Assembly: GCA_015055865.1 (NCBI GenBank)
Contig: SVHK01000010.1
Location: forward strand, 1 to 43,264
Direction: 5' to 3'
DNA from: Clostridiales bacterium
Lineage (GTDB): Bacteria; Bacillota; Clostridia; Christensenellales; Borkfalkiaceae
Length of the DNA stretch: 43,264 nt
How positions within the stretch are numbered: position 1 is the stretch's first letter; the number at the start of each line of letters is the position of its first letter. Shown here piece by piece: positions 1-43,264 of the stretch. Under the pieces are notes generated by a model, which did no database searches, was not told where the DNA came from, and saw only the letters and a program-made list of their open reading frames with translations. Made by a program: the position numbers and the translations under genes.

Positions 1-120
1 ACCGCTACCGATCTTTTCGCTACCGATAAGTACTACGTTTGCTGCCTTTACCATTGCATCCGCTGCTTCGATTGCTGCTACAAGACCTCTCGTTTCTACC
101 ATGCCTAATGCTTCCATCAT
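1..120 (-). CDS. BMC-H shell protein (PduA/CcmK-like), 3' end beyond window
   Basis: The first 40 residues of a bacterial microcompartment hexameric shell protein are visible; the C-terminal half lies outside the window. The N-terminus has the family signature ([20 protein letters not shown]), and residues 36-40 read KIGSG, the canonical pore loop of PduA/PduJ/EutM-type shell tiles. AAGGAG lies 10 nt before the ATG at 118-120; a second in-frame ATG follows immediately. It is the last visible gene of the rhamnose BMC operon, 39 bp after a more divergent BMC-H gene. Such proteins tile the facets of the shell and pass small metabolites. Family assignment is very secure; the exact paralogue type cannot be named from a fragment. 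Confidence 0.93.
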
Positions 121-159
121 TGTTTTTGTTCTCCTTAAATTTTTTTATTTTTTTATTTT

Positions 160-477
160 TTATCTTAATTTATCTTTCCCGAGCGCATTCAAATGGGCAA
201 ACCATTCAATTTCTTCGCTCTGTCTTGCTATTACTTTATGCGTAATATACAATTCTCTTTTTTCGGCTTCTTCTTTGCCCGCTTGTACCGCCGCTTCTAC
301 CGCTGCGGCATCCCCTTCAACTTTAACAGCCATTACAAGAGGTACGCGAGCCGAATCCCCAGCCGCCGGTTTGTTTTTATCGATTGCTATCACCTTAACG
401 TCTGCCGCTTTTGCCATTTTATCCGCGACGACGATTGCCGTAGCAAAACCGAATACTTCTATCATACCAAGAGCCAT
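160..477 (-). CDS. BMC-H shell protein, divergent pore loop
   Basis: A 105-residue microcompartment shell protein. Residues 1-80 follow the BMC fold (starts LGMIEVFGFATAIVVADKM, then VKVEGDAAAVEAAVQAG), but the usual KIGSG pore motif is replaced by a longer segment at about residues 34-47 (KNKPAAGDSARVPL), so the pore would be differently lined. A short C-terminal extension (residues 83-105) follows the domain. GAGGT lies 8 nt before the ATG; the gene starts 14 bp after the alcohol dehydrogenase gene in the same operon. Variant BMC-H tiles next to a canonical one are common in sugar-aldolase BMC loci. The shell role is certain; the transported molecule is unknown. Confidence 0.9.
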   Translation of the reverse strand: MALGMIEVFGFATAIVVADKMAKAADVKVIAIDKNKPAAGDSARVPLVMAVKVEGDAAAVEAAVQAGKEEAEKRELYITHKVIARQSEEIEWFAHLNALGKDKLR

Positions 478-491
478 AGCTTTTTACCTCT

Positions 492-1691
492 TTATTCTGC
501 TACGTAACAAATCTTAATACCCTTTTGCGATACGTTTACTTCCATCGCTTCATTGAGCTTATCAAGCGGGAAGCTATGCGTAATCAAATCTTTAATGGGA
601 ATGTTCATTTCACGAGCTTGACGAAGGAACGCTACCGTCGTGGGATAATCGTCCGCGCTATAATCCCAAGAACCTACCAAATTGATTTCCTTGTTACACA
701 TTGCAAAATGGGGATTTACGTTGTATTCACCGTTGTTTACGAAGAAGCCCATTTCGCAAAGTCCACCGCCACGACGGATATATTCGTAAATATCCTTCGC
801 CGCCGCAGGCGCGCCCGTGCATTGGAACGCAAAATCCGCGCCCACACCGTTGGCAACGCTCTTTACGAGATTTACTCTTTCTTCAAGCGTCGTCACTTCA
901 CGGAAGTTAATGACCGTCTTTGCGCCAAGCTTTTTCGCCATTTCTAAACGCATAGGCGTACCGTCGATTGCAATAATATGATTGACGCCTGCCGCTCTTA
1001 ATACGCTAATCATAACCAACCCTACGGGGCCTAAGCCTTGCACTAATACTTTGGAATTGAAATTGATAAGACCCGTCGTATTTGCTCTCTTCAACGCGTG
1101 TACGCATACGCAAGCGAGTTCAAGCAACATTCTTTCCTTCAAATCCAAATCGTTTACGACGAAATACGTCGTACCTTTGCCTCTAATTAAAAGGTGGCTA
1201 GCAAACCAACCCGTAAGCGGTTGCGCGTCGCTATGCGGAATCAACCCGAATACCCCTTGCTTGTCGCAAAGATTGGTGTTCGCAGGATGATTGCGACAAA
1301 CGTGACACTCGCCACAGCTGATAACGCTCGTTACGATTTTATCGCCTACTTTAATCGGCTTTCCGGCAGTATCGGTCTTTACGTTTTTACCAAGCGCAAT
1401 AACTTCGCCCGTTCCTTCGTGACCAAGCGTCACGGGAATAAGTCCAAACGGATCGCCTTTCCATTCGTGCACGTCCGTACCGCAAACGCCACAACCTTCA
1501 ACCTTTACCAAAATATCGTTATCTTGTAATTCGGGAATGGGATATTCTTTTACTTCGATATGTTTAGGGGAAGTAAGCATACCAACTTTCGCCGTCTTGG
1601 GAATCTTGCCCGAGCAAGAATTACTTGACCCGCTCATTTCTCCAAGAATTTTACGAACGATACTTTCTACTTGAGAGGAAGTAATATCCAT
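492..1691 (-). CDS. Zn-dependent alcohol dehydrogenase with BMC targeting peptide
   Basis: A 399-residue medium-chain NAD(P)-dependent dehydrogenase. Catalytic zinc ligands are visible (C70 in GVCGTDVH, H91-E92 in LGHEG), the structural zinc site is C126, C129, C132 and C142, and the Rossmann motif GLGPVG is at 219-224. It is about 40-50 residues longer than usual at the N-terminus: residues 4-19 form an amphipathic helix (SSQVESIVRKILGEM) followed by a Ser/Gly linker, the pattern of BMC encapsulation peptides. Inferred role: inside the shell it reduces lactaldehyde to 1,2-propanediol, regenerating NAD+ for the neighbouring aldehyde dehydrogenase. It belongs to the rhamnose operon, 21 bp after that gene. 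The substrate is an inference from context. Confidence 0.88.
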   Translation of the reverse strand: MDITSSQVESIVRKILGEMSGSSNSCSGKIPKTAKVGMLTSPKHIEVKEYPIPELQDNDILVKVEGCGVCGTDVHEWKGDPFGLIPVTLGHEGTGEVIALGKNVKTDTAGKPIKVGDKIVTSVISCGECHVCRNHPANTNLCDKQGVFGLIPHSDAQPLTGWFASHLLIRGKGTTYFVVNDLDLKERMLLELACVCVHALKRANTTGLINFNSKVLVQGLGPVGLVMISVLRAAGVNHIIAIDGTPMRLEMAKKLGAKTVINFREVTTLEERVNLVKSVANGVGADFAFQCTGAPAAAKDIYEYIRRGGGLCEMGFFVNNGEYNVNPHFAMCNKEINLVGSWDYSADDYPTTVAFLRQAREMNIPIKDLITHSFPLDKLNEAMEVNVSQKGIKICYVAE

Positions 1692-1712
1692 TGTTTATTT
1701 CTCCTTTATTTC

Positions 1713-3170
1713 TTATATAATTCTAAAATTATCTACCATTACGCAACGACGGTATCTCGTAAAGCTACGAGCGCTCGTCAAGCCTTCGCCGGTCGGACCA
1801 GCAATCGTGAAAGTCGTGTGACCTTCACCACCGAAACCGATACCTGCGTAAGAAGGTGCGTTTTTAACGAAAATCGTCGTTTCTACCGCACGAGCAAATC
1901 TCGTTAAATGGTCGATATTCTTAGAATGCATATGCGCCGTATGACGACAACCGTGTTCCGCTTTGACAGCTAAGTCAATCGCTTCGTCTATGTCTTTTAC
2001 GCGCACTATCGGCAAAATAGGCATCATCAATTCGTGTTGTACGAACGGATGGTCAAAATTCGTTTCACAAATGATACAACGAATATCCGAACCCACTTTT
2101 ACCCCGATTTTTTCGAGTAATACCGCAGCGTCTCTACCTACACAGTCACGGCTAACCGTCTTTTTCACGATACCCGTTTTAGGATTTTTAACGTCCACAA
2201 GCACAATCTTAGCTAAAGCTTCTGCTTGCGAAGCCGTAATTTTATACGCGCCGTTTTCTTGCATACCGTCGATTAATTCATCGGCAATATTTTTAAAGGC
2301 AAAAACTTCTTTTTCTGCGATACAAGGCAAATTGTTATCAAACGAACAACCGTCAATAATATCCTTTGCCGCTTTCTTAATATCAGCCGTATCGTCGACT
2401 ATAACGGGAGGATTACCTGCGCCTGCCCCGATTGCTTTTTTACCGCTAGAAAGCACGCTCTTTACTACGCCCGGACCGCCCGTACATACCAACAAACGAA
2501 TATTCGCGTGCTTGTACATAATTTGCGCCGTTTCCAACGTAGGTTTTACAACGGACGCAACGAGCACTTTAGGTCCGCCTGCCATCGCGCTAGCGCGATT
2601 GACAAGGTCTATTGCGTAATTGGAAGTTGCAATAGCGTTCGGATGTGGATTGAATACCACCCCGTTGCCCGCAGCAATCATACCGATACTGTTACAAATA
2701 ACCGTTTCCGAAGGGTTGGTGCTAGGCGTGATACTTCCCACTACTCCAAACGGAGCCATTTCAGTCAACGTAAGACCGAAATCCCCCGTTTTAGCTTGAG
2801 AAACGATATCAGCCGTACCGGGCGTTTTATCCGCGACGAGAATATGCTTTGCCGTTTTGTGCGCAACGCGACCCATTTTCGTTTCGCTTACGCCAAGCTC
2901 CGCCATAATAGGAGCTTCTTTGCGACACAAATCACGAATGGCAGAGATAATCTTTTCACGTTCTACCAACGACATTGCGCGCACCGCTTTATAGCCAGCC
3001 GTAGCCGCAGTAATCGCGTCGTTCATATCTTCGTATATCCCGATGAGCTTACGCCCTCCGTATTGCTTGGAATCCCATGCGGTAGAAGTATTTCCTACTT
3101 CGGTCTTCAAATTTTTAATTACCGAAGCGACTACTTCTTCTATTTGGGCTTCCGTCCAATTTATCGCCAT
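1713..3170 (-). CDS. CoA-acylating aldehyde dehydrogenase, PduP/EutE-like, BMC cargo
   Basis: A 485-residue aldehyde dehydrogenase of the CoA-acylating family. The catalytic Cys is C283 in DNNLPC, and the nucleotide-binding region has TPSTNPSETV at about 148-157. Residues 5-23 (WTEAQIEEVVASVIKNLKT) form a predicted N-terminal encapsulation helix, followed by a linker, as in PduP. It should oxidise lactaldehyde from the aldolase to lactyl-CoA with NAD+; a phosphotransacylase (not in the window) and the acetate kinase would then make ATP. AGGAGA lies 7 nt before the ATG. It sits 27 bp downstream of the aldolase gene. Length and motifs match the family; the true aldehyde substrate is inferred. 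Confidence 0.92.
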   Translation of the reverse strand: MAINWTEAQIEEVVASVIKNLKTEVGNTSTAWDSKQYGGRKLIGIYEDMNDAITAATAGYKAVRAMSLVEREKIISAIRDLCRKEAPIMAELGVSETKMGRVAHKTAKHILVADKTPGTADIVSQAKTGDFGLTLTEMAPFGVVGSITPSTNPSETVICNSIGMIAAGNGVVFNPHPNAIATSNYAIDLVNRASAMAGGPKVLVASVVKPTLETAQIMYKHANIRLLVCTGGPGVVKSVLSSGKKAIGAGAGNPPVIVDDTADIKKAAKDIIDGCSFDNNLPCIAEKEVFAFKNIADELIDGMQENGAYKITASQAEALAKIVLVDVKNPKTGIVKKTVSRDCVGRDAAVLLEKIGVKVGSDIRCIICETNFDHPFVQHELMMPILPIVRVKDIDEAIDLAVKAEHGCRHTAHMHSKNIDHLTRFARAVETTIFVKNAPSYAGIGFGGEGHTTFTIAGPTGEGLTSARSFTRYRRCVMVDNFRII

Positions 3171-3197
3171 ATTCTTTTCTCCTATTTAAACTTGCGC

Positions 3198-3950
3198 TTA
3201 TTTACCGAGCGCTGCAAGCACTTTCTTCGTGATTGCTTCTACGAGTTCTTCTTTACTGCAATTACAGCTAGTTGCAGGTTCGTCGCATTCAATACCAGGG
3301 TGACGACCAGGCAAATTCATCTTCTTTCTAAGATCCATCAATTTTTCAAGTTGCGAGCAAGAAATTTCGTGTACAGCGCCAAGGTCCATTGCGTTTTTGC
3401 AAATAATTGCGTTGAATTCAACTTCTTCCATCAAGAAGAACGCCTTCTTCAAATCGCAACCTACCGTCAACGCACCGTGGTTTCTAAGCAAGAATGCATC
3501 GTGGTTTTGAAGATACGGGTCAAGCGAATCGGGAATTTCCATCGTCGAAGGCGTACCGTAATCACAGGTAGGCACAGCGCCAAGCGTAAGTACTGCTTCA
3601 GGCAAAATGTATTGGTCAAGGTCGATATCAGCAACCGTGAACGCCGTTGCAATGGGAGGATGTGCGTGTACAACCGCCGTTACGTCGGGACGTTCTCTAT
3701 ACACTCTCATGTGCATTTTGATTTCGGACGAAGGATTTAATTTTCCTTCAAGCTTCTTACCGTCTTTGTCCACTTTAATGATCATATCGGGGGTAAGGTC
3801 GCCTTTCGATACGCCCGTGGGGGTACAATAAAATTCGTTGTCGCTGATTTTTACGGAGATGTTTCCGTCGTTTGCCGCAACAAAACCTTTCAACCAGAGC
3901 TTATGCCCTACTTCGCAAATTTCCTTTTTGATTTCAAAGGGAGATTTCAT
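3198..3950 (-). CDS. class II (Zn) sugar-phosphate aldolase with C-terminal BMC targeting peptide
   Basis: A 250-residue class II aldolase of the FucA/RhaD/AraD fold. Zinc ligands H95 and H97 (VVHAHPP) and H158 (RNHGAL) are present, with E76 (PSSEIKMH) as the likely acid/base and the phosphate-binding NDGNIS at 27-32. The core is about 215 residues. After a Cys-containing linker, residues 231-250 (CSKEELVEAITKKVLAALGK) form an amphipathic helix typical of encapsulation peptides. It should split rhamnulose-1-phosphate (possibly also fuculose-1-phosphate) into DHAP and L-lactaldehyde. Position between ackA and the aldehyde dehydrogenase supports this. Lumenal aldolases of this type are known from PVM-like BMCs. 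Confidence 0.9.
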   Translation of the reverse strand: MKSPFEIKKEICEVGHKLWLKGFVAANDGNISVKISDNEFYCTPTGVSKGDLTPDMIIKVDKDGKKLEGKLNPSSEIKMHMRVYRERPDVTAVVHAHPPIATAFTVADIDLDQYILPEAVLTLGAVPTCDYGTPSTMEIPDSLDPYLQNHDAFLLRNHGALTVGCDLKKAFFLMEEVEFNAIICKNAMDLGAVHEISCSQLEKLMDLRKKMNLPGRHPGIECDEPATSCNCSKEELVEAITKKVLAALGK

Positions 3951-4005
3951 AATTTTTTTCCTTTCCTTTATATTATTTTTTTATTTTGTTTTTATTTAAT
4001 TAAGT

Positions 4006-5196
4006 TTATTTTGCCAAGTTTTGCGTATCGTACGCAATCATATATTCTTCGTTGGTAGGGATAACGAACGTTTTTACTTTCGCATCGCTTGCGCTAATAT
4101 CCGCTATCTCGCCACGAGGACAGGTTGCATTGATTTTCTCGTCGATTTCAATTCCTAAATAGCTCATATCTTTACAGATAGCTTCGCGAAGTTCTCTATC
4201 GTTTTCACCAATCCCTGCCGTAAACACTACCGCGTCTACTCCGTTCATTTCCGCAACGTACGAACCGATGATTTTCTTTACGTTATGAACCAATATCTTT
4301 ATCGCAAGTTGCGCGCGTTGATTTCCTTCGTTTGCCGCATCTACTATGTCCCGACAGTCGCTCGATACACCGGAAACACCTAAAAGCCCCGATTTATTAT
4401 TGAGCAATTTTTCCGTTTCTTCTGCCGTCAACTTTTCCGTTTTCATAATAAACGTAGGAACGGTGGGGTCTAACGCACCGCTACGAGTACCCATAGGTAC
4501 GCCGTCTTGAGGAGTAAAGCCCATCGACGTATCAACCGCTTTTCCGTTCACGGTTGCCGTAATGGAAGAGCCGTTGCCCAAATGGCAAGTGATGATTTTT
4601 ACGTCTTTCTTTCCCATCAATTCCATCGCTTTATTGGCAACGTAACGGTGAGAAGTACCGTGGAAACCGTATCTTCTAATTTTATATTTTTCATACAACT
4701 CGTAAGGAATGGGATAGATATACGCGTAATCTTCCATTTCCGAGTAGTAAGAAGTATCGAATACCCCTACGTGTTTTACGTTCGGTAATACTTCTTTACA
4801 CGCTCTTAAACCGCTAATTGCGGGAGGACCGTGCAAAGGATTAAGTCCTACTATACTTTCTAAATATTCTAACTCTTCATCACCAAGTACCGTAGATTGA
4901 CGGAGTTTTTCACCACCGTGCGCAAAACGATGTCCTACGCCGAGAATTTCGTCTACGCTATCAATAACCCCGTAAGTTTTATCCGTGAGCATTTTTAATA
5001 CGTACAAAATTGCCGTTTGATGGTCGGGGAACGAAGATTCAGCTTTAAAATCGCTTTGACCGGGACGTTTATGAGTAATTATACCGTCAATGCCGATTCT
5101 TTCGCAATTCCCTTTCGCCAAAACAGTTCCTTGTGGCATATCAAACAATTGATATTTTAACGAAGAGCTTCCTGCATTTACTACTAATATTTTCAT
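4006..5196 (-). CDS. ackA: acetate kinase
   Basis: A 396-residue acetate kinase, full length for the family. Motifs: N-terminal MKILVVNAGSSSLKYQLFD, RRYGFHGTSHRYV around residue 165-177, CHLGNGSSI, and TAGIGENDRELRE near 310-320. A longer reading frame exists upstream, but the ATG at 5194-5196 is chosen because MKILVVNAG is the conserved start. That ATG lies 4 bp after the rhaA stop, so the genes are translationally coupled. In this operon it probably works on lactyl-phosphate or acetyl-phosphate made from CoA thioesters produced in the microcompartment, giving ATP. No encapsulation extension is seen, so it may act in the cytosol. Confidence 0.95.
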   Translation of the reverse strand: MKILVVNAGSSSLKYQLFDMPQGTVLAKGNCERIGIDGIITHKRPGQSDFKAESSFPDHQTAILYVLKMLTDKTYGVIDSVDEILGVGHRFAHGGEKLRQSTVLGDEELEYLESIVGLNPLHGPPAISGLRACKEVLPNVKHVGVFDTSYYSEMEDYAYIYPIPYELYEKYKIRRYGFHGTSHRYVANKAMELMGKKDVKIITCHLGNGSSITATVNGKAVDTSMGFTPQDGVPMGTRSGALDPTVPTFIMKTEKLTAEETEKLLNNKSGLLGVSGVSSDCRDIVDAANEGNQRAQLAIKILVHNVKKIIGSYVAEMNGVDAVVFTAGIGENDRELREAICKDMSYLGIEIDEKINATCPRGEIADISASDAKVKTFVIPTNEEYMIAYDTQNLAK

Positions 5197-5200
5197 CTCT

Positions 5201-6445
5201 TTATACTCTCTCTGCAAAGACTTCTTTTTCAAATTTTTCTACTTCGCCAAACCAATCTTCACTAAGACCTTGACGGCGAAGGTATTCATCCCAAACGTCG
5301 CCGATAGGCATAAATTTGAATTTTTCGTTCAAATACATAATCTTAGAGAAATTGTTTTCGTCTTGTAATTGTTTCAATTCGGCATACGGTTGCAACATAG
5401 CGTTCAACAATGCTTTTTGCATAGAGCGTACGCCCGTTACCCAAGCGCAAAGACGGTTGATAGACGCGTCGAAGTAATCCAAACCGATTAAAACTTTTTC
5501 GTCCGCTTCGTTACGGATAATTTCTTTAGACAATTCTTTAAGTTCGTCGTCTACGATAAGTACGTGGTCGCTATCCCATCTTACAGGACGAGAAACGTGC
5601 AAAGCAATTTTATCGTAGAACGCAAGCAACGCGGGAATCTTGTCCGATACTACTTCGGTGGGATGATAGTGACCGGTATCTAACAAACAGCAAATATTGT
5701 TCTTTGCCGCATAGTTTTGATAAAATTCGTTACTACCTACCGTATAGCTTTCGATACCAATCCCGAATACTTTACTTTCAACCGCAGGAATTACCCATTC
5801 CTTATCGTAATCTTCCAAAATTTCATCTAAGGATTTTTTCAATCTCAATCTAGGCGACAAGCGGTCCGCGGGAATATCCTTGTAACCGTCGGGAATCCAA
5901 ATATTTACCAAGCAAGGACTATTCATAGCCTTACCGATTTCCGCTGCAATCTTTAAAGACGCTTTACCGTGTCTAACCCAGAATTGACGAGTTTCTTCGT
6001 CGGGGGAAGAAAGAGAAAGACCGTCTTTCATCTTAGGGTGCGCAAAGAACGTCGGGTTGAAATCTACACCGTCCAAGCCGTTTTCTTTCGCCCATTCCAC
6101 CCAAGGTTCAAAATACTTATAGGTGTACGCATCGCGATCAACCTTTCCCTTATCCGCGCCAAGAAGTGCGTAGCAAGCGTGAACGTTGATACGCTTTTTA
6201 CCCGGCATCAATGCAAACGCTCTTTTTGCATCTTCAAATAATTCTTCGGGGGTTCTCGCTCTACCGGGATAGTTACCCGTCGTTTGAATACCACCTGAAA
6301 GCGAATCGCTACCGTCGAAACCAATAACGTCGTCGCCTTGCCAACAATGTACGCTAACGGGGATTTTGCTCAATCTTTCAAGAGCAGCATCCGTATCGAT
6401 ACCGTACGCAGCATACATCTTTTTTGCTTCTTCGTATCTAGACAT
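5201..6445 (-). CDS. rhaA: L-rhamnose isomerase
   Basis: A 414-residue L-rhamnose isomerase (E. coli RhaA is about 419). It converts L-rhamnose to L-rhamnulose using divalent metal. Recognisable segments are the N-terminal VSVHCWQGDDVIGFDG block, GKKRINVHACYA, and the metal-site stretch LHVSRPVRWDSDHV near residues 280-293. GGAG lies about 7 nt before the ATG; the gene begins 11 bp after rhaB and ends 4 bp before ackA. It is the second enzyme gene of the rhamnose-microcompartment operon. Identification is secure from sequence and context. Confidence 0.96.
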   Translation of the reverse strand: MSRYEEAKKMYAAYGIDTDAALERLSKIPVSVHCWQGDDVIGFDGSDSLSGGIQTTGNYPGRARTPEELFEDAKRAFALMPGKKRINVHACYALLGADKGKVDRDAYTYKYFEPWVEWAKENGLDGVDFNPTFFAHPKMKDGLSLSSPDEETRQFWVRHGKASLKIAAEIGKAMNSPCLVNIWIPDGYKDIPADRLSPRLRLKKSLDEILEDYDKEWVIPAVESKVFGIGIESYTVGSNEFYQNYAAKNNICCLLDTGHYHPTEVVSDKIPALLAFYDKIALHVSRPVRWDSDHVLIVDDELKELSKEIIRNEADEKVLIGLDYFDASINRLCAWVTGVRSMQKALLNAMLQPYAELKQLQDENNFSKIMYLNEKFKFMPIGDVWDEYLRRQGLSEDWFGEVEKFEKEVFAERV

Positions 6446-6456
6446 AACTCTTCTCC

Positions 6457-7848
6457 TTATAAAATTACTTCGTTTATATCGAATGATTTTTTAATAATTT
6501 CTCTACCTGCTTGTACGTTCGCAATTTTTCCAAAGCCTACCATTTGCATCATTAAATTACCGATTGCCGTACCCTCAGCCGGACCTGCAATAACTTGCTT
6601 ACCCGTATATTTTGCGGTCAACTCGTTCAAGAACGCATTTTTACTACCGCCACCAATAATATTCAAGGTATTGTACGTTACCCCTGCAACGTCTTCCAAC
6701 GCTTTCAAGGACAACGCGTAATATTTAGCAAGATTGTTATAAATTACGTACGCCGTTTCGCCTACCGTCAAATTTTTGCCGATTGCCGAATGGATTTCAG
6801 CCGTCATATTTTGCGGTGCTAAGAAACGTTGGTCGTTTACGTTTAATTCGTAGTCAACGGGGTTTTCTTTCGCTAAATTTACAAGCTCCGCAAAGCTATA
6901 TTTATCTTCAAGCTCGTGACGAACTTGTTGAATCATCCAAAGCCCCATAATATTGATTTGTAAACGGAACGTACCGTTTACGCTACCTTCGTTGGAATAA
7001 CCCGCTTCTCTCGCTTCCGCCGTCGTGTGCGCGTAGTTTTGTTCAACGCCCAACAAAGACCACGTACCGCTAGAGATATACGGAGTTTGTCCGTCCAAAG
7101 GCGCCGCTAAAACCGCGCTCGCCGTATCGTGCGTCGCAGGTAAAACTACCGTAGCTTTATAACCTACGAATTCCGCTACTTCATCGGAGAACTCTCCAAC
7201 GATACTGCCCGGTTGCGTCAACGGCCCAAACAATTCTTTTTTAAAGCCGAGCGTTTCAATAATTTCTTCATCCCATTGATGCGTTTTTGCGTTTACCAAG
7301 CCCGTCGTAGTCGCGTTGGTATATTCTTGTCTTTTTACACCCGTCAAACGGAAATGAAAATAATCGGGGAGCATCAACATAGACTTTGCTTTGTTCATTC
7401 TTCCGCTCAGCTTATCGTCTAATAATTGATAAATAGTGTTGAACGAAGCAAATTGAATCCCTGTTTTTTCATACAAATTCGCAAACGGAATTTTATTATG
7501 TACTTGCGGAATAGTCGTTTCCGTTCTTGCGTCACGATAACAATAAATACCGCCAATAGCCTTATCGTTTTCGTCCAACAATGCGTAATCTACGCCCCAC
7601 GTATCAATACCGACGGAAACGGGTACTTTATCCAATTCTTTTGCTTTTTTCAAGCCGTTCAAGATTTCTTGGAACAAACGTTCCGCCGTCCACATCAAAT
7701 GCGGTTTACCGTCGTAACCTTCGCGCGTTTCAGGACCGTTCTCAAAACGATAAATTTCTTCCGTAATCATTTTGCCGTTTTCTAAATGCGCAACGATATG
7801 TCTACCCGACGACGCACCTATATCTATTGCAAGATAATATTCAACCAT
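6457..7848 (-). CDS. rhaB: rhamnulokinase
   Basis: A 463-residue FGGY-family sugar kinase. The N-terminal phosphate-binding loop is AIDIGASSGR (7-16), and GIDTWGVDYALLD is at about 80-92. D241 in PATHDTASAV is the likely catalytic base, matching the active-site Asp of E. coli RhaB, and SSGTWSLLGVE follows. It phosphorylates L-rhamnulose to rhamnulose-1-phosphate. It is the first gene of the operon, preceded by a TTGCAA/TATAAT promoter. The ribosome site is weak (GGTG). An alternative upstream ATG at 7855-7857 runs into a stop after two codons, so the start at 7848 stands. Confidence 0.95.
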   Translation of the reverse strand: MVEYYLAIDIGASSGRHIVAHLENGKMITEEIYRFENGPETREGYDGKPHLMWTAERLFQEILNGLKKAKELDKVPVSVGIDTWGVDYALLDENDKAIGGIYCYRDARTETTIPQVHNKIPFANLYEKTGIQFASFNTIYQLLDDKLSGRMNKAKSMLMLPDYFHFRLTGVKRQEYTNATTTGLVNAKTHQWDEEIIETLGFKKELFGPLTQPGSIVGEFSDEVAEFVGYKATVVLPATHDTASAVLAAPLDGQTPYISSGTWSLLGVEQNYAHTTAEAREAGYSNEGSVNGTFRLQINIMGLWMIQQVRHELEDKYSFAELVNLAKENPVDYELNVNDQRFLAPQNMTAEIHSAIGKNLTVGETAYVIYNNLAKYYALSLKALEDVAGVTYNTLNIIGGGSKNAFLNELTAKYTGKQVIAGPAEGTAIGNLMMQMVGFGKIANVQAGREIIKKSFDINEVIL

Positions 7849-7877
7849 ACTACACCATAATATTATTTTTTGTTTTT

Positions 7878-7906
7878 ATTATATCATATATAATTTTTTT
7901 TTGCAA
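7878..7906 (-). promoter_or_regulatory. promoter of rhaB-BMC operon
   Basis: On the minus strand, TTGCAA (7901-7906) and TATAAT (7878-7883) are separated by 17 bp, and transcription would start about 25 bp before rhaB. It lies back-to-back with the deoR promoter, so one regulator bound between them could control both. Confidence 0.75.
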
Positions 7907-7921
7907 TATATATTCGAAAGA

Positions 7922-7950
7922 TTGACAAAAAAACTTTTTTGTACTATAAT
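7922..7950 (+). promoter_or_regulatory. consensus promoter of the deoR-family regulator
   Basis: TTGACA (7922-7927) and TATAAT (7945-7950), both perfect consensus hexamers, with a 17-bp spacer. The regulator gene starts at 8019 after AAAGGAG. Confidence 0.85.
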
Positions 7951-7967
7951 ATGAACACAAATGAACA
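7951..7967 (+). promoter_or_regulatory. candidate DeoR-family operator repeats
   Basis: ATGAACA occurs at 7951-7957 and again at 7961-7967, exactly one helical turn apart, right at the predicted start of deoR transcription. The complement TGTTCAT resembles half-sites of GlpR/FucR-type DeoR proteins. Autoregulation is inferred. Confidence 0.5.
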
Positions 7968-8018
7968 AAAACGCGCAAGCAAGGAAAAAAACTTTTATTT
8001 CTAAAGGAGAAAAAAAAT

Positions 8019-8753
8019 ATGGCGCTTACAGAACGTCAAAAAGACATATTACAATCTTTAAAAACTTATAAGAAATTAAGCGTTAAAGCGCTTGCGGACA
8101 ACCTATTCGTTAGTGAAGCGACGATTCGTCGAGACCTTTCCGAAATGCAAAATATGGGTTTAATCGAACGTAGTCACGGGGGAGCTATTTTACCCGAAAA
8201 CGCCGAAGAAGTATCTATCTTTTTGCGAATGGAAAGAAACGCAAGTGAAAAGGAACGCGTTGCAACGAAAGCGATTTTTCATATTCCCCCTTTCAAATCG
8301 GTATTTATAGACAGTTCTTCTACCGCGCTCGCTTTGGCAGAAAGAATTGATTTAAGCCATAAAACTGTTGTAACCAACAATTTGCAAACCGCTATCCAGC
8401 TCTCAAAAAAGAAGAACGTCAATTTAATCCTGCTGGGCGGAAACGTAAATTTTAACACCAACTCCGCAACGGGCACTTGGACGGCAAGATTATTAGAAGA
8501 TTTTTCCTTCGATTTAATGCTCTCGTCCTGTGCAGCCGTAAGAAACAGCGCGGTTTTTGAAACGTCCTTAGGTCAAAAAGAAATTAAAAAAGTCGCTTTC
8601 GAGCGTTGTCAAAAGCGAATCCTTTTGGTTGACCATACCAAATACGGCGCGTACGGAACTTATCGGCTTGCGAATCTTAGTCAATACGATTTCGTAGTCA
8701 CCGATTTCACCCCACCCGACGCAGACAATAGCGATATTCATTATATTTATTAA
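8019..8753 (+). CDS. DeoR-family transcriptional regulator of rhamnose/BMC operon
   Basis: A 244-residue DeoR-family regulator. Residues 3-57 are the winged helix-turn-helix (RQKDILQSLK, then LSVKALADNLFVSEATIRRDL, ending in the family hallmark GLIERSHGGAIL). The C-terminal half is the sugar-phosphate-sensing DeoRC domain, with SSSTALALAERI and LGGNVNF loops that bind phosphorylated sugars. Divergent placement to rhaB suggests it represses the rhamnose operon and is released by a rhamnose pathway intermediate such as rhamnulose-1-phosphate. The effector is inferred. AAAGGAG precedes the ATG. Confidence 0.92.
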   Translation: MALTERQKDILQSLKTYKKLSVKALADNLFVSEATIRRDLSEMQNMGLIERSHGGAILPENAEEVSIFLRMERNASEKERVATKAIFHIPPFKSVFIDSSSTALALAERIDLSHKTVVTNNLQTAIQLSKKKNVNLILLGGNVNFNTNSATGTWTARLLEDFSFDLMLSSCAAVRNSAVFETSLGQKEIKKVAFERCQKRILLVDHTKYGAYGTYRLANLSQYDFVVTDFTPPDADNSDIHYIY

Positions 8754-8797
8754 CTGAAATTTTTCATCACGATTTTTGGTTTTTGACAGCTATTCAC

Positions 8798-8826
8798 TTG
8801 TTTTCCTTAAGAAAATATATTATAAT
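8798..8826 (+). promoter_or_regulatory. promoter of PHP-domain gene
   Basis: TTGTTT (8798-8803), 17 bp, TATAAT (8821-8826); start site about 25 bp before the ATG at 8856. Confidence 0.6.
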
Positions 8827-8855
8827 AGTCGTAATAGATTCAATTGAGGTTTTCC

Positions 8856-9605
8856 ATGATTCAAGATTTACACGCGCATACTTACTATTCATTTGATTGT
8901 AACGACAAACCCGAACGGGTGATTGAAACGGCTATCCTAAACGGCGTTACTATGTTAGGGATTTCCGACCACAATCACGGCGTAGGTTTAGCGCGTAAAC
9001 AAGCCTGCTATAATCAAGGGACTCGTTTGGACACCGATTACGACCAAGCGTTATTGCGATATTTCGACCATATGTGTTTATTAAAAGATAAATACGCAAA
9101 GAAAATCAAAATTTTATGCGGTATTGAAATCGCCACGCGTATCGGTAAAGATAATTACGCGTTACCTACCAACGCCGACGTTTCATTTTTTGATTATTGT
9201 TTAGTGGAAGGCTTGGACAAACCTGAAATCTCTATTGCAAAAGGCGATATTTTTTCCTTTGCAAGACGTTGCGGTTGCCGTACGGGAATTGCGCACACCG
9301 ATTTATTTGCTTTTTTGGAAAAACAAGGGCAAGACCCCTATCTCTATTTCAGAAAAATGGCAGAACAAGGTATTTTTTGGGAATTGAACGTCAATTTGGA
9401 TAGTTCTCACGAATTTAAAACGCATAATTACGTAACCGAATTTTTCAAAAACAAAAAACAACAAGAAATCGTTAAAAAATCCGGCGTGAAATTGTCCGTA
9501 GGATTTGACAATCACAATATCCACGAGTATAAAGTAAGTCGCGTCCAAACGGCGTGCAAACTTCTCAAAGATATGGGCATTCATTTAATTTTTGAAAATA
9601 TTTAA
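8856..9605 (+). CDS. PHP-domain phosphoesterase (histidinol-phosphatase-like)
   Basis: A 249-residue PHP-family metallo-phosphoesterase. The metal motif DLHAHTYYSFDC is at residues 4-15, SDHNHG at about 51-56, CGIEI near 89, HTD near 147-149, and a C-terminal SVGFDNHN supplies the last ligands. A TTG at 8844 gives a slightly longer frame, but the ATG at 8856 has GAGG 6 nt upstream. The gene has its own promoter and terminator, so it is monocistronic. The substrate is unknown: histidinol phosphate, a trehalose-type or nucleotide phosphate are all possible for PHP proteins of this size. No histidine-biosynthesis genes are nearby. Confidence 0.8.
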   Translation: MIQDLHAHTYYSFDCNDKPERVIETAILNGVTMLGISDHNHGVGLARKQACYNQGTRLDTDYDQALLRYFDHMCLLKDKYAKKIKILCGIEIATRIGKDNYALPTNADVSFFDYCLVEGLDKPEISIAKGDIFSFARRCGCRTGIAHTDLFAFLEKQGQDPYLYFRKMAEQGIFWELNVNLDSSHEFKTHNYVTEFFKNKKQQEIVKKSGVKLSVGFDNHNIHEYKVSRVQTACKLLKDMGIHLIFENI

Positions 9606-9622
9606 AACATCGATAAAAATTT

Positions 9623-9657
9623 ATCCGCTACGCATTTGATTGCGTAGCGGATTTTTC
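9623..9657 (+). terminator. intrinsic terminator after PHP gene
   Basis: A perfect 12-bp stem, ATCCGCTACGCA / TGCGTAGCGGAT, with a 6-nt loop followed by TTTTTC. It lies between converging genes. Confidence 0.9.
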
Positions 9658-9684
9658 TTACATAATTATATATTATATATATTA

Positions 9685-9718
9685 TATATTAATTTACGCA
9701 ATATATTAGTTTGCGCAA
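9685..9718. repeat. tandem 17-bp direct repeat at the ftsI truncation point
   Basis: Two adjacent 17-bp copies, tatattaatttacgcaa (9685-9701) and tatattagtttgcgcaa (9702-9718), differ at two positions. The second overlaps the last codons of the truncated ftsI. An extremely AT-rich stretch follows. This could mark a rearrangement or insertion junction. Confidence 0.6.
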
Positions 9719-11208
9719 GCAAGTGGAAAGACACCCGTTTTACCGCCGACTTTATAACCTTCAATATACGCCTTTTTTCCGCTACCGTCCTTGACCACCC
9801 CTTCCAGCATCGTAGCCAAACGCTTGGAAGTTTCTTCGCTAACCGTTCTATTTTTTAATACGGGCTGATAATTCTCTTTGACGTATCCGTCGTTCGCGTA
9901 TATTTTTTTTACGAGTCGGGGTTGATAATAATATCCTCCGTTAATCGTCGACGCCGTGGCTAACGCTAATTGTAATCCCGTAACCGCTACCGTTTGACCA
10001 AACCCAATACGCGCCAAATCGCAATTCCGAACAGCCGATTCGGGCATCAAAAGTCCGTAGGCTTCGCCGTTAAAATCTATTCCTGAACGTTTACCCAAGC
10101 CGAACGCCGAAAGATAATCGTAAAAAGTTTCCTTTCCAATGGAAAGCGCAATATCGGTAAAACAAGGATTGCAACTGTTATTCAAGGCGTCCGACAAAGT
10201 TTGATTTGCATGTCTTCCGTTCGCGTGGTTATTCCAACATTTTACCGTCGTACCGTCCACCGCACGCGTTCTGGAACTTGAAAAGACGTGATTTATCGAA
10301 TACGCTTTGGAATTTCCTTTTAAATTTTCTTCAATATTAATCGCCGCCGTCAAAACTTTAAAAGTCGAACCGGGTTCGTAAACGTCGGAAATAATCTTAT
10401 TTCGCGACAATTTATTCAGCGTATTAATATCGTCGCGCGGAATTTCGTTCAAATCGTAAGAAGGATAATTTGCCATCGCTAAAATCTCAAAAGTATTGGG
10501 GTCTAACACGATACATTCCGCTCCCGTTGGATTATATTCTTTCGCCACCTTTTGCAAGGAAGATTCTACGATAGACTGAATCCCGTAATCAATTGTCAAC
10601 GAAATATTATAACCGTCTTCGGCTGGAAGATACGCTGCTACCGCGCCGTCCAAATCAATCCCAACCAAATCCGTTTCGTATAACAATTCCCCGCGTTTCC
10701 CTTTCAAAACTTCGTCGTAGTATTTTTCAATGCCCGTTACCCCTGCGTTATCCGACGATGTAAAGCCTAACACTTGGCAAAGGCTTGAACCGCGCGGATA
10801 AGAGCGCAAATTATCGCGCGAATAATATACGCCGTCTAACGATAATTGGGTAAGACTTGAAATCGCATCTTTTTCTATTCGCTTAGCAACGGTAACCTCC
10901 GACGCTTTCACAGTCGTCAATTTTTCATAAAGCGTATCTTCGTTACAGCCGAGCGTTTGCGCGAGCAGTTTCGCGGTTTTTTCTTTTTCCTTTACGGCGT
11001 TTGAACGCGCAAAAACCGTATAAGCCGTATTATTTTCTACGAGCACCGTTCCGTTTCTATCGGTAATAACGCCACGCGCCGGAACGATAGGCAACTCTCT
11101 CGTCCATTGATCGAGCGCTTTATAGACGAGCCAATCCCGCCAAATTATTTGAACGTAAAAATATCTACCGATAATAAACAAAAAAAGAAAGGTTATTGCC
11201 ATAAGCAC
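9706..11208 (-). CDS. ftsI: penicillin-binding protein FtsI/SpoVD type, C-terminally truncated
   Basis: A 500-residue class B penicillin-binding protein (septal transpeptidase). An N-terminal membrane segment is at about 3-22, the dimerisation/pedestal region includes VPARGVITDRNG at 43-54, and the transpeptidase motifs are S281-T-F-K284, S345-C-N347 and K490-T-G492. The protein ends only 8 residues after KTG (VFPLACAN), whereas family members continue for roughly 80 or more residues with the final strands and helix. The given start is a GTG with AAAGAGG 9 nt upstream. A stronger GGAGGT at 11272-11277 precedes an in-frame ATC at 11263-11265, which may be a decayed ATG. It lies after ftsL in the dcw cluster. 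Probably a non-functional or rearranged copy. Confidence 0.88.
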   Translation of the reverse strand: MLMAITFLFLFIIGRYFYVQIIWRDWLVYKALDQWTRELPIVPARGVITDRNGTVLVENNTAYTVFARSNAVKEKEKTAKLLAQTLGCNEDTLYEKLTTVKASEVTVAKRIEKDAISSLTQLSLDGVYYSRDNLRSYPRGSSLCQVLGFTSSDNAGVTGIEKYYDEVLKGKRGELLYETDLVGIDLDGAVAAYLPAEDGYNISLTIDYGIQSIVESSLQKVAKEYNPTGAECIVLDPNTFEILAMANYPSYDLNEIPRDDINTLNKLSRNKIISDVYEPGSTFKVLTAAINIEENLKGNSKAYSINHVFSSSRTRAVDGTTVKCWNNHANGRHANQTLSDALNNSCNPCFTDIALSIGKETFYDYLSAFGLGKRSGIDFNGEAYGLLMPESAVRNCDLARIGFGQTVAVTGLQLALATASTINGGYYYQPRLVKKIYANDGYVKENYQPVLKNRTVSEETSKRLATMLEGVVKDGSGKKAYIEGYKVGGKTGVFPLACAN

Positions 11209-11297
11209 GGCAAATAACCTCTTTCGTAAAATTGATATTGAAAAATTGTTGCGAACGTTTTTGATTTTAGCACCTCCGTCACCGGATTTGCTACGCT

Positions 11298-11897
11298 TTA
11301 ATCTGCTTTTACCATACCGAATTGTTTAGCAAATTCTTCAATCGTTTCATCGGAAGTTGCGTCTTCGATTTGGTTTTTCAATTTCACACTTCTTTGGATA
11401 AGCGTTCTTTGTTGCTTTTCAAGTTCCGCAAGTTTCGTCGCTTTCTCGTTGATAATTTGCGTATTAATACAAATCATCGTAAGCATCGTAACGATTACCG
11501 CGCAAAATACCGCAGCTACCGCTTTAGCGAAAGCGCTTAACCCAAAAACGGGTTCTTGCGCAACCGATTCAACTTCGACTGTTTTCGTTTCTACTTGAGA
11601 GATAGGCGCAACGGGCGTATTGTTACGAATCGCGCGGTCAAGCGTGTCCGTCGTAAATAAAGACGACGAAACGCGTTCGTGCGAATATTGCGGAGTTTCC
11701 ACTTCTCTTTCAACGGGGCGTTCGGGCGCAATCACAGATGCGCGCGGTTGCTCTTCGAAATCAAACGTAGCAATTTGACGCTCTACGGCATCTTTCAAAA
11801 GACGATAATTTTCACTTATTTGCGCATTGTGTAATTCCGCCGCTCTGTCGGGCGCGGTGGGAACGTTCATCTTTTGCTCATTTAAAAGCGTAGCCAT
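11298..11897 (-). CDS. ftsL: FtsL-like cell division protein
   Basis: A 199-residue bitopic protein. Residues 1-120 are a polar, disordered-looking cytoplasmic region, a single membrane span is at about 125-146, and a short coiled coil (about 148-180, LAELEKQQRTLIQRSVKLK) faces outside, ending in a globular tail. Size of the extracytoplasmic part and position between rsmH and ftsI are characteristic of FtsL/DivIC-type septum proteins, which bind FtsB and recruit FtsW/FtsI. The cytoplasmic tail is longer than in B. subtilis FtsL. Assignment rests on topology and gene order, since FtsL is poorly conserved. Confidence 0.8.
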   Translation of the reverse strand: MATLLNEQKMNVPTAPDRAAELHNAQISENYRLLKDAVERQIATFDFEEQPRASVIAPERPVEREVETPQYSHERVSSSLFTTDTLDRAIRNNTPVAPISQVETKTVEVESVAQEPVFGLSAFAKAVAAVFCAVIVTMLTMICINTQIINEKATKLAELEKQQRTLIQRSVKLKNQIEDATSDETIEEFAKQFGMVKAD

Positions 11898-11917
11898 TTC
11901 CTACTCTCCTTATCTTA

Positions 11918-12859
11918 TTAAACAATTCGCTCCGCTATTCTTAGTTTTGCGCATTTACTACGCGAATTGTTTGAAAGTTCTTCTTTACTCGCCGTAATCG
12001 GCTTATGGTTTATCGTTTTTATCTCCGGTTTTTTACCGCAAACGCAAACGGGAAAATTCGAAGGACATTCACACGGACGTTCCAATTTTCTAAACGCCTC
12101 TTTTACAATTCTATCTTCCAAAGATTGGAATGTCAAAATTGCAATTCTTCCGCCTTTTTTCAATCGCCTAGTCAACGACGTAACGAGTTCGCTTAACCCG
12201 TCGAGCTCTTTATTGACTTCGATACGGAGCGCTTGAAAACTTTTCCGCTCACAAGGCGCGCCAAACCGAAATTTCGCAGGAATACTCGCTCGGATAATTT
12301 CCGAAAATTCCCCCGACGTCTTTAAAGGCTTGTCCTGTCTGAATTTTATTATATTGCGCGCAATTTGACGCGCAAACGGTTCTTCACCGTAATCTTTTAA
12401 AATTTTAGTTAATTTTTCTTCGCTATATGTATTTAGGATAAATTCCGCCGTTAATGGAGAACTTTGATCCATTCTCATATCGAGGGGAGCGTTTGACGCT
12501 CTGTACGAAAATCCGCGCTCCTCGTCGTCAATCTGATGGGAGGATATTCCGAAGTCGAGTAACGCTCCATCAATTTTTCCGATTTTTGCTTCTTCGAATA
12601 CCTGCTCGAAATTCTTATAATTTGATTTATAAATACTAAACCTACCATTGAATTCACCTAACCTTTTATTTGCCGCGACTATTGCTTCATCGTCCAAGTC
12701 GGTCGCAATCAACTTGCCGTTATTCTTCGTCCGCTTTAAAATCTCGTAAGAATGTCCGCCACCGCCGACCGTTCCGTCAAACCAGATTCCGCCGTCGTAT
12801 AATTTCAATGCGTCCATACACTCATCGAGCATTACGGGCTTATGAGAAAATTCCAACAT
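11918..12859 (-). CDS. rsmH: 16S rRNA (cytosine1402-N4)-methyltransferase
   Basis: A 313-residue RsmH (MraW). It begins FSHKPVMLDECMDAL, the SAM-binding loop DGTVGGGGHS is at about 28-37, and DLDDEAI follows. The helical insertion contains DFGISSHQIDDEERGFSYR, and the C-terminus has RIAILTFQSLEDRIVK. It methylates C1402 of 16S rRNA on the small subunit. It starts 2 bp after mraZ and is followed by ftsL, the standard dcw order. Confidence 0.97.
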   Translation of the reverse strand: MLEFSHKPVMLDECMDALKLYDGGIWFDGTVGGGGHSYEILKRTKNNGKLIATDLDDEAIVAANKRLGEFNGRFSIYKSNYKNFEQVFEEAKIGKIDGALLDFGISSHQIDDEERGFSYRASNAPLDMRMDQSSPLTAEFILNTYSEEKLTKILKDYGEEPFARQIARNIIKFRQDKPLKTSGEFSEIIRASIPAKFRFGAPCERKSFQALRIEVNKELDGLSELVTSLTRRLKKGGRIAILTFQSLEDRIVKEAFRKLERPCECPSNFPVCVCGKKPEIKTINHKPITASKEELSNNSRSKCAKLRIAERIV

Positions 12860-12861
12860 TG

Positions 12862-13296
12862 TTAAATACCCAACGATTTGAATTCCTTATCGTAATCAAG
12901 CCCTTCGGTATAAGCGTTGTAATTCTCATCCGACCATATCTCTAAACGCTTACCACGTCCAACGGTTACGATATCTTTCTTTATTCCGGCAATCGCTTTC
13001 AACTTAGACGGCAACACCACTCTGCCTTGCGCGTCCTCTTCCGCCGGAAAGATGTTACTGAAAAAGAGCAACGACGCAGGATTAGATTCGCCTAATCTCT
13101 CGTCCGAAAGCTCTTCAATCAACTCGTCGAGAACGTCGTCGGGAAAAACGTAAATACATTTGTTCAGCCCTCGAGCAAAACTGTACGTCTTTTCCCCCGC
13201 CTCTCCGGTCAATCCTTTTTTAAATTTTGCAGGAATACGCAACCGATTTTTATCGTCAAGTTGATGTTCGTACGTCCCACGAAATAAATTCGCCAT
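12862..13296 (-). CDS. mraZ: MraZ transcriptional regulator
   Basis: A 144-residue MraZ with two tandem SpoVT/AbrB-like swapped-hairpin DNA-binding domains: GTYEHQLDDKNRLRIPAKF at about 6-24 and AEEDAQGRVVLPSKLK at about 90-105. MraZ forms a ring and represses its own dcw operon by binding TGGG-type repeats near the promoter. It is the first gene of the mraZ-rsmH-ftsL-ftsI unit; GGAGG precedes the ATG. Repeated TGGTTA boxes lie inside its promoter. Confidence 0.96.
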   Translation of the reverse strand: MANLFRGTYEHQLDDKNRLRIPAKFKKGLTGEAGEKTYSFARGLNKCIYVFPDDVLDELIEELSDERLGESNPASLLFFSNIFPAEEDAQGRVVLPSKLKAIAGIKKDIVTVGRGKRLEIWSDENYNAYTEGLDYDKEFKSLGI

Positions 13297-13330
13297 CGGT
13301 GGTATTCCTCCTTTTTAGTGATATGACTCT

Positions 13331-13359
13331 ATTATATAACCATTTTTAACCACTGTCAA
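13331..13359 (-). promoter_or_regulatory. mraZ promoter with candidate MraZ boxes
   Basis: On the minus strand, TTGACA (13354-13359), a 17-bp spacer and TATAAT (13331-13336). The spacer holds TGGTTA twice, at 13347-13352 and 13337-13342, exactly 10 bp apart. This is the spacing expected of MraZ-binding direct repeats. TGGGTGCTGAGTGGTTA, with one more copy, lies about 60 bp further upstream. Confidence 0.8.
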
Positions 13360-13432
13360 GTGTTTTTCGCAAAATTTTTTAAATTTTTTATAAAAAATTG
13401 TTTTTTTTAACCACTCAGCACCCATTTTTACC

Positions 13433-14395
13433 CTATTTCCACGCGAACATTTGTTCGTATTTGGTTTTATTGACCATTTTCGACTCGCCAATGAAGGAAA
13501 TTTGGCAGTTTTTAGCGATTTTTAGGGTTGGGGTTACGAGTGGTTTTCTCTCCCTACTTTTTTTGCAAAAATTGCTTTTTGGGATTTTTTTCATTTTAAA
13601 AGGGGGCGTTCGCACTTTAAAAAAGTTATCCACAGTAAATCGAATATCTTTACCCTTTAGGGGTAAGTCACTCTTATCCACAAAATCCACCGATTTTTTA
13701 AAGGAGAGTTTTCCACACTCTTGCAAAACGGAAAACAAACGATTAGCAACGCCGTCGTTTCCGTCCACAACGGGACAAGAATAATATCTTTCAATATAAT
13801 TTTTCACAAGACCGTAATGCGTACAGCCTAAAACCACGATTGAAGGAGAGCTTTTCGGTAAGATATCGGGTAAACAAAAACCTCTTTTTCCTAAATTTTT
13901 TTCAATCTCTCCAGCCAAAGAATCGCACGGATAATTTTTTAAAATCAGATTAGGATAATTCTCTCGCACGCGCGCGCATAAACAATTAAAGCGTTTAGAC
14001 AAAAAAGTAGCTCTAGTTGAAAGCGTTAAAATCTCTTTTTTCTTATTCCCCAAACGCTTTGCCGCATAAAGCACGGCAGGTTCGACGCCAATAATCGGAA
14101 AAACGTATTCTTTACGCAGTCTATCAATACAAACAGCCGTTACGGTATTGCAAGCGATGACGACCGCGTCAACGTCAAGAGATAAAAAACTCTTAAAAGC
14201 CTCGTCAACGTATAAATTTATTTTTTCTTCGCTCAAGTTCCCGTAAGGCGCGCGAAAATTATCGCCGTAATAATAAAAAACCATTTTTTGATTGCTTTTT
14301 AAAAGTCTTGTAGCTTTACTTACGCAAGCACGTAAAGTCGTTAAACCGCCTATTCCACTATCAAAAAAAGCAACTTTTAGTATCGAAGAACTCAT
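13433..14395 (-). CDS. murI: glutamate racemase
   Basis: A 320-residue glutamate racemase, which makes D-glutamate for peptidoglycan. FFDSGIGG is at 10-17, the two catalytic cysteines are C82 (ACNTVTA) and C191 (LGCTHY), and YGDNFRAPYG is at 43-52. The start is the ATG at 14393-14395, with GGAG 6 nt upstream; a TTG start at 14407 is less likely. The usual enzyme ends near residue 260. Here a basic, low-similarity tail of about 60 residues follows (from VRTPPFKMK), possibly read-through into former intergenic DNA. It lies upstream of mraZ on the same strand, about 136 bp away, with mraZ having its own promoter. Confidence 0.92.
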   Translation of the reverse strand: MSSSILKVAFFDSGIGGLTTLRACVSKATRLLKSNQKMVFYYYGDNFRAPYGNLSEEKINLYVDEAFKSFLSLDVDAVVIACNTVTAVCIDRLRKEYVFPIIGVEPAVLYAAKRLGNKKKEILTLSTRATFLSKRFNCLCARVRENYPNLILKNYPCDSLAGEIEKNLGKRGFCLPDILPKSSPSIVVLGCTHYGLVKNYIERYYSCPVVDGNDGVANRLFSVLQECGKLSFKKSVDFVDKSDLPLKGKDIRFTVDNFFKVRTPPFKMKKIPKSNFCKKSRERKPLVTPTLKIAKNCQISFIGESKMVNKTKYEQMFAWK

Positions 14396-14462
14396 AACGC
14401 GCTCCAAATAATATTTTTTAATGAATTTTTTTGCAAATTTCGCTTTTTCTATGCGAAAACAG

Positions 14463-14491
14463 TTTACAAGTTTGAAAATTTATGTTAAAAT
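14463..14491 (+). promoter_or_regulatory. rpsT promoter
   Basis: TTTACA (14463-14468), 17 bp, TAAAAT (14486-14491), about 55 bp before the rpsT ATG. Confidence 0.6.
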
Positions 14492-14546
14492 AATCTACGC
14501 AATAAAAATTAACAAGAAAAACAGGAAAAGTTAAAGGAGATATTTT

Positions 14547-14810
14547 ATGCCTAATATTAAGTCCGCAAAGAAAAGAGTGTTGGTTATCGAGAAGAAAACC
14601 CAAGTAAACAAAGCAATCAAATCCGCATTGAAGACGCAAATCAAGAAATTCCTTGCCGTTGTTGCATCTGGTGATAAGGAACAAGCAACCAAAGTTTATT
14701 CCGAAACCGTTTCCGCGATTGATTCCGCTGCTTCTAAGGGTATCCTTCACAAGAACAACGCTGCTAATAAAAAGGCTAAGCTCGCAAAGAAACTCAACGC
14801 GATGGCGTAA
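14547..14810 (+). CDS. rpsT: 30S ribosomal protein S20
   Basis: An 87-residue, Lys-rich protein that starts [17 protein letters not shown] and ends with a helical segment [20 protein letters not shown], the S20 pattern. It binds 16S rRNA in the small subunit. GGAG lies upstream of the ATG, and two tandem terminators follow. It stands alone, as in many Firmicutes. Confidence 0.97.
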
Positions 14811-14845
14811 GCTTTTTGCTTAATACTTATCATATTAAAATATGA

Positions 14846-14874
14846 GGGGCTACTTTTCGGTAGACCCTTTTTTT
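14846..14874 (+). terminator. terminator 1 after rpsT
   Basis: GGGGCTAC / GTAGACCC imperfect stem with a UUUUCG-type loop and a T7 tract. Confidence 0.8.
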
Positions 14875-14877
14875 CGT

Positions 14878-14910
14878 ACTCTCGTTTGTAAAGCAAACGA
14901 GAGTTTTTTT
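14878..14910 (+). terminator. terminator 2 after rpsT (strong)
   Basis: A perfect 11-bp stem ACTCTCGTTTG / CAAACGAGAGT with a 5-nt loop (TAAAG) and a T7 run; back-up to the first terminator. Confidence 0.85.
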
Positions 14911-14981
14911 GCGCTATACTCTTCCCTTAGCAATATTTTTTATTTATTCGCTAAAATATTACAAAAAACGCTTGTAAACGA

Positions 14982-15010
14982 TTGACTTTTTTTTTAGTTT
15001 TTTCTATAAT
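14982..15010 (+). promoter_or_regulatory. promoter of XRE-cupin/pot operon
   Basis: TTGACT (14982-14987), 17 bp, TATAAT (15005-15010). The operators lie directly downstream. Confidence 0.8.
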
Positions 15011-15035
15011 AACAACATCGATTGTTTATTTTTAC

Positions 15036-15113
15036 TAAACTAAAAGTTTATTATTAACAAACAAACTTAAAAATTATTATAACAAAGCCAAAAGTTTACA
15101 ATTACTAAACTTT
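15036..15113 (+). promoter_or_regulatory. palindromic operators for the XRE-cupin regulator
   Basis: Two dyads share the half-site AGTTTA/TAAACT: TAAACT-AAA-AGTTTA at 15036-15050, and AAAGTTTA-CAATTAC-TAAACTTT at 15091-15113. They lie between the promoter and the regulator gene, which fits autorepression. Binding is inferred. Confidence 0.55.
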
Positions 15114-15133
15114 TTCGTCTTTTTGGAGGAATT

Positions 15134-15667
15134 ATGCAGTTAGGCGAAAAAATAAAACAATTGCGAAACCAAAAGGGATTAACGCAAAAAGAATTAGCCG
15201 ACCGTTGTGAATTGACCAAGGGGTACATTTCACAGCTTGAAAACGACCTAAACAGCCCTTCTATTGCAACGTTAACGGATATTTTATCGGCGTTAGGAAG
15301 CAATTTATCGGAATTTTTCCAGGAAGAAAAACAAGAAAAAGTAGTATTTACAAAAGAAGAATTTTTTGAAAAAGATTCGGACGGCGTACTTTGGAAATGG
15401 CTCATTCCCAACGCGCAAAAAAATATGATGGAACCGGTACTCGTTGAACTATCTGAGGGCACTTCTACCGCCGGCGATATTCCGCACGAGGGAGAGGAAT
15501 TTGGTTACGTTTTAGAGGGAAAAATTGCGTTGCTTTTAGGTAAAAAGCAATTTACTTGTAAAAAAGGCGAAGCTTTTTATTATTCGGCCGGCATCCCCCA
15601 CTCTATTCAAAACAAAGGGAAAAATAAAGCGAAATTCATTTGGGTTTCCACCCCGCCGAACTTTTAA
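15134..15667 (+). CDS. XRE-family regulator with C-terminal cupin (PuuR-like)
   Basis: A 177-residue two-domain regulator. Residues 5-57 are an XRE helix-turn-helix (LRNQKGLTQKELADRCELTK, then GYISQLENDLNSPS). Residues about 105-175 are a cupin beta-barrel with GTSTAGDIPHEGEEFGYVLE, GEAFYYSAG and IPHSIQN, the metal or ligand pocket. Members next to polyamine genes sense putrescine or spermidine. It lies 57 bp upstream of potA and probably controls the pot operon and itself through the two palindromes upstream. Confidence 0.92.
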   Translation: MQLGEKIKQLRNQKGLTQKELADRCELTKGYISQLENDLNSPSIATLTDILSALGSNLSEFFQEEKQEKVVFTKEEFFEKDSDGVLWKWLIPNAQKNMMEPVLVELSEGTSTAGDIPHEGEEFGYVLEGKIALLLGKKQFTCKKGEAFYYSAGIPHSIQNKGKNKAKFIWVSTPPNF

Positions 15668-15724
15668 CTTTTTTGCATTTACCTTATTATTTATTTTATG
15701 TAAAAACAAACGAGAGAATTACCT

Positions 15725-17251
15725 ATGGAAAACAAAGAAATGAAAAATAACAACCACATTATCAATATCGTTGACGTTTGTAAAGAATTTGACGGCGTAT
15801 CCGTCATTGAAAATTTGAACTTATACGTGAAAAAGGGAGAATTTATTACCTTTCTCGGCCCGTCCGGTTGCGGTAAAACGACTACTTTGCGTATGATTGC
15901 AGGATTCGAATTGCCCACGAGCGGTAAAATTTTGCTTAACGGAGAAGATATTAGTAAACTTCCCCCAAATCTTCGCCCCGTCAATACGGTATTCCAAAAA
16001 TACGCTTTATTTCCCCATTTAAATATTTTCGACAACGTTGCGTTTGGGTTAAAGCTCAAACAAACGGAAGTTTCTTATACGGATAAAAACGGCAAGCAAA
16101 AGACGAAAAAAGTAAAGCTTTCCAAAGAAGTCATTGCTGAAAAAGTTAAAAAAGCTTTGGAAATCGTTGACTTAGCAGGCTTTGAAAAACGTAGCGTTTC
16201 CACGCTTTCCGGTGGACAACAACAACGTATCGCTATCGCGCGCGCAATCGTAAACGAACCGGAAATTTTGCTTTTAGACGAACCGCTTGGCGCTTTGGAC
16301 TTAAAAATGCGCAAAGAAATGCAACTTGAACTTAAAGCAATGCACAAACGGCTCGGTATTACTTTTATCTACGTTACACACGACCAAGAAGAAGCGCTTA
16401 CGATGTCTGATACCATCGTAATTATGTCCGACGGCGTAATCCAACAAATAGGAACGCCCGAAATGATTTATAACGAACCCAAAAACACGTTCGTTGCCGA
16501 CTTTATCGGCGAAAGCAATATTTTCTCCGGCGTTATGACGAAAGATTATCAAGTACGTTTTTGTGGCAAACCTTTCGTTTGCGAAGACGGCGGTTTTGAA
16601 AAGGACGAGCCCGTCGACGTAGTCGTTCGCCCCGAAGACGTGATTATCAAAGGTGCCGACGACGGTATGCTTAAAGGCAAAGTTACGTCCGTACTCTTTA
16701 AAGGTATCCACTATCAAATTCTCGTTCAATGCGGTAGATACGAAATTGAAATTCAAAGCACCGTTGCGCCGAAAGTAGGCGAAACAGTAGGTCTTGAAAT
16801 TCAGCCGAACGGTATTCACGTAATGAAAAAGATTTTCCGCGTCAATAAATTCTCTGGCGTAATCACCAAACGCAATACCGTTGAATTTGGCGACGGCGAA
16901 TTCGAATGCGACGTTACCCAGCTCTACCCTGGAAGTCATCTCGACGAAGAAGGCTATCTCATTACGGCAAAAGGCGAAAAGCTTGATTTAACGGACGTAG
17001 AAGTCAACGTAGAAGTCGGTTTACACGACGTTACGATGAGCGATAACGCCGACGAAGGCGGAGCGCAAGGGCATATTATTTCGCTTATTTATAAGAGCGA
17101 ATATTATCGGTATATCGTCCGCACCGAGAACGAAGAAGATTACGTACTCGCCTGCGAAGATTTATGGAACGAAAACGACCTTGTTAGCTTAATTATCCCC
17201 AAAGAAAAAATTCGTCTTACCTTAAAAAATCCGGAGGAAAGCAAAAAATGA
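15725..17251 (+). CDS. potA: spermidine/putrescine ABC transporter ATP-binding protein, with extra TOBE-like domain
   Basis: A 508-residue PotA-type ATPase. Walker A GPSGCGKTT is at 45-53, the signature LSGGQQQR at 161-168, Walker B ILLLDEP at 181-187, and the switch His H219. It powers polyamine import with PotBC. The usual family length is about 350-380. Here a linker-like insertion is at about 113-135, and the C-terminus holds two related TOBE-like blocks, at about 268-370 and 377-500, both beginning SGV-[MI]-TK and sharing an S-[VL]-x-x-K-x-x-x-Y core. The extra block suggests an added regulatory site. The stop overlaps the potB start (ATGA). Confidence 0.92.
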   Translation: MENKEMKNNNHIINIVDVCKEFDGVSVIENLNLYVKKGEFITFLGPSGCGKTTTLRMIAGFELPTSGKILLNGEDISKLPPNLRPVNTVFQKYALFPHLNIFDNVAFGLKLKQTEVSYTDKNGKQKTKKVKLSKEVIAEKVKKALEIVDLAGFEKRSVSTLSGGQQQRIAIARAIVNEPEILLLDEPLGALDLKMRKEMQLELKAMHKRLGITFIYVTHDQEEALTMSDTIVIMSDGVIQQIGTPEMIYNEPKNTFVADFIGESNIFSGVMTKDYQVRFCGKPFVCEDGGFEKDEPVDVVVRPEDVIIKGADDGMLKGKVTSVLFKGIHYQILVQCGRYEIEIQSTVAPKVGETVGLEIQPNGIHVMKKIFRVNKFSGVITKRNTVEFGDGEFECDVTQLYPGSHLDEEGYLITAKGEKLDLTDVEVNVEVGLHDVTMSDNADEGGAQGHIISLIYKSEYYRYIVRTENEEDYVLACEDLWNENDLVSLIIPKEKIRLTLKNPEESKK

Positions 17252-18090
17252 CGTTCACTAAACCACGTTTTTCGCGTAAATTACTCGCGATTCCCTACGG
17301 ATTATTCTTAATTATCTTCGTTGTTTTACCCCTGTTTATCATCGGGTATTACGCGTTCACCGACGGCTACGGAAATTTCACGTTCGATAATCTCAAAAAT
17401 TTCTTTAGTGGTAGCGGTAAAGATTCATTTTTTCAATCTAGCCGTTTTAAAACGATTACGCAAAGTTTCGCCATCTCCGTTGTGAGCACGATTCTCTGCC
17501 TTTTAATCGCTTATCCGGTCGCGTATATTATCGCGAACAGCAAAATAAAAAACAAATCGGGACTTTTGCTTTTATTCATCGTCCCGATGTGGGTAAACTT
17601 CGTCTTACGCGTCAACGCGTTAAAAGAACTTTTGGATTGGATTGGTATTTATAACGTTTCCAAAGAATGGAATCTTTTTAATACCGTACTCGGTATGGTA
17701 TATGATTTCCTGCCGTTTATGATTTTACCCATTTACACCACGATTATAAAAATCGACAAAAGCTATCTTGAAGCGGCGCGCGATTTAGGCGCAAACGGCG
17801 CAAGAGCGTTCGTAAAAGTCACTTTACCGCTCTCAAAAGCAGGAATCGTGAGCGGTGTGTCGATGGTGTTTTTACCGTCGATGACAAACTACGTTATTTC
17901 CAACTATCTCACTTATAATCACGTTAAAATCATCGGCGCGTACATTGACGAATGTTTTAGAAACGACCTTTGGAACACGGGTTCCGTTACGGCTCTTTTA
18001 CTTTTAACGCTTATGTTCGTCATCACTTGGTTAACAGGCGGACTTGACACCGAATCGGAAACGGGAAAGAGAGGTACTTCGTTATGGTAA
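17248..18090 (+). CDS. potB: spermidine/putrescine ABC transporter permease PotB
   Basis: A 280-residue inner-membrane permease with six predicted spans; the first is at about 14-35. The coupling motif EAARDLGANGARAFVKVTLPLSKAGI near 172-197 docks the ATPase. It overlaps potA by 4 bp and potC by 7 bp, so it is translated as part of one unit. With PotC it forms the transmembrane channel. Confidence 0.95.
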   Translation: MTFTKPRFSRKLLAIPYGLFLIIFVVLPLFIIGYYAFTDGYGNFTFDNLKNFFSGSGKDSFFQSSRFKTITQSFAISVVSTILCLLIAYPVAYIIANSKIKNKSGLLLLFIVPMWVNFVLRVNALKELLDWIGIYNVSKEWNLFNTVLGMVYDFLPFMILPIYTTIIKIDKSYLEAARDLGANGARAFVKVTLPLSKAGIVSGVSMVFLPSMTNYVISNYLTYNHVKIIGAYIDECFRNDLWNTGSVTALLLLTLMFVITWLTGGLDTESETGKRGTSLW

Positions 18091-18890
18091 AAATTCTTTC
18101 TTCTTTAAAATGGTTGTTTATCGGGCTCGTAATTTTGTTTATTTACGCGCCTATACTCCTTTTAACCGTTTACAGTTTCAATGCGACCGAAACCATTAAT
18201 ACCTGGGAAGGTTTCAGCTTAACGCACTACGAGTACTTTTTCTCGCCCGACAACCAACCTTTCCAAATCGTATTGCAAACGATGGCGCTCGCGCTTATCG
18301 TCGCTACCCTTTCCACCATTTTGGGAACGATTGGCGCAATCGGTATTTTCTATTCAAAAAAACGTATTTCCGGTACGCTTGCGGGAATGAACCAAATCCC
18401 GATTATCAACGCGGAAGTCGTTACGGCAATTTCATTTGCATTTTTAGTCGTAGCTTTGCAAATCCCTAAATCGACTTTTATTCCTTTAATCGTCGGACAA
18501 ATGGTGCTTTGCACTCCGTTCGTCGTCACTTCCATTATCCCCAAGCTCAAACAAATGGACAACAACTTATACGAAGCCGCGCTCGATCTAGGCGCAAGCC
18601 CGTCTAAAGCGCTGTTCTCCGTCGTTATTCCGCAAATTTTACCGGGAATCATCGCTGGTTTCCTTTTGTCTTTAACTTTATCTTTGGACGACTACGTCAT
18701 TGCAGCTTATACTAAGCCCAACACGTTCCAAACGATTAGCACGCACATATACAGCTTGAATAAAGGCGGTATGGTCAACACCATTAAATCTTCTTATTGG
18801 GCGTTTACCGCTATCGTATTCTTATTGATTGTCCTCGTATTAATCGTAACGAACGTAATCGCAAGTAAAAACGCAAGGAGTAAAAAATAA
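18084..18890 (+). CDS. potC: spermidine/putrescine ABC transporter permease PotC
   Basis: A 268-residue permease with six predicted spans. The N-terminus contains IYAPILLLTVYSFNA, and the coupling motif EAALDLGASPSKALFSVVIP at about 172-191. It pairs with PotB. The stop shares a base with the potD start (TAATG). Confidence 0.95.
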   Translation: MVKILSSLKWLFIGLVILFIYAPILLLTVYSFNATETINTWEGFSLTHYEYFFSPDNQPFQIVLQTMALALIVATLSTILGTIGAIGIFYSKKRISGTLAGMNQIPIINAEVVTAISFAFLVVALQIPKSTFIPLIVGQMVLCTPFVVTSIIPKLKQMDNNLYEAALDLGASPSKALFSVVIPQILPGIIAGFLLSLTLSLDDYVIAAYTKPNTFQTISTHIYSLNKGGMVNTIKSSYWAFTAIVFLLIVLVLIVTNVIASKNARSKK

Positions 18891-20209
18891 TGAAAAAACG
18901 TATTTCTTTATTGCTTTGCGGAGCTTTAGCTTTTACATTCGTACCCACGTTCAATTCTTGTTCGCCGACTAAAAACGTCTTACGCGTTGCCAACTGCGCC
19001 GAATACATCTACGGCGGTGACGAAGATAGCGAACTTCTTCGAGACTTTGAAACGTGGTACGAAGGGAAAACGGGCGAAAAAATCCAAGTAGAATACAGTA
19101 CCTACGAAGATAACGAAACGCTTTATAATTATCTTAAAATGGGCGACAAATTCGATTTGGTTTGTCCGTCCGAATATATGATTATGAAACTTGCCGACGA
19201 AGGCAGACTACTTACCTACCCTAAAGAATTTTTCGATACGGCAAACGCAGACAATTATTACGTTAACAACGTTTCCCCGTTCATCAAGGAAACGTTTGAA
19301 AGCAATATCATTAGCGATAGAAACCCGCGCGCTTGGTCGGCTTACGCCGCAGGGTATATGTGGGGCACGACGGGATTCGTTTTCAATCCTGAATTAGTCA
19401 ACCCCGACGACGTAAGAACTTGGAACGTTTTCATCAATCCTACCTATAAAAACAAACTCACGGCAAAAAACAACGTGCGCGATTCGTATTTCGTAGGACT
19501 TGGTATGTATTACGAACAAAATATTTTAACGCTCAACGCCCAGCTTTCTTTAGGCGAAATTGAACTTTCCGCTTATAAAAACGAACTCTCTCGGCTTATG
19601 AACGATACTTCTCAAGACACGATGGCAAACGTCAAAGAACTTTTAAAGCCGATGAAAGAAAACCTTTACGGATTCGAAACGGACGAAGGAAAAAACGATA
19701 CGATTGCCGGTAAGGTTTCCATCAATTATCAATGGAGCGGTGACGCCGTATATATTATGGACGAAGCGGAAGACGCAGGTACTTATTTACACTACGCGAT
19801 TCCCGATAGCGTTTCCAATCTTTGGTTTGACGGCTGGGTAATGCCTACTTCTTGCGAAAACCAAAGCGCCGCAATGGCGTTCGTCAACTTCCTTTCTATG
19901 CCCGAAAATGCCGTAAAAAATATGAATTATATCGGCTATACGAGTTGCGTTGGCGGTGAAACGGTATTTGAAGAAATGATTGATTGGTACGGCGCGGAAG
20001 ACGACGATGAAACGGCGGTGGAATACGATTTAAGTTACTTCTTTGGCGAAGGCAGTATTCTTATTACCCCCGAAGGCCAGTTAACCCGTCAACTTTTTGC
20101 GCAATACCCCGATGAAAAAACAATCACTCGTTGCGTTGCAATGAGATATTTCAATCGCGACGAAAACGCGCGCGCAAATAATATGTGGAACGACGTTACC
20201 TTCTCTTAA
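18890..20209 (+). CDS. potD: polyamine-binding lipoprotein PotD
   Basis: A 439-residue extracellular solute-binding protein (family 1, PotD type). Residues 1-23 are a lipoprotein signal peptide ending in FNSC, with C24 as the likely lipidated residue. The mature part starts VLRVANCAEYI and has the polyamine-site features DLVCPSEYMI and WGTTGFVFNPE. It delivers spermidine/putrescine to PotBC. It is the last gene of the operon, followed by a strong terminator. It is longer than E. coli PotD (348), with extra acidic insertions. Confidence 0.93.
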   Translation: MKKRISLLLCGALAFTFVPTFNSCSPTKNVLRVANCAEYIYGGDEDSELLRDFETWYEGKTGEKIQVEYSTYEDNETLYNYLKMGDKFDLVCPSEYMIMKLADEGRLLTYPKEFFDTANADNYYVNNVSPFIKETFESNIISDRNPRAWSAYAAGYMWGTTGFVFNPELVNPDDVRTWNVFINPTYKNKLTAKNNVRDSYFVGLGMYYEQNILTLNAQLSLGEIELSAYKNELSRLMNDTSQDTMANVKELLKPMKENLYGFETDEGKNDTIAGKVSINYQWSGDAVYIMDEAEDAGTYLHYAIPDSVSNLWFDGWVMPTSCENQSAAMAFVNFLSMPENAVKNMNYIGYTSCVGGETVFEEMIDWYGAEDDDETAVEYDLSYFFGEGSILITPEGQLTRQLFAQYPDEKTITRCVAMRYFNRDENARANNMWNDVTFS

Positions 20210-20220
20210 TTTCAAAAAGA

Positions 20221-20258
20221 AAAACCCCGACGAGAATTTTAATTCTCGTCGGGGTTTT
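20221..20258. terminator. bidirectional terminator between potD and MATE gene
   Basis: A 17-18-bp near-perfect hairpin, core CCCCGACGAGAA / TTCTCGTCGGGG, flanked by A-run and T-run, so it works for both converging operons. Confidence 0.92.
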
Positions 20259-20261
20259 TAA

Positions 20262-21602
20262 TTATACTAACGTCTTTTTTATCTTTTTTAAATAAATTAA
20301 AAACGCGACCATCAAGAATGTCCCTGCCGTCAGCCACGCCGACGGATTGCTAAAACACGCAAATTCAAACGAAATTCTCGCAAGTGAAATAGAACAAACA
20401 AATCTTGCTATCAACTCGACCACCCCACCCATCGCAGCAGTAAGGCTCTTTCCAACGCCTTGAAGCGCGTGTCGGAAAAAGTAAACGAGCATTAAGAAAA
20501 GGTAATTCGCTCCGTGCACTAATTCGTAATAAAAAACCGAGCGGTAAATTTCTTTTGGAGCGTCAGGCAACAATATACTCGACAACGGATACGCAAGCGC
20601 CACGACGAGTAAACACGAAAGAATTGCCGTAACGCAACCGACGAGCAATCCTTTTTTTACCCCTTCACTCACTCGCTCCACTTTCTTTGCCCCGTAATTT
20701 TGTCCGAAATACGTGCCTATTGCCGTACCGAACGCCTGTAATACGCCACTGTCGAAAAGTCCGCTAATTTTACTTCCCGTACTTTGCGCCATTGCGTATT
20801 GCGGTTCAAGCAAATTAAACGCGCGTTGTTGAATCATACAACCGATTGCGGTAATGGAAAATTGAAACGCCATTGGAATACCCATTCCGAGATGTTTAAA
20901 AACGAACTTTGCGTTCACCTTAAAATCTGATTTTTTCAATCTTAAAGCAGGGATTTTCTTAAAAATCAACGCAAAACCGACGATAGACGCGATACCTTGC
21001 GCGATTACGGTCGCCCAACCAGCCCACGCAACAGACCAATCGGTTACGAATAATAAAGAGTTTAATAAAATATTCAAACCTGCGCTAACGATTAAAATTA
21101 TCAACGGCGATTTACTATCCCCGAACGCGAATAGTACCTGCGTAGCAAGGTTGTAAAACATCGTAAAAACGATACCTGCAAAAATTGCGTAAATGTATTC
21201 TAACGAATATTGTAAATAAATCTCGTTCGTTTGCAAAAGCAGGAGCAACTCTTCCGCAAAAACAGTTGAAACAATCGTTAAAACCAATGCGATAGCGATG
21301 GTTAAAAGTATGGAAGTTGCAAAACTTTTGCGTTGTTTATCTTCGTTTTTTTCGCCTACGAATTGAGATAAAATCACCCCAAAGCCACCCGAACAGCCTT
21401 GCGAAAAACCCAAAACCAAAAAGGAAAGCGTACCCGTTAAATTCACGCCCGTCGATACGGTTGAGCCGAGCGCCAACGCAACGATTGCCGAATCGGCAAC
21501 CGCGTAAAATTGTTGAAACAAGTAATTGAGTATCAAAGGGAACATAAAGCAAACGATTAGCTTAACGGGATTCCCCTGCGTCATATCGACGTTTTTAGCC
21601 AT
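20262..21602 (-). CDS. MATE-family multidrug/Na+ efflux transporter
   Basis: A 446-residue polytopic membrane protein with about 12 predicted spans. Features include the N-terminal MTQGNPVKLIVCFMFPLILN, the duplicated AVADSAIVALALGS block, and QAFGTAIGTYFGQNYGAKK in the second half. MATE proteins export cationic drugs or metabolites with Na+ or H+ antiport. The ATG at 21600-21602 is preferred over a TTG 12 bp upstream. It starts 12 bp after the GNAT-like gene and is the last gene of the long minus-strand operon. Substrate unknown. Confidence 0.92.
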   Translation of the reverse strand: MAKNVDMTQGNPVKLIVCFMFPLILNYLFQQFYAVADSAIVALALGSTVSTGVNLTGTLSFLVLGFSQGCSGGFGVILSQFVGEKNEDKQRKSFATSILLTIAIALVLTIVSTVFAEELLLLLQTNEIYLQYSLEYIYAIFAGIVFTMFYNLATQVLFAFGDSKSPLIILIVSAGLNILLNSLLFVTDWSVAWAGWATVIAQGIASIVGFALIFKKIPALRLKKSDFKVNAKFVFKHLGMGIPMAFQFSITAIGCMIQQRAFNLLEPQYAMAQSTGSKISGLFDSGVLQAFGTAIGTYFGQNYGAKKVERVSEGVKKGLLVGCVTAILSCLLVVALAYPLSSILLPDAPKEIYRSVFYYELVHGANYLFLMLVYFFRHALQGVGKSLTAAMGGVVELIARFVCSISLARISFEFACFSNPSAWLTAGTFLMVAFLIYLKKIKKTLV

Positions 21603-21614
21603 ACCTAACCCCAA

Positions 21615-22742
21615 TTACAAATTTTTGATATAAGAACGACGGCGTTTATGTTGAACACTATTAAAATGTTTCCATTGCGCTTGAATATTCGCATTCGTTT
21701 CCAAATTCAAATTCGTTTCGCAATATTTAACGTTGCCTTCTTCAAGCATCGTTTGAATCATATGGATACCAATTGCGCTTAAACCCGACTTTCTATACGT
21801 CGGCAAAATCCCAATCAACGCCAAATCGATAATTTCAGGGTTTTTGACCGCTTTTAAGAGTTTAATTATCGTACAAGGCGTAAGACGCCCGCCCGATTTT
21901 TGCACTGCTTTACTGATACTCGGCATACAGAACCCAAACGCAACGACGTTTTCATTCTCGTCGCAAACGGTCATTATGTATTTTAAATTCAAAATCAACA
22001 TAAATTGTTCGACCATTTGCTCTATCATTTCTTGCGTAAAAGGAACCGTTCCGTACAAATCCTTATAACATTCGTCGATGCAATGAAAAATACCGTCTTT
22101 GTATTTTTCGATATACTTGCGTTTCGTCAAACCCTTTCCCGCGATATGCAAATTATGTTTCTTTAAGGCGTATTCGGTAATTCTCGTAACCTTATCAACG
22201 AGCGTCGGGTCGTCTGATTTGTAAATTTTCGACTCCACCCAATCCACGTCTTTCACGTATCCGCATTCTTCCACCAATTTAGGATAATACTCGTAACTAT
22301 ATTGTTCTTCAAACGTAGAAAGCTCGTCAAATCCTTCAATCAAGAGCCCTTCTCTTTCCAAATCGCTATATCCAAGCGGACCGACGACTTTTTCCATTCC
22401 TTTCGCTTTCGCCCAGTTCTCTACCGTTTCGAATAATTTTTTTGCGGTTTCTACGTTATTTTCGCAATCGAAACGAGTAAAGCGGACTTGCTTTTCGTTA
22501 TGAATTTGATTGTATTGTTTTTGAATAATCGCTTGAATACGACCAACCACTTTTCCGTCGCGAACGGCAAGGAAGAACGCAGAATCGCAAGTTTTCGAAT
22601 AAATATTCTTATCCGTAAACATTTTCATTTCATCAGCGTAAAACGGTGGAACGAAATACGGATTCCCCTTGTAAAGCTTTAAGGGATATTCCACGAAACG
22701 TTTTTGGTCTTTTTTCGTTTTCACTTCAGTAATTTCAATCAT
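21615..22742 (-). CDS. GNAT-like acyltransferase-fold protein (YghO-like)
   Basis: A 375-residue protein. The N-terminal half has KKDQKRFVEYPLKLYKGNPY then FVPPFYADEMKMF and a VVGRIQAIIQ strand. The C-terminal part includes FGFCMPSISKA and LIGILPTYRKSGL, resembling a GNAT acetyl-CoA site. Proteins of this size and N-terminus (E. coli YghO relatives) are widespread in Clostridia and of unknown function. The ribosome site is AAGGAG. It lies 32 bp after the hydrogenase gene. I recognise the family pattern but cannot give a substrate. Confidence 0.75.
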   Translation of the reverse strand: MIEITEVKTKKDQKRFVEYPLKLYKGNPYFVPPFYADEMKMFTDKNIYSKTCDSAFFLAVRDGKVVGRIQAIIQKQYNQIHNEKQVRFTRFDCENNVETAKKLFETVENWAKAKGMEKVVGPLGYSDLEREGLLIEGFDELSTFEEQYSYEYYPKLVEECGYVKDVDWVESKIYKSDDPTLVDKVTRITEYALKKHNLHIAGKGLTKRKYIEKYKDGIFHCIDECYKDLYGTVPFTQEMIEQMVEQFMLILNLKYIMTVCDENENVVAFGFCMPSISKAVQKSGGRLTPCTIIKLLKAVKNPEIIDLALIGILPTYRKSGLSAIGIHMIQTMLEEGNVKYCETNLNLETNANIQAQWKHFNSVQHKRRRSYIKNL

Positions 22743-22774
22743 ATTTTCTCCTTTATCTACCGATACTTATTCCA

Positions 22775-24283
22775 TTACGGTAGTTCTATTTCGTATAAAT
22801 CTTTTTCAGGAAGTTTTACCGACGAATTTTGTACAAATTTTTGCACTTCTTCCTTCGCTCTTTCCACCGGCAAATTCGTACCTGCCCCAGCTATGCAACC
22901 GCCGGGACAACCCATACCTTCTATTAAACATCCGTTTTTCTTACCGAGTTTTGCAAGCAATAATACTTTTTTACACTCGTCCAACCCTTCTGCGTGTTCA
23001 ATCTTTACTTCCACGTCAGGATAATACTCTTTAACGCATTGTTCAATAGCCGACGCAACGCCACCCGCAACGGCGTAACCACGCCCCGCGCCCGTCGCTT
23101 CACCCGTCGGTTCTTCAGCGACGTAATTTGTAAAATCAATTTCTTTCGCGTCAAAAATTCCTGCAAGTTCTTCAAAAGTAATGACAAAATCGACGTCGCT
23201 ACGCACAGATTCTCTCGACGCTTCCAATTTCTTCGCCGCGCAAGGCCCTATAAATACGACTCTTGCGTTTGGAATTTTTTGTTTAATACTCCGCGCCGTC
23301 GTAACCATAGGCGTCAATGCTTGAGATACTTCGTCGATAAGTTGCGGAAATTGTTTTTTAGCAAGCATAGCCCAAGACGGACAACAAGACGTGAGTAAGA
23401 ACGGAAGTTTTCCTGAAACCACTTCTTCCACGTATTGATGCGCTTCCGTTGCCGCCGCAACGTCCGCGCCCCCAGCGACTTCATAAACTTCTTTAAAGCC
23501 AACTTCTTTTAACGCGCCCTTAATTTGTCCAAGCGTTATACCTTTCCCAAACTGACCGATAATCGCAGGCGCAACTTCCGCCACGACGTAATCACCCTTT
23601 TTAATCGCTTGAATAAGCTGGAATATTTGCGATTTATCTGCGACGGCGGCAAACGGACAAGCAACCATACATTGTCCGCAAGCTACGCATTTATCGTTAT
23701 CGATTTGCGCTCTACCAAGCTCGTCCGTCTTAATCGCTTTGATACCGCAAGCATCCGAACAGGGACGGGTTTTGTGCGCTATCGCATCGTACGGACAAGC
23801 CTGCTTACATTTACCGCAACGAATACATTTTTCTCTATTGATTACCGCTTTGCCGTTCACGAACGAAATCGCGTCTTTGGGACAAGACGCCACGCACGCT
23901 TTCGCCACGCAGCCGCGACATTGATTACTCACTTCGTAGACGTTATCTTCACACTTATCGCAAGCCGAAGGAATCACTTGCATCAAAGGCGGTTCGTAAT
24001 ATTTATCTGAAATATTGCTTTGATCCACTCCGCTCGTAACGTGTACGGGTTTATCCGCCGGACGAAGCGAAAGACCCATTGCAAGTCGTACCCGTTCCGC
24101 TGCAATCGCGCGTTCACGGTAAATACTCTCACGGTATTTCGGGACTTCTGTCGGCGTAATTTTATAAGGGATAGCTTCTATCGCGTCGTTAATTTTATCC
24201 GACTCGACCTCATACGCAACTTTCGCAACTTCTTTAAATACTTTATGCCGTAAAGTTACGACCGACGTTTTCAATCCACGCAT
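22775..24283 (-). CDS. monomeric [FeFe] hydrogenase, group-B-like
   Basis: A 502-residue iron-only hydrogenase. Several ferredoxin-type cysteine clusters are at about 108-213 (CRGCVAKACVASC, CIRCGKCKQAC, CVACGQCMVAC). The H-cluster domain has TSCCPSW at 298-304, GPCAAKK at 347-352 and EGMGCPGGCIAGAG at 455-468, giving H-cluster ligands C300/C301, C348, C459 and C463. PCAAKK in place of MPCxxKxxE, plus the domain layout, point to the poorly characterised group B. It would handle H2 with ferredoxin. AAGGAG precedes the ATG, which begins 3 bp after the ABC ATPase stop, so the two are coupled. No maturation genes (hydE/F/G) are visible. Confidence 0.9.
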   Translation of the reverse strand: MRGLKTSVVTLRHKVFKEVAKVAYEVESDKINDAIEAIPYKITPTEVPKYRESIYRERAIAAERVRLAMGLSLRPADKPVHVTSGVDQSNISDKYYEPPLMQVIPSACDKCEDNVYEVSNQCRGCVAKACVASCPKDAISFVNGKAVINREKCIRCGKCKQACPYDAIAHKTRPCSDACGIKAIKTDELGRAQIDNDKCVACGQCMVACPFAAVADKSQIFQLIQAIKKGDYVVAEVAPAIIGQFGKGITLGQIKGALKEVGFKEVYEVAGGADVAAATEAHQYVEEVVSGKLPFLLTSCCPSWAMLAKKQFPQLIDEVSQALTPMVTTARSIKQKIPNARVVFIGPCAAKKLEASRESVRSDVDFVITFEELAGIFDAKEIDFTNYVAEEPTGEATGAGRGYAVAGGVASAIEQCVKEYYPDVEVKIEHAEGLDECKKVLLLAKLGKKNGCLIEGMGCPGGCIAGAGTNLPVERAKEEVQKFVQNSSVKLPEKDLYEIELP

Positions 24284-24286
24284 ATC

Positions 24287-24973
24287 TTATTCTCCTTTGT
24301 TATCAATGCGCAACGAGCGTAAAACTCTCGTCCGCAATTCGTTCATTTCGCCGTACTTCGACGGAAATTCTTTCCTTTCCACTTCAAATTCCGACGTTAT
24401 TTTTCCATTTTTTAAAACCACGATACGGTTTGAAAGCATTAAAGCTTCTTCTATATCGTGCGTAACGAACACCGTCGTCTTTTTATCTTTTTCCCACGCC
24501 TTAGCGAACGTACCTATTAATCTCAATTTTAAAGCTATATCCAACGAAGAAAAAGGCTCGTCCATCAGCAAAAGTTCCGCTGAAGATAAAAACGCTCGCG
24601 CCATTGCAACGCGCTGTTTTTCCCCACCTGAAAGCTTATACGCTTTTCTGTCGGAAAATTCTTTCAGCTCAAACCGTTCCAACGTTTCGTCGATTTTTTC
24701 TTCCGTTACCCTTTCGTTTGCCGTATAAAGCAAATTTTCTTTCGCCGTCAAATGCGGTAACAAGCGAGCCGTTTGGAATATATACGCCGTCTGAGAAACT
24801 TTGGGTTGCACGTAACCTTCGTAAGCAGTCAAGCCTGCGAGTATATTTAAAAGTGTCGTCTTGCCTGCGCCCGATTCCCCTAATACGCAAAGTATTCTGT
24901 TGTCAGGGATTTCAAGCTCTAAATTTTCAAATAGTTTCTTTTTGGGATACTCTTTCGAAACGCAAACTCTCAT
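24287..24973 (-). CDS. ABC importer ATP-binding protein (SsuB/TauB-like)
   Basis: A 228-residue ATPase: Walker A GESGAGKTT at 32-40, the signature LSGGEKQRVAMARA at 114-127, Walker B ELLLMDEP at 133-140, and the switch His in VFVTHDIEEAL. It belongs to the nitrate/sulfonate/taurine/thiamine-precursor import type. It overlaps the permease gene by ATGA and is followed within 3 bp by the hydrogenase gene. The cargo is not known. Confidence 0.92.
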   Translation of the reverse strand: MRVCVSKEYPKKKLFENLELEIPDNRILCVLGESGAGKTTLLNILAGLTAYEGYVQPKVSQTAYIFQTARLLPHLTAKENLLYTANERVTEEKIDETLERFELKEFSDRKAYKLSGGEKQRVAMARAFLSSAELLLMDEPFSSLDIALKLRLIGTFAKAWEKDKKTTVFVTHDIEEALMLSNRIVVLKNGKITSEFEVERKEFPSKYGEMNELRTRVLRSLRIDNKGE

Positions 24974-25764
24974 TCTTTTTCGCCTCCCGAAAAAAATAAC
25001 TTACAACCCAAAAGCCCCAAACACTCTAAAAGGTAACCGCTTAAAAATACGAACAAAGTCAAAGCGAATAGCAACGGCGTTTTATCGTATAACGCCGAGA
25101 ACTGCATTTCTCCGCCAATGCTTTGAAAGGTATTCGACATAATTTCCGCCGAAACTACTAATTTTAAAGCGAAAGATAAATTTCTTGCCCCGTATCCGCA
25201 AACACTCGGCAACGCGCTCGGCAAGTACAAGCGTTTAATCCGTTTTATCATCGGCACACGGTAAACTACGCTCATCTCTATCAATTCTTTATCTACCCGT
25301 ACTAGCGACGAATACACGCTTGCGTAACACATCGGCGTTAAAACCAATCCCGCAACGATTATCGGCGCAATACTCGAATTAGACCAAAGCAAAATAATCA
25401 ACAATACCGCCATCGTCGGTAAGGAACGAAAAAAAGATATAATCGGCGAGAAAAACTTTTCAAATCTCGGAAAAACGTACGCTAAAACGGCAAAACCGCC
25501 ACCTATAATAAAAGACGACGCAAATGCAATTAAAGAACGGGTTATCGTCGATAAAACCGCGCGCCAAAACGAAGTTTCGCCTAACAAATTCATAGCTACT
25601 TTAAGCGTTTGAATTAAATCGGGAACTAAATATTCGTTCCCCACGATTAAACAAACAACGCTCCAAACAATCAATAAAAAGAGCAAAGAGAGCAGAGTCC
25701 ACAATCCCTTTTTAATAAAAGGCGATTGTAAAAAATATTCAATTTTCTTATTCTGCTCTTTCAT
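24970..25764 (-). CDS. ABC importer permease (SsuC/TauC-like)
   Basis: A 264-residue membrane permease with about six spans. The N-terminal span is at about 18-38, and the ATPase-coupling loop EMSVVYRVPMIKRIKRLYLPSALP is near 160-183. It is typical of NitT/TauT-family importers. It is read with the binding protein (14 bp upstream) and the ATPase (4-bp overlap). Confidence 0.92.
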   Translation of the reverse strand: MKEQNKKIEYFLQSPFIKKGLWTLLSLLFLLIVWSVVCLIVGNEYLVPDLIQTLKVAMNLLGETSFWRAVLSTITRSLIAFASSFIIGGGFAVLAYVFPRFEKFFSPIISFFRSLPTMAVLLIILLWSNSSIAPIIVAGLVLTPMCYASVYSSLVRVDKELIEMSVVYRVPMIKRIKRLYLPSALPSVCGYGARNLSFALKLVVSAEIMSNTFQSIGGEMQFSALYDKTPLLFALTLFVFLSGYLLECLGLLGCKLFFSGGEKE

Positions 25765-25778
25765 AATTTTCTCCGCGC

Positions 25779-26801
25779 TTAATACATCTCGTTAAAAAAC
25801 CCGTCGGAAAGACTTTTAACAGAGTTTTCGTCGATTCTTTTTAGATTTTCAATCAACGCTATTATTTCTTCTTTAGACGAAGAACCGCCTGCGTATCTTA
25901 CGCCACAACGTTCAATAACGTCTTTTGATAAATTTTTATCGGTAAACGCAGGCGTTAAACCCGTTTCAAGATGGGTATTGATTGCCGATAACACGCTTTC
26001 CAAACTAGCCGTTTTCAACCACTCTTCGTTCTCTTTTAATTTATCCACGAACGACTTTACCCAATCCGAATTGGTTTCAATCAAAGAACGCTTTGCTACG
26101 ACGACCGCTTGCGGATAACCGTTTTCTCCACCATACAAATCCTGCATACTTCCAACCAAATGAAACCCCGCGTTTATTTTCGCCGTCGCCAAAGGTTCGG
26201 GAACGATGAAAACGTCAACTCCTACGCCTTTTTTGACGTCCGTCGGCTTAACGTTGACTAAATTTACCGCATTTTCGTCCAAAGAATTAAAATCCGTTTG
26301 TATTTTATACGGCACGCTCTCCCTTTCTAAAACCGAACGAAAAACCAATCCGGGTAATTTCCCCAGCTGTACGAATCCAATCCTTCTTCCTATCAACTCT
26401 GATAAATTATCTTTCTTATATACCTTTTGTTCCGTTTCGGAAATTAAGAAAAAATTACCGTGCGTTACCACGCCGAGCAACTGATAATCTTCTCCGTCGT
26501 TTAAATGCAAACTTGCGTCCGTCAACGGCAAAACGCAAACGTCCGCATTCTTCGCCGTATCCTTATAAGTTACCCTTGCTTCTATCCCCGTCGCGCTTAC
26601 AACGGTATAATTTACCCCATCGTTTTCCGTATTTTCACTAAGCAATTTAGCCATCGCTAAAGCGGGCGCGCCGTCGGGTATAAAAACGGTAACGTCGTTT
26701 TTATTTTTCCCAAAATTGGAAACGACGGCGTAAATACAGCTAACGAGTAAACACACCCCAACCAAAATAGCCGTCGCGATTATACAGGCTTTTCTTTTCA
26801 T
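25779..26801 (-). CDS. ABC importer substrate-binding protein (NMT1/SsuA-like)
   Basis: A 340-residue secreted binding protein. A signal or anchor segment is at about 6-29, with a possible lipobox LLVSC (C22), then a type II periplasmic-binding fold: VTVFIPDGAPALAMAKLL, GIEARV, IGRRIGFVQLGKLPGLVFRSVL and VVAKRSLIETNSDWVKSFV. These pieces match the NMT1/thiamine-precursor, nitrate and alkylsulfonate binding group. No riboswitch or cofactor genes hint at the ligand. It starts 11 bp after trmB. Confidence 0.85.
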   Translation of the reverse strand: MKRKACIIATAILVGVCLLVSCIYAVVSNFGKNKNDVTVFIPDGAPALAMAKLLSENTENDGVNYTVVSATGIEARVTYKDTAKNADVCVLPLTDASLHLNDGEDYQLLGVVTHGNFFLISETEQKVYKKDNLSELIGRRIGFVQLGKLPGLVFRSVLERESVPYKIQTDFNSLDENAVNLVNVKPTDVKKGVGVDVFIVPEPLATAKINAGFHLVGSMQDLYGGENGYPQAVVVAKRSLIETNSDWVKSFVDKLKENEEWLKTASLESVLSAINTHLETGLTPAFTDKNLSKDVIERCGVRYAGGSSSKEEIIALIENLKRIDENSVKSLSDGFFNEMY

Positions 26802-26812
26802 ACCTTAAACAA

Positions 26813-27505
26813 TTATTCCCCGTCAAAAATCGCTTCAACGCGATGGATAGGCAATCCGCGTTCCACCCATTTTTGCTCGTATTCCGTTACGATATTCCAT
26901 TCGGGATTACCGTTTTCGTGTAAATTGTAAGAAAGATTTTCCAATCTAAAACCACACGCCGTATATTCTTCAATCGAGAAATCAAAGAAATCCCTATCGT
27001 CCGTTTTTTGGATAATTTTACCGCCCTTTTTAAGCAGTTTTTTGTACTTCTCCAAAAAATTACGATGCGTAAGCCGTTGCGTTGCATAGCCAAGCTTCGG
27101 TAATGGCGTAGAAAAATTCAAATAGATATAATCTAAAGAATTTTCAGGGATATAACAAGGCAAACATTCTGCCCGAACGTTTAAAAATTTAACGTTTTTC
27201 AATCCTTCTTCTTTCACCGCTTCTAACGGCGTTAAAATTACGTTACTCATCTTTTCAAGCGCAAGATAATTTATAGACGGATTTTGCTTCGCAAGCGCGA
27301 TTACAAACCCACCTTTCCCGCAACCGATTTCCAACGCAATGGGATTAGAATTTCCAAACGCCTTTTCAAAGTCCACGAGCGCGCGATAACTTTCCGCCGC
27401 CTCTTTCATATTCAAAATCCCGTTCGCGCCACGCGCAAGCAATAAATCGTCGCAAGCGGTCATACGCTCTTCAAAATTTCGTTTTCTTCTCATTCGCATC
27501 GACAT
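26813..27505 (-). CDS. trmB: tRNA (guanine46-N7)-methyltransferase
   Basis: A 230-residue TrmB. An N-terminal RMRRKRNFEERM block, the SAM motif LEIGCGKGGFV at 58-68, NYLALEKMSNVI at 79-90, and YIYLNFSTPLPK at 126-137, followed by RLTHRNFLEKYKKLLKKGG. It makes m7G46 in tRNA variable loops. The family core FSDPWPK is altered to FSTPLPK, which removes the conserved Asp and Trp. The other motifs are intact, so activity is likely but not certain. It lies between dut and the ABC importer. Confidence 0.92.
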   Translation of the reverse strand: MSMRMRRKRNFEERMTACDDLLLARGANGILNMKEAAESYRALVDFEKAFGNSNPIALEIGCGKGGFVIALAKQNPSINYLALEKMSNVILTPLEAVKEEGLKNVKFLNVRAECLPCYIPENSLDYIYLNFSTPLPKLGYATQRLTHRNFLEKYKKLLKKGGKIIQKTDDRDFFDFSIEEYTACGFRLENLSYNLHENGNPEWNIVTEYEQKWVERGLPIHRVEAIFDGE

Positions 27506-27520
27506 ATAACGCTACCTCGT

Positions 27521-27961
27521 TTATTTCGTTCCCGTACTCCCGAATCCACCAACGCCACGGACGGTTTCGCTCAATTCTTCGCTTTCGAAAAATTCCGCTT
27601 TCAAAAAGGGCGTAATCACGAGTTGCGCGATACGTTCTTTCGGTTGAATAACTTGCGTTTGCGCCGAATGATTATGCAACGCCACCATCAATTCCCCACG
27701 ATAATCGGAGTCAACGACCCCAACCTTATTCGCAGGCGCAAGTCCGCGTTTTGATGCAAGTCCACTACGCGCGTAAATAAGCCCCGCATAGCCTTCCGGA
27801 ATTTCCATCGCAAGACCCGTATGCACGAACTTCGTTTCATTCGGCAAAAACACGAGTTCTTCGTCAAGTAAAGCGTATAAGTCCGCACCAGCGGAAAACT
27901 CCGAACCGTAAGTAGGCAAAACGGCTCTTTCATCAAGTTTTTTAACAGCTATCGTAGGCAT
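27521..27961 (-). CDS. dut: dUTP diphosphatase
   Basis: A 146-residue trimeric dUTPase with all five motifs: AGADLYAL, ARSGLASKRGL, GVVDSDYRGEL, ERIAQLVI, and the C-terminal flap RGVGGFGSTG. It hydrolyses dUTP to dUMP and prevents uracil incorporation. It is the first gene of the long operon through trmB, the ABC importer and the hydrogenase, with its own promoter. Confidence 0.97.
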   Translation of the reverse strand: MPTIAVKKLDERAVLPTYGSEFSAGADLYALLDEELVFLPNETKFVHTGLAMEIPEGYAGLIYARSGLASKRGLAPANKVGVVDSDYRGELMVALHNHSAQTQVIQPKERIAQLVITPFLKAEFFESEELSETVRGVGGFGSTGTK

Positions 27962-28013
27962 AGTTTCTCCTTATGTTTAAAGAGTATTTTCTCTTAATTT
28001 TATTACGATTTTT

Positions 28014-28042
28014 ATTATAGCAAATTTATAAAAAAAAATCAA
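28014..28042 (-). promoter_or_regulatory. dut operon promoter
   Basis: On the minus strand, TTGATT (28037-28042), 17 bp, and TATAAT (28014-28019) with an extended TGn. The -35 box overlaps the terminator of the upstream mgtC gene. Confidence 0.8.
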
Positions 28043-28076
28043 GGGAATGAACGGCTTTCCTGCCATTTTCCCTTGA
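28029..28076 (-). terminator. terminator of mgtC-like gene
   Basis: TCAAGGGAA / TTCCCTTGA stem (28068-28076 and 28039-28047) with an inner GGC-aggaaa-GCC hairpin, followed by a run of nine T on the minus strand. Confidence 0.85.
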
Positions 28077-28098
28077 TAAAGAACTACGTTCTTTCTTT

Positions 28099-28749
28099 TT
28101 AGTTATCGTCGCAACGTTCCAACGAATGAATGAATGAATTTTCCGCCATAATATCGTTGAGTTGCGAAGAAGAATATTCTATGTCCGTATTGAGCGTTGC
28201 GTGATAGATAAGATTGGTACCGTCTCTCGTTAAAACCAAACGGTTATATCTATCCACGGAAAAAATCGCCTTTATCTTTTCTCTTTCGTCGCTCGTTTGC
28301 GTGAATACGATATTTACCGAGTAATACCGTTTTTGTTGGAATACGCCCCACTTTCTATGTAAAAACCATTGCGAAAACACCATAAGCACCGTCGCACCGA
28401 TTGCCAAAACGTATTGCTGACCACCGCAAGCCATACCAACGCCTGCCGTCGCCCATACGCCCGCCGCCGTCGTAAGTCCGTGAACTTCGTGCTGACGGTA
28501 AACGATTATACCTGCGCCAAGGAAACCGATACCTGCTACGATTTGAGCCGCAACACGCGCAGTATCCGCTCCGCTAAACGCATATTTGGAAATTACCATA
28601 AATAACGCCGAACCGATACAAACGATGGTATGCGTTCGAATACCGGCTTCTTTAGAACGCAATTTTCTTTCAAAACCGATACAAAATCCAAGAATTGCCG
28701 CCAATACGATATCCAATAATACTCTTAACTCAAATAAAATTTCTTCCAT
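28099..28749 (-). CDS. MgtC/SapB-family membrane protein
   Basis: A 216-residue protein. The N-terminal MgtC domain has several spans with the family hallmarks GFCIGFERKLRSKEAGIRTHTIVCIGSA-type pattern (near residues 20-45), GIGFLGAGIIV and TAAGVWATAGVGMACG. A C-terminal ACT-like region follows (NIVFTQTSDEREKIKAIF). The longer frame to 28779 is rejected because AGG lies just before the ATG at 28747-28749. Members are linked to Mg2+ stress and virulence in other bacteria, mechanism not settled. Single gene with its own promoter and terminator. Confidence 0.92.
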   Translation of the reverse strand: MEEILFELRVLLDIVLAAILGFCIGFERKLRSKEAGIRTHTIVCIGSALFMVISKYAFSGADTARVAAQIVAGIGFLGAGIIVYRQHEVHGLTTAAGVWATAGVGMACGGQQYVLAIGATVLMVFSQWFLHRKWGVFQQKRYYSVNIVFTQTSDEREKIKAIFSVDRYNRLVLTRDGTNLIYHATLNTDIEYSSSQLNDIMAENSFIHSLERCDDN

Positions 28750-28819
28750 TACAAGCCTACCTTTAATTTTTTTTCGCAAATTTTTACCATTGATAGCACT
28801 ATATTAATTTAATAGATAC

Positions 28820-28847
28820 ATTATATCATAAAATTAAAAAAAGTCAA
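28820..28847 (-). promoter_or_regulatory. promoter of mgtC-like gene
   Basis: On the minus strand, TTGACT (28842-28847), 16 bp, TATAAT (28820-28825). Confidence 0.7.
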
Positions 28848-28896
28848 GACAAAACAGGATTTTCTTATATATTTTCTTCGGCTTTCCTGTAATTTT

Positions 28897-30321
28897 TTAA
28901 GTATTCTTTTCCGTTTCGTTTTCCGATTGCAGTTTTTTCAAAGACTTAAAAAACGCAAAAGTAAACGGTAACGCGAAAAACGCGGAACAAAAATCGGAAA
29001 CCGCTTGCGAGCTTTGAACGCCCAAAAGACCGATAGCGTTCGGCAAAATCAAAACCGCAGGAATATAGAAAAGTCCTTGTCTAGAAACGGAAAGAATAGA
29101 CGCCCACAAACGACTACCAACCGCTTGATAAGTTACGCCCGCCATAAAGTTTAACGGTAATAACGGCATACAAATACACTGTAATCTCAAAGCCGTTGAG
29201 CCGATTGCAATAGAATTTTCGTTTTCAAGAAACGCGCCCATAATCTTAGGCGCTAAAACCCCACAAACAATAGCAAATCCCGTCATCAAACAGGTTGAAA
29301 ACGCAAGCGTGAACAAATACGCCGACTTTACTCTATCGTAACGTTTCGCGCTATAATTATAACCGAGAACAGGTTGATAGCCCTGCCCTATCCCAAGCGA
29401 AATAGAAAAGGCGAACATAAACACTTTTTGCACGACCCCAAGCGCCGCCAAACCGCCGTCGTACGGCTTAACCGCCCAATTCAAAAGCACCGTGCAAAGA
29501 CTTGCGAGAATTTGCCTGCAAAAAGACGGAAAACCCGTTGAAAGTACGTCAAAATAAACATCGAGTTTTTTCGATATACACGATAAGCGTATCCGCGCAA
29601 TCGTTTTACCCGATAAAAACATATAGAGTAAAATACTAAAACTTAAAATTTGACTTATGCAAGTCGCCAACGCCGCGCCGGTCATTCCAAGCTTCGCGCC
29701 GTAAATTAAAATCGGGTCTAACGCAACGTTTACCACCGCGCCCGTAACTAATCCGACCATAGAAAGCAACGCTTTCCCCTGAGCGCGCAAAAGGTTGTTC
29801 AACACGAACGACATACACATAAACGGCGCAGATATTAGGATAAATCGCGAATACTGTTTAGCGTATTCAAGCGTCGTAACCGCCACACCCGTTTCTTCCG
29901 TCGCACCCAATAACCACATTAACGGCGTTAAAAAAATCAACCCGAAAACGGTAACGATTAGCCCGAACAACAACGCCGAAAAAAACGAAGAAGTGGCAAC
30001 CGTGTCCGCTTCTTTTTGTTTTCTTTGTCCTAAAAGCCGAGAAACGATACTCCCTGCGCCCATACCGAGCGTAAAACCGATTGCTTGAATAATCGACATC
30101 AGCGAAAGCACCACGTTTACCGCACCCGTCGCCTGTTCGCTTATCCCTGATACGAAATAGGTATCCGCTAAATTATAAAGCGACGTCACCATCATATTCA
30201 ACATCGTAGGAATCCCTAAAGAAACGACGAGTTTCGCTACAGGCGTCTGCGTCATTTTCTTAAACTGCGCGTATTCTCTTTCTTCTACGTTATTTAATTT
30301 TTGTTCAACTGTTTCACTCAT
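28897..30321 (-). CDS. MATE-family efflux transporter (second copy)
   Basis: A 474-residue MATE protein with about 12 spans: TPVAKLVVSLGIPTMLNMM, YNLADTYFVSGI, GMGAGSIVSRLLGQRKQKEA and GIGQGYQPVLGYNYSAKRYD. It is only distantly related to the MATE gene at 20262-21602 and closer to the MepA/DinF-like group with the GQGYQP loop. The ATG is preceded by AGGAAG. It is transcribed away from the PH-like gene at 30411. Substrate unknown. Confidence 0.93.
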   Translation of the reverse strand: MSETVEQKLNNVEEREYAQFKKMTQTPVAKLVVSLGIPTMLNMMVTSLYNLADTYFVSGISEQATGAVNVVLSLMSIIQAIGFTLGMGAGSIVSRLLGQRKQKEADTVATSSFFSALLFGLIVTVFGLIFLTPLMWLLGATEETGVAVTTLEYAKQYSRFILISAPFMCMSFVLNNLLRAQGKALLSMVGLVTGAVVNVALDPILIYGAKLGMTGAALATCISQILSFSILLYMFLSGKTIARIRLSCISKKLDVYFDVLSTGFPSFCRQILASLCTVLLNWAVKPYDGGLAALGVVQKVFMFAFSISLGIGQGYQPVLGYNYSAKRYDRVKSAYLFTLAFSTCLMTGFAIVCGVLAPKIMGAFLENENSIAIGSTALRLQCICMPLLPLNFMAGVTYQAVGSRLWASILSVSRQGLFYIPAVLILPNAIGLLGVQSSQAVSDFCSAFFALPFTFAFFKSLKKLQSENETEKNT

Positions 30322-30375
30322 ACTCTACGCTTCCTACCAATTTTTATAAAATACGGTAAAAAAAGTTAATATTGA

Positions 30376-30404
30376 TTGATTTTTTGTTTTTATTGTGCTA
30401 TAAT
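30376..30404 (+). promoter_or_regulatory. promoter that implies a leaderless transcript
   Basis: TTGATT (30376-30381), 17 bp, extended TGCTATAAT (-10 at 30399-30404). The only plausible start codon is 30411-30413, 7 bp downstream of the -10 box, at the expected transcription start. Confidence 0.75.
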
Positions 30405-30410
30405 ACGCTT

Positions 30411-30905
30411 ATGGATAAAAATACGCAACATCAAACGGAATCTTTCCGCTATAAATTAACCCCGACTCTTTTACTTTTATGCGCGCTTGTAATCGTTTTA
30501 TGTCTTGCAGGTATCGCTATAACAATCTATCGTATGATTTTGAACGGCGGAGTTTTAAGCCCTAGCGATTTCTTAAAATACCCTTTTTTGATTGCGGTAT
30601 GTGTTTTTTGTATCACAATCGTCGTCGCTTTGCTTATTAAATCCGAATACGCCGTTACGAGCGAATACTTAATTACGCAGTTCGGATTTATAAAAACGAA
30701 ATACCCCTTAAAAGATATTACTGCTATCGAACACGATAGAGATACTCATAAATTAACCGTCAAATTCGGCGAACAATTTTGTGTGATAAGCTGTTTAAGC
30801 GAATGGGCGGACGATTTCGCTCGCGCCATTTTAAAAGCAAATCCGAACGTTGAATATAGCTACACCCTTACCGAAAATAAACCGCAAAACGGTGAAGATA
30901 ATTAA
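30411..30905 (+). CDS. membrane protein with bacterial PH-like domain
   Basis: A 164-residue protein of unknown function. Two membrane spans at about 19-42 and 58-80 (LLLLCALVIVLCLAGIAITI; FLIAVCVFCITIVVALLI) are followed by a beta-rich region (YAVTSEYLITQFGFIKTKYP, then LKDITAIEHDRDTHKLTVKF) that resembles the small bacterial PH domains of the DUF1200/bPH_4 type. The frame extends upstream without a ribosome site. The first ATG coincides with the expected transcription start, so the mRNA may be leaderless. It stands alone with a terminator. Confidence 0.75.
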   Translation: MDKNTQHQTESFRYKLTPTLLLLCALVIVLCLAGIAITIYRMILNGGVLSPSDFLKYPFLIAVCVFCITIVVALLIKSEYAVTSEYLITQFGFIKTKYPLKDITAIEHDRDTHKLTVKFGEQFCVISCLSEWADDFARAILKANPNVEYSYTLTENKPQNGEDN

Positions 30906-30926
30906 CAACTTCTTAAAAACGATTTT

Positions 30927-30955
30927 AACCCGTCGGGATTTCCGACGGGTTTTTT
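30927..30955. terminator. terminator between PH-like gene and hpt
   Basis: AACCCGTCGG / CCGACGGGTT, a 10-bp stem with a 5-nt loop and T-run, between converging genes. Confidence 0.88.
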
Positions 30956-30966
30956 CCACAAACGAA

Positions 30967-31518
30967 TTATTTCTCGTAAACGGAACGCTTTAATACGCCG
31001 ACGTAAGGCAAATTGCGGTATTTTTCCGCATAGTCCAAACCGTAACCAATCACAAATTCGTCTTCAATCTCGAAACACGTATAATCGGGTTCCATCGGCA
31101 CGACGCGACGTTCGGGTTTATCCAAAAGCGTAACGATATTCAAACTCGCAGGCTTTCTTTCCATTAAAATCTTTTTCAGTTTATATAAAGTGTTGCCCGA
31201 ATCGATAATATCTTCGACGATTAATACGTCGCGCCCGCGAATATCACAAGCCAAATCCTTCTTTATATTCAATTCTCCGCTCGAAACCGTATCCGAACCA
31301 TAAGAAGAAACGCACATAAAATCCAACTCGACGGGCGTTTGCATATTGCGAATCAAATCGGCGTAAAAAATTACGCTCCCTTTCAAAATACAAACGACAA
31401 CGGGCGTTCTTCCTTCGTACAATTTATCAAGCTTTTCCGCCATCTCTTTAACTTTAACGGAAATTTGCTCTTCCGACAACATCAATCTTTCCACGTCGGA
31501 ATGTATCATTTGTGCCAT
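30967..31518 (-). CDS. hpt: hypoxanthine phosphoribosyltransferase
   Basis: A 183-residue purine salvage enzyme. The PRPP-binding motif VLIVEDIIDSGNT is at 98-110, VCILKGSVIFYADLIR at 42-57, and the flexible loop SYGSDTVSSGE at 72-82. It converts hypoxanthine and guanine to IMP and GMP. It starts 6 bp after tilS, whose end contains the ribosome site GGAGAG. The tilS-hpt pair is conserved in Firmicutes. Confidence 0.96.
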   Translation of the reverse strand: MAQMIHSDVERLMLSEEQISVKVKEMAEKLDKLYEGRTPVVVCILKGSVIFYADLIRNMQTPVELDFMCVSSYGSDTVSSGELNIKKDLACDIRGRDVLIVEDIIDSGNTLYKLKKILMERKPASLNIVTLLDKPERRVVPMEPDYTCFEIEDEFVIGYGLDYAEKYRNLPYVGVLKRSVYEK

Positions 31519-31524
31519 ATTTTT

Positions 31525-32838
31525 TTACTCTCCTAATATTTTTACCGTCATATAGACGATTGTTTTCGTATCTTTTGTAATTTTTACTTCTTCCGCTATT
31601 TCAACTCCGCACACCGCGTACACGGTATCGCCGTTTAACTCTGCCAGCAACGGCATATCCCTTTGCTCAACGGGTATTTTTTTATCGATTAAATAGCGTT
31701 TTAAACTCTTTCTTCCACCGCCGAATTTACGAAAAACATCCCCCGTTTTTCTTTGTCTAAACACACAGGATTTCGGCAATTTATCCATATCCAAGCGAAA
31801 AACTTTTTCGCATTTTCGTTCGTCTAAAGGCATCTTTGAAACCGTTATTTTATAACGACCAAGCAGTAACTCGCCGAATTGAAAGACTATCGGTTCAAAT
31901 TCAATTACGTTTAAATCGCTCTTTTGATAAAACAAAATTCCGTCTTTCGTCTTTTTTGCTTCCACTCCTTTAGGCAAAGAAATTTTCGCGCCCGTTTGCA
32001 AAGATTGTAAAGCGTATAAATCGTTTAAATGCACGTACGTATAATCTTTTTCCACGCCCATTCTTTTCATCACAGTCAAGCAAGCTCGCGTAAAAATCGG
32101 TTTTTTGTCACTAAAAGCAACTAACCCGTTCTCCTTATCAAACGAAACCAACGCGTCTGACAATTCGTACAAAAACTCGTCGTCTTCGCTTGCAAGAAAA
32201 GCAAATCTGGATAAATTTTTCGTTGCACCCGAAAGAATTTTTTCAAGCTCTGGCAACACGTCCAAACGAATCCTATTGCGGGTCGCTATTCGTTCGTAAT
32301 TAGTCGAATCTTCGCGAAAAGGAACGGAGTATTTTTTTGCAATTTCTAAAATCTCGTCTTTCGTTATTTCAATTAACGGCCGAATAAACTTTCCGTCCGA
32401 CTTTTTTATTCCGCTTGCGCCAGACAAGGCTGCACCGCGCGCCAACCTGAACAATACGGTTTCCGCTTCGTCGTTCGCGTGATGCGCCGTCGCTATAAAA
32501 TCCGCTTTTTCTTCCGCTAAAATCTTTTGATAATAAAACTGTCTAAAATTTCTTGCCGCCGTCTCCAAACTCAATTTTTCTTTACTTGCTTTTTCTACGC
32601 AATTTTCCGAAAAAGAATATAAGGGTACGCTCCAATCTTTACAAATATTTTCCACAAATTTCGAATCGTCTAAACTTTCTTTGCCGCGAATACCGTGCTC
32701 GAAATTAACGGCGGAAAGAACGTATCCGTATTTTTTTTCGTTAGACTTTAAAAGGTAAAGCAATACCATTGAATCAACGCCACCGGACACGGCGACGCAA
32801 ATCCGCTTGTTTTTATATTTTTCCAACTCTAAATCCAT
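31525..32838 (-). CDS. tilS: tRNA(Ile)-lysidine synthase
   Basis: A 437-residue TilS. The PP-loop SGGVDS is at 18-23, with HGIRGKES and TAHHANDEAETVLFRLARG, and a C-terminal domain including FRKFGGGRKSLKRYLIDKKIP. It converts C34 of tRNA-Ile(CAU) to lysidine, so AUA is read as Ile. GGTAGG precedes the ATG. It begins 24 bp after the response regulator gene and precedes hpt. Confidence 0.96.
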   Translation of the reverse strand: MDLELEKYKNKRICVAVSGGVDSMVLLYLLKSNEKKYGYVLSAVNFEHGIRGKESLDDSKFVENICKDWSVPLYSFSENCVEKASKEKLSLETAARNFRQFYYQKILAEEKADFIATAHHANDEAETVLFRLARGAALSGASGIKKSDGKFIRPLIEITKDEILEIAKKYSVPFREDSTNYERIATRNRIRLDVLPELEKILSGATKNLSRFAFLASEDDEFLYELSDALVSFDKENGLVAFSDKKPIFTRACLTVMKRMGVEKDYTYVHLNDLYALQSLQTGAKISLPKGVEAKKTKDGILFYQKSDLNVIEFEPIVFQFGELLLGRYKITVSKMPLDERKCEKVFRLDMDKLPKSCVFRQRKTGDVFRKFGGGRKSLKRYLIDKKIPVEQRDMPLLAELNGDTVYAVCGVEIAEEVKITKDTKTIVYMTVKILGE

Positions 32839-32862
32839 ATCGCCCTACCGTGTTCGTTTCTT

Positions 32863-33516
32863 TTAAATCTCGTTCTTAATTTTTTGAAGCGCCTCCGCGC
32901 GGTTTTCACAGCTCATTTTTTCATAAATCGTGGAAATATAATTTCTTGCCGTCCCTTCCGATAAATGTAAGGCAGAAGCAATTTGACGATTCGTAAATCC
33001 TTCGTAAATCATTAAAGCTATTTCTACTTCTCGGTCGGATAAACCAAACGCTTTTTTTAAACGGAGCTCCCTATCGTTGGACACGGTCATCGCTGCATCC
33101 GCTATTCTTTTCGCGATCTTTGCAGGTAAAATGGTATCCCCCGCGTAAGCGTTTTTCACCGCGTCGATTAAAGCTGTTGAACCGATATCTTTCAAAAGAT
33201 ATCCACTTGCGCCGTTATTAATCGCGTTTAAAATATAATCACTATCGTCAAAAGTCGTCAATACAACCACTTTGACGTTCGGATACTCCGATTTAATTCT
33301 TTGCGTGGCGACGACCCCGTTCATATTCGGCATACGAATATCCATTAAAACGACGTCGGGCAACTCCTTCTCTACAAGCTCAAGCGCCTGAAATCCGTCT
33401 TGCGCAATTCCAACGATTTCAATGGATTTATCCGTTTCTAAAACGCTTTTTATCCCCTCAGCCAAAATCGTTTGATCGTCCGCTATAATCACTTTTATAT
33501 TTTTAATTTCTGACAT
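32863..33516 (-). CDS. NarL/LuxR-family response regulator
   Basis: A 217-residue response regulator. Acidic pocket D13/D14, phospho-acceptor D59 (VVLMDIRMPNMNG), conserved Thr in VVLTTFDD and Lys in LLKDIG. A LuxR-type helix-turn-helix is at about 150-210 (LSDREVEIALMIYEGFTNRQIASALHLSEGT pattern). A longer frame runs upstream, but the ATG at 33514-33516 has AGGAG 6 nt before it. It pairs with the histidine kinase 13 bp upstream. Target genes are unknown. Confidence 0.95.
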   Translation of the reverse strand: MSEIKNIKVIIADDQTILAEGIKSVLETDKSIEIVGIAQDGFQALELVEKELPDVVLMDIRMPNMNGVVATQRIKSEYPNVKVVVLTTFDDSDYILNAINNGASGYLLKDIGSTALIDAVKNAYAGDTILPAKIAKRIADAAMTVSNDRELRLKKAFGLSDREVEIALMIYEGFTNRQIASALHLSEGTARNYISTIYEKMSCENRAEALQKIKNEI

Positions 33517-33529
33517 TTTAGCTCCTGTT

Positions 33530-34810
33530 TTAACGCAACGGCAAAACCAAAAAAATTTCGAACCCTTCGTCTTTCTCCGTAGAAACGGACAACTTGCCCC
33601 CAAGCCGTTTCGCCTGCTCTTTCATACCACTTAATCCAAGCCCTTCTTCCAAACTCGTAACGTCTGCGCCACAACCGTTATCGGATAATAAGAACTCTAT
33701 ATCCTTTTCGGTTTTTCTTAATTCCAACCAAAACGCCGTCGCTTTTCCGTGTCTTAAACCGTTAGAAACGCCTTCTTTTAAGGTATTACAAAGAAAACGA
33801 TAAATTTCATCCGAAACCGTTACGTCCTCAACGGCGTAACGAATGGTAATCCCCGTCCCGTCCATCGATTCTCTTACAATCAACTCTATCGCTTCTTTCA
33901 ACGACATTTTCGCCGTTCTTCCCGACAATAAATGCACGCTATCGCGAAGTTCTTCCAACGCGTTTTTCGCCTGCAAATTAGCGGCTATTATCTTATTTTT
34001 TGCCTCAACGGCGTTCTCGTCGATAATCAACTTCGCCGCTTCCGTTTGCATAATAACCGTCGTAATAGAATGCCCTGCGGTATCGTGAATATCTTTGGCA
34101 ATTCTTTGGCGTTCTTTTAATACGGTAACTTCTTCCAACTCGTCGTACGCTTTCTGAAGCTCCATTTTACTTTCGTCAAGTTCTTTAAGCGTTCTTTCCA
34201 GCTTTAAATATTGACGATAGAACATCATAAGGAAATTAATAATCAAAAAGTGCAAAGTCAAAGCCACTATCGCAGTCGAACTACTTGCTAAAAGCTCGAC
34301 AATAGAAAGCTTTTCCGCTCTAAAAAAGAGCGTGCCTGCGTATAAAACGACGTAAACGGGAATACACGTAGCAAAAATCATCGTAGCCGGTACCAACTTT
34401 TCCGTGGTAATATAAATTTCCGTCAATACCAAAAGATACAAAATTACCAAAAACGCACTACTCGTAATAATGACGAGCAAAAACACGCAAAAAAAGTCTA
34501 AGGCGTAGCAAACAAGTTTTTGCGAAAAATTTTGAACTTTGAAAAGTTTTTCCGCTTCTACGCCGGTCAACGACGCTTCTACAAAAACCGTCAAACCAAT
34601 CCGCCACCATTGTCTTTCAGCCAACCAGTCTCCCGTGTGTTGCGCGATGATAACGATTTCAAAGAAAATCAAAAGTAAAAATAACACCCATTTCCCAACG
34701 GAAATAAGTTTTTCCTCTTCATTTAAATCGGGACGTTTTAAAAACTCCAACGCTTTAAGAATAGGTTTTTCTTTCAATTTAGTTTTTGTTTCTTGTTTTC
34801 CCTTATTCAT
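33530..34810 (-). CDS. sensor histidine kinase (HisKA_3 / NarX-DesK type)
   Basis: A 426-residue kinase. Five to six membrane spans occupy about 40-200, without an obvious extracellular sensor, then a coiled coil at about 200-235. The phospho-acceptor H242 is in DIHDTAGHS, and a HATPase domain has EGVSNGLRHGKA (N box), DNGCGAD and GLGLSGM. It phosphorylates the response regulator downstream. The signal is probably sensed in the membrane. It lies 9 bp after radC. Confidence 0.93.
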   Translation of the reverse strand: MNKGKQETKTKLKEKPILKALEFLKRPDLNEEEKLISVGKWVLFLLLIFFEIVIIAQHTGDWLAERQWWRIGLTVFVEASLTGVEAEKLFKVQNFSQKLVCYALDFFCVFLLVIITSSAFLVILYLLVLTEIYITTEKLVPATMIFATCIPVYVVLYAGTLFFRAEKLSIVELLASSSTAIVALTLHFLIINFLMMFYRQYLKLERTLKELDESKMELQKAYDELEEVTVLKERQRIAKDIHDTAGHSITTVIMQTEAAKLIIDENAVEAKNKIIAANLQAKNALEELRDSVHLLSGRTAKMSLKEAIELIVRESMDGTGITIRYAVEDVTVSDEIYRFLCNTLKEGVSNGLRHGKATAFWLELRKTEKDIEFLLSDNGCGADVTSLEEGLGLSGMKEQAKRLGGKLSVSTEKDEGFEIFLVLPLR

Positions 34811-34819
34811 TTTTTAGCC

Positions 34820-35548
34820 TTATTCTAACTTTTTCGCCACGTTTCCTATCGAAAATTTTTCCGAATACTCTTTCATTTTTCCGTTCGCGTAATAACTATA
34901 CACCCCGTCTTGACCGTAAATAAAATGGTCGCAAAACAGCACGTTATTAAAACTTGCTACGAGCTGAAGTTGAATGGTCGTTGCGTTATCCGTATTGGAC
35001 GGCGCGCAAGACGAAAACGGATGATTATGCACCATAATAAATCCGGCAGGATGACGGTCCAAGAGTAGCTTGGTAAAATCTTGCGGTTTTATTTCCACTT
35101 TAAAAACGTCGTCGTGCGAAAACCGTTCGCGGTGAATGATTTTACGATTTTTATCAACCAAGAAAAAATCCAAAACTTCCGTTTTTTCTTTCGCGTATTC
35201 TTGCTTTATAAACTCAATAAACGACTGCGTTTCAAAAACTTGGGGCGTGCAAGAATTTTGAAACTCGTAATACTTTTTATAAAACAACCCTACGCAACTT
35301 AAATACGCGGCGACGCTTTGTCCTACGCCGTTTACCTTTTGCAATTCTTCCATCGTCGCGTCGAATACGCCTCGTATGGATTTGAACTCCGCTAACAATC
35401 GATGCGCCAAATCGTTCGTATTTTTTTGCGGAATGGCGTTAAACAATAACATTTCTAAAAGCTCGTGTTCGTGCAACGTTCCGTCGTTTTGGAATTTATC
35501 GTATATTCTTTGCCTATGTCCGTAATGATTGTGTTTTTTGTTTTCCAT
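34820..35548 (-). CDS. radC: RadC/JAB-domain protein
   Basis: A 242-residue RadC-family protein. The N-terminal helix-hairpin-helix region includes GHRQRIYDKFQNDG and VNGVGQSVAAYL. The C-terminal MPN/JAB metalloprotease-like domain has HNHP (around 170-173) and SNTD. The usual S-G after HNHP reads SSCAPSNTD here. The family's DNA-repair role is doubtful; its biochemical function is not established. It leads the operon radC-kinase-regulator-tilS-hpt and has its own promoter. Confidence 0.92.
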   Translation of the reverse strand: MENKKHNHYGHRQRIYDKFQNDGTLHEHELLEMLLFNAIPQKNTNDLAHRLLAEFKSIRGVFDATMEELQKVNGVGQSVAAYLSCVGLFYKKYYEFQNSCTPQVFETQSFIEFIKQEYAKEKTEVLDFFLVDKNRKIIHRERFSHDDVFKVEIKPQDFTKLLLDRHPAGFIMVHNHPFSSCAPSNTDNATTIQLQLVASFNNVLFCDHFIYGQDGVYSYYANGKMKEYSEKFSIGNVAKKLE

Positions 35549-35589
35549 TTTTCTATCAGTAAAATACTCTTCTTTCGTTCATTGGATAT

Positions 35590-35618
35590 ATTTTACCACA
35601 CTTTTTCATCTTTGTCAA
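35590..35618 (-). promoter_or_regulatory. radC operon promoter
   Basis: On the minus strand, TTGACA (35613-35618), 17 bp, TAAAAT (35590-35595). Confidence 0.8.
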
Positions 35619-35680
35619 AGGATTAAAAAAGATTACCGCGCGCAACGTAAAAAAATCTTTGATTTTTACGATTAATTTTC

Positions 35681-35709
35681 TTTACCTAATCGAAAAAATG
35701 TTGTATAAT
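35681..35709 (+). promoter_or_regulatory. promoter of pepV-like gene
   Basis: TTTACC (35681-35686), 17 bp, TATAAT (35704-35709); start about 22 bp before the ATG. Confidence 0.65.
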
Positions 35710-35738
35710 AAAATCAAAATAAAACTTTGGAGATTTTT

Positions 35739-37082
35739 ATGCAAAAACAAACGCATATTACCGCTCAATATTTCGAGAAAATGCTCCAATCCGTCGTGGA
35801 GAGCATTCAAATCGATTCTACCCGTCAACCAGCTCTACCCAACTATCCGTTCGGTAAAGGCGTTGCCGATTGTTTAGAGCATTTTTTATCGCTCGCTCGT
35901 TCAATGGGTTTTGAAACGAAAAACTACGATAATTATATCGGCGAAGTCGTTTTCGGCGAAGGCGAAGACTTCGCAATCCTTGCCCATCTTGACGTCGTAC
36001 CCGTCGGTAGTGGCTGGAAATACCCGCCGTTTGGGGGAGTCATTAACTCCGACCCGTCCGACGGCGGTGTTTTAGGCGAAAAAATTTGGGGACGCGGAAC
36101 TGTAGACGATAAGGGACCCGCCATCGTTTCGCTGTACGCCTTGAAAGCGCTTAAAGACCAAGGGTTTATCCCTAAACGCACCGTCAAATTAATCGTCGGT
36201 TGCAACGAAGAATCGGGTTGGGAATGTATCGAACATTATAAAAAAGTCGCGAAACTACCCGACGAAGGGTTTACCCCCGACGCGGACTTCCCGACCATTT
36301 ACGCGGAAAAAGGAATCTTTCATTTCCATTCGAAATTCCCGATTAAAAATCCGCCGTTTACTTCCCTTAAGGCAGGCGAAGCGGCGAATATGGTATGCCC
36401 CGACGCCTACGCCACGCTCACCAAAGACGCAATCGTTGCGCTTGAAAATTATAAAAACCCTATACCTGATACGAGTTTTAGCTTTAACAAAGATACTCTC
36501 GAACTCCACGCTAAGGGTAAATCCGCGCACGGCTCTACCCCCCATCTCGGCGCAAACGCCCTGCAAGCGATGCTCGCGTTTTTCTCACTGTTAAACGACG
36601 ACGTTAAACGCGCTTATGAAGTTTTATTCGAAGATAAGGGCGGTTTAAAAAATTTACGCGACGAAACGGGCGAGCTTACTATGTCCCCCGACGTTGCAGT
36701 ATTTGAAAACGGCGTACTTGATATTTTAACGGATATTCGTTACCCTGCGACGATGGATTTATCTATGATTGAAAATATTTTACGCCAACAAAACGTAGAA
36801 TTTGAACAAGGGCATTGTCAAGCCCCTATTTACAACGACCCGAACGGAAAATTAATTTCCACGCTTATGTCCGTTTACAACCGTATCACGGGCAGGAACG
36901 AGCGCCCCGTCGCGATTGGTGGCGGAACTTACGCAAGGGCTCTTAAATGCGGGTGCGGTTTCGGACCTGCGCACGTTGACGACGAATCTGTTGCTCATCA
37001 ACCCAACGAATATATTACGCTTGACCGTTTACGCCAAATCGCGGAAATCTATTACGAAGCAATTAAAGAACTTACCAAATAA
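35739..37082 (+). CDS. pepV: M20-family dipeptidase (PepV/Sapep-like)
   Basis: A 447-residue metallopeptidase. Zinc ligands are recognisable in LAHLDVVPVG, GRGTVDDKGP and CNEESGWECIEHY. A lid domain carries GKSAHGSTPHLGANA, and a late GPAHVDDESVAHQPNEY supplies the last ligand. It cleaves dipeptides, with a broad or beta-Ala-Xaa range in the PepV group. The ATG at 35739 has TTGGAG 6 nt upstream. Its terminator is shared with the converging rimK-like gene. Confidence 0.92.
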   Translation: MQKQTHITAQYFEKMLQSVVESIQIDSTRQPALPNYPFGKGVADCLEHFLSLARSMGFETKNYDNYIGEVVFGEGEDFAILAHLDVVPVGSGWKYPPFGGVINSDPSDGGVLGEKIWGRGTVDDKGPAIVSLYALKALKDQGFIPKRTVKLIVGCNEESGWECIEHYKKVAKLPDEGFTPDADFPTIYAEKGIFHFHSKFPIKNPPFTSLKAGEAANMVCPDAYATLTKDAIVALENYKNPIPDTSFSFNKDTLELHAKGKSAHGSTPHLGANALQAMLAFFSLLNDDVKRAYEVLFEDKGGLKNLRDETGELTMSPDVAVFENGVLDILTDIRYPATMDLSMIENILRQQNVEFEQGHCQAPIYNDPNGKLISTLMSVYNRITGRNERPVAIGGGTYARALKCGCGFGPAHVDDESVAHQPNEYITLDRLRQIAEIYYEAIKELTK

Positions 37083-37094
37083 CTATTTATCTAT

Positions 37095-37131
37095 AAAAAA
37101 ATCGGGCAATTAAAATTGCCCGATTTTTTTT
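37095..37131. terminator. bidirectional terminator after pepV-like gene
   Basis: ATCGGGCAAT-TAAA-ATTGCCCGAT stem-loop with A-run before and T8 after. Confidence 0.92.
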
Positions 37132-38002
37132 ATTTTGTCATAATATTTATGATATATTCCGCGTAAAGTTTTGCAATATTTACACCCGTTACGCTTTCCA
37201 ATCCTTCAAAAAAGGCGTTGGAATTTACTTCGCATACAATCGGCGTTTCCCCTTCTAATAAATCCACTCCGCAATACTCCAACCCAATTATTTGAGCAAC
37301 CTTTTCCGCCGTCTGTTTGTATTCTATCGGCAAATCAATTTTTTCGCCTTTTCCGCCAAGCTCGATATTTGAACGAAATTCATCTCCCACCGCAATACGC
37401 TCCATCGCGCCGACCGCCTTACCGCCGATTACGATAACTCGAATATCTTGCCCTTTTTTACCGACGAACTTTTGATAAAAATGCGGAAGGTATAACCATT
37501 CTTTTTCTTTCTTTTCAAGTTCTTCCCTGTTTTTTACCAATTCCACGCCGGCACCGAAAGAACCGTAACTTTTCTTCGCGACCAACGGAAAGCCTAAGCG
37601 TTCCACTTCGTCCAAAAAGTTTTTTTGTGGCGTTGCGTTCGGCGTATAACAAAGCGGAGCGGAAATCGTTTCGGGGATTTTAACGCCTTTTCCTTTCAGC
37701 GCTAGATAGGTAAGCATTTTGTCGTCGCAGGTTTCAATAGCTTTAGCGCTATTGAAAAGACGCAACCCTGCCCCCTCCAAAAGGCGTGAAAGGTACTTAT
37801 CTTTGTCTAAATATACGACGAAATCGTATTCAACGGCTTTCGTTTTAACTTCGCCTATTTCGTCAAGCGTTACAGCTATTTCGCCGTTTAATAAGACGTC
37901 CGTTTTTACGCCCAACTTTTCCAATTCAGTTTTTATTCTATCGCTTTGGCGATAAAATTTTTCGCCGTTAGGATAGGCGTTCATTACGATTAAACCTTTC
38001 AT
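37130..38002 (-). CDS. ATP-grasp ligase, RimK-like
   Basis: A 290-residue ATP-grasp protein of the RimK (alpha-L-glutamate ligase) family. It has a pre-ATP domain (1-95), CDDKMLTYLALKGKGVKIPET at about 93-113, the ATP-binding loop FPLVAKKSYGSFGAGVELV, GQDIRVIVIGGKAVGAMER, and metal ligands in GVDLLEGETPIVCEVNSNAF. It joins an amino acid, usually glutamate, to a carboxylate acceptor. Family members act on S6, coenzyme F420 or small peptides; the acceptor here is unknown. It follows coaX by 13 bp. Confidence 0.85.
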   Translation of the reverse strand: MKGLIVMNAYPNGEKFYRQSDRIKTELEKLGVKTDVLLNGEIAVTLDEIGEVKTKAVEYDFVVYLDKDKYLSRLLEGAGLRLFNSAKAIETCDDKMLTYLALKGKGVKIPETISAPLCYTPNATPQKNFLDEVERLGFPLVAKKSYGSFGAGVELVKNREELEKKEKEWLYLPHFYQKFVGKKGQDIRVIVIGGKAVGAMERIAVGDEFRSNIELGGKGEKIDLPIEYKQTAEKVAQIIGLEYCGVDLLEGETPIVCEVNSNAFFEGLESVTGVNIAKLYAEYIINIMTK

Positions 38003-38015
38003 CTTTATCGTCCCG

Positions 38016-38792
38016 TTATTCTGCGTTCAAATCGTACAAATATTTTAAGCCCTTTAACGTCAACAACTTGTCCACAACGTCAATACATTCCACTTCTTTT
38101 GAAATAATCTCGCTAAAACCGCCCGTCGCAATCGTTTTCACGTCGTTGCGCTTGAGTTCCTTCTTAATGCGTTTTACGATATACTCCACAAGCCCTGCAA
38201 ACCCAAAAACGATACCTGCTTGCATATTCGTAACCGTATTTTTAGCAATTACGCTTTTAGGTGCTTCAATCTCCACCCTTGGAAGCTTTGCCGTACCGCT
38301 TACAAGCGATTCCAAAGAACCTTTAATCCCCGGAGAAATGACTCCGCCGATAAATTCGTTATTCTCGTTAATAACGTTAAACGTCGTCGCAGTCCCGAAA
38401 TCGATTACGATTAACGGTTTATTTTCGCCGTAGTTGACGATAGCCGACACGCAATTCACGATTCTATCCGCACCCACTTCTCTCGCGTCGTCGCAACGGA
38501 TATTTAACCCCGATTTTAAGCCGGGCACAATTTTTAAAGGTTTAATGGATAAATACAAATCGCACATTTTTTCGATTGTATAATCGAGCGGGGGTACGAC
38601 GGACGAAAGTATTCCCCCCGTCAATTCGCTAACGGAAATTCCTTTTGCGGTAAGCATACCCGTAAGCTGTTCGCCGTATTCGTCGGACGCTTTCTTTAAA
38701 TCTGTTGCCACGCGGAAAGAAATTTTTAAATTCTCGCCGTCAAAAATAGCGTATTTTATGTTGGTATTTCCTATATCGATACAAATAATCAT
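38016..38792 (-). CDS. coaX: type III pantothenate kinase
   Basis: A 258-residue CoaX with DIGNTNIKYAIFDG (5-18), GADRIVNCVSA, VIDFGTATTFNVI and ISPGIKGSLESL. It phosphorylates pantothenate at the first step of CoA synthesis. The family is ATP-dependent, K+-requiring and not inhibited by CoA. The stop of the upstream ECF S-component gene is 2 bp away, so vitamin uptake and phosphorylation are co-translated. Confidence 0.96.
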   Translation of the reverse strand: MIICIDIGNTNIKYAIFDGENLKISFRVATDLKKASDEYGEQLTGMLTAKGISVSELTGGILSSVVPPLDYTIEKMCDLYLSIKPLKIVPGLKSGLNIRCDDAREVGADRIVNCVSAIVNYGENKPLIVIDFGTATTFNVINENNEFIGGVISPGIKGSLESLVSGTAKLPRVEIEAPKSVIAKNTVTNMQAGIVFGFAGLVEYIVKRIKKELKRNDVKTIATGGFSEIISKEVECIDVVDKLLTLKGLKYLYDLNAE

Positions 38793-38794
38793 AA

Positions 38795-39376
38795 TTACTT
38801 CTTTCCTTTAATCGGTAAAAAATCAGGCGTATTCGTCGTTTTTTTCATTACTCTAATGAATAAGGGAGTAAGAATAATCGCGCAAACGAGTTCAAAAATA
38901 AAATTAATCCCGATTATCGTTTGCCAAACCGTATAGAAAAACGCTCCTCCGCTTGCAAAAATTTCCATTGCTCCAAGCACTAAAACGGTGTGCAACACGA
39001 CGGTCAAGCCAGCGGAAATAGCACGAATAACGTCTATATTTTTGCCCTTCGTCAAAACCGTCAATCCGTGCAATATCCAATAACCGCCTACGCCTGCTAA
39101 CGTTCTGGGTAAAACGGAAATAAACGGATTATAGAACACTTCGTAGCCGACGAGAAAGGATAATGCAAACGAGCAAACCCCAAACACCGTACCGCCGATA
39201 AAACTGCGTTTCCAATCCCCGTACATCGACAACGCGATAAAGAGCGGAATAGAGAAAAACGCCGGCGACGGCTTAATAAAGTAGATGAAAACGTAAGTTT
39301 CCAAGGTTAACACGACGAAAGTCAACGCCGTCATAACGCCGATAAAGGCAACGGTGTGCGCTACGTCTTTTTTCAT
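38795..39376 (-). CDS. ECF transporter S component (likely pantothenate, PanT-like)
   Basis: A 193-residue integral membrane protein with about six spans, N-terminus VAFIGVMTALTFVVLTLETYV, and PSPAFFSIPLFIALSMYGDW around 37-56, like ECF substrate-specificity subunits. It binds a vitamin and docks with a shared EcfAAT energising module encoded elsewhere. Because it is fused operonically to coaX (2-bp gap), pantothenate is the inferred substrate. GGAGG lies 6 nt before the ATG. Confidence 0.85.
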   Translation of the reverse strand: MKKDVAHTVAFIGVMTALTFVVLTLETYVFIYFIKPSPAFFSIPLFIALSMYGDWKRSFIGGTVFGVCSFALSFLVGYEVFYNPFISVLPRTLAGVGGYWILHGLTVLTKGKNIDVIRAISAGLTVVLHTVLVLGAMEIFASGGAFFYTVWQTIIGINFIFELVCAIILTPLFIRVMKKTTNTPDFLPIKGKK

Positions 39377-39486
39377 AAAACACCTCCATCGAGTTCTTTT
39401 TAAGATACCCGTAGAAAAAAATTTTTTCGTATAAGATTTTTATTTTGGTCAAACCGCATTGAACGTATTCGCCGTCTTCTTATACG
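39377..39486 (-). other. 110-nt 5' leader of ECF S/coaX operon
   Basis: Between the predicted start (about 39486) and the ATG at 39376. On the minus strand it contains a small stem (GCCGT...ACGGC near 39468-39484). An AAAAAATTTTTTT run and then GGAGG follow near the gene. I do not recognise a known riboswitch class. Confidence 0.4.
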
Positions 39487-39492
39487 GCTTAT

Positions 39493-39521
39493 ATTATAAC
39501 TTATTTTTTTTTATTTTGCAA
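39493..39521 (-). promoter_or_regulatory. promoter of ECF S/coaX/rimK-like operon
   Basis: On the minus strand, TTGCAA (39516-39521), 17 bp, TATAAT (39493-39498). Confidence 0.7.
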
Positions 39522-39615
39522 CAATATAGGCGATAAAAATAAAATTTGTTTTCTTTTAAATTGCATACACAAAATTACTTAAAACAAGAATACTATGTAT
39601 TAGAAAGAAGAAACT

Positions 39616-39647
39616 GCGGGACGCAAAAAATTCTACATATCTCCCGC
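39616..39647 (+). other. inverted repeat upstream of the Cys-rich peptide gene
   Basis: GCGGGA (39616-39621) and TCCCGC (39642-39647) form a 6-bp stem around a 20-nt loop, 12 bp before the AGGAGG of the downstream gene. It could be an RNA control element or a protein site. Confidence 0.4.
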
Positions 39648-39671
39648 GGTATAAACACAGGAGGTTTTCTT

Positions 39672-39884
39672 ATGAATTGTTGCACCCAAAATAACGGCAC
39701 TCTTTGGATTTTAATCGCGTTGCTCGTACTTACTTCGAAGGACGGTTGCTGCTTTGGCGGTAATTTCTTAAGTGGTTGTTCTCTTCCCATTATCATCGCA
39801 CTCTTGTATTGCTTATATAAGAACGGTACTCTCTCTTCCATTCTTACTCCTCCTTGCAATCCTTGTTGCAATTGTTGTTGCTAA
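39672..39884 (+). CDS. small Cys-rich membrane protein
   Basis: A 70-residue protein with 12 cysteines, starting MNCCTQNNGTLWILIALLVL. Two hydrophobic stretches are at about 11-21 and 38-50; C26-C27 lie between them, and the C-terminus is PCNPCCNCCC (61-70). The ATG is strongly supported by AGGAGG 7 nt upstream, and a terminator follows. Proteins of this look, sometimes labelled chorion-class high-cysteine protein, occur in Clostridia, function unknown. The Cys-rich end may bind metal or cross-link. A longer frame from 39546 lacks a ribosome site and is rejected. Confidence 0.75.
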   Translation: MNCCTQNNGTLWILIALLVLTSKDGCCFGGNFLSGCSLPIIIALLYCLYKNGTLSSILTPPCNPCCNCCC

Positions 39885-39923
39885 GCTTTTTGTTTTTTTA
39901 ACTTTCTCCTTAATATGAAAAGA

Positions 39924-39959
39924 GAACCGACCTTTTTTAGGTCGGTTCTTCCGTTTTTT
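39924..39959. terminator. terminator between Cys-rich gene and serpin gene
   Basis: GAACCGACCT / AGGTCGGTTC with a T5 loop, then TTCCGTTTTTT. Confidence 0.88.
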
Positions 39960-39965
39960 ATTAAT

Positions 39966-41288
39966 TTATACGTCGCCTATAACGCCTGTAAACAATACCG
40001 TATCGTAGCTATCCGTAAGCACAAATCCAAACGTTCTATCTACGATAAAATCAAGATATACCTGCGTGTATTCCCCCGGCCCCGGAGCGCCCGCTTTAGG
40101 CATAACCGTAACCGCCGCCCCCTCAATGCCCTTTTTGTCCACTTTCAACTCCGCCACGTGACGAACCTCAGGACAAAATACGGGCGAACCGCTCGTTAAA
40201 TTCGTCAAATTACATGCGCGAATATCAAAAATGGATTTTATTTCAAAATCGTTTTGTAAAATAATAGATACGTCGCCGTCGTATTCGCTTTCAAATTCAG
40301 GGAATAAACAACGCGTATAATATTCTTCCCTTTTTTCATCGTCTATTTCGCTATAATCGATTACGGCGTTTAACGTATAAATATTTTCGCTTGTGAACAC
40401 TTCATCCATCATCTTACCTTCGTCAGGTAAAATGAATTTAATTTTATAGCCGTTGTAAGTTTGCGTGTAAAACGAAGTATAACCTTCGCCCTGATAGGCT
40501 CTTCCGCTTATATATTTTCCTTGTAAAAATCTTAAGTTTTCCGTTTCCCCATCGCATTCTTTAAAGGTATAAGAATTCTCCGTTCTTGCTATATCCTTGC
40601 CGTATTCATTCCAAACGTCTTTTAAATAAAGCGTATTCATCAATACAAATAAGGTTTCGTCATCAAAATTCATATCTTCGTCAATCAAGCCGTTCGTTTG
40701 GCGTTTGATAAAACTTTCTATGGCTTGGTTCGCTAAATTAGGTTTATTTAAAAAGTCCGTTTGATAGGAATAAGCGTAATAATCTTGCGACAACGAATCA
40801 AGACAAGCTTGTTTTATCTCCAAGCTCTTGTCTATCCATATCGAATTGCTCATATTCACTTTGCCAAGCGTTTTTTCTCCAATAACGCCAGAAGTTTTAT
40901 GCTCTACGTTTAACGCGCGGTAAAGCTTTGAAACGTTCGCTTTTAGCGTTTCGTAAGATACCCCGAGCGCGCTCAAAAGCTCCGTACGCGTATCCCCGTC
41001 GGCGCACTCTGTCGCCAACGCTAACGCCATATACACCGATAACGGCGCAATCGCCAAGTTTTCGTCTTTTTCGGATATTTTATAAACCCCTTCGGTCAAC
41101 TTTGCGGAAAACTCGTCTGTCGCTTGTTTAAAAGCAAGATAGCTTTCTTCTTTTCTTTCCTTATAATCAAGCCTTTCAGCTTTGGCTGGTACGCTCAACT
41201 CTTTCGCGCCAAAAAATCCACAAGAACAAAACGAAATCGTCGCTATCACGCCAAGGCAACAAGCTATTGCTTTTTGAATTATTTTCAT
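39966..41288 (-). CDS. lipoprotein serpin (serine protease inhibitor)
   Basis: A 440-residue serpin. Residues 1-22 are a lipoprotein signal peptide with the likely lipidated Cys C23 (SFCSCG), so the inhibitor would be anchored on the cell surface. Serpin hallmarks: NLAIAPLSVYMALALATECA, LNVEHK..., MSNSIWIDKSL, FVLMNTLYLKDVW, VRHVAELKVDKKGIEGAAVT, and the C-terminal FGFVLTDSYDTVLFTGVI. The reactive loop (about residues 385-405) has hinge KGIEGAAVT and a scissile region rich in small residues (PKAGAPG), suggesting elastase-like targets. Position P14 is Ile, bulkier than usual. AAGGAG precedes the ATG. The promoter carries a poly-G tract. Confidence 0.93.
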   Translation of the reverse strand: MKIIQKAIACCLGVIATISFCSCGFFGAKELSVPAKAERLDYKERKEESYLAFKQATDEFSAKLTEGVYKISEKDENLAIAPLSVYMALALATECADGDTRTELLSALGVSYETLKANVSKLYRALNVEHKTSGVIGEKTLGKVNMSNSIWIDKSLEIKQACLDSLSQDYYAYSYQTDFLNKPNLANQAIESFIKRQTNGLIDEDMNFDDETLFVLMNTLYLKDVWNEYGKDIARTENSYTFKECDGETENLRFLQGKYISGRAYQGEGYTSFYTQTYNGYKIKFILPDEGKMMDEVFTSENIYTLNAVIDYSEIDDEKREEYYTRCLFPEFESEYDGDVSIILQNDFEIKSIFDIRACNLTNLTSGSPVFCPEVRHVAELKVDKKGIEGAAVTVMPKAGAPGPGEYTQVYLDFIVDRTFGFVLTDSYDTVLFTGVIGDV

Positions 41289-41337
41289 CTTCTTATCTCC
41301 TTACCTATAGTAATATTGCGCAAATTCGCCTATAAAT

Positions 41338-41369
41338 ATTGTACCCCCCCCCCCGAAGGGTTTTGTCAA
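41338..41369 (-). promoter_or_regulatory. serpin promoter with poly-G spacer (candidate phase-variable)
   Basis: On the minus strand, perfect TTGACA (41364-41369), TACAAT (41338-41343), and a 20-bp spacer whose last 11 bases are all G (C-run at 41344-41354 on plus). Spacing is 3 bp over the 17-bp optimum found at nearly every other promoter here. Length changes in the G tract would change promoter strength. Confidence 0.75.
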
Positions 41370-41388
41370 GCATTTTTAGAAAAAATTT

Positions 41389-41916
41389 TTATTTTCGAGC
41401 AAAATAATGTAACAACGCAATAACCGTTTTACCGTCTTTGATTTCACCGCTATAAAGCATTTGTTTGGCTTTTTCAAGCGGTACTCTCTCCACGGCAAGA
41501 AACTCCCCTTCGTCCAAACGTTGCGCGGTTTTTATCCCGTTTTTCGCTTCGTAGATATAAATCTTCTCGTTCGTATAACCGGGCGACGGATAATCGATAA
41601 ACAAAAGCTCTACCTCCGTCGTTTTTATTCCCGTTTCTTCTTCAAGCTCGCGTATCGCCGTCAAGGCAGGGTCTTCCCCTTTTTCAAGTTTTCCGGCAGG
41701 TATCTCGTAAAGAATTTCGCCGTAAGCGTAACGATATTGCTTTACAAGCAAGACGCAACCGTTTTCAACGTATAATACGCACGCGCCACCCGAATGTTCG
41801 ACGATTTCGCGTTTGCAAGGAGTTCCGTCGGACAATAATGCGTCGTCGTTTCTAAGCGACAAAATCTTGCCTTGATAAACGTAATTGGTTTTTACAGTTT
41901 TTTCTATCATATCCAT
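41389..41916 (-). CDS. NUDIX hydrolase, ADP-ribose pyrophosphatase-like
   Basis: A 175-residue NUDIX protein. The Nudix box is GKLEKGEDPALTAIRELEEE followed by TGI (about residues 76-98), and the N-terminal strand pattern YQGKILSLRNDDALLSDG and VLLVKQYRYAYGEILYEIPA matches the ADP-ribose pyrophosphatase (NudF/YqkG) subgroup. It hydrolyses ADP-ribose to AMP and ribose-5-phosphate. Two in-frame ATGs lie at the start; AGGTG is 5 nt before the first. The serpin gene follows 100 bp downstream but has its own promoter. Confidence 0.92.
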   Translation of the reverse strand: MDMIEKTVKTNYVYQGKILSLRNDDALLSDGTPCKREIVEHSGGACVLYVENGCVLLVKQYRYAYGEILYEIPAGKLEKGEDPALTAIRELEEETGIKTTEVELLFIDYPSPGYTNEKIYIYEAKNGIKTAQRLDEGEFLAVERVPLEKAKQMLYSGEIKDGKTVIALLHYFARK

Positions 41917-41928
41917 AGCGCACCTAAA

Positions 41929-41945
41929 GTGTATTCAAAATACAC
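41929..41945 (-). promoter_or_regulatory. palindrome in NUDIX gene leader
   Basis: GTGTATT-CAA-AATACAC, a perfect 7-bp inverted repeat between the predicted start site and the ribosome site; could be an operator or small mRNA hairpin. Confidence 0.4.
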
Positions 41946-41967
41946 AAGATTTTCTCTCTTTATTGTC

Positions 41968-41996
41968 ATTATAGCACAAAAACAAAAAATATTCAA
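41968..41996 (-). promoter_or_regulatory. promoter of NUDIX gene
   Basis: On the minus strand, TTGAAT (41991-41996), 17 bp, extended TGCTATAAT (-10 at 41968-41973). Confidence 0.75.
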
Positions 41997-42015
41997 TAAA
42001 TTTTCCTAAAAGAAC

Positions 42016-42044
42016 TTGATTTTTGCGCAATTTTTGATTATAAT
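42016..42044 (+). promoter_or_regulatory. promoter of HPr-like gene
   Basis: TTGATT (42016-42021), 17 bp, TATAAT (42039-42044); AGGAGG before the ATG. Confidence 0.8.
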
Positions 42045-42077
42045 GTAAGCGTTAAAAATATTTTAGGAGGTTTTTGT

Positions 42078-42305
42078 ATGAAATCTATTCAAATTTCTCT
42101 TCAAATGGCACAAAAGGTAAAGGATTTCGTTGCGGTTACGCAAGATAGCCCTTTCGAAATTCTTTTGAAAAGCGGAAAGTACGTCGTTGACGCTAAATCC
42201 ATTCTCGGTATTTTTTCTCTCGACCTTTCGCAACCCCTTACCGTAGAAGTTTACGCGGATAACTGTGACGAACTTCTTGAGAAATTGAAGGAATTTAAGG
42301 CGTAA
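42078..42305 (+). CDS. HPr-like protein lacking the active-site His
   Basis: A 75-residue protein with the HPr fold pattern. It is shorter than PTS HPr (85-88). The segment that normally holds HARPA with His15 reads SLQMAQKVKDFV (7-18), so no phosphoryl-accepting His is present. The regulatory-Ser region is kept: AKSILGIFSLDL (39-50), with S41 matching Ser46 of B. subtilis HPr. It therefore cannot carry PEP-derived phosphate but might be a Crh-like regulator or a structural relative. Monocistronic, with strong promoter and terminator. Such His-less HPr relatives are found in Clostridia; function unknown. Confidence 0.8.
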   Translation: MKSIQISLQMAQKVKDFVAVTQDSPFEILLKSGKYVVDAKSILGIFSLDLSQPLTVEVYADNCDELLEKLKEFKA

Positions 42306-42333
42306 GCCCTTCTATTTTCCTTCCAAGAAAAAC

Positions 42334-42360
42334 AAAAGTTGCCCACTGGCAACTTTTTTT
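42334..42360 (+). terminator. terminator after HPr-like gene
   Basis: AAAAGTTGCC-CACT-GGCAACTTTT stem-loop, with T8 run. Confidence 0.9.
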
Positions 42361-42396
42361 CAGTACGAATGAAAAACGAATTTTTTAGGAGAAATT

Positions 42397-42921
42397 ATGC
42401 AAATTCAAGGCGAAACTTCGGTCAATAAGTTAATATTGCTGTTCGTATTCGATAAGATGGAAAGCGCTCTTTCCGAGCGCGTCATCGTCGAAATGTGTAC
42501 GGCGCGCAATAATTGGCTTAATTATATGGACTGTATGGAGCTTTTGCCCCGTCTTTTAGACGACGGGTTCATTTGTCGCGTTTCGTCCACCGAAGAAACT
42601 CTCTACGCTATTACTACCGACGGCAGAGAGAGTTTGAATAACTTCTACATTACGATTCCTAAAAGCGTTCGTCAAGATATTTCCGCTTACGTTAAAAACA
42701 ATAGCGGTAAATTGAAAAACAGTCAAGAATGTAAAGCGGACTATTACCAAAATAAAGACGGCACTTATACCGTTTTTTTAAAAATTCTCGCGCCCGTTCA
42801 ACCGATGCTTGAACTCAAGTTTATCGTACCCAATAAAAAGACGGCGCAAAATATTTATAAAAATTGGGAAAATAAAGCGTCCGATTTATATTCCGCTATC
42901 TACGAAACTTTGGTTGATTAA
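42397..42921 (+). CDS. DUF4364 family winged-helix protein
   Basis: A 174-residue protein. The N-terminal part (about 8-75) looks like a winged helix: NKLILLFVFDKMESALSE, then NNWLNYMDCMELLPRLLDDG and LYAITTDGRESLNNF, which is the DUF4364 pattern common in Clostridia. The C-terminal part is a beta-rich domain of unknown role (DGTYTVFLKILAP...). GGAG precedes the ATG at 42397. It may be a transcription factor; no target known. It is followed by the 128-bp repeat array. Confidence 0.82.
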   Translation: MQIQGETSVNKLILLFVFDKMESALSERVIVEMCTARNNWLNYMDCMELLPRLLDDGFICRVSSTEETLYAITTDGRESLNNFYITIPKSVRQDISAYVKNNSGKLKNSQECKADYYQNKDGTYTVFLKILAPVQPMLELKFIVPNKKTAQNIYKNWENKASDLYSAIYETLVD

Positions 42922-42965
42922 AATCAACCGTAAAAGCAAACAAACGAAGACCGCGTAAACGCACG
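42922..42965. other. short spacer before repeat array
   Basis: Purine- and C-rich, T-poor spacer, with no terminator hairpin seen after the DUF4364 gene. Its composition resembles the 3' part of the following repeat unit but it does not align exactly. Confidence 0.4.
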
Positions 42966-43264
42966 TTTCCGACGGGAGTTTACTAAGCGTAAACGAGCAA
43001 GGAAACGCGCAGTTCAACGCCGAGTTGCGCACGCGGATTCTACCGCAAGAAAAATAACGAAGCAAGACGCAAGCAAATCAAGGCGAACGAGCATTTCCGA
43101 CGGGAGTTTACTAAGCGTAAACGAGCAAGGAAACGCACAGTTCAACGCCGAGTTGCGCACGCGGATTCTACCGCAAGAAAAATAACGAAGCAAGACGCAA
43201 GCAAATCAAGGCGAACGAGCATTTCCGACGGGAGTTTACTAAGCGTAAACGAGCAAGGAAACGC
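42966..43264. repeat. 128-bp tandem repeat array, open at window end
   Basis: Unit 1 (42966-43093) and unit 2 (43094-43221) are 128 bp each and differ at one base (G at 43009, A at 43137). A third copy begins at 43222 and runs off the edge. Each unit has three small dyads: GTTTAC-TAAGC-GTAAAC inside TTTCC...GGAAA, CAAC...GTTG, and GCGG...CCGC. Then comes a T-poor linker rich in AAGCAA/CAAG-like words. The period is not a multiple of 3, so it is not a coding repeat. No CRISPR-type spacing exists. Confidence 0.9.

What the first reader, a model, noticed from the sequence alone, without database searches (positions are those of the whole stretch)
41338..41369. Slipped-strand (phase-variable) promoter candidate controlling a surface serpin
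Seen: the serpin gene at 39966-41288 is preceded on the minus strand by TTGACA and TACAAT with a 20-bp spacer, 11 of which are an unbroken run of G. It is the only such homopolymer I noticed in the window, and it sits exactly between the -35 and -10 boxes. Most other promoters here have 17-bp spacers. Known: homopolymer tracts in promoter spacers give on/off or graded expression by replication slippage (Neisseria porA/opc, Bordetella fim). Inferred: loss of about three G would restore 17 bp and raise expression, so a population would be mixed for display of a protease inhibitor toward host or competitor proteases.
Basis: partly seen in the sequence, partly recalled or inferred. Interest (0 to 1): 0.85.

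Follow-up and report, generated by a model that had tools for sequence, protein, structure and literature searches.

The report
Poly-G slippage promoter before a serpin
A run of eleven Gs sits inside the promoter of a protease-inhibitor gene in an uncultured gut bacterium, where copying slips should change its length and tune the gene, and the same arrangement recurs before many surface-protein genes in its relatives.

Summary
It is the longest G run in the 1.43-Mb genome; the second longest (G10) also sits between TTGACA and TATAAT, before a lipoprotein-like gene. Of 147 other G runs of 9 or more read from the genus, 44 lie in a promoter spacer in this orientation, against 2 on the opposite strand. 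In the order, 107 exact-box matches stand against 0 for the reversed pattern. Ordinary promoters here have 17-bp spacers (70 of 94); poly-G ones are spread (6 of 44 at 17). Some near-identical paralogous promoters in one genome differ in G number, others do not. Genes behind them are mostly secreted or membrane proteins (34 of 43, against 10 of 38 controls). I read it as one member of a multi-locus, porA-like slippage-promoter set in uncultured gut Clostridia. Not shown: mixed lengths in a population, expression against length, or variation at this locus.

The parts
41364..41369 (-). -35 box TTGACA (6 of 6)
   Evidence: read directly
41344..41363 (-). 20-bp spacer: aaacccttc + G11
41344..41354 (-). 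G11 homopolymer tract, longest G run in the genome
41338..41343 (-). -10 box TACAAT (5 of 6)
39966..41288 (-). serpin ORF, 440 aa, lipoprotein-like N terminus
   Evidence: PF00079 E 7.9e-46; PDB serpins by sequence; N terminus read by eye
41389..41916 (-). upstream NUDIX ORF in the same direction; possible read-through into the serpin
   Evidence: PF00293; no terminator-like site between the two genes

Best explanation
The G11 tract is a slipped-strand element in a sigma-70-type promoter. Slippage during replication adds or removes Gs, changing the -35/-10 distance and so transcription of the serpin. The assembled 20-bp allele should be weak or off; about G8 (17 bp) should be strongest. The promoter is one member of a multi-locus set of poly-G spacer promoters, mostly before secreted or membrane proteins, in this lineage of uncultured gut Clostridia. 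Shown: anatomy, recurrence, orientation bias, released spacer length, tract differences between some paralogous promoters, gene bias. Inferred: slippage in living populations, the expression change, and a serpin displayed against host or competitor proteases.
For: Longest and second-longest G runs of the genome both lie between consensus boxes. Genus: 44 of 147 G>=9 runs in a promoter spacer (<=2 mismatches of 12) against 2 on the opposite strand; genus-wide poly-C pattern finds 2. Order: 107 matches in 51 of 395 genomes, reversed-pattern control 0. Spacers: 26 of 32 at 17 without poly-G against 4 of 30 with it (exact boxes). Same-genome paralogous promoters differing in G number: G148 11/12, L266 9/8, L264 10/9, L206/L243 9/10. 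Promoter tracts longer than other tracts (mean 11.0 against 10.1, P 1.5e-5). Downstream signal peptide or N-terminal TM 34 of 43 against 10 of 38.
Against: No reads and no second genome of this species, so no variation shown at this locus. Several paralogous sets have equal tracts: G292 10/10/10, G158 five at 9, G303 9/9, L230 11/11. Most serpin relatives lack the tract. Promoter activity itself is predicted, not measured. MutS and MutL are intact, which does not exclude slippage but gives no sign of raised mutability.
Confidence: 0.8

Rival explanations
1. Fixed architecture without switching: a GC tract of A-like geometry, or a regulator site, sets a stable level. Length drifts because such spacers tolerate several lengths.
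For: Strong preference for G over C in the non-template strand (44 to 2) is not explained by slippage alone. Several paralogous sets have equal tract lengths.
Against: Tract differences of 1-2 G between otherwise near-identical promoters; bias to surface genes; deficit at exactly 17 bp in the order set (5 seen, 13.6 expected, P 0.0009), though absent in the genus set (4 against 4.0) and weak in the all-bacteria set (7 against 12.0, P 0.04).
Confidence: 0.12
2. Serpin transcription comes mainly from read-through of the NUDIX gene, and the poly-G promoter is a minor or dead promoter.
For: Same direction, 100 bases apart, no terminator-like site between them.
Against: Boxes match 11 of 12 at a normal distance from an RBS, and the design recurs before unlinked genes.
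Confidence: 0.1
3. Sequencing or assembly artefact: two-colour poly-G reads, or stutter, created or lengthened the run.
For: Homopolymer lengths in short-read MAGs can be off by one or two. Some genus runs lie at contig ends, including two of the three G031 examples.
Against: The run is internal, with promoter and gene on either side. An artefact cannot know promoter direction (44 to 2), and exact-box examples occur in isolate records such as the complete Treponema ruminis RU1 chromosome.
Confidence: 0.03

Closest known systems
Neisseria meningitidis porA promoter
   Same: Poly-G between -10 and -35, with expression set by spacer length and 17 given as optimal (passage of PMC7864442).
   Different: One well-studied porin gene of a Gram-negative pathogen; here many unrelated surface genes of uncultured gut Clostridia, exact consensus boxes in many cases, and no expression data.
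Treponema pallidum tpr promoters with poly-G tracts
   Same: Poly-G of varying length in promoters of surface genes; length affects activity (abstract and passages of PMC7864442).
   Different: Not always between the boxes; the passages name other regulators too. Different phylum.
Neisseria opc and Bordetella fim poly-C promoters
   Same: Homopolymer length in the promoter region controls a surface protein (opc: passage of PMC3960869; fim: recalled).
   Different: Poly-C at or upstream of the -35 rather than poly-G in the spacer.
Bifidobacterium breve pilus G-tract switch
   Same: G-tract slippage in a gut commensal controlling a surface structure (abstract and outline of PMC9187656).
   Different: Tract is intragenic, so it acts on the reading frame rather than on promoter spacing.

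Membership tests
Slipped-strand promoter-spacer phase variation (porA type) | Homopolymer between -35 and -10 | tested here: met
Slipped-strand promoter-spacer phase variation (porA type) | Tract length differs between otherwise alike copies | tested here: inconclusive
   Differs in some same-genome paralogous promoters and not in others; could not be tested at this locus
Slipped-strand promoter-spacer phase variation (porA type) | Mixed tract lengths within one population | not testable with these tools
   no reads available
Slipped-strand promoter-spacer phase variation (porA type) | Expression depends on tract length, reversibly | not testable with these tools
   needs reporters or RNA data
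Slipped-strand promoter-spacer phase variation (porA type) | Controlled genes act at the cell surface | tested here: met
   34 of 43 genus genes against 10 of 38 controls by a home-made heuristic; controls come from this genome only
Serpin | Full-length serpin domain | tested here: met
   PF00079, profile positions 2-367 of 370
Serpin, inhibitory type | Small-residue hinge of the reactive loop | tested here: inconclusive
   KKGIEGAAVTV aligns with the KEGTEAAAATG hinge of conserpin; the loop beyond differs, no inhibition tested
Bacterial lipoprotein | Signal peptide ending in a lipobox cysteine | tested here: inconclusive
   By eye, MKIIQKAIACCLGVIATISFCSC; FCSC is not a clean lipobox and no signal-peptide predictor was available

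The most novel reading that the evidence does not exclude
An order of uncultured gut Clostridia carries a transcriptional 'phasome': poly-G, almost always in the non-template strand, has been built repeatedly into consensus promoters of unrelated surface lipoproteins, TasA-like proteins, adhesin-like proteins and this serpin, and assembled populations tend to sit off the 17-bp optimum, so each carries a largely quiet set of switchable surface genes.
Probability: 0.5. Interest if true: 0.8.

Novelty: new member of a known kind. Interest (0 to 1): 0.66.

Why it matters
Slippage-controlled promoters are known mainly from a few pathogens (recalled, and the papers cited). Here the same design recurs before surface genes in uncultured gut Clostridia. 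If it switches, gene content alone will mispredict what these bacteria display, and metagenome reads could measure it directly. The G-over-C strand bias and the hint that 17 bp is avoided are concrete new questions about how sigma-70 promoters read a G tract.

Tried and rejected
Rejected: a chance G run (opposite-strand and reversed-pattern controls are near zero). Rejected: loss of mismatch repair as a cause (mutS and mutL intact in the held genome).

Tried without result: L276 and G239 share a promoter core with G9 and G15, but their flanks are unrelated, so the pair is not evidence of slippage. Literature: searches returned no paper; some searches returned listings in which, by title and opening of abstract, I saw none that describes this promoter set in Clostridia. 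That covers only the open library and those terms.

Limits of the counts: 147 of the 180 genus G>=9 runs counted were read (sum checked); the rest were beyond the printed list or duplicates, and this locus is not among the 147. The 13-23 bp spacer limit is mine; the wider count reaches 29. One of the 44 promoters had no ORF in range, two of 40 controls had none, and one gene lies behind two tracts, so 43 entries are 42 genes. Outside the order the pattern was in 1 of 198 other genomes of a phylum sample. None of the tests corrects for relatedness.

Full report
Observation. The minus strand reads TTGACA (41369-41364), nine mixed bases, G11 (41354-41344), TACAAT (41343-41338), then an RBS and the serpin ATG at 41288. 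No other run of 7 or more G exists in the window. The serpin is a full PF00079 domain and the only one found in the genome.

Own genome. Four places in 1.43 Mb have 8 or more G. The longest is this one. The second (G10, C9) is TTGACA-TTTTTACGA-G10-TATAAT, spacer 19, in front of an ORF with a lipoprotein-like start and no Pfam match. The two G8 runs are not between such boxes. Of 94 exact TTGACA/TATAAT pairs with spacers of 9-26, 70 have 17 bp and one has poly-G.

Genus. G runs of 9 or more occur in 40 of 57 genomes, 180 in all (summed). I read 147 distinct ones, this locus not among them. With at most 2 mismatches of 12 in the two boxes and the run inside a 13-23 bp spacer, 44 qualify in the G orientation and 2 on the opposite strand; at 3 mismatches the two strands are alike (6 and 5), which marks the noise level. 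Twenty-six of the 44 have exact boxes. A genus-wide poly-C search finds two matches. The 44 come from 18 genomes. Six of 44 have 17 bp. In the same loci, exact-box pairs without poly-G have 17 bp in 26 of 32, and those with poly-G in 4 of 30, spread 15-29. Promoter tracts are longer than the other tracts.

Order and beyond. The exact-box pattern with 9 or more G is in 51 of 395 order genomes (22 of 142 genera), 107 matches, none for the reversed pattern. In a phylum sample it is in 1 of 198 other genomes. Among 98 unique order promoters, 17 bp occurs 5 times where shuffling tract length against the fixed part predicts 13.6 (P 0.0009). A partly overlapping all-bacteria set shows 7 against 12.0 (P 0.04), and the genus set shows no deficit, 4 against 4.0. 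No correction for relatedness was made; I treat it as a hint that assembled populations tend to sit off the optimum.

Length change. Within single genomes, paralogous promoters with alike surroundings differ in G number: G148 11/12; L266 9/8, L264 10/9, L206/L243 9/10. In G031 three promoters with alike downstream sequence have 12, 15 and 17, but the 15 and the 17 lie within about 60 bases of a contig end, and L243 and L206 also lie near contig ends, so those lengths are less safe. L187 and L241, from different species, have 9 and 11. Equal sets also exist: G292 10/10/10, G158 five at 9, G303 9/9, L230 11/11.

Genes. First ORFs behind genus poly-G promoters have a signal peptide or N-terminal TM by a home-made heuristic in 34 of 43 entries, against 10 of 38 behind ordinary promoters of this genome (P 2e-6). 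Pfam on 41 of them gives camelysin/TasA-type 5, BspA-type LRR 3, InlB-type repeats 2, GLUG 2, transglutaminase 2, double zinc ribbon 2, and single matches such as LPG synthase TM, GtrA, ABC transporter and a ribosomal L7/L12 C-terminal domain; so the set is not purely surface proteins.

Serpin relatives. Of 61 genomes, 14 have a match, this one included. The nearest (G030, 47%) has TTGACA-AC-G8-CGGGT-TATAAT, spacer 15; one G007 serpin has a plain 17-bp promoter; no other fetched serpin locus holds a run of 8 or more G. The tract thus belongs to a promoter habit of the lineage rather than to serpins.

Mechanism. Slippage changes G number and so the distance between the boxes; the 20-bp allele should be weak and about G8 best. 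This is inference by analogy with porA, where 17 is given as optimal (passage of PMC7864442). Read-through from the NUDIX gene may give a basal level. The strand bias is not explained by slippage alone and suggests that a G tract in the non-template strand also matters.

Verdict. The kind is known; its scale and setting look new within the searches made.

Noticed in passing
L058, L075, L145 (G026, G065, G078): A second design: poly-C (15, 12, 13) abutting the upstream side of an exact TTGACA/TATAAT promoter with alike sequence in three species; the L058 ORF starts like a lipoprotein.
   Followed up: partly
window 42966-43264: A 128-bp tandem repeat, 2.3 copies at 99% identity, running into the contig end.
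   Followed up: no
G031 (L080, L081, L084); G158 (L338-L342): Families of paralogous genes (TasA-like; lipoprotein-like) in one genome, each copy with its own poly-G spacer promoter.
   Followed up: partly
G007:C49:25688-29698: Three serpin genes in tandem, none with a G8 run nearby.
   Followed up: no
window 41344-41360, minus strand: The tract is preceded by CCCTTC, so CCC-TTCG-GGG could pair as a small hairpin in single strands; not folded.
   Followed up: no
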